64,000 nucleotides of DNA. It comes from a virus. The number at the start of each line of letters is the position of its first letter. Position 1 is the stretch's first letter. The stretch lies in the IMG/VR virus record IMGVR_UViG_3300032516_000004, positions 1 through 64,000 of that record, one strand, 5' to 3'. Below are positions 1-64,000 of this stretch, piece by piece. The translations under genes and the position numbers were made by a program. The notes beneath the pieces were generated by a model. The model had not been told where the DNA came from. It ran no database searches and saw only the letters and a list, made by a program, of their open reading frames with translations.

Positions 1-572
1 CTGTCTTGAATGTATTTAACGTTATATCTGAGAATAAATCGATCATACAAAGCTGCTAGCTCTTCATCTTGGGGGAGTTCGTTACTTGCTCCCACAACAC
101 TGATTAATGGTATGCTAGTTCTACTTTTGCCATTATCATAAACCCGCTCATTGATGGCCGTTAGAAGACTGTTAAGAATCGCTGATCCGCCTTTCCATAT
201 TTCATCAATAAAGCTCAAATGTGCTTCAGGTAACTTATTAGTGGTTACCCGTCGATACTCATCGTTCTCGAGACCTTTGAGACTTACTGGACCAAAGATT
301 TCTTCCGGAGTAGAAAATCTAGTCAACAACCATTGAAAGTATTCCATACCCCCAATACGTTTACAAATACTATCCGCGACGAGTGATTTACCTGTACCAG
401 GCTGGCCAATCAACAATATGTGTTGGCGTGCCAAAATAGCAGCCCATGTTGCTTTGATGATTGTGTCTCGTTCATAAAAACCAACATTCAATTGTTTGAT
501 GATTTCTTGAATCTTAGGATACACACTGACGCCTTCAGCGGACCTGCACTCGGCAAGCGCTACGGTAGCCAT
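1..572 (-). CDS. MoxR-type AAA+ ATPase (partial, C-terminus outside window)
   Basis: The ATG at 572 opens a frame that runs off the left edge of the window after about 190 residues. A Walker A motif GQPGTGKS lies near residue 57, a Walker B-like segment SFIDEIWKG near 119, and a sensor-1-like VVGASNELP near 160. This pattern, including the FGP.S...L segment between the Walker motifs, is typical of MoxR/RavA AAA+ ATPases, which remodel protein partners using ATP. It is the last visible gene of a leftward group that also holds an unrecognised 304-aa protein. MoxR enzymes usually work with a VWA-type partner, and none is visible here. The family call is firm; the role in the phage is unknown. 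Confidence 0.85.
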   Translation of the reverse strand, partial: MATVALAECRSAEGVSVYPKIQEIIKQLNVGFYERDTIIKATWAAILARQHILLIGQPGTGKSLVADSICKRIGGMEYFQWLLTRFSTPEEIFGPVSLKGLENDEYRRVTTNKLPEAHLSFIDEIWKGGSAILNSLLTAINERVYDNGKSRTSIPLISVVGASNELPQDEELAALYDRFILRYNVKYIQD

Positions 573-589
573 TATACGCTCCTCGGTTA

Positions 590-820
590 TTACTGATTAT
601 CTTCAATACCTGATTTACTATGTTCGTTTGCCATACTACGATTTTCTTTATGAGTGTTAATTACTACCACACCAAATCTCTCACCATCTTTTGGTGGATA
701 AAACTTAAGTACCGTGTCAAGAAGATTAATTTCCATATCACAATTACCAATGTAATACTCGTTATCACCGTTTGTAACCTTCTTCATGTTAATCTTGACT
801 TCAACTGGATTGTAAACCAT
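590..820 (-). CDS. hypothetical protein, 76 aa
   Basis: Start chosen at the ATG at 820 because AAGGAG lies about 8 bases upstream. The product is small, looks beta-rich in its middle and polar at its C-terminus. No known family is recognised. It sits between the AAA+ ATPase gene and another small gene on the same strand, so it is probably co-transcribed with them. Confidence 0.6.
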   Translation of the reverse strand: MVYNPVEVKINMKKVTNGDNEYYIGNCDMEINLLDTVLKFYPPKDGERFGVVVINTHKENRSMANEHSKSGIEDNQ

Positions 821-832
821 AACAACATCTCC

Positions 833-1027
833 TTATTGTACTGACCAAATGAAATAAAATCCAAATTGGTTAGCAGTAAATGCTCTCAAAGACCATGTTC
901 CTGGTTTGAGATTTAAATAATCAGTGATGGCCTCATCAATTTTAATATCATCTACTTCCTTAAGGTTATTATTTTTCCCATATTCGACTCGTAGTTGTCT
1001 GATTGTCAGTCCTTCACATTTCAACAT
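833..1027 (-). CDS. hypothetical protein, 64 aa
   Basis: A GGAGG-type ribosome site stands just before the ATG at 1027. The C-terminal third is rich in aromatic residues (W, F, Y). No family is recognised. It lies 22 bases downstream of the 304-aa gene in the same leftward unit. Confidence 0.6.
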   Translation of the reverse strand: MLKCEGLTIRQLRVEYGKNNNLKEVDDIKIDEAITDYLNLKPGTWSLRAFTANQFGFYFIWSVQ

Positions 1028-1049
1028 GGCCCCTCCGAATCGCGCAAAT

Positions 1050-1964
1050 TTAATTTACCACCAGCTCTTCTCTGATCAACTTACCAACCACATCCAGTTC
1101 ACCTTCAAGCATTTCTGATTTGACTTTTAAAGCGTCAGCCAAAATTACACACTTCTCTTTAAGTTCACGGAATCGACGTAGCCGTACATCAATGCTGTTT
1201 TGAGCCGATTGTCCCTTAATAACTCCATCCTCGATAGATTTCTTCAATTCAGCAATATCTGCTCTCATATCAGCGACTTTATCTTGTACGTGGCTCTTAG
1301 CTGCCTGTGTCAAATTGTTTCGATTACCAAATTTTGATCCACCAGTATCTCCCAATGCAAACAATTGCATATTGCATGATCCCACGTTATTTACCACACC
1401 TTGAAGTGCTTGTAAATCCTTCTCGAACTTAGCTGGAACAAAGTATACCACACCAGCACGTCTCAGACGCAATGCTGCCATTTTTTCCATGGCGTCAACA
1501 ATCATTCGTGAGATATCACGTGTGGTATATTCACCACACAATTTATCATATGTTTGTTTAATTAGCTTAGAGACATTATGCCCCTTATCCCAAGACACGT
1601 TCCAGGTTCCCTTGTCCAGCCATACCCGGTCACTAAAGTCTGGTTCAATTGATTCAACCTTTTCATTTACATCCAAATCCACCACCCCATAAACAATCTT
1701 ACTCATACCATCAATGATTAGCTTTGTGATAGATCGTCTGGTGTCACTGGTCGCACCTGTTTTAATCATTACAGATCTACATGCCTTTTGAAAGGCATTT
1801 TTAGGTTTGATGTCTTGTGGTAGATGTCGTTCATCTAGACCATGCTGATTAAACAGCTGCTTTAGGTTAGATGGTGTCACACTAACATTTTCACAATCAA
1901 ACCATACCAAAAATCCAATTAGACTATCACCAGACGCCAAAGCTTCTTTGATTTCCTTGGTCAT
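1050..1964 (-). CDS. uncharacterised 304-aa phage protein in the MoxR gene group
   Basis: A 304-aa soluble protein preceded by AAGGAG about 5 bases before its ATG. The first half is mixed alpha/beta. The last 90 residues, from about 215, are strongly charged and heptad-like (repeated K/E with A/L/I), suggesting a coiled coil. It overlaps the stop of the upstream gene (ATGA) and leads to the AAA+ ATPase, so it may be a partner or substrate-adaptor of that ATPase; this rests only on position. No catalytic motif is seen, nor a VWA MIDAS motif. Confidence 0.75.
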   Translation of the reverse strand: MTKEIKEALASGDSLIGFLVWFDCENVSVTPSNLKQLFNQHGLDERHLPQDIKPKNAFQKACRSVMIKTGATSDTRRSITKLIIDGMSKIVYGVVDLDVNEKVESIEPDFSDRVWLDKGTWNVSWDKGHNVSKLIKQTYDKLCGEYTTRDISRMIVDAMEKMAALRLRRAGVVYFVPAKFEKDLQALQGVVNNVGSCNMQLFALGDTGGSKFGNRNNLTQAAKSHVQDKVADMRADIAELKKSIEDGVIKGQSAQNSIDVRLRRFRELKEKCVILADALKVKSEMLEGELDVVGKLIREELVVN

Positions 1965-2146
1965 TTTGTCTCCTTATCTTCGAATATCAAGGTATACAGG
2001 TTACGTAGATCTTTCAATTTCATGTTAGATAATTCGCTGACCATTGATTTAATCGCGTAATCAAGCAATTCTTCTCTATCCATGTTATAAATATATTGTG
2101 TGGCTATCCCATTAAGCATCTTGTTCTTCAATATTTTCCTTTTCAT
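1961..2146 (-). CDS. hypothetical protein, 61 aa
   Basis: Start chosen at 2146, where GAGG precedes the ATG; an upstream in-frame ATG at 2197 would lie within the proposed promoter. The C-terminal segment LKDLRNLYTLIF resembles the end of the 190-aa gene at 13503-14075 (KLSHKDLIAVYNLL), so the two may share a short helical module. It is the first gene after the sigma-54-type element at 2193-2208. Confidence 0.6.
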   Translation of the reverse strand: MKRKILKNKMLNGIATQYIYNMDREELLDYAIKSMVSELSNMKLKDLRNLYTLIFEDKETK

Positions 2147-2192
2147 ATTAACCTCTTTTAATCTGTGCTGCATATTCCACACACCTAGATAG

Positions 2193-2208
2193 TGCATGTG
2201 CTATACCA
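2193..2208 (-). promoter_or_regulatory. sigma-54-type -24/-12 promoter (weaker copy)
   Basis: On the minus strand this reads TGG-N10-GCA, with GG and GC exactly ten bases apart. The -24 box is TGGTAT rather than the TGGCAC seen in other copies, so it is the weakest member of the set. The predicted start near 2182 gives a leader of about 36 bases before the gene at 2146. Confidence 0.5.
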
Positions 2209-2269
2209 GTCTAACAATTACCAATATATATTAGTCTCGGATTATTGGGGGTGATACAAGGAGTATATC

Positions 2270-3493
2270 ATGGAACGTAATCTCACATCAGAAGGAACCA
2301 GTACGCTGGCCGATGGGGCTATTCAACGAATTGCCTCCAAAATGCAAGACGTTCAAACTAAGCGTGCCAATAAACATGTTCAACAACCTACCCAGACACC
2401 TATTAAAAATATGGTAAAAACAGCCAGTAAATTGGAAAAGACTGCTGAGATTAAAGTTGCTAGTATCAATGATATTCCTAATGATTTTGAAAAAATGGGT
2501 ACTGGCTTCTATCGTCAAGGTCACCATCTGTGGGAGCTTACTCCACAGGCAGATGGTGGATTTATGTTGACTAGGAAACATGGTGAAGATCATGTTTTGG
2601 GATATGATCCGGAGCCAGTCGTAAGGGAAGCTGCGGTAAGAGATAGACACGGAAAGTCGATAAAAGTTGGTAGTAAGGTTACACTACCACATCGTGGTAC
2701 GGTTACTGCTGGTACTGTGATCATTGTTCAACCAGGTGCTATGGGAGTTGAACTAGATTCTGGTGAGAAGGTAGACACGCCACCAGATATCTGTGAGCTT
2801 CTACAAGAAATGGTTCAAACACCAAACATGCTTGAGCCCAAACAAGAAGTAGACAACCATGAAGAAAACCGTGAAGAAGACCAAGGAAGCGAAGAAATTG
2901 AAGGATCGGATACTGAAGCATGTGTATCATCTGGTCAAGAATTTGAACCTATGGTGGAGCCAACTAGTAAGACAGATATGCCGAAAGAGGTTTCTAAAGA
3001 AGCCAGTATGAAGGAATGGCAAGAATATTGGCATGGAATGGGTCAACACGTTGCTCAGGCTTCATCTCCTAAGCAAACTAAAGAAGAAGCCGCTATGAAG
3101 CGCAAGCAACGTAGGCAGCAACGTTCCGTGGAACGATCCGGACTCCCCAAGGGCATGAAGGTTCCACCTAAGCATCCTAAATCTGGTGCCATAGATACCG
3201 ATGAACTTGCCAAACTCAAGGAACGAAACCGTTTATATCAGCAATGCTTTGATGAAATTGAATATGTTCTCCAAGACGAGTCGTTGAAGACCGATGAGGT
3301 TCGGTTGGCCGATGAGATGGATCGTGTCATGCAAGAATACCACGATCAAATTGAGTCCATGGATGAGCAGACTGAAGAGTCCAGAGAAGACGAATTGTCC
3401 ATTGAAGAGCCAGTGTCTGAACCAGTATCAACTGAGCCCACAGCACCACTACCCAAGATTTCCAAGATTGTGATGTCAATGTCAGAGTTGTAA
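2270..3493 (+). CDS. hypothetical 407-aa protein with a KOW/SH3-like segment, possibly virion-associated
   Basis: The ATG follows AAGGAG. Residues 120-185 (VGSKVTL..RGTVTAGTVIIV...GVELDSGEKV) have the short-strand pattern of a KOW/SH3-like barrel. Residues 185-250 are very acidic, about 275-310 are basic, and the rest is charged and helical. Similar barrel-like stretches occur in the long proteins at 32675, 37914 and 46434, which suggests a shared module in virion-type proteins. It is the only large rightward gene in this part of the window and is followed by three membrane proteins. Function unknown. Confidence 0.75.
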   Translation: MERNLTSEGTSTLADGAIQRIASKMQDVQTKRANKHVQQPTQTPIKNMVKTASKLEKTAEIKVASINDIPNDFEKMGTGFYRQGHHLWELTPQADGGFMLTRKHGEDHVLGYDPEPVVREAAVRDRHGKSIKVGSKVTLPHRGTVTAGTVIIVQPGAMGVELDSGEKVDTPPDICELLQEMVQTPNMLEPKQEVDNHEENREEDQGSEEIEGSDTEACVSSGQEFEPMVEPTSKTDMPKEVSKEASMKEWQEYWHGMGQHVAQASSPKQTKEEAAMKRKQRRQQRSVERSGLPKGMKVPPKHPKSGAIDTDELAKLKERNRLYQQCFDEIEYVLQDESLKTDEVRLADEMDRVMQEYHDQIESMDEQTEESREDELSIEEPVSEPVSTEPTAPLPKISKIVMSMSEL

Positions 3494-3560
3494 AATAATT
3501 TAGAGGTATTTGATGATTTGCATCTACTATTTGGTTTAAAGTGAGGATCCAGGTGGTCAG

Positions 3561-3860
3561 ATGTGGAGCACAGTAATATCACGAGTAGTAACAATGACAA
3601 ATGAGTCTAAAGACGGTTTTTATAAATGGGTAAAGATGATTGGTATTCTTACCCCGGTAGCGGTTATTGTTTCAGTGATGATGGTGCGTCTTTTAGCAAC
3701 AGATTTCGTTACGAAAGACGAACTATCACAGAGAGAAGTGGTTGCTGAAAAGCTGTCAAAAGAAAGACAAGACGCCATTAATCAACGGCTTGATGGTCTT
3801 ACCATAACAATTCGTGATATATATAATTTACTTTTAACTGAACGACAGAATAAAAAGTGA
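3561..3860 (+). CDS. small single-pass membrane protein with coiled-coil tail
   Basis: 99 residues: a short basic N-terminus, one hydrophobic segment at about 28-48 (ILTPVAVIVSVMMVRLLA) and a charged helical tail. The start could also be the ATG at 3594; AGGTGG favours the first. It overlaps the next gene by a GTGA junction. With the two genes that follow it forms a run of membrane proteins that could be a lysis (holin/spanin-like) or envelope-modifying set, but no family motif is visible. Confidence 0.6.
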   Translation: MWSTVISRVVTMTNESKDGFYKWVKMIGILTPVAVIVSVMMVRLLATDFVTKDELSQREVVAEKLSKERQDAINQRLDGLTITIRDIYNLLLTERQNKK

Positions 3861-4204
3861 TTGTCACGATAGCTTTTATATTACTTGCAAATTCAACACT
3901 TGATGATTCATCATTGCGTAAAACTGAACTTGAAGCAGCCAAACTTCGTGGATTAGTTGAAATCGAACAATGCGATAAATTAACAATTTCGCATCAACCA
4001 CGGCGTCTTTCATGCCCAACATGTCCAAAATGTAGGTTATATACAACACCCTCTAATGAGGTGTTACACCCAAATGCTCCAAATATGCAGGTGACACCAC
4101 CCGATTCGACACATCAGCGTAATTTGTTAATAAGTATTCCAATCATATCTTTCGTTGTAGGGGTAGCCGTTGGAATTGCAATCGGAATGGCTATCCATTC
4201 TTGA
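3857..4204 (+). CDS. membrane protein with N-terminal signal-like segment and C-terminal TM helix
   Basis: Begins with a GTG overlapping the stop of the previous gene. The N-terminus is hydrophobic (IVTIAFILLA), the middle holds a CPTCPKC cysteine cluster near residue 54, and residues 92-113 form a glycine-rich transmembrane helix with G.AVG.AIG.A spacing. Two hydrophobic ends around a periplasm-sized middle would suit an inner-membrane protein. Family not recognised. Confidence 0.55.
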   Translation: MIVTIAFILLANSTLDDSSLRKTELEAAKLRGLVEIEQCDKLTISHQPRRLSCPTCPKCRLYTTPSNEVLHPNAPNMQVTPPDSTHQRNLLISIPIISFVVGVAVGIAIGMAIHS

Positions 4205-4597
4205 ATGGATGGGAACATGCGTAAAATTAATATGACAGCACTAGCCGGTTTAATAACATCTCTTGTTGCGGTTGGTGGATTTGTATTTGGTGTTATTCAA
4301 TATAGCATAGATTCTAAAAATCAAGAGAAAATACAAAGAGCCTCATATGAGGCTACGGCTAAGGGGTTAGATAACTTGTCGTCCGATGTTACCAATGAAC
4401 TTAAAAGAATACATGATGACATACAGTCATTGAAAATAGAGGTCGCTGTATTAAGGGAACGCACTAGACACATGCACAGTATTTCATTACCAATGCGTGA
4501 TGTGGATGGCTCACCAGCAGAAGCTAGAATTCCAAAGATTAGACAACCATCATTGAAAGAATTTAGCGTTGTGCAGAAGAACGCGATAGCTGAATAA
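4205..4597 (+). CDS. membrane-anchored coiled-coil protein, 130 aa
   Basis: A TM segment lies at about residues 10-32 (LAGLITSLVAVGGFVFGVI), followed by a heptad-rich helix at about 35-90 and a polar tail. The start may instead be the ATG at 4217 (GGATGGG upstream). The topology resembles small phage membrane proteins such as holin-like or DUF1640-like coiled-coil proteins, but identity is not established. It ends convergently against the leftward gene at 4563, overlapping it by about 35 bases. Confidence 0.6.
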   Translation: MDGNMRKINMTALAGLITSLVAVGGFVFGVIQYSIDSKNQEKIQRASYEATAKGLDNLSSDVTNELKRIHDDIQSLKIEVAVLRERTRHMHSISLPMRDVDGSPAEARIPKIRQPSLKEFSVVQKNAIAE

Positions 4598-4766
4598 GAC
4601 ACTTAATATGTGCTGGTCCCTTATATTCAAAGGATAATACGTCGCATCCAGTCTGACGGCAAATTTTACATTTGCATTTAAACAACCTTTCATGTTCTTT
4701 CAGGATTGACATCTGCTCGTCAAGTTCTTTCAATCTATCTATTAACTCTTCTTTGCTTTTTCTCAT
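4563..4766 (-). CDS. small protein with Cys cluster, 67 aa
   Basis: Start at the ATG at 4766 with GGAG upstream; it overlaps the end of the preceding gene by 32 bases. An N-terminal charged helix is followed by CKCKICRQTGC and a later CLIQL, which may bind a metal. It is the last gene of the long leftward unit that starts at about 12.7 kb. Confidence 0.55.
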   Translation of the reverse strand: MRKSKEELIDRLKELDEQMSILKEHERLFKCKCKICRQTGCDVLSFEYKGPAHIKCLIQLSRSSAQR

Positions 4767-4929
4767 TTGCTGTCTCCGACACCTTAATCTTGATAACTTT
4801 GTCACGCAAATGTACGTGAAGTTCTAAATTGTCCACGCTGGCTCGTTGTATTTCTTGGTCGTCAAAAGTCCAATGATTATTAAGAATTTCATTATAAATA
4901 GTGTGCAACATTTCTTCGGCAGCTGACAT
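4735..4929 (-). CDS. hypothetical protein, 64 aa
   Basis: The ATG at 4929 has AAGGAT upstream. The product is small and polar with a basic C-terminal tail that overlaps the next gene. No family is recognised. Confidence 0.5.
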   Translation of the reverse strand: MSAAEEMLHTIYNEILNNHWTFDDQEIQRASVDNLELHVHLRDKVIKIKVSETANEKKQRRVNR

Positions 4930-4932
4930 GGT

Positions 4933-5514
4933 TTATCCTTTTAGGCGAAGGTCTGGCTTAGCCTGATTATCCGCCATCCATTTGTCCAATTGTGCATTTA
5001 CGTTTGGCTTTAGATTCTTGCGTATAGCAGCACGCTTTTCCATAAAATCCTTTTCGAATGAAATGAATTCTTTGGTCTCAAAGAAGACTTCGGCCTTATC
5101 ACCCAGCGCTTCACGCAGCGCATCAAGTGAGGCTGTTTTCCTCAAGACCATATTCTCGTCTTTCTTGAAAAGAGTGTCAAACACATCTCCAAGCACTTTA
5201 CGCATCACAGGTTCGTTTTCCACATCCAATTTGGAAAACACATTCTTAAACATAACTGTGGCTGGGACACCATCAGTACTGTCTACAATGAATGTTTTAT
5301 ATAGGATGCCCCGCTCTTCTTCGTCTTGCCTAATTGCACGAACACGATCCATAATCATGTCATGAAGTGCTTCACGCTTCTTGCTGAGTTCTTTCATTTC
5401 CTCATCGATTTTACGGATTTCCGGCACCACAGCCTTAAGATCAGATACCTCATACTTTTCAACCGTATCATTCTTACCGTTGAGTATTTTAAGTTGAATA
5501 TCCTTCTTAGCCAT
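4933..5514 (-). CDS. uncharacterised protein, paralogue of the gene at 11662-12267
   Basis: 193 aa, with a charged helical N-terminal third and a conserved core that includes YKTFIVDSTDGVPATVMFKN near residue 88. The protein at 11662-12267 has the same core (YKNVLVDSADGIPAKIVFKN) and the same order of later motifs (a conserved FxEKR segment near the end), so the two genes are a diverged duplication in one leftward cluster. No catalytic motif is recognised. Confidence 0.7.
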   Translation of the reverse strand: MAKKDIQLKILNGKNDTVEKYEVSDLKAVVPEIRKIDEEMKELSKKREALHDMIMDRVRAIRQDEEERGILYKTFIVDSTDGVPATVMFKNVFSKLDVENEPVMRKVLGDVFDTLFKKDENMVLRKTASLDALREALGDKAEVFFETKEFISFEKDFMEKRAAIRKNLKPNVNAQLDKWMADNQAKPDLRLKG

Positions 5515-5515
5515 T

Positions 5516-5716
5516 TTACACCCTGCCTTTCTTATTTAGAGCATCAACTACGAGTTTGGCTAGGACCAGTCTACGGGTATATTCTACCCTATTTCCAGAT
5601 TTATCGGTATAGTCAGTATCATAGTTCAATGGTACGCAGACCATTACCTGAGCCCTACGTTTCTTGGCGATTACGAATTCATCGCTATTTTCATAAATAT
5701 GCCACTTAGCTGCCAT
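5516..5716 (-). CDS. hypothetical protein, 66 aa
   Basis: Start set at the ATG at 5716, one base after the stop of the upstream gene, with GGAG inside that gene's last codons; this implies coupled translation. A longer upstream frame exists but lacks a ribosome site. The product is small and basic, and no family is recognised. Confidence 0.55.
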   Translation of the reverse strand: MAAKWHIYENSDEFVIAKKRRAQVMVCVPLNYDTDYTDKSGNRVEYTRRLVLAKLVVDALNKKGRV

Positions 5717-5717
5717 T

Positions 5718-5909
5718 TTATTCTCCATTCCCAAGATCAATATCTGAATGAGGTAGAGGAATACTTTCTGCACAATCTTCGCAAATACGAGGCGTATCAT
5801 ATATAGAAGGGAAGTCTAGATTACACTCCCTTTGGTAACTTTTAATTTCTTGGTTTGTGATTTCTCTACCACATTTTTTGCAGGTGGGTGGGTGTTTACG
5901 CATTACCAT
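5718..5909 (-). CDS. small zinc-ribbon protein, 63 aa
   Basis: Two CxxC knuckles, CKKCG at the N-terminus and CEDC near residue 43, fit a treble-clef or zinc-ribbon fold. A CGGAGAA site precedes the start. The first codons overlap the end of the ligase-like gene. Such small zinc proteins are common in phage accessory operons; the ligand is unknown. Confidence 0.6.
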   Translation of the reverse strand: MVMRKHPPTCKKCGREITNQEIKSYQRECNLDFPSIYDTPRICEDCAESIPLPHSDIDLGNGE

Positions 5910-6463
5910 TTCTCCGGTTTCTTGAATTTAACCCATGTCGGTGACTCATCTTCAGGATCGAATTGTGGTTTGTATAGAGAATTAATATTCTTGAATACAG
6001 TTCCTTCGTCACCGTTGGCCAAGGAAGCTTCGTACGCGGTTTCCTTGGGGATCCATGGTATTAGTTTAACGAATTTATGATCTCCGGTGCAGGTACGATA
6101 TTCATAAAAATCTTCTAGGTGTTTGCGTCTATCCTTAAGTCGATAGGGGAGGCCAGGAATATCAAATACCCACATATGAGACTTCTTAACCAATTCACAG
6201 TCTAAATACATGGTCCCGTTCATTATCTCGCTAAGTATGTCTTGTAATATTTGTGGCACCCCTACCATTATATGACACTTGCGAGTCCAGATTTTTATAG
6301 TGTGACTACCATTTTCGTTTTTCCATCTACCAGATTGGACAATACATCGTTCTCCGTTAATTTTCGGCTCTGCTATCCATTCAGGATCGTCAATAAGTCG
6401 TTTGTGTAGATCTGTTCCTGGCCACCCCCTCATGGGCTTAGGTGGATATTTGATACCGCCCAT
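5903..6463 (-). CDS. minimal ATP-dependent DNA/RNA ligase-type nucleotidyltransferase
   Basis: The 186-aa sequence carries the ordered motifs of the covalent nucleotidyltransferase fold: motif I EPKINGER near residue 33 (Lys would take the AMP), motif III YLDCELV near 88, motif IV DEGTVFKN near 154 and motif V WVKFKK near 179. It stops right after motif V, so no OB-fold domain is attached. Full-size phage ligases have one. It could be a stand-alone adenylation domain that seals nicks with a partner, or a ligase-derived protein with another job. The upstream gene encodes a PilZ domain and abuts this start. Confidence 0.75.
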   Translation of the reverse strand: MGGIKYPPKPMRGWPGTDLHKRLIDDPEWIAEPKINGERCIVQSGRWKNENGSHTIKIWTRKCHIMVGVPQILQDILSEIMNGTMYLDCELVKKSHMWVFDIPGLPYRLKDRRKHLEDFYEYRTCTGDHKFVKLIPWIPKETAYEASLANGDEGTVFKNINSLYKPQFDPEDESPTWVKFKKPEKW

Positions 6464-6802
6464 CTATGCTGCCCTTTGTAGTATGGTTGCTTGGTTTTGC
6501 AGCCCAAATCCACCACAACCATGACGACCATTATATCCAAGCCATTTAATTTGTGATGGTATCGTAAATTCTGGTTGAGATTTATCAGACGCAAACACAA
6601 CAACGTTCAATATATCGCCTTCTTTGAATGAGTCCACTACATCATCGGTATGCACAAATCGACCATCAATATACCCAACTTCTGGATAAAAGAAACAACC
6701 ACCAGCAGAGTAATCACATATTTTACCATCGACTAAACAATCTCCTAGTTTGAGCTGAGCGGGTAGTTCAATATTTTCTCTTCTATATGCTCTACGTTCC
6801 AT
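6464..6802 (-). CDS. PilZ-domain protein (putative cyclic-di-GMP receptor)
   Basis: 112 aa, with AGGAGG before the ATG. The N-terminus reads RRAYRRE, matching the PilZ RxxxR motif, and residues 30-35 read DYSAGG, matching (D/N)xSxxG. Together these are the cyclic-di-GMP contacts of canonical PilZ domains. The rest shows the expected strand pattern ending GCGGFGLQ. The protein is a bare PilZ domain with no effector part, like adaptor-type PilZ proteins. It may let the phage sense or buffer the host's second messenger; that role is inferred. Confidence 0.75.
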   Translation of the reverse strand: MERRAYRRENIELPAQLKLGDCLVDGKICDYSAGGCFFYPEVGYIDGRFVHTDDVVDSFKEGDILNVVVFASDKSQPEFTIPSQIKWLGYNGRHGCGGFGLQNQATILQRAA

Positions 6803-6833
6803 GATAAACCTCCTACACTAGAGGTTGCAAGAT

Positions 6834-7256
6834 TTATGCCTCTTTATATTGCCCAATCATGATATCGCACGGATCCCCTTCTCCACTAGTCACATACAAA
6901 CCAAACTCACTGGCTTCATCTTCTAACTGTTTTTGCCATGCCGCGTCACGACACACTTCGCAATGCCCCTCACCAGTCAATGGGTCTCCGGTCGAACCTG
7001 TACACGGGCTAGTTTCATCACACGGTGCGTCAGAAGCTTCTGCACATGCTCGACACACTTCAACATTACTACACGCATACGGCATGTAATATTTGCCACT
7101 GGGCGACATATTAAGCCAGGAACCAAGATAGATTTGACGTTCTCGACGGCCAGGTTCAACCTCTTCCCACGGAGTGCCGCACAATTCCTTGAGGATGTTA
7201 TTCCAGTTGATATGAATTTTACTCTTATAATGTAAAGCCTTAGCGGTATTTTTCAT
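6834..7256 (-). CDS. cysteine-rich protein, 140 aa
   Basis: The ATG at 7256 follows GGAG. The middle holds many cysteines (CSNVEVCRACAEAS..C...C..HCEVCRDA at about residues 62-103), suggesting one or two metal-binding knuckles. The ends are unrelated to known families by eye. It lies in a run of small leftward genes. Confidence 0.6.
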   Translation of the reverse strand: MKNTAKALHYKSKIHINWNNILKELCGTPWEEVEPGRRERQIYLGSWLNMSPSGKYYMPYACSNVEVCRACAEASDAPCDETSPCTGSTGDPLTGEGHCEVCRDAAWQKQLEDEASEFGLYVTSGEGDPCDIMIGQYKEA

Positions 7257-7257
7257 T

Positions 7258-7578
7258 TTACTCTCCTAGATGTTTTGATACCCAGTCGAGCATATCATCA
7301 ATTTTCTGAGGCGTGTCGTACTTAGTGTAAAAATCCATGATACAATTTGGATGTGTGAATCCACAGGTGGCAACAACTTCTTTATTGCCGGGGTAAAATT
7401 GTAGAGTACAGTTTGATGGTTGAAAATCATAGTGAAACGCCAAACAATTAGTAAATTTACCAATCGGTTGAATGTAAACATTTCCTACATTGGCATAAGA
7501 TGAATTTTTCACAAAATCGCACTTATGTTTCTTGGCCACCTTATGAATAGCATCAAGAATTTTATCTTGCATATTCAT
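7258..7578 (-). CDS. hypothetical protein, 106 aa
   Basis: Start at 7578 with GAGGGATG upstream. The compact alpha/beta-looking product contains three cysteines in its second half. No family is recognised. One base separates its stop from the start of the next gene downstream. Confidence 0.6.
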   Translation of the reverse strand: MNMQDKILDAIHKVAKKHKCDFVKNSSYANVGNVYIQPIGKFTNCLAFHYDFQPSNCTLQFYPGNKEVVATCGFTHPNCIMDFYTKYDTPQKIDDMLDWVSKHLGE

Positions 7579-7581
7579 TCT

Positions 7582-7764
7582 TCATCCCTCTAAGTCAATA
7601 TCTTCTGTTTTACTAATCAAACTTATTTTACCATCTTTGTCAGCACCAAATTTATCTCTCGCAAATTTAAGTGCCTCTTTACGAGATTTGAAGATACCAA
7701 CGTTTTCCCATTCTTCTTTGTCTAAGTTTGGAATATCAACGTAGTAGCTATGTTTCTTTTTCAT
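7582..7764 (-). CDS. hypothetical protein, 60 aa
   Basis: The ATG at 7764 overlaps the stop of the upstream gene (ATGA), so translation is probably coupled. The sequence (SYYVDIPNLDKEEWENVGIF then KEALKFA) looks like a short strand-helix unit found in many small phage proteins. Function unknown. Confidence 0.55.
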   Translation of the reverse strand: MKKKHSYYVDIPNLDKEEWENVGIFKSRKEALKFARDKFGADKDGKISLISKTEDIDLEG

Positions 7765-7961
7765 GATCCACACTCCCTCTTAGCCCAAAGATACAGACCC
7801 TCATTATTCAAAATCCACTGACGACGTTCCTCGTCATTGTGTCGGGGTGGTGGATTAGGAACCGTACCACGACCACCACGTCCATCATAACGAAATATCA
7901 CCTGATTAATTGCTTGGTCAATTTCCTGACGATGCCGCCTAATAAACGTTCGAATATTCAT
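7761..7961 (-). CDS. hypothetical protein, 66 aa
   Basis: Start at 7961 with GGAGAT upstream, overlapping the gene before it. The product has an N-terminal helix (RTFIRRHRQEIDQAI), a glycine/arginine turn and a C-terminal W-rich segment. No family is recognised. Confidence 0.55.
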   Translation of the reverse strand: MNIRTFIRRHRQEIDQAINQVIFRYDGRGGRGTVPNPPPRHNDEERRQWILNNEGLYLWAKRECGS

Positions 7962-8296
7962 GATAACATCTCCGACCCACAATTATGTTTAATGTCTTGA
8001 ACAATACTGATTACTTGATCTTCAGATTTGGCGAACACAAAGAACACTACGTTAGCCTGATCGTACTGCAATTGCCAGACATGTCTATCACTTGCATGCG
8101 CGGTTGCCATTATCTCAGCGCCAATTTGGATGAATTCAAAGTGGGTGGTCTCTTCATCGTCGAGATCTATTACCATACAATCTTTACGTTCATAGGCGGT
8201 AATCATTAGATCACCGGGTTCAATTCCCTTTACCAATTGATTGAATTGTTGGATTAGATCGTCATCTATAAGCAATAATTGGTCAGATTCTGGCAT
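7958..8296 (-). CDS. hypothetical protein, 112 aa
   Basis: An acidic 112-aa product of mixed strands and helices. Its start overlaps the end of the upstream gene by 14 bases, typical of this tightly packed cluster. No motif is recognised. Confidence 0.6.
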   Translation of the reverse strand: MPESDQLLLIDDDLIQQFNQLVKGIEPGDLMITAYERKDCMVIDLDDEETTHFEFIQIGAEIMATAHASDRHVWQLQYDQANVVFFVFAKSEDQVISIVQDIKHNCGSEMLS

Positions 8297-8513
8297 GTCC
8301 CCTCCCAGTTATCTCAATGATAGGTCCCTCATGGCCTTGACGAACTGCCTGTAGAAACTTGGTAAGTGTTTTCCACTCACTACGACATCGAATACCATCT
8401 TGATAAACGACCATTAATGCTCTTGGTGTCCACTCCCAGCGAACTACGTGTCGTTCAAGGTTGGTTCCTGGTATGTATCGCGTAGTAGGAACAAAAACAC
8501 GACATTTCTTCAT
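8283..8513 (-). CDS. hypothetical protein, 76 aa
   Basis: A small basic protein with a W-rich middle (VVRWEWTPRALMVVYQDG). Overlapping ends with its neighbour and the same orientation support it as real. Function unknown. Confidence 0.55.
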   Translation of the reverse strand: MKKCRVFVPTTRYIPGTNLERHVVRWEWTPRALMVVYQDGIRCRSEWKTLTKFLQAVRQGHEGPIIEITGRGHARI

Positions 8514-8516
8514 GTT

Positions 8517-8771
8517 CTACCTCACGTCAAAATTGCTGCCCAGATAATATCCTTCTTCAACCCCATCCAAATGTGCCGCCATCTTAGCGGTTGTTAACAG
8601 CTGTGAAATATCTCGAGTAGCCAATTTGTCGTCTGTTGGTTGAAAGACTAAGCGAGCACGCCTACCAAGCCAACGAAGTTCAAGATGTAATCCCATATAG
8701 TTAGACATGTTAGTTACCCGGCTGGTAATTGATCGTTTGGTTGGTCGATTTACATTAACGTTCTTGATCAT
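8517..8771 (-). CDS. hypothetical protein, 84 aa
   Basis: A basic N-terminus is followed by a strand-rich core (GLHLELRWLGRRARLVFQP). The start overlaps the stop of the preceding gene. No family is recognised. Confidence 0.55.
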   Translation of the reverse strand: MIKNVNVNRPTKRSITSRVTNMSNYMGLHLELRWLGRRARLVFQPTDDKLATRDISQLLTTAKMAAHLDGVEEGYYLGSNFDVR

Positions 8772-8974
8772 CGTCGCCTCACAATTGTTACCTGGAATTC
8801 GTCATGCGGTTTACTAAACCTAACCACCAATCCTCGGTCTCGGGTCATTAATCCGGCTTCTTCAAACGATCTGAATATAACATCTGGAACATCTTCATCA
8901 CCATTGTCCAGATCATCTTCTAGGGCTTGTTGTACCTTCTCGCTCAACCAATCGCAGAATTCTTGTTCGGTCAT
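8768..8974 (-). CDS. hypothetical protein, 68 aa
   Basis: An acidic N-terminal helix (EFCDWLSEKVQQALEDDLDNG) and a basic C-terminus. Both ends overlap neighbours in ATGA-type junctions, indicating coupled translation. No family is recognised. Confidence 0.55.
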   Translation of the reverse strand: MTEQEFCDWLSEKVQQALEDDLDNGDEDVPDVIFRSFEEAGLMTRDRGLVVRFSKPHDEFQVTIVRRR

Positions 8975-9315
8975 TGGCTCACCTTGATCCTTATCGCGAT
9001 CTGTTGTACTCTGTCTTGATTCTCGATTTCTACAATCTTGTCCTGATAATCAATTCGTGACCCAACAATTTCACCATGGGCAGAACAAAGACCTTCACAA
9101 TCATCGATCACTTGTCCAGTATTGACGATAATGTGAGCCCAATATTCATTGTTACTAGTGCGTGATACCTCAATCGCACCACCAGGAAATTCAATGATGT
9201 GCTGGGCAGATTCGGCACCATTTCGTTTGTTACCGGTTAGTCGAGTCTTCTTAGGCGCGTGGCTAAATTGTTTAACCTTGCACGTGAATTTATCGTGAAT
9301 GTTGGTTTCTTTCAT
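8971..9315 (-). CDS. hypothetical protein, 114 aa
   Basis: A beta-rich product with a segment EFPGGAIEVSRTSNNEYWAH near residue 43 and several short strands after it. It overlaps the neighbouring genes by four bases on each side. Function unknown. Confidence 0.55.
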   Translation of the reverse strand: MKETNIHDKFTCKVKQFSHAPKKTRLTGNKRNGAESAQHIIEFPGGAIEVSRTSNNEYWAHIIVNTGQVIDDCEGLCSAHGEIVGSRIDYQDKIVEIENQDRVQQIAIRIKVSQ

Positions 9316-9686
9316 GGTCCAAATCCCTGTAGATCAGTTTCGTTATCACAGTTTTCCTTACTTAGATAACTATGAATATACTGTGCGGCTTTAGTGTATT
9401 CATTGTATTTGAAATATTTAGCATGCTCATAAATTTCTTTATTAGGCACATTGCCCTGCATATTAAACAATACGAGACTACCACGATACACCACTATTTG
9501 GTCTGAACAACGATTTTCACTGAATGAAACGGCCTGATGATTATCAAAGTTCTTGATGTGATATCCCTGTTCTCTACCATTTGAATACATCTCCAGATAT
9601 AGCACGTGCTTGTCTTCTTCTGAAATAAGCTCGTTTAGTACCGCCAACACAGCATCGGCCTTGGACACCTTGGCTCGACTAATCAT
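9312..9686 (-). CDS. hypothetical protein, 124 aa
   Basis: A 124-aa mixed alpha/beta product in the coupled leftward cluster; GGAGG precedes the ATG at 9686. No catalytic motif or known family is seen. Confidence 0.6.
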   Translation of the reverse strand: MISRAKVSKADAVLAVLNELISEEDKHVLYLEMYSNGREQGYHIKNFDNHQAVSFSENRCSDQIVVYRGSLVLFNMQGNVPNKEIYEHAKYFKYNEYTKAAQYIHSYLSKENCDNETDLQGFGP

Positions 9687-9694
9687 TGATCCTC

Positions 9695-9892
9695 CTAAAG
9701 GGTGAGAGGCTTATTGTCGATATACTCGATCAATCGACAGGCTTCACAGAAATAACATAAACACCTAGTCTTAGCAGGCCAAAAGACACAGCCATTACCG
9801 CTCTTGAAGTCATATCTTACCAGTGCTTTTAGTGTATCAACTAACTTATCAGCTGATTCATTAATCCGATCAGCCCGTGTTTTGGCACTCAT
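9695..9892 (-). CDS. small protein with Cys motif, 65 aa
   Basis: The ATG at 9892 is preferred because GGAGCG precedes it; a longer frame to 9925 exists. The C-terminal half has CVFWPAKTRCLCYFCEAC, five cysteines that could bind zinc. It overlaps the gene at 9870-10046 by 23 bases. Confidence 0.5.
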   Translation of the reverse strand: MSAKTRADRINESADKLVDTLKALVRYDFKSGNGCVFWPAKTRCLCYFCEACRLIEYIDNKPLTL

Positions 9893-10046
9893 TTGATCGC
9901 TCCTTGGTGATTCGGTTCCACTCATTCCTGACCACTGGGTGCCACAATGGACTAGGTTCCTTGGGTTCCCAATGGTCCCTTGCCCATTGACGAAAGACTG
10001 TCTCTTCCTGAGGATCTAGTGATCTAAACATCCATTTATTGTTCAT
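9870..10046 (-). CDS. hypothetical protein, 58 aa
   Basis: Start at 10046, which overlaps the stop of the upstream gene (ATGA) and has AAGGAA upstream. Rich in tryptophan and arginine. No family is recognised. Confidence 0.5.
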   Translation of the reverse strand: MNNKWMFRSLDPQEETVFRQWARDHWEPKEPSPLWHPVVRNEWNRITKERSNECQNTG

Positions 10047-10288
10047 CGGTGTTTCCTTATGCATTTAAGGATGAACTGCTTATTTTCTTGTGATAAATAT
10101 TTTGATTTTTTAATGTTTTTTATGAAATCGCGGACAAATTTTTGTTCGTTATGGGGATAAAATGAGTGACAATAACCACACGTATCATCCTCAATATATA
10201 AAACTTGTTTGTGTTTGTTACATAATCTGATAAGATCTGGAACATCTTCTGGACCAAGATCTCCACACTCCAATGTGACGATAAACAT
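10043..10288 (-). CDS. hypothetical protein, 81 aa (true N-terminus uncertain)
   Basis: The annotated ATG at 10288 has only a weak ribosome site. The same frame stays open and protein-like upstream to about 10400 (for example RLRDKIEEIDKAK directly before it) but contains no ATG, GTG or TTG. That stretch may be read from a non-standard start or by a -1 shift from the zinc-finger gene before it. The visible part has one CGYC knuckle. No family is recognised. Confidence 0.5.
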   Translation of the reverse strand: MFIVTLECGDLGPEDVPDLIRLCNKHKQVLYIEDDTCGYCHSFYPHNEQKFVRDFIKNIKKSKYLSQENKQFILKCIRKHR

Positions 10289-10356
10289 TTCCCAAAATAA
10301 TTCCCATATCTCATCTATATCAGTTTTTGCTTTATCAATTTCTTCTATTTTATCTC

Positions 10357-11025
10357 TTAATCTTTCAATAAGATATGATCTAATAAATACTTCTTGCCGC
10401 GCTCACTACGTCGTTCTTTAGCTCGTTTGCTCTTACATTCGTCACACCGCAAACATTGAAACGCGTCCTGAGTATTAATGGTAAATACCCGCTTACAGTC
10501 TACACACTTAACATCACAAACCCGACCATGGCAGTTGGAGACTGCCTTTAAGTCTGCCTTACTGGGCTCTCGTACTGAACCCGGCACCACATGATGATAT
10601 CGGGCGTAAAAATCGGGCTTCATGGTCTTAGTCTTACGAACTCGCTTGGTCATTTTGGTCTCCTTCTTGGCTACGCTAACCATTTGATTGGTTTCCATCG
10701 CCTTATTCAAAGATTTTTGAAATTGCTTGGCTGGTAGAACGGCTTCTTCTAAACGTTTCTCTTTCTGAGTTGTAACGTCTACAAGACCCAATTCCCTGGA
10801 CAATTGTTCTGATGAAACTGATGATGGACACGTTAGGACCAGTGGATTGAATTTCGGATCGTCCATTCTCACACTAATATCACCTGCTCGTTCAGGTACC
10901 CGTTGTTCCGCACAATCTGGAGCACATTCCTGATTAATAGGTCGGATCCCATCACTTAATAGAACCTGGTCTATTACTGTTGGTTGAACTGTTACCACTC
11001 GATTGACTCGCTTCATTCTTGACAT
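10357..11025 (-). CDS. zinc-finger protein, first of a three-member paralogue family
   Basis: 222 aa; AAAGGAG precedes the ATG. The C-terminal 95 residues contain NCHGRVCDVKCVDCKR then NTQDAFQCLRCDECK, a four- to six-cysteine finger followed by a basic helix. The proteins at 16955-17401 and 20521-20970 share this block (CHG.VC...C.EC...R.VN.QDA.....C..CK). Here the finger is attached to a 125-residue N-terminal part that the others lack. Nucleic-acid binding is likely but not shown. Confidence 0.7.
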   Translation of the reverse strand: MSRMKRVNRVVTVQPTVIDQVLLSDGIRPINQECAPDCAEQRVPERAGDISVRMDDPKFNPLVLTCPSSVSSEQLSRELGLVDVTTQKEKRLEEAVLPAKQFQKSLNKAMETNQMVSVAKKETKMTKRVRKTKTMKPDFYARYHHVVPGSVREPSKADLKAVSNCHGRVCDVKCVDCKRVFTINTQDAFQCLRCDECKSKRAKERRSERGKKYLLDHILLKD

Positions 11026-11027
11026 CG

Positions 11028-11258
11028 TTATTTCTCCTTTGTTGTGACTATCAAATCCGGTCTTGGTAGAACCTTATCGTCTGAATTAAAATAAGCTAAC
11101 ACACCTCCCGTTAAATTTACGGGATTAGCCGCATTATGATCGTTTCCATTTATTAAATTTGTTTTGATATAGATCTCACCACAAACCTGGAAACATTGTC
11201 CTTGTTCAATTACGGCCAATACTACTTCTTCCATCGGATTTTTATTAACAATCTTCAT
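11028..11258 (-). CDS. hypothetical protein, 76 aa
   Basis: A small beta-rich product with the segment EEVVLAVIEQGQCFQVCGE near the N-terminus. It overlaps the gene at 11255 by four bases. No family is recognised. Confidence 0.55.
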   Translation of the reverse strand: MKIVNKNPMEEVVLAVIEQGQCFQVCGEIYIKTNLINGNDHNAANPVNLTGGVLAYFNSDDKVLPRPDLIVTTKEK

Positions 11259-11632
11259 CGTGGTATTAACTCCCCGGCTCGGTACTCAAGAATAGTACCA
11301 ACTTTAAATGGTTTAATAGCCTCCAAGATACCATCGACCATTCGTTGTGCGATCTTATGCGCTTCCGTATTATTAACCTTTGTCCTCAAATGGACTGAAT
11401 TTGCAACCATCACACCAAATTCGGTCTTTGACATCGAGCTGTTTACAACTTTAACAGTTGTAGTACCTTTATGGCAGTATGCTCCCACCATACCACGATT
11501 ACACCCACAGCTACCGTCTAGGTCATCATCGCACACGAACATTGATGGAAGCACAAATTCTCCATCTGGTACAAAACAGAAGTCTGAAGCACGCAGGCCT
11601 TGAGTATTATGAGTGCTAACCAGTAGTTTCAT
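11255..11632 (-). CDS. DUF7715-like conserved protein, 125 aa
   Basis: Start at 11632 with AAGGAC upstream. The N-terminal pattern (KLLVSTHNTQGLRASDFCFV, then CDDDLDGSCGCNRGMVG and a HKGTTT segment) resembles a small family common in actinobacteria and their phages that I associate with DUF7715. Conserved Cys and His residues suggest a metal site. Its function is unknown; the match is from memory of the motif pattern. Confidence 0.6.
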   Translation of the reverse strand: MKLLVSTHNTQGLRASDFCFVPDGEFVLPSMFVCDDDLDGSCGCNRGMVGAYCHKGTTTVKVVNSSMSKTEFGVMVANSVHLRTKVNNTEAHKIAQRMVDGILEAIKPFKVGTILEYRAGELIPR

Positions 11633-11661
11633 ATTTCTCTGTCCTTTAATTTCAATCATGC

Positions 11662-12267
11662 CTATTTAAAATTCACAGAAGGCTTGTACTGTGCCTGTTC
11701 GGTTACTGAATCCAGGACCGCGTTTGTCTTCTTATCCAACAATCCCCGCATCTGTGATCGTTTCTCCATAAACTCATCTCTCGGTGAAATAAACGGTGTT
11801 ACCTCAAACAATAGTTCAAGATTGCTTCCGAGTAATTGCTTAAGCTTTTCATAAGTTACCGCATTGTTCTCTCGGAGCTTCACGCTGTATCTTACTTCAA
11901 ACAGTTGGTCATAACACTTCTTCAGATGTTCTCGCAGTTCTGGTTCGTGGCAGCAATCAATCTGCTTGAACATGTTCTTGAACACAATTTTGGCTGGAAT
12001 CCCATCAGCACTATCGACCAAAACATTCTTATAGAATTGACCTTCAACTTCTGAAGAGAGGCGTTGCTCTTTCACAGTGGTCAACAATTTTTCTTCATCT
12101 AGCGCCTGTTCGGTTTCCAGACTTTCAATCTGCATGTGCCGTTGTCGCATCTTGGCGACATCGGCCTCGAGTCCTTTAATTTCCAATTTTGGAGCACCAC
12201 CTTTGGTACTACCTCGGTTTGGTTTCGTTAAGCTTATTACCGGAGCTAACTTCGTGGCTGCGCTCAT
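11662..12267 (-). CDS. uncharacterised protein, paralogue of the gene at 4933-5514
   Basis: 201 aa, with the YKNVLVDSADGIPAKIVFKN core near residue 80 that also occurs in the 193-aa protein at 4933-5514. The N-terminal 35 residues differ (basic and polar), followed by a charged helix in both. The two copies lie about 6 kb apart on the same strand and are clearly diverged at the DNA level, so the duplication is old. Confidence 0.7.
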   Translation of the reverse strand: MSAATKLAPVISLTKPNRGSTKGGAPKLEIKGLEADVAKMRQRHMQIESLETEQALDEEKLLTTVKEQRLSSEVEGQFYKNVLVDSADGIPAKIVFKNMFKQIDCCHEPELREHLKKCYDQLFEVRYSVKLRENNAVTYEKLKQLLGSNLELLFEVTPFISPRDEFMEKRSQMRGLLDKKTNAVLDSVTEQAQYKPSVNFK

Positions 12268-12280
12268 CTAATCCTCCTAT

Positions 12281-12634
12281 CTAAAGTGCCTGCTCAATCT
12301 CTTGATCGGTCCATATGGATTCTTTGACCACATCTCCATTTTTATCTTTCAATGCTAGAAACATGCATGGACCACTAGACCATGGACTTGCTTGCTCGAA
12401 CTCTTCGTAAACATCACCATTGGGTAGTATGTATCGAGTCAAGTCGTGGGAATCAAATCCGTGGTATTCCCCACACTTCTCATACTTGACTAGACTTTCT
12501 TGTCCACTTTGAGTAAGTTCTGCAGTCTTACCGTCTTCATATGTTCGTGTTATCTTGTCCTGATATTTGCGGTATTGCGAGACAACGATGGCTCGAGCCC
12601 GCTCATTCAAACCCATTGGTTGGTCACAGCGCAT
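12281..12634 (-). CDS. hypothetical protein, 117 aa; first gene after a sigma-54-type promoter
   Basis: AGGAGG lies just before the ATG at 12634. The product is mixed alpha/beta, rich in Tyr and Asp, with no recognised motif. It heads the leftward unit that runs to about 4.6 kb and stands about 50 bases downstream of the predicted transcription start. Confidence 0.65.
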   Translation of the reverse strand: MRCDQPMGLNERARAIVVSQYRKYQDKITRTYEDGKTAELTQSGQESLVKYEKCGEYHGFDSHDLTRYILPNGDVYEEFEQASPWSSGPCMFLALKDKNGDVVKESIWTDQEIEQAL

Positions 12635-12698
12635 CCCCTACCTCCTGTAAGCTGTTAAACTCATATGTATGGTGTGTTATTTGCATACCTACAAACAG

Positions 12699-12714
12699 TG
12701 CACGGCACGTGCCA
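12699..12714 (-). promoter_or_regulatory. sigma-54-type -24/-12 promoter (strong match)
   Basis: Minus strand reads TTGGCACGTGCCGTGCAC: a perfect TGGCAC -24 box, with GG and GC ten bases apart. The predicted start is near 12687, giving a leader of about 53 bases before the gene at 12634. Confidence 0.75.
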
Positions 12715-12733
12715 AGCCAAACAATATGTACTG

Positions 12734-12973
12734 TTATTCGATTTTGAGGAGCTTGTAAACGCGACAGAATTTAAGACTCTGTACCGATATTTGGACTTGT
12801 TGGTCGTCTTTCATGAAATCAAGCTTTACTAGTGGTCGCTTGTACATATTTCCAGATGTCTCGAATAGAATGTAGTAGATGGCAATTCGAACCTGTGCCT
12901 CATTCATTTGGTTGGTATCGTCTAAGAATATGTGGTTCCCCACACCATCAATCTTAGCGCTCCAGATTTTCAT
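12734..12973 (-). CDS. hypothetical protein, 79 aa
   Basis: The ATG at 12973 overlaps the stop of the frame at 12970-13176 (ATGA), which supports both. A small beta-rich product. It is the last gene of the unit that begins at about 17.4 kb. Confidence 0.6.
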   Translation of the reverse strand: MKIWSAKIDGVGNHIFLDDTNQMNEAQVRIAIYYILFETSGNMYKRPLVKLDFMKDDQQVQISVQSLKFCRVYKLLKIE

Positions 12974-13176
12974 GTTTCTCCTATAGCCTCCAAACAAATC
13001 AAACCAATTTGAAGCACCTGCTTGAAGGTAAGATCTTCATGTCCCCCCATACCACGACCAGGATACTTGTACCAAGTTACACAGATTTCTGGTAGTGATT
13101 TTTTAGTATGCGCCGCGAAATAAAAATTTGATGGTTCAACTCCCTGTGTTTCTTCATCCCAGTCTTCGTGGAATGA
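12970..13176 (-). pseudogene. C-terminal part of a gene split from 13154-13516 by a frameshift
   Basis: This frame is open from 13176 to a TGA at 12970 and gives a convincing protein (FHEDWDEETQGVEPSNFYF, ending QIGLICLEAIGET). It has no start codon in its first 40 codons. It overlaps the end of the gene at 13154-13516 in the +1 frame, and its stop overlaps the next start. The simplest reading is one gene of about 180 codons broken by a one-base shift near 13170, either a real mutation, a programmed shift or a sequence error. Confidence 0.5.
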
Positions 13177-13516
13177 TCAATCGAATCATCCGATCATGAA
13201 GTGGAATTTCACGGTGCTTAGCAAAACATCCTCCCACACCGTCCCCGTACCCATTGCTGAAAAGCTGATCATGCCCCCCATTAGTAACTTGTTGATTATA
13301 CTTACCGGCCAGAACAATGAGTTCCGGGAAGCTACCATAGGTGAAACGGGTAAAGCTAATCATGTCCCGATAATCCCATGTTTTGTTGTCTTCTTTATTC
13401 CACGCCTCATAACAGACATCTAGAATAGCCTGGTGGTAGTCGCCTGAATTCCAGGATTCCATAGCGTCTTCGGACTTCATAATGTCGGCCATCAACCGCT
13501 CTCTATCGATGATCAT
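13154..13516 (-). CDS. hypothetical protein, 120 aa (probably continues into 12970-13176 after a frameshift)
   Basis: The product is acidic and mixed. Its last residues (IIPRRLG) look unlike the rest, whereas the +1 frame continues as plausible coding sequence. The start overlaps the end of the 190-aa gene upstream. No family is recognised. Confidence 0.55.
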   Translation of the reverse strand: MIIDRERLMADIMKSEDAMESWNSGDYHQAILDVCYEAWNKEDNKTWDYRDMISFTRFTYGSFPELIVLAGKYNQQVTNGGHDQLFSNGYGDGVGGCFAKHREIPLHDRMIRLIIPRRLG

Positions 13517-14075
13517 TCGTCCTCCAGTTCTTCGTCATATTCCTGTTCCTTGATTTCGCTGTCAACAGATTGTAAACTGCTATTAGGTCTTTATGGCTTA
13601 GCTTATTCAAGTTGTATACCATGCCCTGAATACCGGCAATCAAGTGATCCTTAGTTTTTGGTGTTCCCCGACTAATCTGGCGAACCCAGACATTTTCGTG
13701 TTTATCGGTAGAATTTTCTTCCGGACCACCGGCACCAAATCCACGATTCCAACCACCAGGTTTACCATCACTGTACACATGGTCGTCATATTCGTTCCAT
13801 ACATGGACATACCAGGTCTCACCCATCTCTTGGTCATCCAACTTGAAAATGTGGGTCGTTTCCTTAGATTTGAGAAATTTCACGATTTCCTGATACTTGA
13901 CTGGAAATGATTGAGCAAAACTCTTCCTTGTCGAATAATTGTCACCCCACAGATGCTCCATCGCTAGATAGAAGGCTTTGGCCACTGCCTCGGCATTATT
14001 TTTAGCCACAACTGTGAAGTTACTGGATGGCATTGGATTGTTATGATGGTATGAAAGCTCAAACGTGTAGCGCAT
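13503..14075 (-). CDS. hypothetical protein, 190 aa
   Basis: TAGGAG precedes the ATG. A glycine-rich middle (GGWNRGFGAGGPEENS) separates an N-terminal domain with a helix of A/E/K from a C-terminal helix HKDLIAVYNLL that recurs in the gene at 1961-2146. No enzyme motif is visible. Confidence 0.65.
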   Translation of the reverse strand: MRYTFELSYHHNNPMPSSNFTVVAKNNAEAVAKAFYLAMEHLWGDNYSTRKSFAQSFPVKYQEIVKFLKSKETTHIFKLDDQEMGETWYVHVWNEYDDHVYSDGKPGGWNRGFGAGGPEENSTDKHENVWVRQISRGTPKTKDHLIAGIQGMVYNLNKLSHKDLIAVYNLLTAKSRNRNMTKNWRTNDHR

Positions 14076-14083
14076 GTTTGCTC

Positions 14084-14302
14084 CTACTTAACCAGTTGGA
14101 ATGCGACCTTGACGGCCTTTGGTGCTACGAGAGTCATAAACTTTTCTCGATTGATTGGGTTCAGCGCATCATAGACTTGAACCACATAGTTGGCGCTGAA
14201 TAGATCGATCATACAGCCATCAATTTTAGCGTATGACTTATTTTCCACCACATTACGAAATGCTGCAATCCTTTCACCCACAGATTTAGGCCAGAACTCC
14301 AT
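14084..14302 (-). CDS. conserved small phage protein, 72 aa
   Basis: Start chosen at 14302 because AAGGTGG precedes it; in-frame ATGs upstream overlap the previous gene. The core (DGCMIDLFSANYVVQVYDAL, then NREKF) has the D-F-A-V-DAL pattern I recall from a widespread small phage protein of unknown function. The match is from memory. Confidence 0.6.
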   Translation of the reverse strand: MEFWPKSVGERIAAFRNVVENKSYAKIDGCMIDLFSANYVVQVYDALNPINREKFMTLVAPKAVKVAFQLVK

Positions 14303-14336
14303 AGTTCCACCTTCTCGTTTTCTTGTTTGCATGGTT

Positions 14337-14621
14337 TTATCCATTGGGTCTTAGCTCCATTTGACCATTATCGCACTGGCTACACTTGGATCCGCCATGT
14401 GAGTATGAACCCGTGTGTCGATGAACGCAGTCGCAGCATACTCTAAAGCCACAAACGTTACAAACCCACCACGTCTGCTCTTTTGCAGCTTCACGTTTGC
14501 AATACTGACACTTGATCCAAGGCATTGAACGTTCCCTTTCATGGCAGATACCACAATGACCGTCTACATATTGGTGGTCGAGGCAATCATAGCCTCCACG
14601 CATATCATTCTCGTAATCCAT
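14337..14621 (-). CDS. multi-knuckle zinc-binding protein, 94 aa
   Basis: At least five Cys/His pairs are visible (HCGICHE, CQYCKR, CNVCGFRVCCDCVHRH, CSQC), the pattern of two cross-braced or tandem treble clefs. AGAGGATG precedes the ATG at 14621. The fold could be RING- or PHD-like, but the spacing does not decide it. Protein or nucleic-acid binding is likely. Confidence 0.65.
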   Translation of the reverse strand: MDYENDMRGGYDCLDHQYVDGHCGICHERERSMPWIKCQYCKREAAKEQTWWVCNVCGFRVCCDCVHRHTGSYSHGGSKCSQCDNGQMELRPNG

Positions 14622-14622
14622 T

Positions 14623-15261
14623 TCATCCTCTCTTGATTTCATCAACAAATTTACGATGAAAGGTCATGATCCACCAGGTTTCAAGCTTACGCCACCATTC
14701 AGCTCGAGGCCAATCAGCACGTTTGATCTGGTCAAGTATCTGCTGACTCCAATAACTTTGACCATCTACTGACTTCCAAGGCTTTCCTTCAAGATGGGTT
14801 TTTCTGTTATGATAGAAACATCGCATACCATACAAAAACATATGAATCCCTGATATGTAGTGTACGTAACCGCCGTCTTTTCTGATTGATAGGGTGTAGC
14901 GTACTTTCTTACCTACTTTATCGCCATGATCGTTAGACTCGTAGTTGACCTTACGATGGACTATAAATGAACGATCCTCGTCGTGGTAGCTATACTGAAA
15001 ATGGATAGCGCGGTGAGGAGAATCAAACGGTTGATCGTTATTATCAATCCATGGATACTTCTTACGAAGGTCACCATAACATCCTTCGCCATCATCGGCC
15101 CAAAAGATCCCGTCTTTACAAGCTTCACAAGATTCGTTGGGGCAGTTGAAAGTATCGCGTAATGATGGTGAACCATTTGGATTACAAACATGGTCGGCCA
15201 AAGTTTCATACTTCTTCTGTGATCCAGGAACAAGAGTCGTTTTGCAAATTGGGCAGAGCAT
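14623..15261 (-). CDS. hypothetical protein with N-terminal zinc knuckles, 212 aa
   Basis: Start at 15261, preceded by AAGGGTGGG; a longer frame to 15315 lacks a ribosome site. The first 55 residues hold CPIC, HVC and CPNESCEAC, likely one zinc site. The rest is rich in W, Y and H with no catalytic signature. It overlaps the start of the gene downstream and abuts the one upstream. Confidence 0.65.
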   Translation of the reverse strand: MLCPICKTTLVPGSQKKYETLADHVCNPNGSPSLRDTFNCPNESCEACKDGIFWADDGEGCYGDLRKKYPWIDNNDQPFDSPHRAIHFQYSYHDEDRSFIVHRKVNYESNDHGDKVGKKVRYTLSIRKDGGYVHYISGIHMFLYGMRCFYHNRKTHLEGKPWKSVDGQSYWSQQILDQIKRADWPRAEWWRKLETWWIMTFHRKFVDEIKRG

Positions 15262-15485
15262 TATCCCACCCTTCTTCGCCACCACGGTAGATATGCGAAT
15301 GGAATGTCCAACCAATCGCTACCGTCAAGTGATGACTTGAATCTATTAACAGTTCTCTTTTCACCCATGCATTGATGAAGCCTAATAATGTCTCGAGCCA
15401 TCTGTACATCTCGGACATACAGATCTGATTCGTGGTTATCCATCTCACACCCTGCCGCCAACAAATCGTCATATAGTTCACCCAT
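15261..15485 (-). CDS. hypothetical protein, 74 aa
   Basis: The ATG at 15485 is preferred (GGAGG eight bases upstream). Small mixed protein with a W-rich, arginine-ending C-terminus. No family is recognised. Confidence 0.5.
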   Translation of the reverse strand: MGELYDDLLAAGCEMDNHESDLYVRDVQMARDIIRLHQCMGEKRTVNRFKSSLDGSDWLDIPFAYLPWWRRRVG

Positions 15486-15696
15486 ACATAATCCTCCATC
15501 CTTCAAGTACCTTCATGGCTCGGTTTCTTGCCTCTTCATAGTCCATTGTTACTGATATGATGTTTTTATGGTCAAGACCGCCAAGAATTTGTAGTGCGAA
15601 TCCCCGGAGATCTGTCGAAAATAGAACGTCATCAATTGTTGATTCTAATGATTTTGGGGTTGTTACACACCAAAACTTAAATTCTTCAGGTTTCAT
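15478..15696 (-). CDS. hypothetical protein, 72 aa
   Basis: A small alpha/beta product (helix EEARNRAMKVLEGW at the C-terminus). The last codons supply the ribosome site for the next gene, so the two are coupled. Function unknown. Confidence 0.55.
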   Translation of the reverse strand: MKPEEFKFWCVTTPKSLESTIDDVLFSTDLRGFALQILGGLDHKNIISVTMDYEEARNRAMKVLEGWRIMYG

Positions 15697-15697
15697 T

Positions 15698-15907
15698 TTA
15701 ATCTCTTACCTTTTTAAGCCACTCATCAAGTGCTGTTTTCCACTTTTTACCATTCATCTCTGTACCGGCTTTCTTCAAGAGAACGTAATCCATGTCATTA
15801 GTATCAACATCATGGGTACCACACTGACAATGATCGAGTGGGCAACCTACCTCACGCTCTTGCCAGGTGCGGGCTTGTTCCATGTAACGACATTTCTTGA
15901 CTTTCAT
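15698..15907 (-). CDS. hypothetical protein, 69 aa
   Basis: AGGAGG precedes the ATG. It has a CPLDHCQCGTHD cluster near residue 22, which could bind metal, and a lysine-rich C-terminal helix. No family is recognised. Confidence 0.55.
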   Translation of the reverse strand: MKVKKCRYMEQARTWQEREVGCPLDHCQCGTHDVDTNDMDYVLLKKAGTEMNGKKWKTALDEWLKKVRD

Positions 15908-15938
15908 GGATCCTCCTAGCTACATGTGTAGATATCTA

Positions 15939-16121
15939 CTAGCTTACCAGTAATAAGATCACTCGACGCAAGGCTGCTGCCATTTCAGCAATGCACATGC
16001 CAGGCAGAATTTTGCCAGTGAATACCACTTCAATTTCACCATCACCTAGATCCATAGTGTCTTCACCAGATTCAACGGTCTCAAACACTGTAATCGAGAA
16101 TGTAACGCTTCGTTGTTTCAT
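15939..16121 (-). CDS. hypothetical protein, 60 aa
   Basis: Start at 16121 with GAGGAG upstream; in-frame ATGs at 16157 and 16163 are alternatives. A strand-rich N-terminus is followed by a hydrophobic helix ending LRRVILLLVS. No family is recognised. Confidence 0.5.
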   Translation of the reverse strand: MKQRSVTFSITVFETVESGEDTMDLGDGEIEVVFTGKILPGMCIAEMAAALRRVILLLVS

Positions 16122-16143
16122 GACTCCTCGTGACTGATTCGTT

Positions 16144-16227
16144 TCATGATCCGCCATTAACATTAAAGACTAATATTCGAGTCCATTGACAGCTGTTTAT
16201 ATCCCAAACCCACACATATTCATACAT
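16144..16227 (-). CDS. possible very small protein, 27 aa
   Basis: AAGGGG precedes the ATG at 16227. The frame encodes an aromatic peptide (EYVWVWDINSCQWTRILVF) and ends just before the likely start of the next gene. Its length makes it uncertain, but ribosome site, position and composition are consistent. Confidence 0.35.
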   Translation of the reverse strand: MYEYVWVWDINSCQWTRILVFNVNGGS

Positions 16228-16303
16228 TGAAATTCCCCTTAAGTTCTCGGTGTTCGTATAGCCATCGTTTTCTAAGCATCCTGTCAACCTTCTAATAAAG
16301 TGT

Positions 16304-16391
16304 TGGTGCCTGGGGAGGGGCACGATCCCTCAATCCCTTACGGGCAACAGTTTTTAAGACTGTTCAGTATACCAAATTCCTGCACCCAGGC
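16304..16391 (-). tRNA. tRNA-Leu (anticodon UAA) with encoded CCA
   Basis: The 88-base minus-strand gene has a 7-bp acceptor stem (GCCTGGG with CCCAGGC, then ACCA). The anticodon stem is ACAGT/ACTGT around loop CTTAAAA, giving anticodon UAA. It has a long variable arm with a CCC/GGG stem, as expected for Leu, and a T stem GAGGG/CCCTC. The seven-base T loop reads ATCGTGC instead of the usual TTCGANN, which is unusual. It lies inside a leftward run of protein genes and is probably processed from their transcript. It reads UUA codons. Confidence 0.85.
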
Positions 16392-16439
16392 ACATCAACA
16401 CTTTGGTGGACCCACTCGGCCCATATCATTCTTTTATAG

Positions 16440-16670
16440 TCACCGGGCGGTCTTGGTCAATTGCTGGACCTGTTCTGAGATGTCGGCCAGCATAGCATTG
16501 ACCCGATTTGCCTCATTTCTCAGAAATGGCACTCGCTCCACATCTCCGACCCTAGCTGCCCTTACAAGCTCACTCACCAGTGTGTCACGGCGATTCACCA
16601 AATGACGACGGTTCTTCCGACAAGTGTACAGTTGATCCACGGGACGACGGAAACTAGTGGTTTGTGACAT
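16440..16670 (-). CDS. hypothetical helical protein, 76 aa
   Basis: AAGGAG precedes the ATG. A basic, mostly helical product (repeated R with V/L, then ADISEQVQQLTKT). It may bind nucleic acid or form a coiled coil. No family is recognised. Confidence 0.6.
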   Translation of the reverse strand: MSQTTSFRRPVDQLYTCRKNRRHLVNRRDTLVSELVRAARVGDVERVPFLRNEANRVNAMLADISEQVQQLTKTAR

Positions 16671-16739
16671 AACAGGCTCCTTCCAACCCTGGGTCTTAAT
16701 GACTGGCCGGGACCACCCCAGACATCCATCAAGACGTTG

Positions 16740-16958
16740 CTATTCTACTGGTAATGCCTCAAAGTCATGCATGTCCGCTCCGATTGGTCGAACGGTCGTC
16801 CAATCAAACCCCATTTCATGTCCCAAATCACGCCAAGCATCATTGGCGTTCTGTTGTGGTGAACGTGGCTGCATGCCGCCGAACACCATATACGGAACCG
16901 GTTTACAGGCATCAAGGATCCGGTTTAACTGTTGGTCAGTCATTCGATATCTTTTCAT
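16740..16958 (-). CDS. conserved small phage protein, 72 aa
   Basis: The pattern CKPVPYMVFGG, then PQQNANDAWRDLGHEMGFDW followed by TTV, matches a widespread small protein in phages of Proteobacteria that I recall as being of unknown function. The start overlaps the stop of the zinc-finger gene upstream by four bases. Confidence 0.65.
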   Translation of the reverse strand: MKRYRMTDQQLNRILDACKPVPYMVFGGMQPRSPQQNANDAWRDLGHEMGFDWTTVRPIGADMHDFEALPVE

Positions 16959-17401
16959 CCAACTGCTGCCTTCAAGGTCTCGAGCTGAGCCTGGGTTGCC
17001 GCGATTTCCTGTTCGAGCTGCTCTTTGGTCTTGCCAGCCAGCCGCTTATTGGCCCGTCGAATCTGATCCTTTACTCGGTTAGCTTTCTCCTTGCACGCTT
17101 TGCAAAGCTGTGTCTGCTTGGCGTCTTGCACGTTCACGATGCGCTCAGCCCCACATTCCCGGCACGTGATCACGCACACCACCCCATGGGTGTTTTCCAA
17201 CACCGCAAGATCATCGTCAGTTGCCTGACGACGGCTACCTACCATATATTGTGGGTTAACGGCCTTGGTGGTGGCTTCCCACGCGTACAGCTTCTCAGCT
17301 TCCCGGAGTGCCTGTTTAACAGCCTTCAGTTTCTGCTCTTCTACTTTGATCGCCTGAAGATCCGACACCACACCACTAGTAACCGCTGATTCGATAAACA
17401 T
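16955..17401 (-). CDS. zinc-finger protein, second of a three-member paralogue family
   Basis: 148 aa; AAGGAG precedes the ATG at 17401. Heptad-like helix at about 10-50, then VNPQYMVGSRRQAT, then the finger HGVVCVITCRECGAER..VQDAKQTQLCKACK, then a basic helix and a coiled coil to the end. It is closest to the protein at 20521-20970 (same length and order) and shares the finger with 10357-11025. It is the first gene after a strong sigma-54-type promoter. Confidence 0.7.
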   Translation of the reverse strand: MFIESAVTSGVVSDLQAIKVEEQKLKAVKQALREAEKLYAWEATTKAVNPQYMVGSRRQATDDDLAVLENTHGVVCVITCRECGAERIVNVQDAKQTQLCKACKEKANRVKDQIRRANKRLAGKTKEQLEQEIAATQAQLETLKAAVG

Positions 17402-17465
17402 TGCTGGCTCCTTTTAGCGGAAGTAAATTTAGTGTTGTATGCTCCGCTTGCATACCACCAGATAG

Positions 17466-17481
17466 TGCAGAACGCGTGCCA
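17466..17481 (-). promoter_or_regulatory. sigma-54-type -24/-12 promoter (strong match)
   Basis: Minus strand reads TTGGCACGCGTTCTGCAC, with a perfect TGGCAC box and GG-N10-GC spacing. The predicted start is near 17455, about 55 bases before the ATG at 17401. It would drive the leftward run from 17.4 to 12.7 kb including tRNA-Leu. Confidence 0.75.
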
Positions 17482-17497
17482 AGCTAAACATGTGTGC

Positions 17498-17525
17498 TTG
17501 GTCCATATCTAGAAACCGTTAATAT
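17498..17525 (+). promoter_or_regulatory. possible sigma-70 promoter for the rightward gene at 17552
   Basis: TTGGTC and TAATAT are separated by 16 bases, and the ribosome site AGGAGG at 17541 follows. The match is moderate. It lies back to back with the leftward sigma-54-type element. Confidence 0.4.
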
Positions 17526-17551
17526 TTTATTATTTGGTACAGGAGGAAGTT

Positions 17552-18310
17552 ATGGCTAAAGTATTGATTGTTAATATGGCACCCCAAGCATTGTCGCTCG
17601 ATGTTACGTTGGGGGTAAACGTTATCCGTCGAAACATTGCAACCGGTGGTTCCATTGATATCGGAGATGTAGCGACCATTGAGGCCGTGAATCAGAGCCC
17701 TGTTATTAAAGAACTAGTGGCTGCTGGGACGATTCAAGTTTTAAGCCTTGCCGATCCCACAGATGTCGCGGAAGGTACTAAATTGGTGGTGTCCGGATAC
17801 TTGATGGCTCCAGAACTCGCGGATACCGATGGTATCGTGACATCTACCAACTGGGCTAATGGCCCATTAACGATTGCTGGTCAGCCGGATGTCGCCCGCA
17901 ACATCACGGCAGTTCTGACAGATACCAATAACTCGTGTACAGGTCTCTTAACTATTACGGGTGTGGATCCTGCGGGTCGTCCGGTCGTTGAAGTGATGAG
18001 ACCCAATGGTGCGGGTGCGGGTAAGACACTAACCGGCACCAAAATCTTTGCCCAAGTGACCAGTTGCGTGTTGAGTGGCTGTGCCGGTGGTACGCCATCC
18101 ACGGATGTCGTGGTAATTGGGTATGGTAATGTGGTGGGTCTTCCGTCTGATATCCAAGCCACCACGGCAGTCAAGAGTGTATATCTCGGTGATACCCGAC
18201 AAGCCTCCCCGACCATTAAACTGGGGACTAGTACCAGTGGCGTTGACGCGTCGGCGGGCACCTATGATGGCACCAAGCCCCTGGTCGTGGTTTATAATAC
18301 CGGCGAATAA
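17552..18310 (+). CDS. possible virion protein, 252 aa, beta-rich
   Basis: Start at 17552 because AGGAGG ends six bases before it; the frame is also open from a TTG at 17534. The protein is rich in T, V, G and A with short repeating strands and few charged residues, and carries the segment LTITGVDPAGRPVVEVMRP. This composition is typical of phage decoration, head-fibre or other surface proteins. It is a single gene with its own promoter and strong ribosome site, away from the main structural operon, as expected for a highly expressed virion protein. Identity is inferred. Confidence 0.7.
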   Translation: MAKVLIVNMAPQALSLDVTLGVNVIRRNIATGGSIDIGDVATIEAVNQSPVIKELVAAGTIQVLSLADPTDVAEGTKLVVSGYLMAPELADTDGIVTSTNWANGPLTIAGQPDVARNITAVLTDTNNSCTGLLTITGVDPAGRPVVEVMRPNGAGAGKTLTGTKIFAQVTSCVLSGCAGGTPSTDVVVIGYGNVVGLPSDIQATTAVKSVYLGDTRQASPTIKLGTSTSGVDASAGTYDGTKPLVVVYNTGE

Positions 18311-18386
18311 TCTGACGCTAGATCCTCGAGGAGACGAGCCTGGAATTGGTTCACCGGGTATACAGTCCACACAATCCGATAACCAT

Positions 18387-18791
18387 TCAAGGTAGCTCCT
18401 TACCCAATAGCGCGGTTTCCTGGGCGTCTAAACCGTATTGTGGATCCTGCAATTTTTCGATCTCCTGTTTGATGCGCCGGACAATCAGTGGTTCTTGGCT
18501 ATTGACGAAGATGTAGTGAACCATATCATGGGTATAAACCCAGGCTTTGAAACCATGTTTGAAACTTGGTACCCATTCTTGGCAGAATTCAAAGCCAAAG
18601 TACCAGCACTCATCTTCGGGCATCCCCTGGTAGCTCGCAATATTGGCGACTTGAGTATCTGACGCTTCACTAAGGATCTCAGCAATCTCTAGCCCATGAT
18701 TGGCCGCCTTAGTCAATAGACGGGTAATTTGTTTGAAAATTGCAGGCTTTATAATGGTGAACGGCGGGTGGTCGGTCAACGTAAATAACAT
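18387..18791 (-). CDS. hypothetical protein, 134 aa
   Basis: AAGGAG precedes the ATG. Mixed alpha/beta, with an aromatic middle (ECWYFGFEFCQEWVPSFKHG). The 76 bases between it and the convergent gene at 17552-18310 show no clear terminator. No family is recognised. Confidence 0.6.
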   Translation of the reverse strand: MLFTLTDHPPFTIIKPAIFKQITRLLTKAANHGLEIAEILSEASDTQVANIASYQGMPEDECWYFGFEFCQEWVPSFKHGFKAWVYTHDMVHYIFVNSQEPLIVRRIKQEIEKLQDPQYGLDAQETALLGKELP

Positions 18792-19010
18792 GACTTAGCT
18801 CCTTCCTTGGGTGGTTTAAACACCATTAACTGGGGATTATGGTTTCCCGGTTAGTGGTTGGTAATTATTGTGGGTTGGGTTTACCGTAATATTAAGACAT
18901 TGTATGGTAGCGTATGTTACCAGATATGTGGGTCATGTGACGGTTTTCAGGGTAATGACCGTGGGGTCACACGATATTTTCACAAAGTGTTGACGGCAAT
19001 CTTAGGTCGA

Positions 19011-19029
19011 GACCCCCGGCGACCCCCGG
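19011..19029. repeat. tandem 10-base repeat in the non-coding stretch 18792-19324
   Basis: GACCCCCGG occurs twice in succession with a one-base step. The whole 533-base stretch has no convincing gene. Its left part (18792-19100) is otherwise plain sequence with short imperfect inverted repeats such as GGTA...TACC near 18906-18921. Confidence 0.6.
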
Positions 19030-19101
19030 TCTAGGTATCATGTTAGCGACCTCCCAGCCATAACCCCCAGACGAGACATATTCGAAACGTCTTTCATGTC
19101 T

Positions 19102-19238
19102 AGCGTGTTACCGGTTGGTAACGCTGACATGCCCGTTGTCAACGGTCGTTGACACTTTGTAAACGATCGTTTACAATATGCAACCATTTGCATATTTGAC
19201 TCGTTATCCGGTATGTTACCGGCTGGTAACGCTGACAA
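19102..19238. repeat. palindrome array, possible replication origin or operator cluster
   Basis: Five dyads lie within 137 bases. GTTACCGGTTGGTAAC is at 19107-19122 and its near-copy GTTACCGGCTGGTAAC at 19215-19230; both are followed by GCTGACA. Between them lie TGTCAACGGTCGTTGACA (19137-19154), a perfect TGTAAACGATCGTTTACA (19158-19175) and AATATGCAA/TTGCATATT (19175-19196). Spacing is close and regular. Such arrays serve as iterons, partition sites or regulator sites; which applies here cannot be read from the sequence. Confidence 0.65.
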
Positions 19239-19324
19239 TATATTGGTGAACTACACTACACTTAGACTATTGTGTCTTAATAGTGTTGATCAAGATAAGA
19301 GTAATGCTTAGAACGCAGAACGTG

Positions 19325-19684
19325 TTATCCTCCCATGCGATGGAGCTGGCGACATAGCGAGACCAGCTCCCGTTGTTTGGCTAACACTTCATAGTCCCGC
19401 TTCACGGTTCCGATCCGATTCAGAATTGCCGCTGCATAGTCCCGATCACCTCGAGCCATCGCCTCTTGGGCTAGCTTGAGGCCAAGCTCTACCACGTCGG
19501 TCAGGTCCCCGGTACTTGGTCCTGACATTGCAAAACACACGCCTGCTGGTCTCCGGGGTCGCTTGACCCGCCATCGACCTGCCTTCACGGGCTTGTGCTG
19601 GCAGGCTCCCACGGGCACAGCGGCCCTTGCGATGGTAGCCGAGTATCGGATGATGTCACGGGTCCAGGGTTTTGGTAGATTCAT
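19325..19684 (-). CDS. hypothetical protein, 119 aa
   Basis: The start overlaps the stop of a 34-aa gene (ATGA). A basic N-terminal half is followed by a helical half containing VVELGLKLAQEAMARGD. The 66-aa protein at 23444-23644 has a similar VIEIALKQADEAMASGD, so the C-terminal part looks like a shared module. GC content is above that of the flanking operons. Confidence 0.6.
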   Translation of the reverse strand: MNLPKPWTRDIIRYSATIARAAVPVGACQHKPVKAGRWRVKRPRRPAGVCFAMSGPSTGDLTDVVELGLKLAQEAMARGDRDYAAAILNRIGTVKRDYEVLAKQRELVSLCRQLHRMGG

Positions 19685-19785
19685 GATTCTCCTCTCTTGA
19701 CACGTTCAATTTCCTGTTTCATGGCTAGTTCGATGAACTTGATAATCCGCTCGTCGAACTGGAAATTCCCGGATGGGTCAGACAT
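19681..19785 (-). CDS. small protein, 34 aa
   Basis: An acidic-to-basic helix (DERIIKFIELAMKQEIERVK) coupled through ATGA to the 119-aa gene that follows. It is the first frame after the sigma-54-type element at 19907. Length makes the call moderate. Confidence 0.45.
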   Translation of the reverse strand: MSDPSGNFQFDERIIKFIELAMKQEIERVKRGES

Positions 19786-19906
19786 CTCGTTCTCGGGTCA
19801 TGGTTCCTTTCAGCAATACTTGACAGCTGTTATTCGCTGTGTTACCCTGAACCCTTTCTAGGATTCAGGGCGACCACACCACCGACTCCCCCACCCCCCC
19901 TACCGC

Positions 19907-19922
19907 TGCACCGTGGATGCCA
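19907..19922 (-). promoter_or_regulatory. sigma-54-type -24/-12 promoter
   Basis: Minus strand reads TTGGCATCCACGGTGCAG: GG-N10-GC with -24 box TGGCAT. Predicted start near 19896, about 110 bases before the ATG at 19785. The flanking 19786-20046 stretch otherwise holds only C-rich runs (19888-19900) and short CCCGG repeats, with no gene seen. Confidence 0.65.
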
Positions 19923-20046
19923 AGCCAAACATCTTGTGGTATCTTGGGACATCGACGGCTCGTGGTCGTAAGGTTAACTGCAACCTAGAAATCTCCAGAT
20001 CCCGGAGATTATCCGGGTCCACGGTCGGAAAATGTCTAGGTCCCGG

Positions 20047-20214
20047 TTATGACCAGTGGATCATGGACCGGAGAAAGTCCCGGTCTATTATCACCTCCTT
20101 GGGCTTTGCCTCCACTAGGGTCAGACCACCCAGGAAATCGGGGTCAATAAGCGGCCGGGTCACATCTTCACGGGTAGTGTCAACGGGTCTACGGACTTTC
20201 TTGGACTTCTTCAT
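20047..20214 (-). CDS. hypothetical protein, 55 aa
   Basis: AAGGAGG precedes the ATG at 20214. The N-terminus is lysine-rich (KKSKKVRR) and the rest is mixed. A longer upstream frame overlaps a better gene and lacks a ribosome site. No family is recognised. Confidence 0.5.
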   Translation of the reverse strand: MKKSKKVRRPVDTTREDVTRPLIDPDFLGGLTLVEAKPKEVIIDRDFLRSMIHWS

Positions 20215-20224
20215 GGTATCCTCC

Positions 20225-20371
20225 TTAAAGGGTTGCTTTCTTGTCTTCACAGTAGCCAATGACGTCAACACAGATGTCGTACAGGAAATCATCTCGAGCA
20301 AAGAGCCTTGCCTCTGCTGGTGCGTCACCTCTTGCTTGAGCGGCCTTGAAATCCTCATGTCCCACTTTCAT
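20225..20371 (-). CDS. hypothetical protein, 48 aa
   Basis: The frame encodes a compact, protein-like sequence (HEDFKAAQARGDAPAEARLF, then ICVDVIGYCED). Its ATG overlaps the stop of a six-codon leader ORF that has its own AAGGAGG. The leader and this gene are therefore probably coupled. Confidence 0.5.
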   Translation of the reverse strand: MKVGHEDFKAAQARGDAPAEARLFARDDFLYDICVDVIGYCEDKKATL

Positions 20372-20480
20372 GAGAATATCGTCTCCATGGTATCCTCCTT
20401 GTTGGTTGTTTGCAGACTTGTCTCGCGCCCCTCTTCCCTATTTCACCCCAGGCTTGGGACTGGGCGTTGGCGGGTTAGCG

Positions 20481-20501
20481 GGGAGGGCTTTGCGCCCTCC
20501 C
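20481..20501 (-). terminator. GC-rich hairpin after the gene at 20521-20970
   Basis: A perfect 8-bp stem GGGAGGGC/GCCCTCCC with a five-base loop stands 20 bases past the stop codon. There is no T run, so it may be an RNA-stabilising hairpin rather than an intrinsic terminator. The region 20392-20520 holds no gene. Confidence 0.45.
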
Positions 20502-20520
20502 GATTGAAGACTTGTCTCAG

Positions 20521-20970
20521 CTACGCAACCTTGGCGGCGGTCATGGCTTCAAGCTGGACTCGGGCGGCTTCGATGTCCCGTTCCAGGTCCGCGACTGTCC
20601 GACCGGACAACCGTTTGGTGGTCCGATGGGCCTTCGCCTTGACCTGGTTGACCGTGGCTTTGCAGTGCTTGCAGAATCGGCACTGCCGAGCATCCTGAAG
20701 GTTCACAATTCGACGCTCTCCGCATTCCTGGCACATGATCTCACAGACCTGGCCATGACAATGACCGAGACTCGACACTTCTTCGGTGGCTCGGCGAACG
20801 CTCCCGATCTGGTACTGGGGATTGACGGCTGCTACTTCGGCTTCCCAATCGGCCAGTCGCTGAGCGGCCTTGAGAGATCGCTCGACCGCTTTCAGCTCGC
20901 GCTCCTTGGCTTTCAAGGCCTCGATGTCTTGGTTGCTTGAACGGCTCTCGATTTTGAGGGTTGCTTGCAT
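20521..20970 (-). CDS. zinc-finger protein, third of a three-member paralogue family
   Basis: 149 aa with AAGGAG before the ATG. Order: coiled-coil helix at about 15-45, VNPQYQIGSVRRAT, the finger CHGQVCEIMCQECGERR..LQDARQCRFCKHCK, then a basic helix. It matches 16955-17401 along its full length. The gene is GC-rich compared with the paralogue at 10357, so the copies have had different histories. Confidence 0.7.
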   Translation of the reverse strand: MQATLKIESRSSNQDIEALKAKERELKAVERSLKAAQRLADWEAEVAAVNPQYQIGSVRRATEEVSSLGHCHGQVCEIMCQECGERRIVNLQDARQCRFCKHCKATVNQVKAKAHRTTKRLSGRTVADLERDIEAARVQLEAMTAAKVA

Positions 20971-20989
20971 GGTACTCCTTGGCCTTTCT

Positions 20990-21063
20990 GACCCCGAAGG
21001 GTCGGGTTTAGGGACTCTGAACCCACGACATAAGGTCAGCTGAGGTTCAAGGGGTGAACCTCA
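20990..21063 (-). promoter_or_regulatory. leader hairpins upstream of the zinc-finger gene
   Basis: Two perfect dyads lie in the predicted untranslated leader: TGAGGTTCA/TGAACCTCA (21041-21063) and GACCC/GGGTC around a CGAA tetraloop (20990-21003). They could be stability elements or a control structure. Nothing else is seen between 20971 and 21150. Confidence 0.4.
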
Positions 21064-21155
21064 GTCTTCCTTATACTACCACTATATCTACCGTGTACCG
21101 CTACCGTGACCACTGATCTTGGGTCACACGGTCTGCCCACCACAATAAGAGAAAC

Positions 21156-21171
21156 TGCAATTTTCGTGCCT
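21156..21171 (-). promoter_or_regulatory. sigma-54-type -24/-12 promoter
   Basis: Minus strand reads AGGCACGAAAATTGCAGT: GGCACG at -24, TTGCA at -12, with GG-N10-GC spacing. The predicted start near 21145 gives a structured leader of about 175 bases before the ATG at 20970. Confidence 0.65.
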
Positions 21172-21195
21172 GCTCGTCCCTTGCTATACGTTGTC

Positions 21196-21399
21196 ATGTT
21201 TTACCTCACATGTGTTGCAGTGTATGGTATTGTCGAAGTTCGCGATAAACCGCTAACCGTAAGCCAGTCAATCAGTTTTTCACACACATTATATGATCTG
21301 ATATACCCCACCATTGAACGTTTGTACAGTATCGTGCAGGACTTGTCCCGTGGGTCCCCCGCCAGCCATCCCGTGGGTCCCGTGAAGGTGGCTAAGTAG
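21196..21399 (+). CDS. possible small membrane-associated protein, 67 aa
   Basis: The ATG at 21196 begins with FYLTCVAVYGIV, part of a hydrophobic stretch; the frame is open from 21106 but that part overlaps the leftward promoter. No ribosome site is visible, and TGCTATACG just upstream may be an extended -10. Low confidence. Confidence 0.3.
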   Translation: MFYLTCVAVYGIVEVRDKPLTVSQSISFSHTLYDLIYPTIERLYSIVQDLSRGSPASHPVGPVKVAK

Positions 21400-21415
21400 T
21401 TAATTCGAACTGACT

Positions 21416-21568
21416 TTGGTGGGGTCCCCCGACCCCCCCGAGGTATTAAGCAAGAAATTACAGGCCCATGGCATTGAAGCTGGCCCCACATCCCCTCATA
21501 TTGACGAAGCAATCCGTCGTCTAGATAACCAAGAACTCACACGTAATACCGTCGAAACATTACCATAG
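21416..21568 (+). CDS. possible small protein, 50 aa
   Basis: A TTG/GTG-started frame encodes a protein-like sequence (VLSKKLQAHGIEAGPTSPHI, then AIRRLDNQEL). Its stop overlaps the AGGAG that serves the next start, suggesting coupling. No ribosome site of its own. Confidence 0.3.
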   Translation: MVGSPDPPEVLSKKLQAHGIEAGPTSPHIDEAIRRLDNQELTRNTVETLP

Positions 21569-21577
21569 GAGTCTATC

Positions 21578-21722
21578 ATGTCCAAAGAAGATCCCACAAC
21601 CTCCTAAGATTCAAGACCTAGATCTCTGGATTACCGACTTCGAAGACGCTGAATTTAGTATTGTGGACCCATATGATATTGGGGTCCCGTTTCCCGGTAA
21701 TCCCTTGTCCCACCACGCGTAA
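21578..21722 (+). CDS. possible frameshifted small gene (+1 shift at TCC TAA)
   Basis: AGGAG precedes the ATG, but frame 0 stops at TAA after nine codons (21605-21607). Skipping one base at TCC-TAA continues a plausible acidic sequence (KIQDLDLWITDFEDAEFSIV) to a stop at 21722. Whether the shift is programmed, a mutation or an error cannot be told. It runs against the 3' end of a leftward frame at 21655. Confidence 0.3.
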
Positions 21723-21984
21723 ACGCGTGGTGGGGGATATGGGCATCGCACGATCTGTTGAATGACCTGAATGGATGTGCGTCGATGAGGTATGTCGTCT
21801 GGGGAGTTTCGACCGGGCCGGATAAGATGGGATTGTCGCGGGGATAGACCCATGTGGTCGGGTCGAGGTCGAGGCGACTCGACTTGTCAAACCGGGTCGT
21901 TTCGACTGGGAAGGATACGTCATATAGGCGCGGCTCATAATGGTTCGGCTTGTCATATGATTTGTCTACCGGACCTTTACGCAT
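21655..21984 (-). CDS. hypothetical protein, 109 aa
   Basis: The ATG overlaps the end of the RAMP-like gene by 19 bases. The first 80 residues look like a real protein (DKSYDKPNHYEPRLYDVSF); the last 25 run through the perfect inverted repeat at 21709-21734 and look less so. No family is recognised. Confidence 0.4.
   Translation of the reverse strand: MRKGPVDKSYDKPNHYEPRLYDVSFPVETTRFDKSSRLDLDPTTWVYPRDNPILSGPVETPQTTYLIDAHPFRSFNRSCDAHIPHHAFTRGGTRDYRETGPQYHMGPQY
21709..21734. repeat. perfect 12-bp inverted repeat
   Basis: CCCACCACGCGT and ACGCGTGGTGGG are separated by AA. No T run follows on either strand, so it could be a protein-binding dyad or a hairpin limiting converging transcripts. Confidence 0.6.
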
Positions 21985-22634
21985 TCAACGGCCCGACTCT
22001 TCCCATATCCTTGGCTTCGGTCTGACCCTATCCCAAGATCCCGGAGATACAGGATTGCAAATCCAAGAGCTTCTTCGGTGACGGTTCCTCGACACAGCAT
22101 TTTAACCGTAAATGTAACCTCCACGTCATGTAGGATGTCAAATTTTTTCAACGAGTTTCGGGGTCCACTGGCCGTCATGACATGAATGGCCCGTTCTTCC
22201 TGACCCACCTCTTTGATCGGCTCTCCGTTACGGGTAAAGTAACATCGATCCTCGACCACGAATACCTGGTCCGCGACTTTGCTCTTCAATGCCTTGATTC
22301 CCACCATATCCTTGATAATGTTAGCCGCTTCCTTGAGCCCACTCTTGATACACCGGCCTTCAATATAAAGCCCCCGATCATCGCGTTTGAAAATTGTCCA
22401 ACTTCGGGTTTCTTTGTCGTCGGCCACTTCCGGGAGTTCCTGGACCGTGGCTTCCACAATCTTGGCCTTGTCTTCAGCACTTTTAGCCTTGCACGTTGCA
22501 TTGATCCATCCTTCGATCATCTGTGGATTGGCTGGGGTCCCGCCCACCGCATTTACCAAATGTAGGGTTACTCGATACTCGCTAAATACTTGGTCGTCAA
22601 ATTTCTGTTTCATAGCTTCAAAATCAAATGTCAT
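21966..22634 (-). CDS. protein with RAMP-superfamily-like motifs, 222 aa
   Basis: AGGAGG precedes the ATG, and a strong sigma-54-type promoter lies just upstream. Near residue 130 the sequence reads LYIEGRCIKSGLKEA, like the PGSSLKGALR segment of type III CRISPR RAMP proteins (Csm3/Cmr4-like). Near residue 208 it reads LGIGSDRSQGYGK, like their glycine-rich loop. Order and spacing of the two motifs and total length suit a single RAMP (ferredoxin-like) protein. There is no CRISPR array or other Cas gene in the window. This may be a free-standing RAMP-fold phage protein or a decoy of Cas subunits; it is inferred from motifs only. Confidence 0.5.
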   Translation of the reverse strand: MTFDFEAMKQKFDDQVFSEYRVTLHLVNAVGGTPANPQMIEGWINATCKAKSAEDKAKIVEATVQELPEVADDKETRSWTIFKRDDRGLYIEGRCIKSGLKEAANIIKDMVGIKALKSKVADQVFVVEDRCYFTRNGEPIKEVGQEERAIHVMTASGPRNSLKKFDILHDVEVTFTVKMLCRGTVTEEALGFAILYLRDLGIGSDRSQGYGKSRAVECVKVR

Positions 22635-22658
22635 ATTACCTCCTAATAATCAGTAGAT

Positions 22659-22674
22659 TGCAGGCGTCGTGCCA
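22659..22674 (-). promoter_or_regulatory. sigma-54-type -24/-12 promoter (strong match)
   Basis: Minus strand reads TTGGCACGACGCCTGCAA: TGGCACG plus TGCA with GG-N10-GC. Predicted start near 22648, only about 14 bases before the ATG at 22634, leaving just room for AGGAGG. The adjoining 22675-22744 contains an ATATCAATAT/ATATTGATAT dyad that may be an operator for the rightward genes. Confidence 0.75.
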
Positions 22675-22744
22675 ACATATATCAATATACCGACAAGTTC
22701 CGACGCTTATATTTAGACGATATATTGATATCGTGGAGATCAAA

Positions 22745-23056
22745 ATGTTTGTTCTGTTATTAAATAATATGCAATCACCCAATATTGAAATCGTGGAACC
22801 CGTAGCAAAGGCTGAAACTCAAGAAGCACTAATGTCATTTATTGAAAGAGAGCGCGTAGCTGCCTATCGAGAACCTGGGGAGAATTATTATGGGACCACG
22901 ATGTGGGGTAAAAACTTTAGAAAAGGTGGTGTCCTGGAATGGTACAATCCCCCGTTTTCTGACCAATATATTGTGGACTTGGGTACTGAGGATGATTGGG
23001 CTACCAGTGCCAGGGCACAATATAGGCAGCAAATAAATTCAATTCCTAGTGTCTAA
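22745..23056 (+). CDS. hypothetical protein, 103 aa
   Basis: GGAG precedes the ATG at 22745. Mixed, with a W/Y/P-rich middle. It opens the rightward block 22.7-26.1 kb. No family is recognised. Confidence 0.6.
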   Translation: MFVLLLNNMQSPNIEIVEPVAKAETQEALMSFIERERVAAYREPGENYYGTTMWGKNFRKGGVLEWYNPPFSDQYIVDLGTEDDWATSARAQYRQQINSIPSV

Positions 23057-23081
23057 ATTGGAAAGTAGGAAGCATCGTATC

Positions 23082-23432
23082 ATGCCAATTATCAAACCCG
23101 AGGACTGGCAGAAATGGATAGATAACAATTCAGATCCATATGGAAGATGCTGCGTGCTGGTGGCTGAGGAAGTCATGCGAATGCTCGATGAGCCTGAGCA
23201 CGCGAAGCCACCAATCACGGATGACACACCCTACAAGCTCATCGATGCCGCAGATGACAACATTCGAGCTGGTGGTATTACGGGTTTCATGGCTGGGTGT
23301 GTGGCGGAGATGGTGAGCCATTGCCATTCTCGGGGTGAAGAGTTTCGCAGGGCATGGAACGCATATTACGGGATCAAGAGTGATCGGTGGGGTATCGTTA
23401 ACCCCGCGATTTTGACGACCGGCCACCAATAA
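23082..23432 (+). CDS. hypothetical protein, 116 aa
   Basis: Start set at the ATG at 23082 (AGGA upstream), with an alternative GTG at 23049. The helical middle (DDNIRAGGITGFMAGCVAEM) is typical of small phage proteins seen beside dATP- or early-gene clusters, but no exact family is recognised. Confidence 0.6.
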   Translation: MPIIKPEDWQKWIDNNSDPYGRCCVLVAEEVMRMLDEPEHAKPPITDDTPYKLIDAADDNIRAGGITGFMAGCVAEMVSHCHSRGEEFRRAWNAYYGIKSDRWGIVNPAILTTGHQ

Positions 23433-23443
23433 GGAGAAATCAA

Positions 23444-23644
23444 ATGTCATCAATCGGTGAAGAATTTCCGAAAGAGCAAGAGAGATGCAGGGATTTGTTG
23501 ATCCAATACAAGCGTATAGGGCCAGCAGGAACATTTGGCGCACGTGTTATCGAGATTGCATTAAAACAGGCCGACGAAGCCATGGCGAGTGGTGATGTAG
23601 TTGCAATCCTGAAGGCACATAAAGCCATGCAAGAATTAGAATAG
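23444..23644 (+). CDS. hypothetical helical protein, 66 aa
   Basis: AAGGAG precedes the ATG. The segment VIEIALKQADEAMASGD resembles the C-terminal half of the 119-aa protein at 19325-19684. Probably a small all-helical adaptor; function unknown. Confidence 0.6.
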   Translation: MSSIGEEFPKEQERCRDLLIQYKRIGPAGTFGARVIEIALKQADEAMASGDVVAILKAHKAMQELE

Positions 23645-23654
23645 GAAATGGGTA

Positions 23655-23888
23655 ATGCAAGAAATCAGACATGACGGCTCAGAATTTCTATCCGAGATAC
23701 CAACGATTGATTACGAAAAACGGTTACGAGCCGCGATAGAAGACAAGCGCAATGCCTCTGTAGCCATCCATAAACCTGGCTCGGTCTTCAAATCGAAGGG
23801 GGCGTGGTTCTACGTCGATCCAGTCGAAGGATTGCGTCGAGTGTCGTGGTGGACTGGGATGAAGTTGCGAAAGACTGCATCTAAATAA
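23655..23888 (+). CDS. hypothetical protein, 77 aa
   Basis: A small basic product starting with a short acidic segment and ending WWTGMKLRKTASK. It lies 10 bases after the previous gene in the same block. No family is recognised. Confidence 0.55.
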   Translation: MQEIRHDGSEFLSEIPTIDYEKRLRAAIEDKRNASVAIHKPGSVFKSKGAWFYVDPVEGLRRVSWWTGMKLRKTASK

Positions 23889-23902
23889 GAAATGAGGAAG
23901 AG

Positions 23903-24070
23903 ATGATCTGGGCATATCGAGTCGAGTTCAAACTAGAGGACTTCTGGATTGGGTTATTCTGGAAACGGACTCATATCGAGCCCGATATTTCAGTGCTTGA
24001 TGTCTGGCTGTGTATTGTCCCGTGCGTTCCATTGCATTTGACATTCTCCCGATACGAGGTAGCCCCATGA
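23903..24070 (+). CDS. small protein, 55 aa
   Basis: GAGGAAGAG precedes the ATG. Hydrophobic and aromatic (FWIGLFWK, then VWLCIVPCVPLHL), possibly membrane-associated. Its stop overlaps the next start as ATGA, which supports it as real. Confidence 0.5.
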   Translation: MIWAYRVEFKLEDFWIGLFWKRTHIEPDISVLDVWLCIVPCVPLHLTFSRYEVAP

Positions 24071-24453
24071 CCCCCACCGAACGCGCCAATCTGCGGGAGT
24101 TGTGCGACGAAAACAAAACCCACACAGAAGAATGGTGGTGTCTTCGGTGCAGGTCTTGGGTACCTGGCGATTGTGTTGAGGAGAACGGGGTGCATGATAG
24201 TTGTGGGTATCCGGTTGCATACAGCCAAACGCTAGACAGCAACAAGGTAATACAGTTGCTCGACGAAAATGAGGAGTTGCGGAAGGCGATATCCGATATT
24301 TGCACGGCCATCGAAAACCTTGACGGGCTACAAGGGCATGACGCGGTTGTGCTCAGAAAGCATTTGCTGCCGTGCTCTGATTTGGATTTTTGCGTGGTAT
24401 CAAATGCGCTGAAACACGCAAAAGAGGCCCGCAAGCTCTTGGAGGAAAAATGA
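24067..24453 (+). CDS. zinc-knuckle and coiled-coil protein, 128 aa
   Basis: Start at 24067, coupled to the upstream stop. An N-terminal WWCLRCRSW..GDC segment may bind metal. The rest is a charged helix (QLLDENEELRKAI). GC-rich compared with the main phage operons. Function unknown. Confidence 0.6.
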   Translation: MTPTERANLRELCDENKTHTEEWWCLRCRSWVPGDCVEENGVHDSCGYPVAYSQTLDSNKVIQLLDENEELRKAISDICTAIENLDGLQGHDAVVLRKHLLPCSDLDFCVVSNALKHAKEARKLLEEK

Positions 24454-24713
24454 GCGCCAAAAAAGAACATGCCGACAGAATGCTTGCGGCGGAACTCGCT
24501 CAAAGGGTTACACCACTCAGCCCACAGCGCTGCACCACAGGGGTCCGTAGACAATTCCTACTAGATCCGCCCGTAACCGATCCGTTTTATTACGAAGGCA
24601 CCCCATATGCCGCCGCCTATGCCACCGATGCCGCCAGTGCCGCCAGGTTTGCAACATTGCCGGAATGCGCCGACATTGTGCGGAAACACTATCCGAAAGC
24701 TCCGAGGTTGTGA
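24450..24713 (+). CDS. hypothetical protein, 87 aa
   Basis: Start at 24450 overlaps the upstream stop (ATGA). Alanine-rich (AAAYATDAASAARFATLPEC) and soluble. No family is recognised. Confidence 0.55.
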   Translation: MSAKKEHADRMLAAELAQRVTPLSPQRCTTGVRRQFLLDPPVTDPFYYEGTPYAAAYATDAASAARFATLPECADIVRKHYPKAPRL

Positions 24714-24715
24714 AA

Positions 24716-25291
24716 ATGACCACGTTAAAATGCGATGTGTGTGGTAAGGTAGTGCGCGAAAATAATCCAAACGCTATTGGCGAACGTTGCGTTGGGTGGT
24801 CATGTCCTGGGCACTACCGACTTGTTGATGACGTCCCACCCCTGTTCAACGGCTACAACTACGAGCCGCGCCAGGCGACGAAGTGCGAGCGGTGCGGGGT
24901 GGTAAAATACACTTTGGAGGGCATTGTGCCTTGGTGTTGCGCGTGCGGTCACGGCTCACCGGCTGAGATTGAGCAACGGGAGAGGGTGGAAAGACTACGG
25001 GACGTGCTGTTTGATAACGGATTTGTGATGTGTGATGTCCCGGCTTGTAACTGTGGGGCGTGGCACGCAATTCATGGATTGCCCGAGCGATGGCAAGAGA
25101 TATGCGATGAGCTGCGCGATGCTGACGTGCTCAACAACGATACAGGAAACATCCCGCTAATAGCCATCAAGGCACTCCGCACACGCCTCGAAGTCACCAG
25201 GAAAGAGCGTGACCAGTTGCGGGGTGAGTTGGCAGAGGCAAAGGCAGAGATAGAACGGTTGATTTACCAAATCGCGAAGGGAGACGCATGA
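24716..25291 (+). CDS. zinc-ribbon plus coiled-coil protein, 191 aa
   Basis: Two CxxC pairs appear in the first 80 residues (CDVCGK, CERCG..CCACG), followed by more Cys near 108, and a coiled coil over the last 45 residues. The coil begins LRTRLEVTRKERDQLRGELAE, nearly the same as a segment of the next gene, so the two share a module. Confidence 0.6.
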   Translation: MTTLKCDVCGKVVRENNPNAIGERCVGWSCPGHYRLVDDVPPLFNGYNYEPRQATKCERCGVVKYTLEGIVPWCCACGHGSPAEIEQRERVERLRDVLFDNGFVMCDVPACNCGAWHAIHGLPERWQEICDELRDADVLNNDTGNIPLIAIKALRTRLEVTRKERDQLRGELAEAKAEIERLIYQIAKGDA

Positions 25292-25878
25292 GTACCGCTA
25301 GCTGTGCATGTCTACGTGTGGTGTATAAATTTGACGAGCCGAGGCCTGGGACCTGCGAAAACCCGCGGTGGGAATGCGACTGTTGTGGGAGGCGTTTCTA
25401 CTACGGAGAAAATGTGTCTGATTTTGAGGAATCCTTTGGGTCAGTGCGGCGCGTAATCGACCTCCGCGCCAGCCTCGAAGCCACCAGGAAAGAGCGTGAC
25501 CAGTTGCGGGCTATGCTTGATAGCGGAGCGGACGCAATGAGGCAGATGGGTGACGCCCACCAAGACCTCGAGGCCGAGCTTGCCGCCAAAACAAAAGACT
25601 ATGACCAGATGCGAGCGATTGTGGCGGCAGATGCGCCGTATCTTCCGGGGTGCGACAGCTACGCGCACGATGATGGATGCCCATATGCGGACATTCTAGC
25701 AAATTTCTTGCGTATCCAGTCTGCGCTGAAGGCCGCCAATAAAATCGTGGATGCGCTTAGGGCTTGGCGGGCATTGCCGAGCAAGACTTACCAGAAACCT
25801 GTTGAAATGTACGATACGCTGGATGCGTGTCTGGAAGGGAGACTACCCGATGAATCCGGAAACCAAAAAGGAAAATAA
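25288..25878 (+). CDS. zinc-knuckle plus coiled-coil protein, 196 aa
   Basis: Starts inside the stop of the previous gene (ATGA). N-terminal CACL...C...CDCCGR suggests a metal site. A coiled coil follows with LRASLEATRKERDQLRAML, shared with the preceding protein. GC-rich. Such small Cys/coil proteins occur in phage accessory regions; function unknown. Confidence 0.6.
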   Translation: MSTASCACLRVVYKFDEPRPGTCENPRWECDCCGRRFYYGENVSDFEESFGSVRRVIDLRASLEATRKERDQLRAMLDSGADAMRQMGDAHQDLEAELAAKTKDYDQMRAIVAADAPYLPGCDSYAHDDGCPYADILANFLRIQSALKAANKIVDALRAWRALPSKTYQKPVEMYDTLDACLEGRLPDESGNQKGK

Positions 25879-26067
25879 ATGAATATCCAAAAAATTGTTA
25901 GAAAAGAGGCCGCCAAGTTTGGTAAGTACAATCTATCGACAAAAATCATCGATTATATTATTTTGGAACATACTGGATATCCATGCTTTTGGCATATTCC
26001 ACGTGATGGTAATGCGCCAGGAATGTCTACGAACTCAAGTCAAACATTTCTTCAAGACATATCGTAA
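25879..26067 (+). CDS. hypothetical protein, 62 aa
   Basis: Its start directly follows the previous stop (TAAATG). AT-rich and unlike the GC-rich genes before it, so the junction marks a change in composition. Basic N-terminal helix. No family is recognised. Confidence 0.5.
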   Translation: MNIQKIVRKEAAKFGKYNLSTKIIDYIILEHTGYPCFWHIPRDGNAPGMSTNSSQTFLQDIS

Positions 26068-26103
26068 GAAAAGTTAAATAATCTAGTAATTCATGGTGGG
26101 TTG

Positions 26104-26112
26104 TGGTATTAT
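26104..26112 (+). promoter_or_regulatory. extended -10 element for the tmRNA gene
   Basis: TGGTATTAT lies 14 bases before the tmRNA 5' end, matching the TGn-TATAAT form of an extended -10 box. No convincing -35 is seen. Confidence 0.5.
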
Positions 26113-26125
26113 ACTAAAAGTTTAT

Positions 26126-26492
26126 GGGCCTGAACGGTTTCGACGATGATACGGAGGTGAATGGGAGCGTGCCGGGGATGTCTTGCAGCCTCGTTAAAAA
26201 GCAAGGCAGCGTTTAATTGCCAACTCTGATGTTGAGCAACCTGTTACGCGGCAGCTCGCTGCCGCGTAAGAGGACCCGAGAAGAGACACCTACTATTGAC
26301 TCGGGAAAAGAAGTAGGCTAGGTTATTGTTGGTCCTGGCGCGGCAATAATCGAAACAAACAGACAGGTAATCGTCTGGATCAGCTTGCTCAGTGGGCTGA
26401 GGATTGATGAAAAACGAGTACACGAGATACGCACGTAGTGCCCACCACCAAAAGATTATCGGACCTGGGTTCAATTCCCAGCAGGTCCACCA
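26126..26492 (+). ncRNA. ssrA: tmRNA (ssrA-type) with 16-residue tag
   Basis: The 367-base gene begins GGGCCTG and ends CAGGTCC-ACCA, which pair as a 7-bp acceptor stem (one G-U). The T arm is CTGGG-TTCAATT-CCCAG. The tag frame starts at GCC 26219 and stops at TAA 26267; with the resume codon it reads ANSDVEQPVTRQLAAA, ending in the LAA-type degron recognised by ClpXP. A GCGGCAGC/GCTGCCGC hairpin lies at the end of the tag frame, the usual place of a stem in tmRNA. With host SmpB it would free stalled ribosomes and tag the product. It is followed by two GC-rich hairpins (26510-26570). Confidence 0.93.
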
Positions 26493-26574
26493 TTAGTATT
26501 TGTAAGATTCGGCAGCGGGGTTGAGCCCCGTTGTCGTTGGCACCCAGGGCGGGGGTTAAGCCGCCCACCTTAAA

Positions 26575-26700
26575 ATGAGATTTCAAAATAAACGTGTTAT
26601 CGTGGAAGCCACGCAATTTCATAAATCTTCAGTTCTTCAAGATAGATTTTTACAAATTTATGAACCAATAAAGTGGTGGTGTTTGTGGAAACGTGTATAA
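26575..26700 (+). CDS. small protein, 41 aa, resembling N-termini of a common phage family
   Basis: The frame begins MRFQNKRVIVEATQF, the pattern (KxRKKPVxVEAxQF) found at the start of many small phage proteins of unknown function, but it ends after 41 residues, so it may be a truncated copy. No ribosome site; a GGGCGG/CCGCCC hairpin lies directly upstream. Confidence 0.4.
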   Translation: MRFQNKRVIVEATQFHKSSVLQDRFLQIYEPIKWWCLWKRV

Positions 26701-26749
26701 CTAGCCCCGGTAGATAGAGGGGGGAGGGATACCTACCTACCGGAGCTAG
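26701..26749. terminator. hairpin between converging transcripts
   Basis: CTAGC-C-CCGGTAG pairs with CTACCGG-A-GCTAG, a 12-bp stem with one mismatch, in the gap between the rightward tmRNA region and a leftward gene. There is no clear T run. A bidirectional stop is likely. Confidence 0.5.
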
Positions 26750-26770
26750 GCACTACCATAAAATTATAAA

Positions 26771-26950
26771 CTATGCTGCCTTCTTATTAACTACATCAAG
26801 TCGTTCATGAATTTCGTGTTTGCATTTTAGGCATCGATACCTAATGAACTTTTCACCTTTTTCATTCGATTGTACATCGCTCTTAGTAAATTCAAATCCA
26901 CCGCATTGATAGTGGTGCTTCATAATTTCCGCTAAAGTAGTTTGTTCCAT
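26771..26950 (-). CDS. small zinc-ribbon-like protein, 59 aa
   Basis: The ATG overlaps the stop of the upstream gene (TAATG). It has HHYQCGG and CLKCKHEIHE, one possible zinc site. No family is recognised. Confidence 0.55.
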   Translation of the reverse strand: MEQTTLAEIMKHHYQCGGFEFTKSDVQSNEKGEKFIRYRCLKCKHEIHERLDVVNKKAA

Positions 26951-27354
26951 TATCGGGCCTGCCTCATTTGTGTTTCAACTTCTTTCATCTTACGCTGCGT
27001 CTCTAGATATACCCAATCAGCTAATTCTGCCGGATTATCGTCAGGAAACACTATTTTGGTGGCAACGAATGGTTTAAATATAGTCCCCGTATCATCTTTA
27101 ATTTGCCCATCTAATCTAACATCAAATGTTAAATTGATTTCTGGTTTAATGGCCAAGATGTTTGAGAAATATCTACCCTTGAAATTTATCATTCCAGATT
27201 CATATACTTTAAATGTGGCGTTTGGGAATTTTACCTGTAAAGCAGCCGCTAATTTTTGTACATATTCTGGTGTTAGTAGCTGCTGATAGTATGGTTTATC
27301 CTCAGCAATTTTAGGATAACCCAATTCTGTAAACGGAGCTAAAATTTGTGTCAT
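26950..27354 (-). CDS. hypothetical protein, 134 aa
   Basis: AGGAGG precedes the ATG at 27354. Alpha/beta pattern with a helix (YVQKLAAALQVKF) and several strands. It is the first gene after the sigma-54-type element at 27417. No family is recognised. Confidence 0.65.
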   Translation of the reverse strand: MTQILAPFTELGYPKIAEDKPYYQQLLTPEYVQKLAAALQVKFPNATFKVYESGMINFKGRYFSNILAIKPEINLTFDVRLDGQIKDDTGTIFKPFVATKIVFPDDNPAELADWVYLETQRKMKEVETQMRQAR

Positions 27355-27416
27355 ACAACCTCCTATCCATATATAATACTCACACAATACCACAATTTAG
27401 CACTATATAAAATCAT

Positions 27417-27432
27417 TGCAAATCTCGTGCCT
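27417..27432 (-). promoter_or_regulatory. sigma-54-type -24/-12 promoter (strong match)
   Basis: Minus strand reads AGGCACGAGATTTGCAAT: GGCACG and TTGCA with GG-N10-GC. Predicted start near 27406, about 50 bases before the ATG at 27354. The core matches the copy at 63709 at all but two positions. Confidence 0.75.
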
Positions 27433-27437
27433 ATAAT

Positions 27438-27781
27438 ATGTTCATGAAAGATATAGAGGTGATAGCCAGCGATCTATCTAAAGTTACCAGTGCTGAAACC
27501 AATAAACCATATAAACTCGAGGCCATTTCAGCGTTAGATCAAATAATCCGCGCAATAGAAACTGACATGGTGTCTGTGGTTATTGATAGGAAGATAGATC
27601 AGATCATTAACTGGAAACAAATAATTCTAAGTGGTCGTGTTGGTGCTATGATGCTGACGGCAAATTTGAATGTACGCTGACAGATCTTGTAGATGAAACC
27701 GTGTATTTAGCGTGCAGTACCACATTTGGTAGCCCATCATTGATTTGTCTGTCTAAAGATTCCGTAACATTTAGTGCTTAA
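27438..27781 (+). pseudogene. possible frameshifted small gene
   Basis: Frame 0 from the ATG at 27438 gives a plausible helical protein up to about 27610 and then stops at 27680. From 27611 another frame is open to 27781 and reads like the true continuation (CYDADGKFECTLTDLVDETV). One base shift near 27610-27640 would join them. No ribosome site is seen. A decayed or shifted gene is likely. Confidence 0.35.
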
Positions 27782-27832
27782 TTAAACTTAACGGGCACGC
27801 CACTGCACGGTTGATAAAGAAAGGATTAGACA

Positions 27833-28513
27833 ATGTTGTATTTACAATTAGACACAGCAAAGAAGCTTGTTCAAACAAAACAAGATGTTCGCGGTACACG
27901 TGTCATGTTGGATGAAACGGACACTGCATTACAACAGAAGTTGTTTGCTACTAGAGCTGAGACTGAAAAATTGTCACCAAAATTTGCGGAATTGAAGTCC
28001 CAACTTGAGTACGAGATGCGTGCTCTTGATGATGAAATTTTGGAGGAATGCACGGCTAACCATAGGACCAATTTGTCCAAAATTCAGTTGATGGAGCGCG
28101 CACTATGCGGCGACATGGAATTGGTTATGGTACCTTCCGCTACTAGCGAGGATATCTCAGCCGCTTTGTTGAATGGAGAAAATACTCCATATGTAATGCC
28201 AATGGAGTTTGCTCTCAAGACCAAAGATGGTTTGAATGTTCACGCCTGGTTCAACGGCGACTCAATAATTACCATTGATGCCACGTTTAATGACGAGGAC
28301 ATCGAGGACCCAACATTCTTACACGGGATTGAAACACCGCGATTCATTAATGGTGTTTGTGCGGGTAGTTGGGTCTGGGATTGGGATGGTGGTGACACAA
28401 AGGTGTATGCCGCTAATGATTTGGCGTCACTCAAAATTCAAGTTGCGGTGGACGACAAATGGTTGACGTTCTCCGTAGCATTCAAACAGCACACGTTTAA
28501 CGTGATTGCCTAG
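27833..28513 (+). CDS. hypothetical protein, 226 aa, paired with the 411-aa gene
   Basis: AAAGGA precedes the ATG. The N-terminal 95 residues are a charged helix (likely coiled coil); the rest is strand-rich and acidic (IITIDATFNDEDIEDPTF). It lies 10 bases upstream of the 411-aa gene, and the pair ends in a strong hairpin, so they form a two-gene unit. Function unknown; a virion role is possible. Confidence 0.65.
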   Translation: MLYLQLDTAKKLVQTKQDVRGTRVMLDETDTALQQKLFATRAETEKLSPKFAELKSQLEYEMRALDDEILEECTANHRTNLSKIQLMERALCGDMELVMVPSATSEDISAALLNGENTPYVMPMEFALKTKDGLNVHAWFNGDSIITIDATFNDEDIEDPTFLHGIETPRFINGVCAGSWVWDWDGGDTKVYAANDLASLKIQVAVDDKWLTFSVAFKQHTFNVIA

Positions 28514-28523
28514 GAGAAAAGAA

Positions 28524-29759
28524 ATGTCACTTTTGATTTACGGAGTTTATGACAAGTACGCGCAACCCCTCGGTCAAACACTTGGACAAGTTCGAAATTT
28601 GTATTCGAATCTTTTCAGAAGTGTTGCCGGATACAATCTGAATGACGTTAGCGCCAATTCGATTGATCCTTTGTCCAAAAACAATTTGGACATGTTGGTC
28701 AAATGTCCGTATGGCGCGACAGAAGTACAAGCACATGCATTTTTTGATGCCATCAAAGTACTTCCAGGTTTTGTCGCAGAGTCGATTTATGCAATGCCTG
28801 AACCTCTGCCGGTTTCTGGTACCCCGCAACAACTGATTTTGGCACCACTCGATTCAGCGGGTCCTGTAGCAGCTGATCAATTTGCGGGGCAAAGTACGCC
28901 TGATGGATTTTGCACAAATTATCGTAGAGTAACACCCGGTATTTACAGCTATGATTATGTTCAAAAGTTCTACTACTTTGCTGGAGAATTTGAGAATATG
29001 GATTTCGCCGCTTACACGGCTAATGGTGGAAAATTCGAATCCGATGTAGGGGTTCCTGTACCGTGGCACGTTCCCTACAAGGGATATCTGACAGAAGACC
29101 CTGCCTATCCAGGGAAAGTACGTTTCTACAAGAGCCGTAAGGATTTGGACAGCCTCCAACGGATGTTGCATTATCGAGGGTTTTCATGGTTCGAGATTCA
29201 AGCCCCATTTGCAACGTTGGCAGAATATAGTGCTTACAACGGGGAGGTGGTTCCTGTCAGCTGTGACAACTACTACGACCTGGCCCCTGATGGCAGCTTT
29301 GTACCGATCACAACATTGAAGCAGCCCCCTGCTGGTTGGGGTGTTCAACTTCGCACCAAATACCTTCGGTTTATGGATCGAGGCAAGTGGTACGTGGTTG
29401 AAGTAACTGGCGAGGCATCCAAGGGGCATCAGGCGGGAATTGAGAACATCTATTCCAGCCTTACTCCAGGGCAGGAATCCTTGGCTTGGAAGTGGGCCTC
29501 TCGACACCCAGCAGCGGTCGGATATGGTGGTAATTTCTTCCAAGATATCCGGTTAGGGTATCCTGGCGCGTATTGGCTAGAGTGCGTGTTCCACATTCGT
29601 CAAGGACGTGATGCTGGTGGGCCAGCACAAGGTCCAAAACTTGACGCAGACGGAATATTGGATGAGGTGAATGGAACGCCATCAACGTTGGTGTCTCTGT
29701 ATCCTTGGGGATTGAACACCTATACGGACAAAGCCAAAGCGTTGGATTGGATTCTTTAA
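28524..29759 (+). CDS. hypothetical protein, 411 aa, possible virion protein
   Basis: Start at 28524 because AGGAGA precedes it; in-frame codons to 28506 overlap the upstream gene. The sequence is rich in Y, F, G and P, low in charge clusters, and has no signal peptide or TM helix. This composition suits a structural or surface protein. It is followed by a GC-rich hairpin and an isolated gene with its own promoter. No family is recognised. Confidence 0.7.
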   Translation: MSLLIYGVYDKYAQPLGQTLGQVRNLYSNLFRSVAGYNLNDVSANSIDPLSKNNLDMLVKCPYGATEVQAHAFFDAIKVLPGFVAESIYAMPEPLPVSGTPQQLILAPLDSAGPVAADQFAGQSTPDGFCTNYRRVTPGIYSYDYVQKFYYFAGEFENMDFAAYTANGGKFESDVGVPVPWHVPYKGYLTEDPAYPGKVRFYKSRKDLDSLQRMLHYRGFSWFEIQAPFATLAEYSAYNGEVVPVSCDNYYDLAPDGSFVPITTLKQPPAGWGVQLRTKYLRFMDRGKWYVVEVTGEASKGHQAGIENIYSSLTPGQESLAWKWASRHPAAVGYGGNFFQDIRLGYPGAYWLECVFHIRQGRDAGGPAQGPKLDADGILDEVNGTPSTLVSLYPWGLNTYTDKAKALDWIL

Positions 29760-29783
29760 TCTGATTGACCGACCGTTGAATCC

Positions 29784-29822
29784 GAGAGGGCGGCGGGTCT
29801 AAACAACCGGCCCGCCCTTCTC
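29784..29822 (+). terminator. GC-rich hairpin terminator after the 411-aa gene
   Basis: GAGAGGGCGG...CGGGT pairs imperfectly with ACCGGCCCGCCCTTCTC across a short loop, 25 bases after the stop. There is no long T run. It separates this unit from the promoter at 29829. Confidence 0.55.
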
Positions 29823-29828
29823 AGCCTA

Positions 29829-29857
29829 TTGACGACAACCCCACCATTTGATATAAT
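29829..29857 (+). promoter_or_regulatory. strong sigma-70 promoter
   Basis: TTGACG and TATAAT are 17 bases apart, close to the consensus, upstream of the gene at 29927 with a leader of about 60 bases and AGGAGAGG before the ATG. It is the best sigma-70 promoter seen in the window. Confidence 0.75.
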
Positions 29858-29926
29858 AGTAACAACCGGCACACCGCGATCCGGGTCAACAGTGCGGTCC
29901 CAAACATTTACCTATAGGAGAGGAAC

Positions 29927-30298
29927 ATGAAGGGACCGGTACGTGCGAAATTTCGTTGTTTGGCCATCACGCAAAAATGGGACAAGTCGTGGCAGATTGA
30001 ACTTGGACCCATAATGCAGCGGGGAAAGCAATCGGAAGAGAACAAGCGTTTCTGGGAGTGTTCACCATCAGGAGAGTGTCATCTATTCTTCCACGAGCAA
30101 CATCCATTTGAAGTCGGTACCTACTATTATATTGACATGACGCCCAATGATGAAGGTCTCTGGACGTTGAGTACTGTAACACATCAAGACGGTGGAAGCG
30201 GCGAGGTGTTCTTCAGCCACTATCGAAGTTATGACCATCGGAAACCATTACCTGTAGGACTGCTTAATGGGCACTTCAAAATCGGGGTGGATGGCTAA
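29927..30298 (+). CDS. hypothetical protein, 123 aa, singly transcribed
   Basis: It has its own near-consensus promoter and a strong ribosome site, so it is probably highly expressed. The product is strand-rich (YYYIDMTPNDEGLWTLSTV). No family is recognised. The next 125 bases (30299-30423) hold only a doubtful 29-codon frame overlapping its stop. Confidence 0.65.
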   Translation: MKGPVRAKFRCLAITQKWDKSWQIELGPIMQRGKQSEENKRFWECSPSGECHLFFHEQHPFEVGTYYYIDMTPNDEGLWTLSTVTHQDGGSGEVFFSHYRSYDHRKPLPVGLLNGHFKIGVDG

Positions 30299-30423
30299 AA
30301 GACCAGCGCATTACAGACCTGGGGTGACGCTGGTGGGCGTTGGGATGTGGCATTTAACTTTGCCGAAGCTTCAGATGTAGAATAGTGGTATTACTGCAGG
30401 GAGTGAATTATGGATGTATAGTA

Positions 30424-30642
30424 TTATAGATCACAAATCTTAGCAGTTGACCGATTATTACTCTTGCAACGTACAATAACAGTTCTACACATTTCTATTA
30501 CTTTATCGTTTACAGCTTCAATGAAATCTTCGGAAGAACGAATATTTCCTTCATGAAGAATGTCTTTAATTCGTGTCGTAATAATAACCTGTCTTTTCTG
30601 ATTTGCTGGTTCAACGTTTTCTTGTTTGGTTTCTTCTGTCAT
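30424..30642 (-). CDS. possible histone-fold DNA-binding protein, 72 aa
   Basis: After a polar 17-residue N-terminus the sequence shows a short helix (TRIKDILHEG), a long amphipathic helix (SEDFIEAVNDKVIEMCRTVI) and NNRSTAKICDL. This follows the helix-long helix-RxT...D order of single histone folds and of the small bacterial helix proteins that end in NGRKTVxxxD. If correct it would be a small DNA-binding or DNA-bridging protein. The match is by pattern only. Confidence 0.45.
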   Translation of the reverse strand: MTEETKQENVEPANQKRQVIITTRIKDILHEGNIRSSEDFIEAVNDKVIEMCRTVIVRCKSNNRSTAKICDL

Positions 30643-30713
30643 AATTTACCTCTTTGGTTTTTATATAGTTTATGAATGAATTCGATTGACCGTCTAGTAT
30701 CTTGATAACCGTT

Positions 30714-31343
30714 CTATGTTTTAGCGACATAAGTAATGGTACCAAATTTTATTTTTCTTAGCCGTTTATACATTCTCGATATGTCCCATACATATTTATT
30801 TCTTGGATCTATACGATTATGTAAATCCTCTTTAACTTTTTCTGGGCCTCTATTATAAGCTGCTAGCGCTAAATCTGTCTTTTTAAACCGTTTTTCGTAT
30901 TTTGAAAGTATTTTAATACCAGATATAATATTATCATCCATGTCATATAAGTCTTTTACATTAAGTATCTTTTCCCAAAATGGCATTACCTGCATCAGTC
31001 CTTTGGCCCCGGTAGGAGATGTAGCGTTTGGGTCAAACCATGATTCGACAGCCATAATTGATAACACCAGATCAGATTCCTTATTTGCTTGTTTACTATA
31101 TCGATACACTTTTTCAGCAATTATATATGACAGCTGTGGGTTAATTTTTCGTTCAATTAATGAAATTTTATATTCTATCTTACTTATTTCACTTAATTCT
31201 TCCAACATATCACACGCCGATTCTGCACTCAGTTCATTGTTTGATTCTTCTGCCGCGATCTTAGAAAACCAGTATGTATTAAAAAATAACGTGACACCTA
31301 GTATATATGGTATACTAACCTTTAATTTTTGGAGTATCATCAT
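30714..31343 (-). CDS. membrane-anchored lytic transglycosylase (SLT domain)
   Basis: Start at 31343 (GGAG upstream). A TM segment lies at residues 10-30 (SIPYILGVTLFF), then a linker, then an SLT/goose-lysozyme-like domain. Its motifs are VESWFDPNATSPTGAKGLMQ near 104 (catalytic Glu in VES), NIISGIKIL near 142 and ALAAYNRGPEKV near 162. The enzyme would cleave the glycan strands of peptidoglycan from the outer face of the inner membrane, for lysis or DNA entry. It is encoded leftward away from the virion operon, which favours a lysis role. Confidence 0.85.
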   Translation of the reverse strand: MMILQKLKVSIPYILGVTLFFNTYWFSKIAAEESNNELSAESACDMLEELSEISKIEYKISLIERKINPQLSYIIAEKVYRYSKQANKESDLVLSIMAVESWFDPNATSPTGAKGLMQVMPFWEKILNVKDLYDMDDNIISGIKILSKYEKRFKKTDLALAAYNRGPEKVKEDLHNRIDPRNKYVWDISRMYKRLRKIKFGTITYVAKT

Positions 31344-31500
31344 GTAACTGTCTCCATCCACCATGTGTCTGCCCTTTTTGCACAGACACCGAACCACATT
31401 GACAAATAGTAGCCACTATCTTAAATCTATGCACCATAACTCCTAACTTTGTGTCATAACTACATGCTAACTCTTCACGTTTTACTGTATCATACCTCAT
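31315..31500 (-). CDS. hypothetical protein, 61 aa
   Basis: Overlaps the start of the transglycosylase gene by 29 bases. It has a CQCG motif in the middle and a W-rich C-terminus. A weak AGGTTG lies upstream. A companion of the transglycosylase is possible, but nothing identifies it. Confidence 0.4.
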   Translation of the reverse strand: MRYDTVKREELACSYDTKLGVMVHRFKIVATICQCGSVSVQKGQTHGGWRQLHDDTPKIKG

Positions 31501-31573
31501 TTTTATTTTACAACCTTTTCGACTACTATTTTAATAGTCGTATTATGGTTAGTGTAAGCAATGGTTATATAAT

Positions 31574-31603
31574 TTGACGTGCTAGCATAGTTTATGGTAC
31601 ATT
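31574..31603 (+). promoter_or_regulatory. promoter and dyad in front of the LexA-like gene
   Basis: TTGACG and TGG-TACATT are 18 bases apart. The predicted start falls almost on the ATG at 31610, so the message may be leaderless. GTACATTGCGTAC (31597-31609) is a dyad overlapping the -10 box and would suit self-repression. Confidence 0.5.
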
Positions 31604-31609
31604 GCGTAC

Positions 31610-31975
31610 ATGAACATTAATAAACGAGAAGAACTGACAGAACGTCAGAAATTAGTATATGGTTTTATCAGCGAATATTTACGAGATAACAAATATCCAC
31701 CAACCATTCGTGAAGTACAAGCCAATTTTGGTTTCAAATCAATGTCGTCTGTGGTTGGATATGTCGATGTACTAAGGAAGAAAGGATATTTAACCATTGG
31801 TAAGAATAAGCATGGTGCTCGTACCATGCAAATTGTTGATAATATTATGGGATACCATATAGTAACTACCGAGGAATTATCTAAAGCGCTGGCCACATTA
31901 AAATCAAGAGGGTATCAGATTGGTGCTCAAGAAGCCGTAGAATTTTTATCTATTTTAAATATTAAGATATCATAA
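31610..31975 (+). CDS. LexA-type winged-helix DNA-binding protein lacking the peptidase domain
   Basis: Residues 8-70 follow the LexA N-terminal domain closely: LTERQKLVYGFISEYL, PPTIREVQANFGFKSMSSVV, then LRKKGYL. The remaining 50 residues are not an S24 peptidase (no Ser-Lys pair), so the protein cannot self-cleave like LexA. It probably represses or activates nearby phage genes. It lies between the divergent lysis group and the rightward virion operon, a good place for a switch. Confidence 0.75.
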   Translation: MNINKREELTERQKLVYGFISEYLRDNKYPPTIREVQANFGFKSMSSVVGYVDVLRKKGYLTIGKNKHGARTMQIVDNIMGYHIVTTEELSKALATLKSRGYQIGAQEAVEFLSILNIKIS

Positions 31976-32021
31976 TAAATCCATTGCTAGCGTGTTTTCT
32001 TGGGGTGACTATTAAGCACGT

Positions 32022-32039
32022 ACAGGCGTTTATGCCTGT
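32022..32039 (+). terminator. short hairpin between the regulator and the virion operon
   Basis: ACAGGC and GCCTGT pair around GTTTAT, followed by TTGATT. It may end the LexA-like message or sit in the leader of the virion operon, for which a weak GG-N10-GC element lies just upstream (32003-32018). Confidence 0.45.
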
Positions 32040-32057
32040 TTGATTGGGGATATTTAG

Positions 32058-32678
32058 ATGGAACCCAAAACCCCAAAACTACGCCCCGTCAATAGGAAAG
32101 AAATACATAAAGTTGTAGTAGATGATCCTTGGAAGACCGAGGCTGTGCGGACCATTATGGCGGCAAAGTCACCTCAATTTTCAGAACAAATGTGGGCTTT
32201 ATTGTTAGCTGAAGCTATTAAATCATTTAATCAAGGTCTAGAAGATAGAATTGATTCAGAATCACGACGCGCTTCTAATTTACGATCACGAATTATTAAT
32301 CTGGTAGGTGAGACAGCTCATAACATTATTGCATTTGTTGTAAATGCTCAACGTAGACCCATTGATGTCTACGCCCAGGCGTCTTCAATATACACTAGAG
32401 CAATGGCTAATTTACGTGACCAAAAGGCATTGTTTGCTGCGTCCAAACAACTTTACGACATGTCCAAGGCTCAAGGATTAGACCCAAACACCGCAGCATC
32501 CATTGCGGGTTTAGCAGCTGATTTACAAGAAAAATCAAGTAACGCTACTGCATATGCGGGCGGCACGGGTTCTGGTGGTATGTCGCAAGCTGGGATGCCA
32601 ACAGGTGTAACAATTCAGGGTAAATATAATCGTAAAATTGCTGATAAGTGGGACGAAGAATTCTTCGCTAATAAATGA
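32058..32678 (+). CDS. hypothetical protein opening the virion/packaging operon, 206 aa
   Basis: 206 residues, mostly helical in the middle (about 45-165), with a glycine-rich turn near 170 and a charged C-terminus. It overlaps the next gene by four bases. No terminase-small-subunit motif is obvious, but the position at the head of the operon and the helical nature make a packaging or scaffold role conceivable. Confidence 0.65.
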   Translation: MEPKTPKLRPVNRKEIHKVVVDDPWKTEAVRTIMAAKSPQFSEQMWALLLAEAIKSFNQGLEDRIDSESRRASNLRSRIINLVGETAHNIIAFVVNAQRRPIDVYAQASSIYTRAMANLRDQKALFAASKQLYDMSKAQGLDPNTAASIAGLAADLQEKSSNATAYAGGTGSGGMSQAGMPTGVTIQGKYNRKIADKWDEEFFANK

Positions 32679-33949
32679 GCACATTGGTATCTATATTGTG
32701 TGATATCGTACAAGCTGAATATGCCCAATGGATGCGATATACATTTCTTTCTGCGCTTCGGTATGGTTTGCATACCGATACATTACAAGAGCATTTTGAA
32801 GAACACGCCAACGATGAATTGGAACACGCCCAACTAATTTCTCGGTGGATTGTGGATCTTGGTGGCTTACCACCAACAACAATTCCATGCATAGAACAAA
32901 TTCATACCAATACTCAAGAAGCCCTTGAATGGCTTCTAAACGCTGAAGTAGAAGGTATTAATAAATATCAAGCGGCCCATTGTGCTGCAGAAGGTATCTT
33001 TGGGTTACAGAACGATATTGGTGAATTACTTTCTATTGAGCATGAACATCTTTCTGACATTATGAAATTCCTCGAACCTATCTCAGAAGCTATTTCAGAG
33101 GATGATGAAGACACTATTATAATTCTAGCAAATTCTTATAGACAGCATAGGGATGTTCTTTATAAATTCGCATCTATTAAGAAATATGCTCAGAGCATGA
33201 CCGAATATCTTCGCGATCTTCTCCAGATGGCGTGGTATAAACATGAGTATGATTATACACCAGAGAAGGGTCTCGAGTACGTTCGTGACGATACCAAGAA
33301 AACATTAATGACCATTCATGAACGCCTTAGAGAAGGTGATCAGAGCGCCAGGCAGTCTGCTAAATTTTTCATTGATCTTTATCAGTGGCTTCAGCCCATG
33401 AATAAAGATGCGTGGTTACAACTTCATTATAAAATTTGGCCAGAATATCACACTGATCCGGCATGGGGTGGGTATGAGGGTGTAGAAGAGGCCATTGAAG
33501 AAAAAGTTGAAAAACCAACATTTGAGCAGGCGTTAGAAGAAACTAAAGAAGAAGTTAAGAAACCCACATCACTACCTCAACCAGCACCACAAGTTTCTAA
33601 ACCTCCCGCTAGGTCTCCTGAATTAATGGAAGCGATGGAGAAGCGAATAGAGGTTTATGATGCTGGTAAGAGTAATGATCCAAGTCCGGATGTGATGTTT
33701 ACGATCGGACCTGGTGATCGAATTAAGAATATGGATTTAGCGGGTGAAGGCATACCAGTGCCGGGTAGACCTGGTAGAAGTGCGTGGACTGAAGGAACTG
33801 TTAAGCATGTTACGCGTGGTGGTATACTAGTAGTTGACACTCCTAAAGGTGAACAGAGCTGGGACCCAGCAGAACATAGAATTGAGATTGATGCTCGTGA
33901 TCGTGCTAAATATTTAAGTCAAGGTAAACTAGTCAAACAAAGTGACTAA
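32675..33949 (+). CDS. ferritin-like domain protein with C-terminal barrel-like module, 424 aa
   Basis: Residues 1-150 form four helices with ferritin-like carboxylate/His motifs: AEYAQWMRY, EEHANDELEHA (ExxH), NAEVEGI and IEHEHLSD. This is the full set expected for a di-iron site. Residues 170-270 are a second helical part, followed by a proline/glutamate-rich linker and a KOW/SH3-like segment at 360-405 (AWTEGTVKHVTRGGILVVD). Ferritin-like folds normally store iron or scavenge oxidants. Fused to a virion-type tail here, its role is unclear. Confidence 0.7.
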   Translation: MSTLVSILCDIVQAEYAQWMRYTFLSALRYGLHTDTLQEHFEEHANDELEHAQLISRWIVDLGGLPPTTIPCIEQIHTNTQEALEWLLNAEVEGINKYQAAHCAAEGIFGLQNDIGELLSIEHEHLSDIMKFLEPISEAISEDDEDTIIILANSYRQHRDVLYKFASIKKYAQSMTEYLRDLLQMAWYKHEYDYTPEKGLEYVRDDTKKTLMTIHERLREGDQSARQSAKFFIDLYQWLQPMNKDAWLQLHYKIWPEYHTDPAWGGYEGVEEAIEEKVEKPTFEQALEETKEEVKKPTSLPQPAPQVSKPPARSPELMEAMEKRIEVYDAGKSNDPSPDVMFTIGPGDRIKNMDLAGEGIPVPGRPGRSAWTEGTVKHVTRGGILVVDTPKGEQSWDPAEHRIEIDARDRAKYLSQGKLVKQSD

Positions 33950-33966
33950 TTAGAAGGATGAGTGTT

Positions 33967-34272
33967 ATGGAAAAGACAGCTGTTGATCAAGTTGCAAAAA
34001 ACTTCTGGATTTCTTATTTCAAGGATTACGGTCAAATTTGGGTAAAGGACGTGCCACGTCGTATCAAGCAGGCAATTCGTCGTGAATTGAAAGCTAATAC
34101 GATTGAAGGAAAGATTGCCCCACTTGCTAAAGATATTGGTAAAGATAATACCTTATCTATTGAGGCGGCATTTATTGGCAAGCTTGATGATCAAGATGCC
34201 AAGGTATTAGTTACCGCCACTTTTAGTGGTGAAGGTAAAATGCAAGATTTGGACATTACTAAGATTAACTAA
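33967..34272 (+). CDS. hypothetical protein with the YFKDYG motif, 101 aa
   Basis: Start at 33967 with AAGGATG upstream. Near residue 14 it reads SYFKDYGQIWVKDVPRRI; the giant protein at 37914-43127 carries KYFKDYGKQMVRDIPRK, so they share a short binding or assembly element. The C-terminal half is strand-rich. It overlaps the J-domain gene by one base. Confidence 0.65.
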   Translation: MEKTAVDQVAKNFWISYFKDYGQIWVKDVPRRIKQAIRRELKANTIEGKIAPLAKDIGKDNTLSIEAAFIGKLDDQDAKVLVTATFSGEGKMQDLDITKIN

Positions 34273-34760
34273 TGAACCTATATGACGCATGTGCTATCTT
34301 GGATTTATGGTATGCTATTAAAGCACGTGCACAAATGTGGTCTATATCTAATTGTAGGCCAACATCATTAGACGAAGTTAGAATCTTAGTTAAAAATAGA
34401 TTCAAAGAACTTGCTCTTCAACACCATCCTGATAAAGGCGGAGATAATAGTAAATATTTAGAGATTCAAGAGGCATATGAATTAATCAAGTCTGCTTCTG
34501 TCCCTGACTTTATCCATGCGTTATCTATAGAGGCCGCTAATAATATTAAATATTATACTCCTGGTTCTCAGGATTGTGCTAATTGTAGTAAATGGAGTGA
34601 TGTGGTTTGTGTTTGTGTTACCACCACATGTACAGGTTTTAAACAGCATGAAAAATCGATATGTAATAAGTTTGGTCTTAAACAAGAAGTGTCTAAAGGA
34701 ATACAAGGTAGTAGCTTCCTCTCCGGAGGAAGCCAAGAACTGGGGAACGAAGCAAGCTGA
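34272..34760 (+). CDS. J-domain (DnaJ-like) protein, 162 aa
   Basis: Residues 34-76 match helices II and III of a J domain with the HPD signature (LALQHHPDKGGDNSKYLEIQ). Canonical J proteins recruit Hsp70 and stimulate its ATPase through HPD. A cysteine cluster (CANCSKWSDVVCVC) follows near residue 103. Placed in the virion operon, it may bring host DnaK to capsid or packaging steps. The last 40 residues overlap another frame that looks more protein-like, so the true C-terminus may be shorter. Confidence 0.75.
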   Translation: MNLYDACAILDLWYAIKARAQMWSISNCRPTSLDEVRILVKNRFKELALQHHPDKGGDNSKYLEIQEAYELIKSASVPDFIHALSIEAANNIKYYTPGSQDCANCSKWSDVVCVCVTTTCTGFKQHEKSICNKFGLKQEVSKGIQGSSFLSGGSQELGNEAS

Positions 34761-34824
34761 TGTCTTGCAAATCAAGACTACTGATATAACAGTAGAGCAG
34801 ATGGAGAATGACGATGCAAACTAG
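34648..34824 (+). CDS. hypothetical protein overlapping the J-domain gene, 58 aa
   Basis: A different frame inside the end of the J-domain gene gives RYVISLVLNKK, then EYKVVASSPEEAKNWGTKQA, a typical small phage protein sequence, and continues past the stop of the J-domain gene. Only a weak AGG lies upstream. A frameshift extension of the J protein is an alternative. Confidence 0.45.
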   Translation: MKNRYVISLVLNKKCLKEYKVVASSPEEAKNWGTKQADVLQIKTTDITVEQMENDDAN

Positions 34825-37800
34825 AACAGCACTTAAAAAGCTCACGGGCGGTAAAATTGATGTTGATGCCGTATCTCCTAGTGGGCCACTAGCTCAAAAT
34901 GCCGACTGGCTGTTAAAACAGCATGAACAAAGAACATCTGGTATAAAAGTAGCACAACGTCGCCATGCGTCTATGGCCGCAATGCCAGTTTTAGCAGCCG
35001 CTCGTAAAGTGGCAGATGAATTGGTTAAAGAACGTGTATTGCCTGATGATACCCTTATTGTATCACGTTTTGATGCATTCTCAGTTGTTAAAGATGCGTC
35101 TCATAAATGTGCTAATGATATGGAATTGCGTAAATTTGCTCTTCATCTTGAAAGACTATGGCATACAGAGCCACTAGGTGCCCTGACAGCTGGTGCCCTG
35201 ACTCGTCTTCGTGATCATTATCAGGGCATGAATCCACGATCAGCGGTTGGTGAAGTAGTTGATACTTGTATTCCCAAGGTATCATTTAAAACATTGCCGG
35301 TTGCAAAATTAGTTCGTATTGCATCTCAAATCTCCAATCAAGAAGAGTATGACGCCGCGATTGAACGGAACGGTCTTTACACTGATGATCCTATTAGTGT
35401 ACGAGCACGTACTTTTATTAGAGAACTGGTTAATAGAGCGTCCAAAACGAACGTTAGTTCGGTTCAAGCGGCTGAGACTAAAGACACCACTGAAACTAAA
35501 GGAGTTAGCAAATCTACGAGTATTAAGAAATTACATGGTCGTGATATTGCAACCCGCATTGCAAGCAGATTATATCGTGACGCTGAACAATTTGTTGAAC
35601 CTAAAACCGATGAAGCGGTAGAAGTTAAGGAAGAAGATAAAGTTGCTGAAGATGTTGGTATTGATGGAACTGGTGTACTTACGCACGCTGCTGAACTACG
35701 CCACGCGGCTCTTAAGAACTTAGCAATGACCGGCGAGGCAATGCCTAAGGAAGCAGTGGCTCCAGAGGGTTGGGAAGGTACTGTTAAGAAAATGAAGAAA
35801 TCTAAGAATGTTGAAAATCCTTGGGCTCTTGCCCACCATATGAAAAGTAAGGGTGCAGAGCCCCACTATACTGAGAAGGGTAAGAAGAAAGAACAATTCA
35901 AGAAAGATTCAGCTGAGAAGTTGCCAGACGCAAATTTTGAACCTAAGATAAATGACCAGCAACCTGATCAAGTAGCGGTTCCCGAATGTGGTTGTGAGGC
36001 GTTGGAAAGCAATAAAGAGTTTAAACAGGTTCGTCATAAGGCGGCATTAACCGCTAGCCATCCACTGGTCGATGATGGGTGCGACCATTTCCCAATCGAT
36101 ACAGACGAGCTTATGGCGGTCTCTATTAAGTCTGCTGAGTCGATGACTAAAACACCTGCTTGGTGGTTGGGCTCACTTGATGAGCTTAAGAGTATGGTAA
36201 AAGCAGCAGCTCTTCCACCATCACTTGAAAAATTTAAGTTTAAGAAGAAGACCGATAAGAAGGATGAGAAGAAGGGAAATCCATTTAGCAAAGATAAGAA
36301 AGCGTCAATTACTAAGGACGTAATTGAACAAACCATCGTTGCTGGTAGAGAATTTACAGCTTCTGGATATTCAATTTCTGTTGGGCAAAACGATATCGTT
36401 CAAATTACTACTAAATCTGGTAGTAAGAAATATCCATTGGTTGATCTGGATGGGGCGGTTGCTGACTTTATGTATTTAGTTAGTACGGCTAAGCACCCGG
36501 CAGGTTCACCACCCCCACCAGTTTTCTTTATCCGTGAAGGAATTAGAATGACGTGTCCAGGCTGTTTAGAAGTAAATAGCTATGACATGCCTAAAATTGC
36601 CGCTGATTTAACTTGTAATAACTGTAATGTGGTTATTCCATCAAAAGTGATCACATCAGCATTTAAAAACGACATGATTAATGAAGAGGCAATCCTAACG
36701 GCAGTTACACCAAATGATCTACAAGATGAATTTGGTGATAAATTCGCCAAGGCAGCTGAGATGATGGGTGCTGATGGTGTTGGTGCGGACGGCTGCAAAG
36801 CGGAAGCATACTCATTGGACGTGCCGGTTGAGAAATTGGCTGAGGTTTGGGATTTCATGGTTGAGGCTGGTTTTAAACCAATTGCTCAATTTGAAAATAT
36901 GGACAAAGAGCCAATAGACGAATTTGATACAGTTGATGATTTGAGCCCAACCCATGAACAAGAAGAGGGTGAAGAGCTGGAAGCAGCTGAAGAGCTAGAA
37001 GAAATTGCTCAAGATATCGTAGAGATTGCTGATGGTCTCAAAGGCATGGAACACCATGGACAGGCTGGTCCAGTACCAGGAGCTGTTATGCCACCATCTG
37101 GTGGGACGGTAGCTGAAGGTCTTGAACTTGATGGAACCCCTGGTTCGGGTCTTGGTGAACAGTGGGCAGATTGGCAAGTCATTCAAGCCGCCATGATGCA
37201 CTATCAACATCAGAACATGGGTGTTGCTGATGCTATTGGACAGTTTCAAAAAGATTATATGAAGGAACGAAAGGATAAGGAAGGTAATCTTATTGGTGGG
37301 CAACAATTTGATCAAAATGTGGTGGTACAGGTCGCAGCCGCTGTTTTTGGAACAGATGCGATGCAGCTTGGTGAACAGATGGCACTTGGTATGACTCCTC
37401 CTGGAATGGCGGGTCCAGAAGTTGAAGCGCCAGTAAGTGAGCCACCGGGACTAGGTGAGGCTGAAGTACCAGAAATGCCACCCAGCCGTCAACCTGGTAA
37501 ACCAAATAAGAATGTAGCGAAGAAGAAACGGGCTGACATTCCATCTACGGAAGTAAATGCACAACAACCAGATGCCGTTCAACCAGAAAAATTAGGACCA
37601 GATTCAGAACAGGCTGTTGAAATTCCTGGACCGGGTAAGGTTAAGACGCAGACTGGCAAACCACAAGGCAACGTAGCGCCAACAGATCTTGGTATCAGTT
37701 CAGACGCTAAGGATCCCGGAACATTCAAAGCTGAGAGCCCAAAAGACCAACACCCCGTAACGGATCAATCTGGTACGTCTTTGCCAGCCACCGATCTTGG

Positions 37801-37888
37801 AGAGGACAGCGATACAGGCGAAAACGCTACCACTAAGAGTATGGAGTCAAAGAGCAAAGCCGCACCCAGCGTTGTGCAGTCAAAGTAA
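34814..37888 (+). CDS. large virion-type protein, 1024 aa
   Basis: Start at 34814 with GGAG seven bases upstream; a second ATG lies at 34808. Mostly charged and helical, with lysine-rich patches, a TCPGCLEV..CNNCNVV zinc-ribbon near residue 580, and a glutamate-rich coiled segment near 720. The C-terminal 300 residues are rich in P, G and E and of low complexity. Such long, loosely conserved proteins are common in large-phage heads or as internal proteins. No enzyme motif is seen. Confidence 0.7.
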   Translation: MQTRTALKKLTGGKIDVDAVSPSGPLAQNADWLLKQHEQRTSGIKVAQRRHASMAAMPVLAAARKVADELVKERVLPDDTLIVSRFDAFSVVKDASHKCANDMELRKFALHLERLWHTEPLGALTAGALTRLRDHYQGMNPRSAVGEVVDTCIPKVSFKTLPVAKLVRIASQISNQEEYDAAIERNGLYTDDPISVRARTFIRELVNRASKTNVSSVQAAETKDTTETKGVSKSTSIKKLHGRDIATRIASRLYRDAEQFVEPKTDEAVEVKEEDKVAEDVGIDGTGVLTHAAELRHAALKNLAMTGEAMPKEAVAPEGWEGTVKKMKKSKNVENPWALAHHMKSKGAEPHYTEKGKKKEQFKKDSAEKLPDANFEPKINDQQPDQVAVPECGCEALESNKEFKQVRHKAALTASHPLVDDGCDHFPIDTDELMAVSIKSAESMTKTPAWWLGSLDELKSMVKAAALPPSLEKFKFKKKTDKKDEKKGNPFSKDKKASITKDVIEQTIVAGREFTASGYSISVGQNDIVQITTKSGSKKYPLVDLDGAVADFMYLVSTAKHPAGSPPPPVFFIREGIRMTCPGCLEVNSYDMPKIAADLTCNNCNVVIPSKVITSAFKNDMINEEAILTAVTPNDLQDEFGDKFAKAAEMMGADGVGADGCKAEAYSLDVPVEKLAEVWDFMVEAGFKPIAQFENMDKEPIDEFDTVDDLSPTHEQEEGEELEAAEELEEIAQDIVEIADGLKGMEHHGQAGPVPGAVMPPSGGTVAEGLELDGTPGSGLGEQWADWQVIQAAMMHYQHQNMGVADAIGQFQKDYMKERKDKEGNLIGGQQFDQNVVVQVAAAVFGTDAMQLGEQMALGMTPPGMAGPEVEAPVSEPPGLGEAEVPEMPPSRQPGKPNKNVAKKKRADIPSTEVNAQQPDAVQPEKLGPDSEQAVEIPGPGKVKTQTGKPQGNVAPTDLGISSDAKDPGTFKAESPKDQHPVTDQSGTSLPATDLGEDSDTGENATTKSMESKSKAAPSVVQSK

Positions 37889-37913
37889 TCTTATGCTATG
37901 ATAGGGGTGCATA

Positions 37914-40900
37914 ATGATTTCGGATCGTAAATTTATTTCACGACCATCAAACGGTAAGAAGTATAGTAAGAAGGATTTTCTTGGCGTTACGGATGGTGAA
38001 CAATGGAATCTTGAGCATGTAGCTGAACTTATTGGTGCTCGTCAGCCACCAGCGGAAGATGATCCTCTTCCAGCTGGAACAATGGTTGAATTTAATGCTC
38101 CAGATGGAACACCTTATAAAGGTAGAGTCGCATCTAAAAGTGGTGAAGATTATATTGTTGATGTAACACCCGGTGAATCGTATCTAGTACCACCAGGTAA
38201 GCTTGCTAAGATTACACCAGAATCAGAACAGATTCGTGATGCGGTTCGTCGTGAAATTGCCCCGACAATGGAAAAGGTGTCTGAACACGAAGAATCTAAC
38301 AAACTTATTGTTAAAATATCGTACAGAGATCATCGGCCCAATGATGGTCATATGATGAACTGGGCGGCGCTGCATTATCCGGAATTACGTCTTGTAGACG
38401 CATTACCACAGATTGGTAGAAATATTAATCTGGTGTTCGAGCTTCCAAAACAAGCGGCTGAGGATGTACGACCACAAGGATCTGCTCCTCATATGCCAGG
38501 TGAACGTGGTCGTGGTTTGTCTAGTGAAGAAATTGAAGGTACAGGTGTAATTGGGGATAAAATTCCAGGTGGTTTGTCTGAGCAACCACTCGAGCAAGGC
38601 ATTAAAATTGAAATGGAACACACAAATGATCCAGAAGTCGCAAAAGAGATTGCGATGGACCATTTGATTGAGGATTCTAAATACTACGATAAGTTGAAGA
38701 AAATTGAAGCTAAGACAATTGGTTTTGATGAGGTTATTAAAGAAGCTCAGTTAGGTCAACCGGGTTCAGCTGATCAATTTAATGACCTAAATGACGCAGC
38801 GCGTAAAACGCTACAAGCGTTTAATATCAGTAATCCAGAACATTATGCGTCTCCTCAGGAAACCGAAGCGTTTGGTGAAGCTGAAAATAGTGGGGTAAGA
38901 CTCTGGTTCGTTCTTCACAGTAAAGAAGGGGAGAAAACATCCCCAATGTATATTACTCGTCAGGGGTCCATCGTTCCCAGCGACGAGGGCGGATCAAAGC
39001 TTGCTAGAGGTTTTGTACAGGTATCAGTTAAGAATGGTACCCCTGATTTACCGATGATCATGATTCAAGGACCATCTGGTCCAGAGTCATTGCAAGAATA
39101 CGGCTTTAGTGTTTCAGCGGCTATTATAAAAGCGGCCAATTCCGAATTAGCCAATAAACTAGTGATAAAGAGTAAAACAGATCCTAAAGTAGCTGTGGAA
39201 CTTGAAAAATACGTTGATAAAAATTTGGAAGATAACGATAAGATTATTGAGTTAACTCGTGCTATGTTAGCGAATCCAGAGTTAACTAAACAGCTTTCTA
39301 AATTATTAGGCGAACGGAAAACACATCAGTCCATCCCAACCGATCCAACTACTACATTAATTAGTAACTGGCCTGGTCAACAGTCCACACAATATCAACA
39401 CATTAAACCCTACGGTGATCCTGCTGGCGGTGTGGTGGAAGGACCATATCAAAAATCTGGTAACTATGCTGCTGGTGTTTTAGCTGCTCAAGAAATACTC
39501 GATACACGTGGATATTCTGCTGAAGCCCAGGCTGAATATGAGTCACGTCTTACTAAACTTGGTGTAGATAAAACAACCAAAGACCTTCTTACCAAATATT
39601 TCAAAGATTATGGTAAGCAGATGGTGCGTGACATTCCGCGTAAAAAGCATGCACAAAAAGAAGTTGATCCTGCTACCGTTCAATATTGGGTTAATTATTT
39701 TGGTAGTAGCATATTTGATGATGGGTGGTATGGTCAACAGATGACCCGCACTATCCCCAAGAAAACATATAAAGGAGATGGAACTACTGAGAGTGTTGAC
39801 TCTGACGATGAAGAAGGTGTAATTGGCAACCCGGATAAAACATTTAGTAAGGAAGCACAGTGGCTCGGTAAAACCACCAAGGGTGGTCCTAAATATGTAC
39901 GACCTCCACGTCCGACCACAACCCCAGGATTTTTCTCACCAGGTGGCTTTTTACAAAAGAAAAAAGTTGATCCTATTAAGGGTACCATAGGACAGGCCGG
40001 TTCTGCTGCTGAGCAGCTTTTATCTCACGCCAGAATTAATCCGCAAGTCGCGCAACACATTGATAAATTGTTACACACATATCAGGCCAGTGACGCGTCT
40101 GCTAGACAAAAAGCAATTACAGATATTAGACTTAAGAATCCACAATATCAACCACCAGCAGGTTGGCAAGCATATGATGATACTCTTAGGGCTGCTTTGT
40201 TACCAAGAGCACTTGCAACTATATCAGGTGCCATAGAAGAAGCACTAAAAGTGGTGCAACAATCAGCTGCTAGTAGTACCCCAGCCAAGCAAACCACCTC
40301 AACTGGTACAGAAACCATCTATGGTTCTGAAGGTGAGATGATTAGCGCGTCTAAGATTGCAAGTAGTGATTACACAGCTTATATTAAGAAAACGAATAAA
40401 GGATATGAAGTAAAGAGTGAAAAGAACCCGAGTTGGAGTGGTGGTACATATAAGAGTAAAGGAGAAGCCGAGAAACGACTTCAACAAGTAGAAATGTTTA
40501 AACATATGTCGTTCGTGGCATATGGAGATATTGAATCAAATCATATGTTTGGTAAGATATCTGAATGTTTGTCAATTTGTGATAATACAGTTGGCATTCT
40601 TACTATGGTTAGTACTCTAATTGATGATGAATCGTTAAATAAGAGCGCTGAGATTCAAAAGCTAGCCAAAACGTTACGCGACATGGTGGTTGAGGCAATT
40701 CAAAAGGCTGAGACAGATCCATCATCTGAATTTTCACGTGATCTATCCGGTTTATATCATGGATATCTAGCTAAACATCCCGATCTTGAATGGAAAATGC
40801 TAGAGGGAAAAGGTAGACGACATCTTACACCAGAAGAAATATCAGAAATTTTGTATACAGCCGCCCATGAACGGACATTTTTCAAAGCCTTTCAAAAGTT

Positions 40901-43127
40901 GCTTGATAGGTATGAGCGTAAAGATAAAGAGAAAACATGGCAAGAATTAGGTGAAGAACGTAAGAAGTTATATAAAGAAAAGAGACAGAAAGAGCGTAAA
41001 CCCTGGTTACAATGGATCAAAGAAAAGGTGTCGCCAGAAACACCAGTTGCCAAGCCGTTGGAACCATCAAAACCCATAGAACAACGACCATGGGAAAAAG
41101 AAGAGCCAAAATGGGAAGATGTGCCCAGCGCTCAGGAATCAGTTCCACCAACACCAGAAAAGGCAGAAGAACCTGAGCCAACACCAGCTAAACCAGCTCC
41201 TGAAACACCCAAGATGTTTGGGCCTCCAACCGAACATGTACCTAAGGTACCACCAGGAAAATCACAACCACCTGTTAAGCAATCCCCAACATCTCAAGAA
41301 AGAAAGGTTATTGAAGATGTAGCAAAACAATTCGCTGGTCAAAAGGGACCAGTCATGGAATTTATGCAAAAATTAATGAAAACTATACCCTGGCCAAAAC
41401 CTGAAACACAGGAACAACTTAAGCAATATAGGGAAAAGGGATATCCATCTAAAATTGGAATGACAGTGTATGAAATTTGTGAATATCATCCAGATTTTGC
41501 ATATAAATTCTTAATTCCACACTATTCATCCCAAGGGGATGAAAAATCAGCAAACGCGATTAGGGTTTATTTACAGCAAAAAGGTGTGCTTGAGGGATTT
41601 GAAGCTCCTCCTGGTGTTAGACCACCAAAGAAAGAGAAGGAACGATTAGTAAAATGGAAAGGTGAAACACCAGAACCAGAATTATCAGAAGAACCCAAGC
41701 AGAAACCCAAGTTTATGGAATCTAAGTGGGACACATTTCAGGTTCCAGCATTTAGTAATGCAACTATTCCAGAGATCATGAATAATCTTTGGGACAAGAA
41801 AAAACAATTAAATACATTCTTAGATTACATGGCCGTTCATCATTATAATGAAATTACGGAATGGGGTAAAGAGGCACTTCCTGAAAAGATGTCTGATCGA
41901 TGGGTAGAAAATGTTGATCAACGTCGTAAACAGTACATACATACCGAGGAACAACGACGACCCATTGAAGAAGCAACAGAAACCGGCACACTTAGCAGTG
42001 TGTTAAAGTGGACTATTCCAGAAAATACAGACATTCCAGCATTTGCGGGTGATACCCTAGAACAGGCTCTTAAAAAGAATAAGAAGGCTGTTATTGATTT
42101 TATGTTAAAGGATGGCGATAGACGCACAATATTGCTATCATATATTAAACATAAGTTTCCAGATCAATATCAGTATTGGCTAGATAAAGTTTCTGATATG
42201 GAGAGTGGTGAAAAGCCACCAGAGAAGCCAAAGAGTCAAGTATTTGAACCATTACCTAGTGGAAGATACAAAGGTAAATCAATACCAGAAGTTTTATCGG
42301 TAATAAAGGGTACTGGTGGGTTATTAGAAGACCCCGCTAAAATTAATCCTCAAGCAATAGATTTTTTGGCGGAAGTGTATGAGGAAGCACCAGAACATTA
42401 TGAAATGTATATGAAAACTATGGACCCAAGTGTCCGAGAGGTGTATGATAAAAAAATTCTTAGCCGATTAAAGGAACAAGAGGAACCTATTGAAATTGAA
42501 GAATCGTTAGAAGAAGAGGAAGAGCTTCCATCTGAAATAGTTGAATATGCTGGTGAAGAAGAAGACGAAGAACCTGAGGAAGAAACGAGTGCGTGGGAGA
42601 AAGATAAAGCCCTTCGTAGTGCTATTTATGGGAAAGAAATGTCGATGAGAGGCCCACATCGGGGATCTATTGGAGAAAATGATATGAGAAAATGGAGTAA
42701 AGCCGGTCCTGGTCCATCTGCTTATAATGCACCTGGTAAGAATGATAAAGAAGATTATGACTATAAGGAGCGTAATAAACAACCATCTAAACTTCGTACT
42801 AGGTTTAACATTACACGAACGCATTCTACCAGCTCTACCAGAGATGGTGGATATGTAATAATGGAACTTGGTTGGGATCCAGAGACATTTAAGGGAATGA
42901 GCCCACAGAACATTCAGCATCAAGTAATTTCATATATTAAGGGTCTTGAGAGCGATAAATATTTTCATGATTTTGGTGTTATGGGTAAAGCTAAAATTAC
43001 CATGTTTGATGAAGAGGCTGGTGTAGCTGAAATAAAAGTACGATGTAGCGAAACTCGTGGTATTATGCCAGTTACCTATTGTACTGATGATCCTAGTGTT
43101 AGAGTTCCAACAACCGGCATTCGATAG
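37914..43127 (+). CDS. giant multi-module virion-type protein, 1737 aa
   Basis: AGGGG precedes the ATG. Modules in order: a KOW/SH3-like segment near 50-100, a KYFKDYG..MVRDIPRK element near 560 repeated in looser form about 35 residues later (NYFG..QMTRTIPKK), and a small YEVKSEKNPSWSGGTYKSKGEAEKRL motif (about 830-860) that recurs in phage polyproteins. A charged helical region follows, then four similar P-rich/helix units at about 1150-1510 (each with a strand-turn-G/N-x-T/S-I/L-x-E pattern, then a helix containing IDFM or FLDYM). The tail is acidic. No enzyme active site is visible. Probably a tail, head-interior or ejected protein. Confidence 0.7.
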   Translation: MISDRKFISRPSNGKKYSKKDFLGVTDGEQWNLEHVAELIGARQPPAEDDPLPAGTMVEFNAPDGTPYKGRVASKSGEDYIVDVTPGESYLVPPGKLAKITPESEQIRDAVRREIAPTMEKVSEHEESNKLIVKISYRDHRPNDGHMMNWAALHYPELRLVDALPQIGRNINLVFELPKQAAEDVRPQGSAPHMPGERGRGLSSEEIEGTGVIGDKIPGGLSEQPLEQGIKIEMEHTNDPEVAKEIAMDHLIEDSKYYDKLKKIEAKTIGFDEVIKEAQLGQPGSADQFNDLNDAARKTLQAFNISNPEHYASPQETEAFGEAENSGVRLWFVLHSKEGEKTSPMYITRQGSIVPSDEGGSKLARGFVQVSVKNGTPDLPMIMIQGPSGPESLQEYGFSVSAAIIKAANSELANKLVIKSKTDPKVAVELEKYVDKNLEDNDKIIELTRAMLANPELTKQLSKLLGERKTHQSIPTDPTTTLISNWPGQQSTQYQHIKPYGDPAGGVVEGPYQKSGNYAAGVLAAQEILDTRGYSAEAQAEYESRLTKLGVDKTTKDLLTKYFKDYGKQMVRDIPRKKHAQKEVDPATVQYWVNYFGSSIFDDGWYGQQMTRTIPKKTYKGDGTTESVDSDDEEGVIGNPDKTFSKEAQWLGKTTKGGPKYVRPPRPTTTPGFFSPGGFLQKKKVDPIKGTIGQAGSAAEQLLSHARINPQVAQHIDKLLHTYQASDASARQKAITDIRLKNPQYQPPAGWQAYDDTLRAALLPRALATISGAIEEALKVVQQSAASSTPAKQTTSTGTETIYGSEGEMISASKIASSDYTAYIKKTNKGYEVKSEKNPSWSGGTYKSKGEAEKRLQQVEMFKHMSFVAYGDIESNHMFGKISECLSICDNTVGILTMVSTLIDDESLNKSAEIQKLAKTLRDMVVEAIQKAETDPSSEFSRDLSGLYHGYLAKHPDLEWKMLEGKGRRHLTPEEISEILYTAAHERTFFKAFQKLLDRYERKDKEKTWQELGEERKKLYKEKRQKERKPWLQWIKEKVSPETPVAKPLEPSKPIEQRPWEKEEPKWEDVPSAQESVPPTPEKAEEPEPTPAKPAPETPKMFGPPTEHVPKVPPGKSQPPVKQSPTSQERKVIEDVAKQFAGQKGPVMEFMQKLMKTIPWPKPETQEQLKQYREKGYPSKIGMTVYEICEYHPDFAYKFLIPHYSSQGDEKSANAIRVYLQQKGVLEGFEAPPGVRPPKKEKERLVKWKGETPEPELSEEPKQKPKFMESKWDTFQVPAFSNATIPEIMNNLWDKKKQLNTFLDYMAVHHYNEITEWGKEALPEKMSDRWVENVDQRRKQYIHTEEQRRPIEEATETGTLSSVLKWTIPENTDIPAFAGDTLEQALKKNKKAVIDFMLKDGDRRTILLSYIKHKFPDQYQYWLDKVSDMESGEKPPEKPKSQVFEPLPSGRYKGKSIPEVLSVIKGTGGLLEDPAKINPQAIDFLAEVYEEAPEHYEMYMKTMDPSVREVYDKKILSRLKEQEEPIEIEESLEEEEELPSEIVEYAGEEEDEEPEEETSAWEKDKALRSAIYGKEMSMRGPHRGSIGENDMRKWSKAGPGPSAYNAPGKNDKEDYDYKERNKQPSKLRTRFNITRTHSTSSTRDGGYVIMELGWDPETFKGMSPQNIQHQVISYIKGLESDKYFHDFGVMGKAKITMFDEEAGVAEIKVRCSETRGIMPVTYCTDDPSVRVPTTGIR

Positions 43128-43136
43128 GAGACTATT

Positions 43137-43706
43137 ATGCGATACATGTTGGTGAATGTTAGTGAGGGGAATTTACCTATAGACCTACATCACCCAGACG
43201 TGTCATATCAAAGAGCTAAGATGCGTCGGTTAGGCCCGGATGTTGCGGTAAGTATTCCACGTGGTGAGTCGATTGACATTCTTCCACATTTTAAAGGTTC
43301 TATTGAACGAGCACACGCAGCAATCAAGCATAGTCGTGATATTTTGAAGCTTCTAAATCCAAATCAGCTACACATTTATGTTTGTGATGATGCTGGAAAT
43401 CGTATTGATGTTGATAAGCTGTTAAGTTGTGAAGGAAGTGAAAAACCAGTTGATGTAACACATAAAGATGATACTACAAGACCGGACATCGAATTAGCAC
43501 AGACATTAGCTAGTCAGGATCAATTTGAAGCCAACAAACGTGGTGAGGCTAATACGCCTAAAACATATATACGATATAAAGTTGAAGATCTTGAAAAACT
43601 TACCAAAAATCAAATTGTAAAATTAGCTAAGAAGGAAATGAATCTTACAATTGACACCAGATTGTCTAAGGGTGATATGATTAAAATAGTTATTGGGTCA
43701 TATTAA
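43137..43706 (+). CDS. hypothetical protein with C-terminal SAP/HeH-like helix pair, 189 aa
   Basis: AGGAG precedes the ATG. The last 45 residues (DLEKLTKNQIVKLAKKEMNL, then LSKGDMIKIVI) fit a helix-extension-helix fold of the SAP/Rho-N/HeH type, which often binds nucleic acid. The front part is strand-rich. The stop overlaps the next start (TAATG). Possibly a head-completion or DNA-contacting virion protein. Confidence 0.65.
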   Translation: MRYMLVNVSEGNLPIDLHHPDVSYQRAKMRRLGPDVAVSIPRGESIDILPHFKGSIERAHAAIKHSRDILKLLNPNQLHIYVCDDAGNRIDVDKLLSCEGSEKPVDVTHKDDTTRPDIELAQTLASQDQFEANKRGEANTPKTYIRYKVEDLEKLTKNQIVKLAKKEMNLTIDTRLSKGDMIKIVIGSY

Positions 43707-44749
43707 TGACAGCTAAAGTACCAGTTCTTACCCATGAAGAGGAAGAAATTGCTGAAGAGGTACTAGAATCTAGTGCCGAGGATGCAATCAAAACTAGTGC
43801 TGCCACGATATCTCCAGATGACGCACTAACCTCTACCAGGATAATTGAAGATAAGGAACAGCTATCCAAAGAATTAGAGAGCGTGTCGTCAGAACTAGAA
43901 AAAGTAATCAAACATAAGGAATCAACCAAGAAATTAGCTATATCAGCAAAATTAACTGAAATATTAAATGCCGCTGAATCAGACGGACCAAGCCCAATTA
44001 TCATTCCGAAAATGAGTACATTGTGCTCTGTCTGTAAATGGTCAATAACTAATACCGAATTATATAACTGGATGTCCCAACTAGCCCTTGGTGGGCTTTC
44101 GTATGGTAGAATCTGGCGGCTGTTAACTGACTACATTCCAAAAATGCACCCCAATGTTAAAGTTCCAACTAGGAAGACTGTTTGGGTGCATTTTGAAAAG
44201 CATGTTTTTCCTAAAGAGACAATGGAGATAATGGCGGCTAGAAAAGCTCGCTGCCCAACAGCCCAGGACGAACTTGTTGAGAGCCAAACACTTAAAGAAG
44301 TGTTGGCCGGTCATTTTGATGAGTACAAAGAATTATGTTCTCTTTACACTAAATTTAGAGAAGTAAATGATAAAATATATGCGACCGCTGGATCTTTAAT
44401 GATAAGTAGGGGTGGATTTAACGAGTGGTCACAAAATAAAATTCAAACTTATGTGTCGATGATTAATACACAAAAGTCTATTCTTGCAGAAATTGGCAAG
44501 ATGCGACAGGGCGATAAGTTAGTAAGCGTTGTAGCCAAATTTATTATCGAATTATTTACAAAGAGTATTGTTAATAAGTTATCCGAAGAATTTGACACGC
44601 TTGCTGGTATTATGCGTCGCCAAGGAGTTCCTAATGATGTACTAGACGCATTCGCGGCTGTAACTCATGAACGCCTTGGACATTTAATTATTGAAGAAGC
44701 TAGATCTGCCATGGATCAAACCAAAAAAGAATTTAAACTCCCTAATTAG
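43706..44749 (+). CDS. hypothetical protein, 347 aa; candidate small terminase or packaging factor
   Basis: An acidic N-terminal 95 residues precede a CSVCKW knuckle and a helix-turn-helix-like stretch (GGLSYGRIWRLL, then PTRKTVWVHFEKHV) at about 110-170. The rest is helical. Small terminase subunits combine an HTH with a helical oligomerisation part and lie upstream of terL. This gene lies four genes before it, so that role is possible but not shown. Confidence 0.6.
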   Translation: MTAKVPVLTHEEEEIAEEVLESSAEDAIKTSAATISPDDALTSTRIIEDKEQLSKELESVSSELEKVIKHKESTKKLAISAKLTEILNAAESDGPSPIIIPKMSTLCSVCKWSITNTELYNWMSQLALGGLSYGRIWRLLTDYIPKMHPNVKVPTRKTVWVHFEKHVFPKETMEIMAARKARCPTAQDELVESQTLKEVLAGHFDEYKELCSLYTKFREVNDKIYATAGSLMISRGGFNEWSQNKIQTYVSMINTQKSILAEIGKMRQGDKLVSVVAKFIIELFTKSIVNKLSEEFDTLAGIMRRQGVPNDVLDAFAAVTHERLGHLIIEEARSAMDQTKKEFKLPN

Positions 44750-44751
44750 CC

Positions 44752-46437
44752 ATGCCACAAACAAAAACACCAACAAAATCACAAATAGGTACGACTGTTG
44801 GAGCTACTGTACCTGGTATGCGTGAAGCACAAACACAAAAGGCAGTTTCCGTTATTACGCCTTCTGTACCAGAAGTTGTTGGTGAAAGCCCTAAAGAAGT
44901 CATAGATAAATTGAAGAAAGTTCAAGAGCAACAAGTTCGTGATAAGCAACAAGAAATGCAAAATATGCAAAAGCAAATTACTATGATGCAAGCTGTTACA
45001 TCTATGCGTAAACAAGCACTTATAAGAAAAGCACAAACTACGCTGTCGACACCACCACAACAGCAAAAATTGGAAGAGAATCTAGAACAGCAAGAACAGG
45101 CTGAAGAGCAAGAAATTGATGAACAGCAGCAACTAAACCTACAGAATCAGGTAGCGCAGCAACAACAGCAACAGATGCAACAGATGAATGTTGGTCAGCA
45201 GCAAATGTTGCAAAAACAATCATTTACTCATCCTGAACGAGCTGATGTGGAAATTAAACTTGGTAATTCATTGGTTTTATGTGATGTTGCAGCAACCGCA
45301 AGACAACAAGTAACAGGTTTACAAGCCTATGAGTCATTGCCTCGAGATCGTGGATTATGGTTTCCAATGTATACTAGAAGAGCCGCGTCTTTTCACATGG
45401 GCGATGTTGGATTTCCTATTGATATTGTATTTGTGGATAACAATAAAATCGCTAAGATAGTGTCTAATATTCAGCCCAATCAGATGGGGTCATGGTCAGC
45501 ACAGTGTACGGATGTCGTAGAAGTAAATGGTGGCTGGTGTGGTGAAAATCATGTGCGTGTTGGATATAAAGTGCAAACCCCCACGTCTAATAAAACAGCC
45601 TCCCGTTCCACAATAGAGCGGGCCATTAACACCTCGTGGTCAGCTCCTCAAAAGGCACGAATCAAGAGTGATAAAGATTCTGGAACATCATATGACCAGC
45701 TTCGTACTATTACGGAGGCGGAAACCACGAAAGACCCATTACTCGAGCAGATTGAAGCTCTGATACCTGAACTTAAGAAAACTGCTCAAGAAGATTATAA
45801 GGTGAAACCAGTCACCTACCGAGAACAACCTGGCGAAATTGATCGACGAAATCCCGCCGAACGTTTTCGAGATCATGATCTTCCACCGGTAAGCAGTCCA
45901 ATGGGTGAAGACGCTCCTAGCTCAGCGATTGCTGATCCTCTGAATTCTGGGGTTAGTTCTTATGATCGATCGCATTGGAAGATGCAGTTGGGGTTTGACC
46001 CACTAACTCAACCAGATACTGGAAAGTCACAACTAGAAAAGATTCAGACCGGTCGTGGTCCAACTGAAGGTGAACAGGTCGTTAGACCAGCCTCTCGACA
46101 GGCTCAAATACCTGTTAATACATCTAATGAGCTGGCCGGTGTTAATACTGAGAAACTTGCCAAAAGCTCTCTTCAGCTATATACTAACAGCCCACCTGAT
46201 TGGGGAACGACTCAAGATCCAAGAGGATACGACAAGATGGCGATCATTAACGATCAGGTGATCTCAAATTGGATCTCAAAACTAGGATTTGATGAGAAGA
46301 ACGAGTCTAAACTAAGACAGACTATGTTTACTGAGACCTACAAGCGAATGCTGGGTGACAGTCTAGTGACTGCACGCCTAGTTTCTGACTTCGACATAAT
46401 GGGTAGTGATTTACTGCTCTATCGGAGAGACCAATGA
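44752..46437 (+). CDS. coiled-coil protein with a DUF192 domain, 561 aa
   Basis: Residues 40-155 are a glutamine-rich coiled coil. Residues 164-275 match DUF192: LGNSLVLCDVA, TGLQAYESLPRDRGLWF, FHMGDVGFPIDIVFVDNNKI, then a long strand segment with V.GGWC. DUF192 is a small beta fold of unknown function that appears both alone and inside phage structural proteins. The C-terminal half is polar and less distinctive. The stop overlaps the next start (ATGA). Confidence 0.75.
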   Translation: MPQTKTPTKSQIGTTVGATVPGMREAQTQKAVSVITPSVPEVVGESPKEVIDKLKKVQEQQVRDKQQEMQNMQKQITMMQAVTSMRKQALIRKAQTTLSTPPQQQKLEENLEQQEQAEEQEIDEQQQLNLQNQVAQQQQQQMQQMNVGQQQMLQKQSFTHPERADVEIKLGNSLVLCDVAATARQQVTGLQAYESLPRDRGLWFPMYTRRAASFHMGDVGFPIDIVFVDNNKIAKIVSNIQPNQMGSWSAQCTDVVEVNGGWCGENHVRVGYKVQTPTSNKTASRSTIERAINTSWSAPQKARIKSDKDSGTSYDQLRTITEAETTKDPLLEQIEALIPELKKTAQEDYKVKPVTYREQPGEIDRRNPAERFRDHDLPPVSSPMGEDAPSSAIADPLNSGVSSYDRSHWKMQLGFDPLTQPDTGKSQLEKIQTGRGPTEGEQVVRPASRQAQIPVNTSNELAGVNTEKLAKSSLQLYTNSPPDWGTTQDPRGYDKMAIINDQVISNWISKLGFDEKNESKLRQTMFTETYKRMLGDSLVTARLVSDFDIMGSDLLLYRRDQ

Positions 46438-48464
46438 ATACTTATAAGAAGGCCGTTGCTGTTCGTAGACAAAAACAGTCTAAAATTAATAGTAGGATAA
46501 AGGCCGCGATGAGTGGTCTACCTTCTCATACCGCTAAACTTAATTTTGATCTTACTGATCGAGACACTAATAAAAAAATTGATGTACCTCGAAACGCTAG
46601 AATCAAAGCAATCGCTATTGTATCTGATCTATTAGATAGCTTCGGTCTACCATCTAAGGCAAAACTTAACTATTTGGGCACAGTTAAGAAGGCTACCACT
46701 AAAGATGGTGATATAAAAGATGGTATTTTAAAGGTCGGGGCTGTTATTTCCACACTACTCGGCCATAAGATTGCTATTGATGTTCCAGTTATTGTTAGAG
46801 ATAAGAGTTTACTCGAACCAGCAGTATTCTTTTATGATGGGAGTCCGTTTGTTTTATGCAAACAGGCCATTGATCAATTGATTAAACGTGGTACTTTAGA
46901 CAAGGCTATTGCAGAGCGTAGGAATTTGTACTCTCCACCACTTATGGAAAAATGGTTGGGGATTGATCATGAACCAGCTCGTACGCCCATTATCAATAAA
47001 GATCATATGTTTAACCCCGGCTCACGTAATCCATGGAAGTTCCGTCGATACTCACAGAAAAATGTAATGGTAGACTGCCCAGAATGTACGGGGGCGGGCA
47101 GTAGTTCTGCGACTCATGGCGAAGGAACCTTTGAAATTCCATGTGAGAATTGTAAGGGATCTGGAAATATCGAAGTAAATCCAAGCGACATAATTGAGGG
47201 AAAAGATACGTGGACACGTTGTCCAGATTGTGGTGAGTACACTCAACACGATCAGTGCGTGTCGTGTCAGCAGTCAGGATCTAGTGATGTTGAGGGGGCA
47301 CGTTTAAGCCCACATGCTGAAGAACAATGTAAACAGTGTGGTTATTCGATGCCAGCCAATGAAGCGGGGTGTCGCCAGTGTGGAGCACCGCGTCAAGCAT
47401 GTATTCAGAAAAAACAGGCCAAAGATAAGAAACCGCGTGAACGTACCAACATTGACACGCCGACTGAATTTCCCGAGGTGTGGAAGGGTGATCTACCACA
47501 GCAAGTTCTTGATCCGGCAGAACGTAGCCGTGAAGATCTGTTTGGGGTTGGTCAAGCGGTGAAACTTAGTGAAGATTTTGAGGCCCGTGAACGAGGTGGT
47601 GGTCAGGTCGTGGTCCCAAGCGGTGAGCGTGGTAAAGTGGTTCGTGACATGAAGGGTGATGGCCTATGTCTAATGGTTAATTTTCCGGACATGGATATAT
47701 CAGCTATTGTTCCAAAACGGTTTTTGAAATTAGCTACCCAGGAGGGTAGTAATCACCCTTTTGATAAACAGGCTAGATTAACTCCTGGAGTATATTCGAT
47801 AGTTCTACCAGATTTTCCGGAAACAGGTTGGACACTGTTCGTTGATCCGTCTGGCAATGCGGTGCTTCAATATACTAGAAAAACCGGTGCTGAGATAATT
47901 GGAAGTATTTATCCAAATCCAGTACAATCGCATCCGGGAATTGAAGATGTTATTGCCGCCGCCATTGAAACTAATAAAGACGAAATGGTTGAGTCCGTAG
48001 CGGATATGCAGCAATATATTAATAGTGCTGGCATTAAATATGATTTAGAATCTGAGTTTAATGAACAAACTCAGCTGCGTGAGCAAGAGTATGGTGGTGA
48101 TAAAGAGGGCATCAGTGAACGAGAACTCGAAAATCCTTGGGTAACTTCCGGCGAGCCGTCGCACGAACCAGAAATTAAATCAAAGTGCCAGTGGTGTTTA
48201 TCAGAAATGGAAGAAACTGCTGGTACGGCCCAAGGTGAGGTTATCTGCCAGAAATGCGTTGAGTGGGCAAAAGCAAATCCAGGAGAGTGTACTCCTGAGC
48301 AATTAAAAGATCTTGGAGCTACCAGAACAGCCGCTACCACTGAACAGGTAAAGCACGAAATTCGTGAAATGCTCCGTGAGGGATATACCCCTGTAGACAT
48401 TATAGCTGCTGTAAAGGAAAAATATCCAGAGCACGCAGTAGAGGTTCTTAAGAATCTCAGTTAA
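46434..48464 (+). CDS. multi-zinc-ribbon virion-type protein, 676 aa
   Basis: Residues 215-240 carry one repeat pair of a DnaJ-type finger (CPECTGAG, CENCKGSG), followed by CPDCG..CVSC and CKQCGYS..CRQCG ribbons to about 325. A KOW/SH3-like module lies at about 370-430 (VPSGERGKVVRDMKGDGLCL). A further CQWC...CQKC ribbon is near 585, and a short C-terminal UBA-like helix bundle (MLREGYTPVDIIAAVKE) ends the protein. With the J-domain gene nearby this supplies chaperone-like parts in the operon. Function unknown. Confidence 0.7.
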   Translation: MNTYKKAVAVRRQKQSKINSRIKAAMSGLPSHTAKLNFDLTDRDTNKKIDVPRNARIKAIAIVSDLLDSFGLPSKAKLNYLGTVKKATTKDGDIKDGILKVGAVISTLLGHKIAIDVPVIVRDKSLLEPAVFFYDGSPFVLCKQAIDQLIKRGTLDKAIAERRNLYSPPLMEKWLGIDHEPARTPIINKDHMFNPGSRNPWKFRRYSQKNVMVDCPECTGAGSSSATHGEGTFEIPCENCKGSGNIEVNPSDIIEGKDTWTRCPDCGEYTQHDQCVSCQQSGSSDVEGARLSPHAEEQCKQCGYSMPANEAGCRQCGAPRQACIQKKQAKDKKPRERTNIDTPTEFPEVWKGDLPQQVLDPAERSREDLFGVGQAVKLSEDFEARERGGGQVVVPSGERGKVVRDMKGDGLCLMVNFPDMDISAIVPKRFLKLATQEGSNHPFDKQARLTPGVYSIVLPDFPETGWTLFVDPSGNAVLQYTRKTGAEIIGSIYPNPVQSHPGIEDVIAAAIETNKDEMVESVADMQQYINSAGIKYDLESEFNEQTQLREQEYGGDKEGISERELENPWVTSGEPSHEPEIKSKCQWCLSEMEETAGTAQGEVICQKCVEWAKANPGECTPEQLKDLGATRTAATTEQVKHEIREMLREGYTPVDIIAAVKEKYPEHAVEVLKNLS

Positions 48465-48498
48465 CCCCTCATTGAGGGAGGCTTATAAGGAGCTTACT

Positions 48499-48819
48499 AT
48501 GAAACTTTGGGTTATTGTAGATCACATTGGACGACAGTTCTTAGGTAAAGTAACTAACGAAAATGATGATATTCTAACTATAGAAGAACCAATATTAATA
48601 ATGGAGATCATTCAACCGCCGAAGGTTGATTTACAAGTGCAGCCAATCTGTCATACATTTGATGTTCCATCTATTGAGGTTCGTTGGGTTTCAAGATTTC
48701 CTGCAAATGAAAAATTAGCCACACTATATGAAAAATTCACAGAGCAGATGCGGGCTAAGCGTGCTGGTATAGAAATCGCCTCAACAATCCCCAAGGGATT
48801 GCAGCTGGTGAGACATTGA
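48499..48819 (+). CDS. hypothetical protein, 106 aa, directly before terL
   Basis: Start at 48499 because AAGGAG precedes it. A strand-rich N-terminus (LWVIVDHIGRQFLGKV) is followed by a helical C-terminus. Its stop overlaps the TTG start of terL. No family is recognised. Confidence 0.65.
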   Translation: MKLWVIVDHIGRQFLGKVTNENDDILTIEEPILIMEIIQPPKVDLQVQPICHTFDVPSIEVRWVSRFPANEKLATLYEKFTEQMRAKRAGIEIASTIPKGLQLVRH

Positions 48820-50849
48820 GCCAAGTGATTGAGACCGATGACTTTATGTCATCCATTCAATCGATTGTTTCGCCATTAACAAGTAAGGTGAGGGCTCAGG
48901 TTTATGATTCTGAATTAGAATATCTTAAGATACCTGCTCCAAATATTATCGAGTTCGTCGCTGAGCCGCAATATCTTAATATACCATCTATTTGGAAGTA
49001 TACACGCCAATATCAGGTGCTTAGAGATTTTTTCCAAGTTAGATGTCCAATTTGTAATTCACAAAAACCAGAAACAATAGACTGTTGGGGTAAAGGCAAG
49101 GAATACCTACAATCAGAAACATTATTAGTATGGTCTATTAAAGACAATGATGATGTTTGTCCAAAGTGTGGCTTGACGCGACATGAATTATTAGAAGATA
49201 AAATAGTAGATAAATATAACCAGCTTCATGGTATTACTGGGATGCGAGCTGGTAAAACTGCTACTATTGCTATGATGGGAGCATATACTGAACACCGACT
49301 AATTACTCTTGGAATGAGTCAACCAGATGGTCGTTTAGCCACATATTTTGGTTTGTTGTCCAAACAACCATATGAGGTTACATATATTGCCTCCACGGAG
49401 GTACAGTCAAATGACACTATATGGGCATATTATCGTAGCATGCGTTTTGATTCTCCTTGGCTTAGACGTTATGTTGAATGGGTTAAAGGCAAGGAAAAAA
49501 CGCAAGATACTCCAATTGGCATGGAAGGATGGAAATATCAGGAAACAAACAAAGAAATTGAAAATGGACATTTGGGAGTAAAATTTAATTCCAAGAACTC
49601 TAACTCCTCTGGTCTCGCGGGTCGTACTCGTATTGGGTCTTTTATTGATGAGCTGTCTCGATTTAAACAGACCGAATCATCAATGAGTGCTGAAGAAGCA
49701 TACCGAGTTATGGAGAATTCACTTAGAACAGTACGATCTGCTGTTATGAATCGTGGTTTATTAAATTGGCTTGGAACAATGGTATCAATTTCATCGCCAA
49801 TGTCGGTTGATGATAAAGGAATGGAGTTATTATATCAATCTACACATATTAAAGGTATGTATGCATTCCACTACGCGACCTGGGATTTTAATCCGGACGA
49901 AAAACGTGAATATTATGACGAAGCATATGAGAAGGATCCAGTAGGCACGGAACGTGACTTTGGAGCTAAGCCACCACTATCTGCTAATCCACTAGTTATT
50001 GATCCCACCAAATTTAAGTCTCGGGCCATTGATGAAACTTTGGTTCCGACCGCTAAGATAGAAATTATTCCGTTTACTGATAAAACCGGGCAACGATATC
50101 ACCGGGCACAGATGACTGAATGTAAGTTGCTTCGTGACGTACCTCGCTATTTGGTATTTGATGCTGGACAAAACTTTGACTCGTTTGCGGGTGCCTGTGG
50201 CCATATTGAAATCAAAGAGCTGCCCGATGGTAATCAAGAATTTATCACGGTAGTAGACTGGGTATTGAAAATTCTTCCATCTAATGATATGGAAGTGTGG
50301 TTTGATTCAGCGGTTGATTTGGTTGACTTTCAAATAAAACATCAGAAGATTGCTGGGGTTGAATTTGATCGCTGGAATAGTGTTACCCTAATACAACAAA
50401 TTCGTAACCTTGGGGTTAGTGCAGAACAGAAATCTATTAAAGTTCCTGACTATGTGAAGTTTGTGGCTGATAGTATAATGGGCCGGGTTCGTATGTTACC
50501 TCCCTTAGAAGAAGATGAGGCTCTAGAACCACCCTTTAAATCACCCTCGGCAACTGCTATTTATGAGTTGACTAAGCTCGAGCGATCGATTGATGACCGA
50601 AAAGTGTATAATGCCGCTAAGGGAAAGCGTAGAGGTTATAATTCGGATGACGTAGCGGTTTGCATGGTACATCTTCATGCAATGGTTCAAGGATCGCAGA
50701 TTTTACCAAGTGGTATAAAAATACGCTCACGTGCAAATCGTCTTAAAAGTGAGACCGTTGGATCTCAAAGTTACCAAATGAATAATATGGGGACAATTTT
50801 TAGCCCGACTCGTTTAGGATTAAAAACTGTTTCCGGGAGAAGATGGTAA
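48816..50849 (+). CDS. terL: large terminase subunit (DNA-packaging ATPase and nuclease)
   Basis: The ATPase half shows a Walker A GMRAGKTA near residue 144 and a Walker B with catalytic Glu GSFIDELSRF near 272. The nuclease half has the three RNase H-like acidic sites: LVFDAGQNFDSFA near 447, GVEFDRWNS near 520 and YNSDDVAV near 610. An N-terminal CPIC..CPKCG zinc pair (about residues 73-115) is a less common extra. The protein would drive DNA into proheads through the portal and cut it. Start taken as TTG overlapping the upstream stop; GTG at 48825 and ATG at 48846 are alternatives. Confidence 0.9.
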   Translation: MSQVIETDDFMSSIQSIVSPLTSKVRAQVYDSELEYLKIPAPNIIEFVAEPQYLNIPSIWKYTRQYQVLRDFFQVRCPICNSQKPETIDCWGKGKEYLQSETLLVWSIKDNDDVCPKCGLTRHELLEDKIVDKYNQLHGITGMRAGKTATIAMMGAYTEHRLITLGMSQPDGRLATYFGLLSKQPYEVTYIASTEVQSNDTIWAYYRSMRFDSPWLRRYVEWVKGKEKTQDTPIGMEGWKYQETNKEIENGHLGVKFNSKNSNSSGLAGRTRIGSFIDELSRFKQTESSMSAEEAYRVMENSLRTVRSAVMNRGLLNWLGTMVSISSPMSVDDKGMELLYQSTHIKGMYAFHYATWDFNPDEKREYYDEAYEKDPVGTERDFGAKPPLSANPLVIDPTKFKSRAIDETLVPTAKIEIIPFTDKTGQRYHRAQMTECKLLRDVPRYLVFDAGQNFDSFAGACGHIEIKELPDGNQEFITVVDWVLKILPSNDMEVWFDSAVDLVDFQIKHQKIAGVEFDRWNSVTLIQQIRNLGVSAEQKSIKVPDYVKFVADSIMGRVRMLPPLEEDEALEPPFKSPSATAIYELTKLERSIDDRKVYNAAKGKRRGYNSDDVAVCMVHLHAMVQGSQILPSGIKIRSRANRLKSETVGSQSYQMNNMGTIFSPTRLGLKTVSGRRW

Positions 50850-51874
50850 TGCTTGCTGAGCACCCAACTAAAAAATGTACAAAATGTGGTATTAGAAACC
50901 GTCAAATTGCCAGAAGTGGTAAAGTTAAGCTATTATGTGCTATGTGTCTTAGTATAAGAAATAAAGAGTATAAAATAAGTCATCCTGAATCAGTAGCTTT
51001 CTCACAAAAAAAGAGAACTGAAAAAAAACGAGTCGCTAGAGAAATTACAATTTGTATTAGATGTAAAATAAAGCCAAGGCGATACCAAGCTGGTAATTGT
51101 AAATATTGTGAAGAATGTCATAGGGAAGTTAATATAGAAAATAAAAGACGATCAAGTCAAAAACCGGCAACGAAGGCGCATAAAAAACATTATAGAGACG
51201 TACATCGCAAACCAAAAATAGAGCATAAACCTAATTCTATGTGTAGTAAATGTAGGGTACGACCACGAGCGTCCATTAAAAAGGTATGGTGTAAAGAATG
51301 TACACATGAATATAATCAAAATTATAATAAAACACATACTGTAGAAATTAAGCTTAAACGTGCTATATCAAGAAATAGTGATAAAGTTCGAGCACAAAAA
51401 CGCGCTTGGAGCTGTACACCTAAGGGACGAGCATACATTGAGAAACGTAAAACTTTGGGAAGAGCAGCTGAATCTGATCGTAATTATCGTCAACGCCATC
51501 CGGATAAGATTCGTGCTAAAAACCGACGTTTAGCACCAAGATATAGACAAAAACCTAAACAAAAACTACGAAGAAATTTACGAAATAGATTGTGGTATGT
51601 TCTTAAAGGTGGGTTAAAGGTTGGATCTGCAGTAAGAGATCTTGGATGTTCTATTGAATTTCTTAAGCATCATCTCGAGACTCAATTCCAACCAGGCATG
51701 ACATGGGATAATTATGGTGGAACCATTAATAACTGGTGTGTTGATCACATTATACCACTTTCCAGTTTTGATTTAACTGATCGAGAACAATTTCTCAAAG
51801 CCTGTCACTATAGTAACCTTCAACCGATGTGGTTTTCCGATAATTCTAGAAAGTGTAATCGTTTGGATTATTAA
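50849..51874 (+). CDS. free-standing HNH homing endonuclease
   Basis: Start at 50849 overlaps the terL stop (TAATG). Three CxxC zinc-finger-like repeats fill residues 6-150, then a very basic helix region. A C-terminal HNH core follows: CVDHIIPLSSFDLTDREQF, NLQPMW and N..KCN. The gene is AT-rich compared with terL. Such enzymes are mobile, cut an empty allele and spread by repair. Target is probably the terL end or the next gene. Confidence 0.85.
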   Translation: MLAEHPTKKCTKCGIRNRQIARSGKVKLLCAMCLSIRNKEYKISHPESVAFSQKKRTEKKRVAREITICIRCKIKPRRYQAGNCKYCEECHREVNIENKRRSSQKPATKAHKKHYRDVHRKPKIEHKPNSMCSKCRVRPRASIKKVWCKECTHEYNQNYNKTHTVEIKLKRAISRNSDKVRAQKRAWSCTPKGRAYIEKRKTLGRAAESDRNYRQRHPDKIRAKNRRLAPRYRQKPKQKLRRNLRNRLWYVLKGGLKVGSAVRDLGCSIEFLKHHLETQFQPGMTWDNYGGTINNWCVDHIIPLSSFDLTDREQFLKACHYSNLQPMWFSDNSRKCNRLDY

Positions 51875-51876
51875 GT

Positions 51877-54282
51877 ATGAAACGAAAGCGCATAAGCTGG
51901 ATTGGTAGTGATATTAGAAAGCGTAAAGCCTTAAGCAAAGCTCTTAAGGTAGTTCTCAATACCAGCGATAAGAATTCAGACGTAAACATCGTTGATATGC
52001 CTACAGACGGCCAGGCATCGGGCTGTCATCAGTTGTCGGTTCCCGCCAAATTCCCAGCTGGTGAGGAAGATAGTAATCCCGATACCGCAATTGAGACATC
52101 ATATCATATGCCTAGACAAGCATCCGAACCTCGTAATCGATGTGGATGCTGTGGTCGTGCTGCTATTGAACAAGTAGGTTCACACCATGTATGTAATGGG
52201 GGTAAATGTTGGATTTGGGCCAAAGCCCAGCTTAATAAGACTGCCGAATTTGGTCAGGGTCTTACCCAATTAACTACCGAGCAGGAGACTGGTAAGGTCA
52301 AACAAAAACTTACCGAACCAGCTCGATGGAATGAATCTTATCACGACGATAACCAATTTGAAGACAAAGACTTAAAGCTTGGGGAATCTGAACCCGACGA
52401 CACTGATCCCTTGTCTTCCTCTGTCTATCCCCCATATACGGATGGTATTGGGCAACCAAATCCTAGATATGAGGATGCTAGCCCTAAGCAACGGAATATT
52501 ATTTTACATGCAGCCGAAGACCAAGAAGCGATTGATCCTAACCAGGGACCCCGACAATTCTGGGTCGCAGTTGACCTCGACGGCACCATCCTCGAGCCCC
52601 CGACCAATGGGATATATCAAGATCCGAGTGGCCAGCATTGCTTTGGAAACCCACTTCCTGGAGCAAGAGAAGCGCTCCAAAAATTAGTGGATCAGGGGAT
52701 TAGGATATCAATATATACTGCCCGACAATATTTTACCCACAATGATGCGGAAGAGAATGTCTTGAGGGATGCCGTTAAAGAAGTTCTGGACCAACACCAA
52801 ATTCACTATTCTGATATATATATGGGCAAGAAATTACCAGCTCATTGCTATGTAGATGATCGCAATATATCGTTTGATGGTGACTGGGAAGATGCACTAG
52901 AAAATATCTTGAGTAGAATGGATAAGGTGGCGTCAGGTGAGATCACGATTGATGATATTGAACTAATCTATGAATATTATTACAAGATTTCTAGGTTAGA
53001 AGACAAGAAAGTAGAAGAAGGTCTTAGTGAAGAAGGTGCCGCTAACATCAGGGAAATATCCGTCGTATTGTCTAAACTTCTTAAATTAGCGATAGACTTC
53101 ATGAAGAACAAGGTATATATTCCTTGGATGAAGTCAACCTCAGCCCCTGATCAAACCGCGATTCCTGCGGTTAATGCGGCGCGTCATCAGGTCGCGGCAA
53201 CCCTTAGAGAGTTAACGCCAACTGGAAATGTACATCGAGACATGGCAATTTTTAGTCAGGCGTTAAACACCGCACATTCGAGTGGATCGATGATGGATTT
53301 TTTGAGTCACTGGTACAATATCAATCCCGAAATGTTATCAGCGCTCACCAGTGGTGAAGGATATACGGATCGATGGGATCGTGATATCAAAAGAATCGCT
53401 GGTGAAGATTTCGGAATTCACGATATTGAAATGATCTATGAGATGTTTTATAAAATATCTAAATTAGAGGATCAACAAACTGAAAAGGGTATATCAGAAC
53501 GTGGTGCCGCGACATTAACTGAAATGAAGTCAATACTGAGCCAACTATTACGTAAAGCCATTGTGTTTTTGCGAGACGGGGTTTATGGTCGATGGCTCGA
53601 GACCCGTGGTCGAGAAGCCACAGATCGTTTAGTGGTCGATAGAATCCAGACAGTAGCCAAAACGCTGGTTCCATCAGGCGATATTAATCGGGACATTATA
53701 TTATTTGGTAATGCCCTGAATGTAGTACACCAAACTGGCCCTATGGTAGAATTCGTGGAACGATGGTATAGAATTAGTGCCCTGGCACTTGAGGGCCTAT
53801 CACTTGGCCGTGGATACACTGATAGGTGGGATCGAGAAATTAAGCGTATAGCTGAAGACGACAAGGTTAAGGATCAGGTAAATTATCGGGGAATTAAGAT
53901 CGATATTGAGTGGCCCAAGGGTTCTATCCGGTCATATGAAGGCGACGACACTTATGTAACGCACATGCTAGCTTCATATGGTTACATCCGGAATGTACAA
54001 GGTGTTGATTCTGATAGCCTTGACGTATATCTTGGTGATAAAGATTCTGATAAGGTTTTTATTGTTGAACAGTTGGATGCTGATGGAAATTTTGATGAAC
54101 AAAAACTAATGATTGGATTTGATTCAGAAGAGGAAGCAGCAGGCATGTATTTAGAGCATCTTCCAGCTTACATGCTCGGGGACATAAGTGAAATTCCATT
54201 AGATAAATTAGTAAATGCTCTATATGGTGAACCAGAGGATCGTAGAGGAGATTTAGATCTGGTCCCATCGGAGGAGCAATGA
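51877..54282 (+). CDS. polyvalent-type protein: HAD-like domain, duplicated helical module, pyrophosphatase-like domain
   Basis: 801 aa. Residues 88-108 form a Cys/His zinc knuckle. Residues 225-345 are HAD-like: VDLDGTI (motif I with both Asp), YTARQYF (motif II) and CYVDDRNISFDGDW (motif IV). A 150-residue helical unit occurs twice (about 357-505 and 510-660), each from DIE.IYE.(Y/F)YKIS.LED to GYTDRWDR(D/E)IKRIA. Residues 668-790 (GIKIDIEWPKGSIRSY, YGYIRNVQGVDSDSLDVYLG, MIGFDSEEEAAGMYL) match the InPase-type domain of phage polyvalent proteins. The C-terminal 18 residues recur at the start of the next polyvalent gene. Confidence 0.75.
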   Translation: MKRKRISWIGSDIRKRKALSKALKVVLNTSDKNSDVNIVDMPTDGQASGCHQLSVPAKFPAGEEDSNPDTAIETSYHMPRQASEPRNRCGCCGRAAIEQVGSHHVCNGGKCWIWAKAQLNKTAEFGQGLTQLTTEQETGKVKQKLTEPARWNESYHDDNQFEDKDLKLGESEPDDTDPLSSSVYPPYTDGIGQPNPRYEDASPKQRNIILHAAEDQEAIDPNQGPRQFWVAVDLDGTILEPPTNGIYQDPSGQHCFGNPLPGAREALQKLVDQGIRISIYTARQYFTHNDAEENVLRDAVKEVLDQHQIHYSDIYMGKKLPAHCYVDDRNISFDGDWEDALENILSRMDKVASGEITIDDIELIYEYYYKISRLEDKKVEEGLSEEGAANIREISVVLSKLLKLAIDFMKNKVYIPWMKSTSAPDQTAIPAVNAARHQVAATLRELTPTGNVHRDMAIFSQALNTAHSSGSMMDFLSHWYNINPEMLSALTSGEGYTDRWDRDIKRIAGEDFGIHDIEMIYEMFYKISKLEDQQTEKGISERGAATLTEMKSILSQLLRKAIVFLRDGVYGRWLETRGREATDRLVVDRIQTVAKTLVPSGDINRDIILFGNALNVVHQTGPMVEFVERWYRISALALEGLSLGRGYTDRWDREIKRIAEDDKVKDQVNYRGIKIDIEWPKGSIRSYEGDDTYVTHMLASYGYIRNVQGVDSDSLDVYLGDKDSDKVFIVEQLDADGNFDEQKLMIGFDSEEEAAGMYLEHLPAYMLGDISEIPLDKLVNALYGEPEDRRGDLDLVPSEEQ

Positions 54283-55079
54283 AACGCTATAAATGTACTA
54301 AATGCAATAAGTATAAAATAAGAAGCGCCTATGGTACCAGACGTGGTACTAGTAAATCCATGCGTAGGAAAGTATGTAAGGTTTGTATACAAAAACGTAA
54401 GAAAGAATTACTAAAGGACCCGATTCGACATCAGAAGCATTGTCAATCGCAACATAAGTACTATATAAGCCATAAGGAAAAGATAAACGCAAAACACAAT
54501 CAATACCACGAAGATCATGCTGAAGAGGTGTGCACTAGAACTAAAAGAAATTATAATAAAAATAAAGCTAGACGTAAAATTACGTCTGCTGCTAAATATT
54601 TACGCAACAAAAAACATATTTTATTAAAACAAAGAGAATGGGCTTTAAAAAATCCTGATAAGCGAAATGCGTCGTCCCGCAGATGGAGAGCTAAACATCC
54701 TGAAAAGGCTAAAGCCACACATGAAGCGTGGTTTAAAAAACACCTCGGTAAACGTCGTGAATATGATCGTAAGAAGCGTATTCAACGTTCAAGTATGAAA
54801 ATACATGTTAATGAAAATTTCACAGCTGAAGATGAGGCGGTTGTATTTAAAGTATTCAAATATCGTTGTTTCCATTGTGGGACTACTAAACATTTAACGT
54901 TAGATCATTTTTACCCGTTATCTAAAGGACACCCACTAGAATTGGGAAATGCCATAATTTTATGTCGATCTTGTAATGCGTCTAAACACAATAAAGATCC
55001 GGGAGAATTTTTTGCTAAATTTGAAATGAAATCGGTCCGTAAATTAATGACTAAAACATTGAGGTTAGCACATGCATAA
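54279..55079 (+). CDS. free-standing HNH homing endonuclease, inserted between polyvalent genes
   Basis: 266 aa, with a basic helical front half after a CTKCNK..CKVC finger. The HNH core near residue 198 reads YRCFHCGTTKHLTLDHFYPL, then CRSCNASKHNKD. The ATG overlaps the upstream stop (ATGA), and its own stop overlaps the next start. It stands exactly between two copies of an 18-residue coding sequence (GEPEDRRG..DLVPSEE), which marks the insertion point. Confidence 0.85.
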   Translation: MKRYKCTKCNKYKIRSAYGTRRGTSKSMRRKVCKVCIQKRKKELLKDPIRHQKHCQSQHKYYISHKEKINAKHNQYHEDHAEEVCTRTKRNYNKNKARRKITSAAKYLRNKKHILLKQREWALKNPDKRNASSRRWRAKHPEKAKATHEAWFKKHLGKRREYDRKKRIQRSSMKIHVNENFTAEDEAVVFKVFKYRCFHCGTTKHLTLDHFYPLSKGHPLELGNAIILCRSCNASKHNKDPGEFFAKFEMKSVRKLMTKTLRLAHA

Positions 55080-56865
55080 AATTATCATACCATGTGGGGG
55101 CATATATTATGTAGGAGGAGCACACATCAATAACCCTAAATTTAAAGTGCTACATGGAGAGCCCGAGGATCGACGGGGCGAAGAAGACTTAGTGCCGTCA
55201 GAAGAAATATCAAAACAAGCATTTAATCTTGATCGAGCAATCCATTGTCTACGAATCCGTAAATCAGAACCAGGTGAAGATATTGAACTTACTGATAAAG
55301 AATGGTTATACAAATCTGCTGGTCTGAGGTATATGGCCGGTAAAACCCCTGGTGAAAAGGTTGGATTATTTATCTTACTTCCTAAAGAATTGGCTAAGCA
55401 ATATCCACCAGAGGGTAAAGCTGGTGAAGACGATTCAGACCCACACGTTACATTATTATATGTAGGAGATGTTCCCAACAATAAATTTGACGATCTTGAA
55501 CAGATCGTTAGAGAAGAACTTACTAGAATGGGGCCTTTTGAAGTTGAATTGTTGCCACCCGACACATTTGTTAATGATGAAGATCAAACCATCTTACACA
55601 GTCCAGTAAAAGGTGACATTCTTGAACCACTTAGCGGCATTATTAAAGAACGATTAATAGATGAAGGATTTGAGTTTAAACATCCTGATAGACCATTTAA
55701 AGGCCATGTAACGATTGAATATGTTGATCCTGGCGAAGAGCCACAATTTTCAGATGTAATGCCCATGGGTTCATGGCTAGTAAATGAAATAGAAATTTGG
55801 GGGCTCGGTGATCCACGAATTATTAAACTAGATGATTCGGGCGACGAACAGCTAGAAAAGAAAGTTGCTGAACAATTTAATAAATGGTCGCAGATCCATA
55901 GACTACCAGATGGTTCGGGGTTTTTCACTGGTTTGGTGGGTGGTGACAAGAAGTCAGACGTTTTTGATCCTCGAATAAACCGGAAAACAAAATCAGATTA
56001 CGTGGGACCTCAGTCTCGACAGGTTGGTGATATTGGGGGTGTAGCGGCTGATACGTCAGATAATTATTATGAAGACGAAACTGGTAAGTATGAAGTATCT
56101 AAATTGATTGAATCATCAGATAATCTACCAATTGTATCAGTAAATGTCCAAAGTGTTGCTGAGCACCCAGACAATAAACAAGGTATCGATGAATTATTGT
56201 CAACACTCGTAAATGACCAACAAGAATTACAACGAACTCAAAATGTGGACTTGTCAGCTCCAATATTGATTAAATCAGATCATATCATCGTGGATGGGTT
56301 CCATCGTGTTGTGCGGGCTATTTTAGATAAGCAATTTACAATACCCGCCAAGATTGTTACACCAGAAATTTTAAGTCAATCCAAGATTGCTCAAAAGAAT
56401 CCTAATTATTTGTTTGTCTATGGTGCCTTGCGCCGAGGTGAGCCATACTATGAGAAATTTCTAGCCGACAGTAAATTTGTCAAGACAGTAAAAACCCAGC
56501 CTAAGTATCATTTGGTGATTACCCAAGCGGCTGGTATGGTACCGGGTGAGAGTGCCGTGGAAGGTGAATTATACGAGGTCCCGGATCACGTGATGGCAGA
56601 GATCGACCAATACGAACATCCCTACTATCGTCAAGAAATTGAATTGGACGACGGCACCAAAGCCAACGCTTACTTTGTCCCTGAAGAAGTCGCTGATATC
56701 GTGGAGGAGGCTCCTAGAATGTCTGAGGGTAGTGATGTCGAATCATCGGTGTTTCCTGGTGCTCAAGATAATGAGAATCTACGGACCGATCCCGTGGAAA
56801 CAGATCAAAACCGAGACATCTTGAGAGAGCATGACACAGAACGTGCCAAATACCGAAATGTGTAG
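55072..56865 (+). CDS. polyvalent-type protein: 2H phosphoesterase, ParB-like and GGCT-like domains
   Basis: 597 aa. After a short leader comes HGEPEDRRGEEDLVPSEE, a near-copy of the end of the gene at 51877. Residues 100-265 are a 2H phosphoesterase: HVTLLYVG near 125 and HVTIEYVD near 211, the two HxT active-site motifs. Residues 350-440 resemble a ParB N-terminal domain (ISVNVQSVAEHP, IIVDGFHRVVRAI). Residues 445-545 follow the gamma-glutamylcyclotransferase fold (FVYGALRRGE, VEGELYEV, YEHPYYRQEIEL). The true start may lie downstream of the ATG chosen. It probably once formed one reading frame with the gene at 51877. Confidence 0.75.
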   Translation: MHKIIIPCGGIYYVGGAHINNPKFKVLHGEPEDRRGEEDLVPSEEISKQAFNLDRAIHCLRIRKSEPGEDIELTDKEWLYKSAGLRYMAGKTPGEKVGLFILLPKELAKQYPPEGKAGEDDSDPHVTLLYVGDVPNNKFDDLEQIVREELTRMGPFEVELLPPDTFVNDEDQTILHSPVKGDILEPLSGIIKERLIDEGFEFKHPDRPFKGHVTIEYVDPGEEPQFSDVMPMGSWLVNEIEIWGLGDPRIIKLDDSGDEQLEKKVAEQFNKWSQIHRLPDGSGFFTGLVGGDKKSDVFDPRINRKTKSDYVGPQSRQVGDIGGVAADTSDNYYEDETGKYEVSKLIESSDNLPIVSVNVQSVAEHPDNKQGIDELLSTLVNDQQELQRTQNVDLSAPILIKSDHIIVDGFHRVVRAILDKQFTIPAKIVTPEILSQSKIAQKNPNYLFVYGALRRGEPYYEKFLADSKFVKTVKTQPKYHLVITQAAGMVPGESAVEGELYEVPDHVMAEIDQYEHPYYRQEIELDDGTKANAYFVPEEVADIVEEAPRMSEGSDVESSVFPGAQDNENLRTDPVETDQNRDILREHDTERAKYRNV

Positions 56866-56882
56866 CGTTGTCCCGGTATCTG

Positions 56883-56891
56883 TGGTATAAT
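56883..56891 (+). promoter_or_regulatory. extended -10 element upstream of the portal gene
   Basis: TGGTATAAT, a near-perfect extended -10 box, lies 29 bases before the portal ATG in the only real gap of the late operon. A -35 is not evident. It would give the portal its own transcript. Confidence 0.55.
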
Positions 56892-56919
56892 GCCTAATGA
56901 TTATTAACGAGGTAATATA

Positions 56920-59900
56920 ATGACAAGTTTAATCCGGGGTAGTATGTATGGGGATCCTAGAGTCCAGGCATCTCGCGAACTACCCCATGGTATGACTCCT
57001 GATTCTATCGAACAACTAGCCTCGAGATTCGAAAATTTCGTGCCCGGTATTTCCAGCTCACAAGGCACAGCATCAAAACAATTCTTTGAAGGTTTGCTGC
57101 CTGAGGGCGCAGAACTGTCACCCAGAACACATCGGCAGGCACAATTCAATATACCGGGTGGCGGCGCATTGAGTAACTTTATTGGTGGAGGGGTTGGGGG
57201 TGGTGGTGGTACCATGGTGACCCCACAACAACCCTACCAGCCAGAGTTCAGCGATCCCTCGAGACAAGCCTATCCCATCCATCGAATTTTGGCTAATCGT
57301 TACTGGCGTTTATTCTATAAGTTAGATCCAACTATTGGCAATTGTGTCGATCTCATGGCCACAATGCCATGGTCAGATTGCCAATTAACAGGTGAAGGGG
57401 TTACCGGTGAAATTAAAGAAGCCTACGAGGAAATGTGGAAAGAGTGTGAGATACTAAAAATTCTTGAATATATGGTTAAGGAATTCTTAGTGGTCGGTGA
57501 AGTGTGTAACCATTGCTTCTTCGATGATTCAAAGGGCATCTGGACCTATGTGGCGCTTCATAATCCTGATCAGCTAGAAGTAATCGATGCCCCATTCATA
57601 AAAATGCAACCGGTAATCGAGTTTATTCCTGACGATCGATTACGAGCAGTTCTTACCTCCAATAATCATCTGTTGCGTCGTATTAGAGAGCAAATGCCTG
57701 CCGAGCTGATCGCTCGTCTAATTGCACGACAAAATATACCGCTTAGCCCTATTAATGCTACTTTTATTCCTCGTCGTTTACATCCCTATGATACTCGTGG
57801 CACCAGCATTATCAGTAGAATGTGGCGGATACTGATGTATGAGGATAGCCAACCACCTGGAACCCCAATTACCAGACCAGATGGCACAAATACACCAATT
57901 GAACAAATATCTATTAATGATCTAATTGTTGGTAAAAACGGTGACATACAAAAAATAACTCATATCTCTGAAAAATACTCAGAAGAACTTATGGAAATTA
58001 AAATTCATGGTGGTTGGACAATTAACTGTACCAAGAGCCATAAATGGCCAATATTCAAAAAGGATAGCTATCGTAGTGGTTCTATAAAAACGCTTGCTTC
58101 AAATATACAGATTGGTGACTATTTATCAATACCTCGACAATTTGTTAAATCTAAGTTAGATAAAAATTCTACTAGTTCCATGGCCAGATTATTGGGTTAT
58201 TATGTGGCCGAGGGATCTAGAACTAATATATCTAGTCAATATAAAGGAAAGACCTATAAATATCACCATGGATTATCCTGGGCTCTATCATTAGATGAAA
58301 AGAACACCTTAGCTAAAGATATTCTTGAAATATGCACTAAAATAAATTGTAGTCCAAAATTTTATGTTGGGAAGTCAAATTTAAGTAGAAATGGCTGTGC
58401 AATACACACTCACAAAAAAGCAGACATCTGGTTAGCTGATTGGATGTTTAGTAATGGAGGTGAACACGCGGCTACAAAACAGCTCTCTCAAATGGTAATG
58501 GGGTGGCCTCTAAAACTTAAACAAGAATTTATTCGTGGTTATTTTAGAGGCGATGGATCATATAATCTATTGTGTAAGCCTAAAACAAAAATAACACAAA
58601 GACGTACAGTTCAAAGCACTGTAAAAGCAGCAACCGTATCATCTGCTCTGGCGTATCAAATACAACTAATCCTTGCCCAATTGGGAATTTTTGCTAAGAT
58701 TAGGGTCTATCAACCACCCAACAATGATGGAAGAAATAGACGAAAAATTAATTATATAGAATGTACTGGTCGTCATGGTGATAAGCTAGCGTCGGTTGTT
58801 TGGGGTAAAGTTAGAGAACGATCTGTTATGGATCACAGATCGCAATCACGTGTTGTTGTAACTAAGACACACATATTGTTACCAATCACCAAGGTGGCCA
58901 TCGAAAAATATGATGGATTAGTCTATAGTCTTGAAACATCTGGTGATCACTCATATTTAAATGCAAATGTCGCAACATATAATTCGATTTATAATGCATC
59001 TATTCAAACGGCTAGAAGACAGAGTAGTCCCTTGAAGATCGCTAAACTAGGAAATCCGCAAACAGGCTGGATTCCCAGCCCTGAACATGAACAACGTCTA
59101 CTACGTTTGTTAGCTCAGGCTGAAATGGATCCTGCGGCATGGATCACGTACCATTACGGGATCCAATTTGAGTTGGTTGGTGTTCAAGAACGAGTAATGA
59201 ACATCAGCCAACACAATGAAGTGATTGAACGGATTAAGTTAGTTGCACTCGGAATTAGTAAAGCGTTCCTATCGGGCGAGGTCACGTATAGCTCGGCCTA
59301 CACGGGTCTTTCAGTTTTCTTGCAACGCATGAAGGCGATGCGTAATTTCTTTGTTAATAGTTGGGTGATCCCCAAGTTCTTTACTCCAATTGCGAAGATG
59401 AACGGTTGGGTGAAGAGTGACAAGGGTGAACTGAACCATCGGTACCGAATTAAGAGATCCCAGCGAGAGATTGAACAACAAAATCGGTACATAATCCCAC
59501 ATATTGAATGGGAAAAACAACTTGACCAGACCATTAATAGTGATTTGGTAAATGCCATGACCTCACTCGAGGGTCTAGGGATCAAGTTCTCCAAGACCAC
59601 CAAGTATGCGGCGGTGAATAAGAAGTTTGAGGAAGAGGTTCGGAAGATCAAGGAAGAGCAAAAATTCGAAATGGAGCTAGCCCCATATATTGCGCCTAGT
59701 CAAGTGGCGGGTGGACCTGGTGCACCCGGTGGTGCTCCACCAATGCCTACTGGAGGAGGGCCACCGGCCCCAATGGGTGGTGAGCCTGAACCAGGCGCTG
59801 GGGCATTACCTCCAGGAGCCATGGGTCCAGGTGCTGAAGCGTCGTCTGATAAAGCGGGGGCAGGTGGTGGTACGGGTCCTTCAGGTAAGAAGGATCCAGC

Positions 59901-60402
59901 AGTTCGTGATATGGAATCCAGTATCTGGGATCGTAAAGGTAGGTCCGGGAATTGGTCGGCGTCAGAAATTCATGAGCTTGATCAGTTGATCCGCGAGGGA
60001 CATACTGACTCACCATTGTGGGGTGATATGGATGGTCCAGCATTTAGAAAGGCTGTGAATTCCCAGGACGCTTGGCAAGTCCTTGAGGTTATTGAAGATC
60101 ACTTGACTGACCATGGATATCCGGCAGATGACATCCGACAACTACGTAGAATTCTCGATGAAGAGGGGGTTCTAAAGGACATATCGACTGGTGATGTAGA
60201 AGTATTAAAGTCTGTTGAACGGAAAATGGATGATAGTGGTACATTAAACGATCAAGATGCCATGGAACGACTATCAGCACAAATAGATGGTGAAAAGACT
60301 GGCACAGTAGAAATGGGAAATCCAGAGTTACTCTACGTTGGTCATGGAAATCAAGATATTGGGTCCTGGAGCGGGGATATTAGTGATAAGATTCCTAGAT
60401 AA
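56920..60402 (+). CDS. portal protein interrupted by an intein
   Basis: The 1160-residue product contains a 379-residue intein (residues 310-688); the spliced portal would be 781 aa. The extein has the portal pattern: a core beginning near RILANRYWRLFYKLDPTIGN, the FIPRRLHPYDTRGTS..RMWRILMYED-SIYNASIQTARRQ junction, and a helical C-terminal core. This is followed by a P/G-rich linker and a charged helical tail of about 180 residues. Portals form the dodecameric ring through which terminase packs DNA. The intein sits in a conserved part, as inteins usually do, so splicing is needed for function. Confidence 0.8.
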   Translation: MTSLIRGSMYGDPRVQASRELPHGMTPDSIEQLASRFENFVPGISSSQGTASKQFFEGLLPEGAELSPRTHRQAQFNIPGGGALSNFIGGGVGGGGGTMVTPQQPYQPEFSDPSRQAYPIHRILANRYWRLFYKLDPTIGNCVDLMATMPWSDCQLTGEGVTGEIKEAYEEMWKECEILKILEYMVKEFLVVGEVCNHCFFDDSKGIWTYVALHNPDQLEVIDAPFIKMQPVIEFIPDDRLRAVLTSNNHLLRRIREQMPAELIARLIARQNIPLSPINATFIPRRLHPYDTRGTSIISRMWRILMYEDSQPPGTPITRPDGTNTPIEQISINDLIVGKNGDIQKITHISEKYSEELMEIKIHGGWTINCTKSHKWPIFKKDSYRSGSIKTLASNIQIGDYLSIPRQFVKSKLDKNSTSSMARLLGYYVAEGSRTNISSQYKGKTYKYHHGLSWALSLDEKNTLAKDILEICTKINCSPKFYVGKSNLSRNGCAIHTHKKADIWLADWMFSNGGEHAATKQLSQMVMGWPLKLKQEFIRGYFRGDGSYNLLCKPKTKITQRRTVQSTVKAATVSSALAYQIQLILAQLGIFAKIRVYQPPNNDGRNRRKINYIECTGRHGDKLASVVWGKVRERSVMDHRSQSRVVVTKTHILLPITKVAIEKYDGLVYSLETSGDHSYLNANVATYNSIYNASIQTARRQSSPLKIAKLGNPQTGWIPSPEHEQRLLRLLAQAEMDPAAWITYHYGIQFELVGVQERVMNISQHNEVIERIKLVALGISKAFLSGEVTYSSAYTGLSVFLQRMKAMRNFFVNSWVIPKFFTPIAKMNGWVKSDKGELNHRYRIKRSQREIEQQNRYIIPHIEWEKQLDQTINSDLVNAMTSLEGLGIKFSKTTKYAAVNKKFEEEVRKIKEEQKFEMELAPYIAPSQVAGGPGAPGGAPPMPTGGGPPAPMGGEPEPGAGALPPGAMGPGAEASSDKAGAGGGTGPSGKKDPAVRDMESSIWDRKGRSGNWSASEIHELDQLIREGHTDSPLWGDMDGPAFRKAVNSQDAWQVLEVIEDHLTDHGYPADDIRQLRRILDEEGVLKDISTGDVEVLKSVERKMDDSGTLNDQDAMERLSAQIDGEKTGTVEMGNPELLYVGHGNQDIGSWSGDISDKIPR
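57847..58983 (+). mobile_element. intein with LAGLIDADG homing endonuclease, in the portal gene
   Basis: The element begins with Ser (AGC at 57847) in SQPPGTPI and ends with YN before a +1 Ser. Splice blocks: A around the N-terminal Ser, B as NCTKSHKW (TxxH), F as VYSLETSGDHSYL and G as NVATYN-S. Two dodecapeptide motifs, LLGYYVAEGS and IRGYFRGDGS, mark a LAGLIDADG endonuclease between blocks B and F. The N-terminal Ser and the Tyr-Asn end (instead of His-Asn) are less usual. The frame is intact, so it is probably active. Confidence 0.9.
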
Positions 60403-60603
60403 TTACTTCTTACGAACATATTCCACAACTCTATACGGGGCATCGTGGCCCATCTTAAATTCTTTAATTTCTTTCATGGCACTTCGTTTTGTGTGATGAA
60501 TCTCATACCCACATTGGTACCACAGTCCCCTACGTTCTCCAGTAATATGGTTAGATTCTTCTCGTGTTTCTACTAAATAAATTTTCATTTTAACATTTAC
60601 CAT
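60403..60603 (-). CDS. hypothetical protein, 66 aa
   Basis: AAGGAT precedes the ATG, which overlaps the upstream stop. Basic and mixed (KIYLVETREES, then EIKEFKMG). It ends one base from the portal stop, the convergent boundary of the virion operon. No family is recognised. Confidence 0.55.
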   Translation of the reverse strand: MVNVKMKIYLVETREESNHITGERRGLWYQCGYEIHHTKRSAMKEIKEFKMGHDAPYRVVEYVRKK

Positions 60604-60845
60604 GTTGGATCCTTTACCACAGTCATTGATCTTTTATTACATTCTGGGCATTTATATTCGTATGTTCCCGGTATTTTGGGTGCTGGGGGTGGGTGGTGAT
60701 ATTGATGCCTACATTGTTGCTTGTCGGCGGTGTACGATCCCGCAAACTTAGCTCTTGCTCTGTCTAATAAGATTTTAACCCTATATGGTGGAAGGCTATG
60801 TACCATATTGTGGTTCATATATTCTATTATAGTCGGTAGCATCAT
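60597..60845 (-). CDS. small zinc-ribbon protein, 82 aa
   Basis: YKCPECNKR near the C-terminus plus CRHQYHH upstream may bind metal. The start overlaps the end of the PLD-like gene by 50 bases, so the ATG at 60818 may be the true start. No family is recognised. Confidence 0.5.
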   Translation of the reverse strand: MMLPTIIEYMNHNMVHSLPPYRVKILLDRARAKFAGSYTADKQQCRHQYHHPPPAPKIPGTYEYKCPECNKRSMTVVKDPTW

Positions 60846-61323
60846 TTATGTTTTGGTCTAACATAAATGCCCGATCCCAAGTAAAACTAAATTTGTTGAT
60901 AATGTCGGTAATTAATTTTTTGTCAGTTATTACAATAGAACAGTCAAACATTGTGCTGGGGGACCAATTTCTTCCACCAAGAATTGCTACCGGTTTTGTC
61001 CCATAAATTATTACACATTTAAAATGACTTTTAGGTAATACTCGACAAGTCATTTGATGCCCGATGTGTTTCGAAATGCTCCTTGCTTTCTCAACGCATT
61101 TATCAAATGAAGTATTGGTTTTTAATTTTAGGAAACCATTTTTAGGTGGAGCGCCAATTAACAGTCTACATGGAATATTGCGACCCTTAATCATATTTAA
61201 CATGTTAGACGCTTGTTTATATAGAATAACACCATACGATGCTATGTCCACACGCTTAGCATCTAAAAGCTTATTTTGAATGAATCGCCAATATTCCTGT
61301 TCATCCCAAATAAGTTCAGTCAT
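60796..61323 (-). CDS. phospholipase D-like protein with altered HKD motif, 175 aa
   Basis: Around residue 98 it reads SHFKCVIIYGTKPVAILGGRNWS, the PLD pattern HxKx4(D)x6GGxN, except that the usual Asp is Tyr. The N-terminal half has the expected helix-strand order with IASYGVIL and LLIGAPP. Single-HKD proteins act as dimers, often as nucleases. His, Lys and Asn are retained, so activity remains possible, but the missing Asp may alter it. Confidence 0.65.
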   Translation of the reverse strand: MTELIWDEQEYWRFIQNKLLDAKRVDIASYGVILYKQASNMLNMIKGRNIPCRLLIGAPPKNGFLKLKTNTSFDKCVEKARSISKHIGHQMTCRVLPKSHFKCVIIYGTKPVAILGGRNWSPSTMFDCSIVITDKKLITDIINKFSFTWDRAFMLDQNINDATDYNRIYEPQYGT

Positions 61324-61514
61324 TTTGGTTTTTGTAGTTTTTTAATTCCTGTTAAAATCATGTCGTCAGCATCATTTGTTAATAACATATCACCATCTTC
61401 TAACCATGGATTTCTTATCAAAATAGTAATTTTAGTTTCATATGGTCGATCAAACATTTGAGCAATTTTATTTAAATAACCGCTAATCTCTCGATGCGCG
61501 TCTTGTATATTCAT
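61320..61514 (-). CDS. hypothetical protein, 64 aa
   Basis: Small and mixed; it overlaps the PLD-like gene by four bases, so the two are coupled. A segment TKITILIRNPWLEDGDML suggests a strand-turn unit. No family is recognised. Confidence 0.55.
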   Translation of the reverse strand: MNIQDAHREISGYLNKIAQMFDRPYETKITILIRNPWLEDGDMLLTNDADDMILTGIKKLQKPK

Positions 61515-61515
61515 T

Positions 61516-61899
61516 CTATTTGTCTTCCGGTATGGTGTGAGTTATAGTGTATTTAGCTTCTGTTAGCGGGTCAGGTTTTAAACCATTATAATTACAGATG
61601 AGACATGGTGTGCTATTCATGATTACACCAATTGGTTTCATAGGGTGTTGATGACGAATCCACCCACCGTCACATTTACATGTTACGTTTCCAGCTCCGA
61701 TTTTATCAATATACTGGGTAACTAATTCTCGATTATTTTCAATCGCCCAACGAAGATCAATGCGTTCTCCCTCAAGGACACCATCAACTATTCCAACCAC
61801 GGCATTAAATAGTTGACTGTCGATTTTAATGGGATCAATACCACGATTAACTAAACCGTTAGTTACGATGTCGATTGCAGCTTGAATGTTTATTGACAT
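61516..61899 (-). CDS. hypothetical protein with Cys/His knuckle, 127 aa
   Basis: A helical N-terminal half is followed by VTCKCDGGWIRHQHP and TPCLICNYNGL, a likely zinc site. It lies between two metal- or nucleic-acid-related genes in a leftward unit. No family is recognised. Confidence 0.6.
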   Translation of the reverse strand: MSINIQAAIDIVTNGLVNRGIDPIKIDSQLFNAVVGIVDGVLEGERIDLRWAIENNRELVTQYIDKIGAGNVTCKCDGGWIRHQHPMKPIGVIMNSTPCLICNYNGLKPDPLTEAKYTITHTIPEDK

Positions 61900-62394
61900 T
61901 TACCACCACGGCCATCTATCGTTAGGTCCGTCAATCCATTGTTCTCTTGGAACGTTCACCAATTGCCCCGCTCGTTTTCTAGCCATTCGTTCAGCCCAAC
62001 AATCCAAATATGGGTGCCGATTCTTTTGGAATAAGTATATAACGATCATATGACCCATATAGGTAACATAAAACAGTAGACCTAACCACAACCATTGCCA
62101 ACAATGTGTGCCCTCGTGAACCACTATTCTAGCAACCGATGCATCATCTTCTGGTCCAACTTCATCACGATAAACCATAAATAAGAATAATCCAACTCCC
62201 GCCCAATCCTTCCAGAGTTTATCATGCCACTTCTTCATCCGATAAGATAAACGAAATTTTACAAACGCACCACATCTACCAGTGTGAATGAAATCACCAG
62301 ACCAATACCCACATAGGGCATAGATCCAACATATCACGAGCGGAGCCACCCAATTAAATGATATGATAAAAAGAGTTGTTTGCCACCAATTCAT
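61900..62394 (-). CDS. membrane protein with HExxH metallopeptidase-like motif, 164 aa
   Basis: An N-terminal TM helix (about 5-30) and a second hydrophobic segment (about 105-125) flank VVHEGTHCWQWLWLG, a HExxH zinc motif, with CWAERMARK downstream as a possible third-ligand region. This order resembles small HEGTH-type membrane proteins in phages. Proteolysis at the membrane is plausible but not shown. Confidence 0.65.
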   Translation of the reverse strand: MNWWQTTLFIISFNWVAPLVICWIYALCGYWSGDFIHTGRCGAFVKFRLSYRMKKWHDKLWKDWAGVGLFLFMVYRDEVGPEDDASVARIVVHEGTHCWQWLWLGLLFYVTYMGHMIVIYLFQKNRHPYLDCWAERMARKRAGQLVNVPREQWIDGPNDRWPWW

Positions 62395-62396
62395 TG

Positions 62397-62927
62397 TTAT
62401 ACCTCATTACCCCAGTGATCCCAGTTTGAGCGTATTTCCCTTGCGAACATCTCAAGTCTAGGACTTGGACTTATACTTTCAAAATAAGCAAATGCCTCAT
62501 CGGGTTTCTTGCTATGTCGAGTTCTTGTGGCAAATACCACTGATGGCTTTCTATTTATTGGTTTTGGCACCATCGCGGCACCACGTGTACCCAATAGACA
62601 CAGTTCGTGAGATCCCATGATGTATCGACCAAGACCTTTTTGCAATTTCCCATTAGCGCCCATCTTGACCCACGCGATATGAGTTACATACCTAAACCCA
62701 ATGTCTTTCATCACTACCAAGGCATCAGGAAGATGATTTAAGGTCACCCACATCCACAGATGGGCGTCCACATCAACGAAGTCCCAACACGGCGAATTTA
62801 GAATGACACGTACAACGTCTGGGGTACGTAGAAGGTTGTAGTGCTTGTCAGAACCACGTTTTATTTTACCACCACCTGGTTCCCACCACGGTGGATCAAC
62901 TACAACACATTTATACATAATTATCAT
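62397..62927 (-). CDS. MT-A70-family N6-adenine methyltransferase
   Basis: 176 aa. The catalytic DPPW lies at residue 11. Further MT-A70 features are GLGRYIMGSHELCLLGTRG near 97 and HSKKPDEAF near 137, then SPRLEMFAR and WDHWGNE at the end. The enzyme transfers a methyl group from S-adenosylmethionine to adenine in DNA or RNA. No cognate restriction enzyme is seen, so an orphan methylase protecting phage DNA is likely. The start could also be the ATG at 62918. Confidence 0.85.
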   Translation of the reverse strand: MIIMYKCVVVDPPWWEPGGGKIKRGSDKHYNLLRTPDVVRVILNSPCWDFVDVDAHLWMWVTLNHLPDALVVMKDIGFRYVTHIAWVKMGANGKLQKGLGRYIMGSHELCLLGTRGAAMVPKPINRKPSVVFATRTRHSKKPDEAFAYFESISPSPRLEMFAREIRSNWDHWGNEV

Positions 62928-63199
62928 CCACGTTTAAGCTCATCTATTGCTGGATAAGCTTTACCACGTCCTGGTTTTCTAAACCATCCTTTCAAACCAT
63001 CTCTTGGTATATAAGTACCAAAACATCCTTGACCACATATGTCTTCAACATTACGTAATTTACGTGCGGCGTCTATTGTGATTTTACCACAAGCATTACA
63101 AAGCGAAGCCATTACCACCTTATTTTTAATGTGGACATGACCAGATTCATATTCGACGATAGATGACCCACATACCACACAATTTACTGTACTAGCCAT
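62924..63199 (-). CDS. zinc-ribbon protein, 91 aa
   Basis: Start at 63199 with GGGGATG upstream. CVVCGSS near the start and CNACGK near residue 33 form one zinc site; a further CGQGC follows. It is coupled to the methyltransferase gene (four-base overlap). Confidence 0.6.
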   Translation of the reverse strand: MASTVNCVVCGSSIVEYESGHVHIKNKVVMASLCNACGKITIDAARKLRNVEDICGQGCFGTYIPRDGLKGWFRKPGRGKAYPAIDELKRG

Positions 63200-63686
63200 T
63201 TTGCATCCCCGCTCTCTCACCAAGTTCCTTCCTCCACCAATATTGCCCTTCACCTTCTTGGCGAGCCCTAAAATTGGTATATCCTAGAGCCCAACGAATT
63301 GCATTCTTGAGCTGTTTGATTTGTTTCTTATATTCTTTAAGCCTTTTGGTTAAATACAAGTTATCAAATGGTTTTCCTTTGCCATAGAATACTTTGAAGA
63401 ATTCCTGGGCCGACAATTTACCATTATTATCAAATGTGAGGAATGGGACATCAATAAAATAGTCTGATTTTATGGTTGGCAAAATGTCATAGACACACCG
63501 CCATGAACATAGATGTAAATGCTTACATGCGTGATCCTGGGTAAACACTTTGATCTCTAAGTATTCTCGATCATCCTTATTGAAGTCAATTAGTTGCTTA
63601 CACCAATCGCAACCATATGTGGCCTCAGACATGATTTTACGACTTCCACACTTACATGTTTTATATTTTGCCTCTTTTATAAGCAT
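63192..63686 (-). CDS. hypothetical protein with zinc knuckles, 164 aa
   Basis: Start at 63686 with GGAGG directly upstream. CKCGS and CDWCKQ near the N-terminus make a zinc site, with later Cys/His (HACKHLHLCSWRC). It is the first gene after the sigma-54-type element at 63709; the predicted leader is only about 12 bases and just holds the ribosome site. Confidence 0.65.
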   Translation of the reverse strand: MLIKEAKYKTCKCGSRKIMSEATYGCDWCKQLIDFNKDDREYLEIKVFTQDHACKHLHLCSWRCVYDILPTIKSDYFIDVPFLTFDNNGKLSAQEFFKVFYGKGKPFDNLYLTKRLKEYKKQIKQLKNAIRWALGYTNFRARQEGEGQYWWRKELGERAGMQNG

Positions 63687-63708
63687 ATGACCTCCAAATA
63701 TAGGGAAT

Positions 63709-63724
63709 TGCAAATTTTGTGCCT
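63709..63724 (-). promoter_or_regulatory. sigma-54-type -24/-12 promoter (strong match)
   Basis: Minus strand reads AGGCACAAAATTTGCAAT: GGCAC and TTGCA with GG-N10-GC. It would drive the leftward accessory genes 63.7-60.4 kb. Confidence 0.75.
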
Positions 63725-63935
63725 ATGTCTCCCTATCATATTTCTTACAAGTATGGATTCGACCGTTTTGGTTAGCTAATCTCCAACCTCGTTCAGTTAC
63801 CACCCACTTTAAATATTTATGACCACAATATCTACATGTAAATGACCGTGGATATTGATCTTCTTGTTCACATTCCCATTCATTGTCCCAATTGTCCAGG
63901 GCATCATTGATAGCGTCGTCTGCCATATCGCCCAT
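63723..63935 (-). CDS. small zinc-ribbon protein, 70 aa
   Basis: An acidic N-terminus (DDAINDALDNWDNEWECEQ) is followed by CRYCGHKY and a late HTCKK, one possible zinc site. Its stop overlaps the sigma-54-type element. The remaining 65 bases to the window edge show no feature. Confidence 0.55.
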   Translation of the reverse strand: MGDMADDAINDALDNWDNEWECEQEDQYPRSFTCRYCGHKYLKWVVTERGWRLANQNGRIHTCKKYDRET

Positions 63936-64000
63936 ATCCAGATATAGTTCTCCAGTAATTCTAATATATTGCTAGCATGCCTGTAAGCTCTACTATTTTA

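Follow-up and report, generated by a model that had tools for sequence, protein, structure and literature searches.

The locus considered here raises the question of why a large bacterial virus should carry a tmRNA gene, and whether the RNA it specifies is equipped for trans-translation. Within the window (the whole stretch of DNA that was analyzed, 64,000 nucleotides in length), ARAGORN located a one-piece, i.e. non-permuted, tmRNA with the tag ANSDVEQPVTRQLAAA* exactly at positions 26126-26492 (+). The Rfam model RF00023 matched the same coordinates, 26126-26492, over its full length (model positions 1-374) with 144.7 bits (E 9.4e-57), 97 bits above its gathering score of 47. This was the sole Rfam match within the 64-kb window and the only tmRNA in the whole 177,941-base record. 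The parts of the gene and its immediate surroundings are as follows.

26104-26112 (+): possible extended −10 promoter, TGG-TATTAT, just upstream of the tmRNA (recognized by eye)
26126-26492 (+): complete one-piece tmRNA (ssrA), 367 nt, CCA encoded (ARAGORN, RF00023)
26126-26132 (+): 5′ strand of the acceptor stem, GGGCCUG, with G3 at 26128; 7/7 pairs with 26482-26488
26139-26144 (+): D-loop analogue, UUCGAC, conserved (Rfam alignment)
26173-26207 (+): PK1, helices 26173-26177/26189-26193 and 26180-26186/26201-26207; 5/5 and 7/7 pairs
26219-26269 (+): tag reading frame ANSDVEQPVTRQLAAA*, from the GCC resume codon to TAA (ARAGORN coding part 94-144)
26240-26273 (+): helix 5, loop CUCG, with the tag stop (26267-26269) in its 3′ arm; 14/15 pairs
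26275-26317 (+): PK2, helices 26275-26280/26300-26305 and 26289-26294/26312-26317; 6/6 and 6/6 pairs
26321-26367 (+): PK3, helices 26321-26330/26342-26351 and 26334-26337/26364-26367; 10/10 and 4/4 pairs
26366-26408 (+): PK4 region, helices alone, 26366-26372/26402-26408 and 26381-26384/26396-26399; 6/7 and 4/4 pairs
26465-26481 (+): T arm, 5-bp stem (5/5 pairs), TTCAATT loop
26482-26488 (+): 3′ strand of the acceptor stem, CAGGUCC, with the U70 equivalent at 26486; forms the G3.U70 alanine determinant
26508-26568 (+): two GC-rich hairpins downstream of the tmRNA, terminator-like but without a T run (fold)

An earlier, sequence-only reading had proposed a complete single-piece tmRNA at this site, and ARAGORN, the full-length RF00023 match and the paired helices all bear it out. 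A poor covariance-model score and the lack of the G-U pair used for alanine charging had been named as the two findings that would speak against it. The former is excluded by the 144.7 bits obtained, and the latter by the acceptor stem, in which all seven pairs form, G3.U70 is present and A73 is followed by CCA (ACCA); the G3.U70 pair occurs in 149/149 of the one-piece tmRNAs compared. The minimum-energy fold of the RNA was more stable than those of 99/100 dinucleotide shuffles (z = −3.4). The tag frame (51 nt) starts with an alanine resume codon, is closed by a stop and ends in Ala-Ala. It is preceded by UUAAUU, which places A at −4 and U at −5; conservation of these two positions in our bacterial tmRNA sample is by construction, since the search pattern fixes GGTTTCGACG and TAATTGCCAAC. 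The matches to a promoter and a terminator around the gene were weak, and a consensus scan picked up neither the TGG-TATTAT motif nor the downstream hairpins.

Since the elements on which charging, resumption and termination depend are all intact, the simplest reading is full trans-translation with host factors. We therefore propose, with a probability of roughly 0.78, that the phage gene specifies a standard tmRNA which is made during infection and is functional. From the gene and its predicted structure we infer expression, charging, tagging, degradation of the products and a benefit to the phage, as follows. Host AlaRS would charge the RNA through G3.U70, after which host SmpB and EF-Tu would bring it to ribosomes arrested on broken mRNA. 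Such a ribosome would then move to the GCC resume codon, append ANSDVEQPVTRQLAAA and terminate at the UAA within helix 5, and the tagged fragment would pass to host proteases recognizing a C-terminal Ala-Ala. This scheme assumes compatibility of the phage tmRNA with SmpB, AlaRS and ClpXP of the host. The likely benefit would be that ribosomes are kept free during the decay of host transcripts, in agreement with the support of translation that is commonly suggested as the function of tRNA arrays in related phages. We also count in favor of tmRNA function the presence, in the same genome, of a trigger-factor-like protein, i.e. of another ribosome-associated function.

The record is a 177.9 kb phage genome of a large uncultured bacterial virus, the two ends of which share an overlap of 136 bases (one mismatch); it is therefore probably complete. 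The genes to which we refer are located as follows.

16304-16391: tRNA-Leu(taa), the sole tRNA found
48816-50849: terminase
56920-60402: portal
record 115835-117097: capsid gene

Pfam searches of the record also revealed a ribonucleotide reductase, a DNA polymerase III alpha subunit with an intein, a primase-helicase, RecA and an NAD-dependent ligase. That the record holds genes for terminase, portal and capsid and has overlapping ends confirms that the tmRNA is phage-encoded, and its position is, as had been suggested, in the accessory region of the phage genome. Neither SmpB nor a tyrosine integrase (PF00589) was found when looked for in the phage genome, and no serine integrase was among the results of partial Pfam scans. 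As no SmpB was found, the tmRNA must rely on SmpB, AlaRS and proteases of the host.

The trigger-factor-like protein (411 aa) is encoded at record 165618-166853 (L007:1618-2853, +). It contains the motif GFRPGKIP, typical of the ribosome-binding loop, and it matches Pfam Trigger_N (1.3e-8) and TIGR00115 (90.7 bits, below the cut-off of 180); a homologue in the related genome G013 is 38% identical. The phage genome also encodes a PurA/PurZ-like adenylosuccinate synthetase (PHROG: 2-aminooxy adenylosuccinate synthetase; record 129324-130733), an adenylosuccinate lyase (record 173374-174630) and two Mom-family proteins, for which a role in DNA base modification is possible.

The dependence on host factors bears on a different role for the RNA, namely that of a decoy: by tying up SmpB, AlaRS or ribosomes of the host, it would impair host trans-translation or the stress signalling that stalled ribosomes set off. 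In a phage with no detected SmpB, the tmRNA would draw on the host pool, and there is a precedent in mycobacteriophage DS6A, whose tmRNA likewise provides a phage-encoded tRNA-like domain: this form lacks the tag frame and, when expressed, inhibits the tmRNA of E. coli (PMC11915505). In contrast, the RNA described here has the whole mRNA-like part, including the 51-nt tag frame that DS6A-type forms lack, and its resume-codon context and the helices that serve tagging only are intact, unlike those of 81-nt tag-less forms. The sequence-only reading had raised both support of translation and competition with the host's tmRNA; the intact frame and helices favor full trans-translation and make a decoy function unlikely.

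Such tag-less forms were encountered in five Streptomyces phages (pSt2308, LuckySocke, GiJojo, Alone3 and BRock), in which a tmRNA tRNA-like domain of about 81 nt, without the tag part, is conserved and adjoins tRNA genes (L012:952-1034, L314:556-638, L315:556-638, L317:389-471 and L318:395-477). This domain scored above the RF00023 cut-off in 4/5 of the phages and is not annotated as tmRNA; it resembles the DS6A form that is reported to inhibit E. coli tmRNA (PMC11915505).

Searches with the terminase and capsid sequences identified, as relatives of the phage, Virus Rctr197k (KX853510; terminase 46% and capsid 73% identical) and several IMG/VR contigs. Related genomes with a TerL 69-72% identical contain no tmRNA, and some of them carry tRNA arrays; in none of the relatives examined, several of which are fragments, was a tmRNA detected above the Rfam cut-off. 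Virus Rctr197k has 41 tRNAs (PMC5099504). G013 (166 kb; capsid 84% identical) has one tRNA on its own and 25 in an array at 90.4-93.8 kb, 26 in all, and this array is flanked by homologues of the window genes 27833-28513 and 29927-30298. The tmRNA thus lies approx. 1.3 kb from a site that holds tRNAs in a relative. Judged from this comparison, the tmRNA is probably a lineage-specific gain beside an RNA-gene hotspot; its loss by the relatives is the less likely alternative.

The absence of a tmRNA from the nearest related genomes would also fit a host gene acquired by integration or chance capture and of no further use, and on many viral contigs the tmRNAs do resemble host attachment sites. An attachment-site remnant was nevertheless rejected in the present case, because the genome in which the gene resides is that of a phage, has overlapping ends and showed no tyrosine integrase. 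Moreover, every tested part of the gene is intact, and the best identity to bacterial tmRNAs, among the matches listed, is only about 62%, so that no donor or host can be named. A useless passenger is thus most improbable.

The exact 5′-end and 3′-end patterns of the tmRNA had no match in viral contigs, and the 3′-end pattern had none in 85,000 prokaryote genomes. When the whole tmRNA was used in blastn, no match was obtained in plasmids, and that in phages was limited to 31 bases of the 3′-end, in three Streptomyces phages. Nothing significant was found by blastn in six whole bacterial genomes, a method too insensitive for phylum-wide comparison.

The sequence-only reading had further described the tag as longer and more polar than many bacterial tags and had suggested altered delivery to ClpXP or adaptors. 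The statement on length holds against the 70 bacterial tags sampled among the matches listed (16 aa vs 9 to 15 aa), although longer tags, of 20 and 22 aa, exist in other phages. As for delivery, ribosomes might be freed while degradation of the tagged products is slow or takes a different route (another adaptor, another protease), so that phage or host proteins are spared. Beyond its opening AN, the tag has little in common with the sampled bacterial tags, and it lacks a site like AANDENY, the SspB site known from E. coli. However, the terminal Ala-Ala is kept, as it mostly is in the otherwise varied tags on other large viral contigs, and AAA ends are found in Magnetococcales tags. The polar stretch also has a structural explanation. 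The loop and 3′ arm of helix 5 spell L-A-A-A-stop, and the 5′ strand that pairs with these codons reads V-T-R-Q in the tag frame; the polar residues may therefore be a by-product of helix 5 pairing rather than a selected signal, as judged from one sequence. Nothing shows altered delivery, and we consider it very unlikely. A tag stop in the 3′ arm of helix 5 was also seen in 8/70 bacterial cases among the matches listed, according to a rough hairpin search rather than a curated alignment. The case of helix 5 calls for caution when function is read into odd tag residues, as pairing can dictate them.

Compared with the standard one-piece tmRNA (RF00023), the molecule agrees in length, G3.U70 acceptor stem, D-loop, T arm, tag frame, encoded CCA, PK1-PK3 and the PK4 helix; it differs in its sequence (identity to the bacterial tmRNAs listed no higher than about 62%), its 16-aa tag and the position of the stop in the 3′ arm of helix 5, not in the loop. 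The rarity of phage tmRNAs, also claimed earlier, is confirmed by a published census, in which they were present in 402/18,146 phage genomes (PMC9004378). As about 2% of phage genomes are thus known to carry one, the gene is an ordinary further example and not a new system. Complete tmRNAs are likewise carried by C1/V mycobacteriophages and huge phages (PMC3029335, PMC10586154, PMC7162821), C1 phages being described in PMC3029335 and huge phages, with SmpB in addition, in PMC7162821. Those tmRNAs are usually accompanied by tRNAs, whereas the present phage has one tRNA and no SmpB that we could find; the tag of mycobacteriophage EniyanLRS (AVDTDVDFAMWEAELASDLVAA) is unrelated. Methylophilales phage Melnitz and its relatives also encode a tmRNA, proposed to maintain the host translation machinery or to recycle amino acids, but theirs is two-piece, permuted and associated with a glutamine riboswitch (PMC9004378); the RNA described here is one-piece, and Rfam revealed no riboswitch in the window. 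With this gene, a family whose relatives have tRNA arrays instead gains a phage tmRNA that is structurally intact and probably lineage-specific, which supports the view of tmRNA as one piece of a phage translation-support kit.

The most similar viral tmRNA (63%) is encoded by L030, a 179 kb contig. L030 was rejected as a relative: it belongs to an unrelated phage that has no more in common with the present one than a distant ribonucleotide reductase and three weak local matches. In a rough tree the tmRNA grouped with those of other viral contigs, with weak support (0.54 at the nearest node, 0.07 and 0.86 deeper) and a biased bacterial sample. A separate tmRNA lineage common to large phages and distinct from that of bacteria, with tags reshaped so that rescued products evade the usual host adaptor, is unlikely.

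Two further groups of viral tmRNAs were noted. Four viral contigs (L022, L023, L026 and L028) carry permuted tmRNAs near tRNA-Ile(tat), with the short tag ANRLAMAA or ANRMAMAA, and these are perhaps akin to the two-piece tmRNAs of Melnitz-like phages. Seven others (L150, L151, L152, L167, L182, L188 and L227) carry one-piece tmRNAs with ANDN-type tags, which recall alphaproteobacterial tags, yet alphaproteobacterial tmRNAs are usually two-piece.
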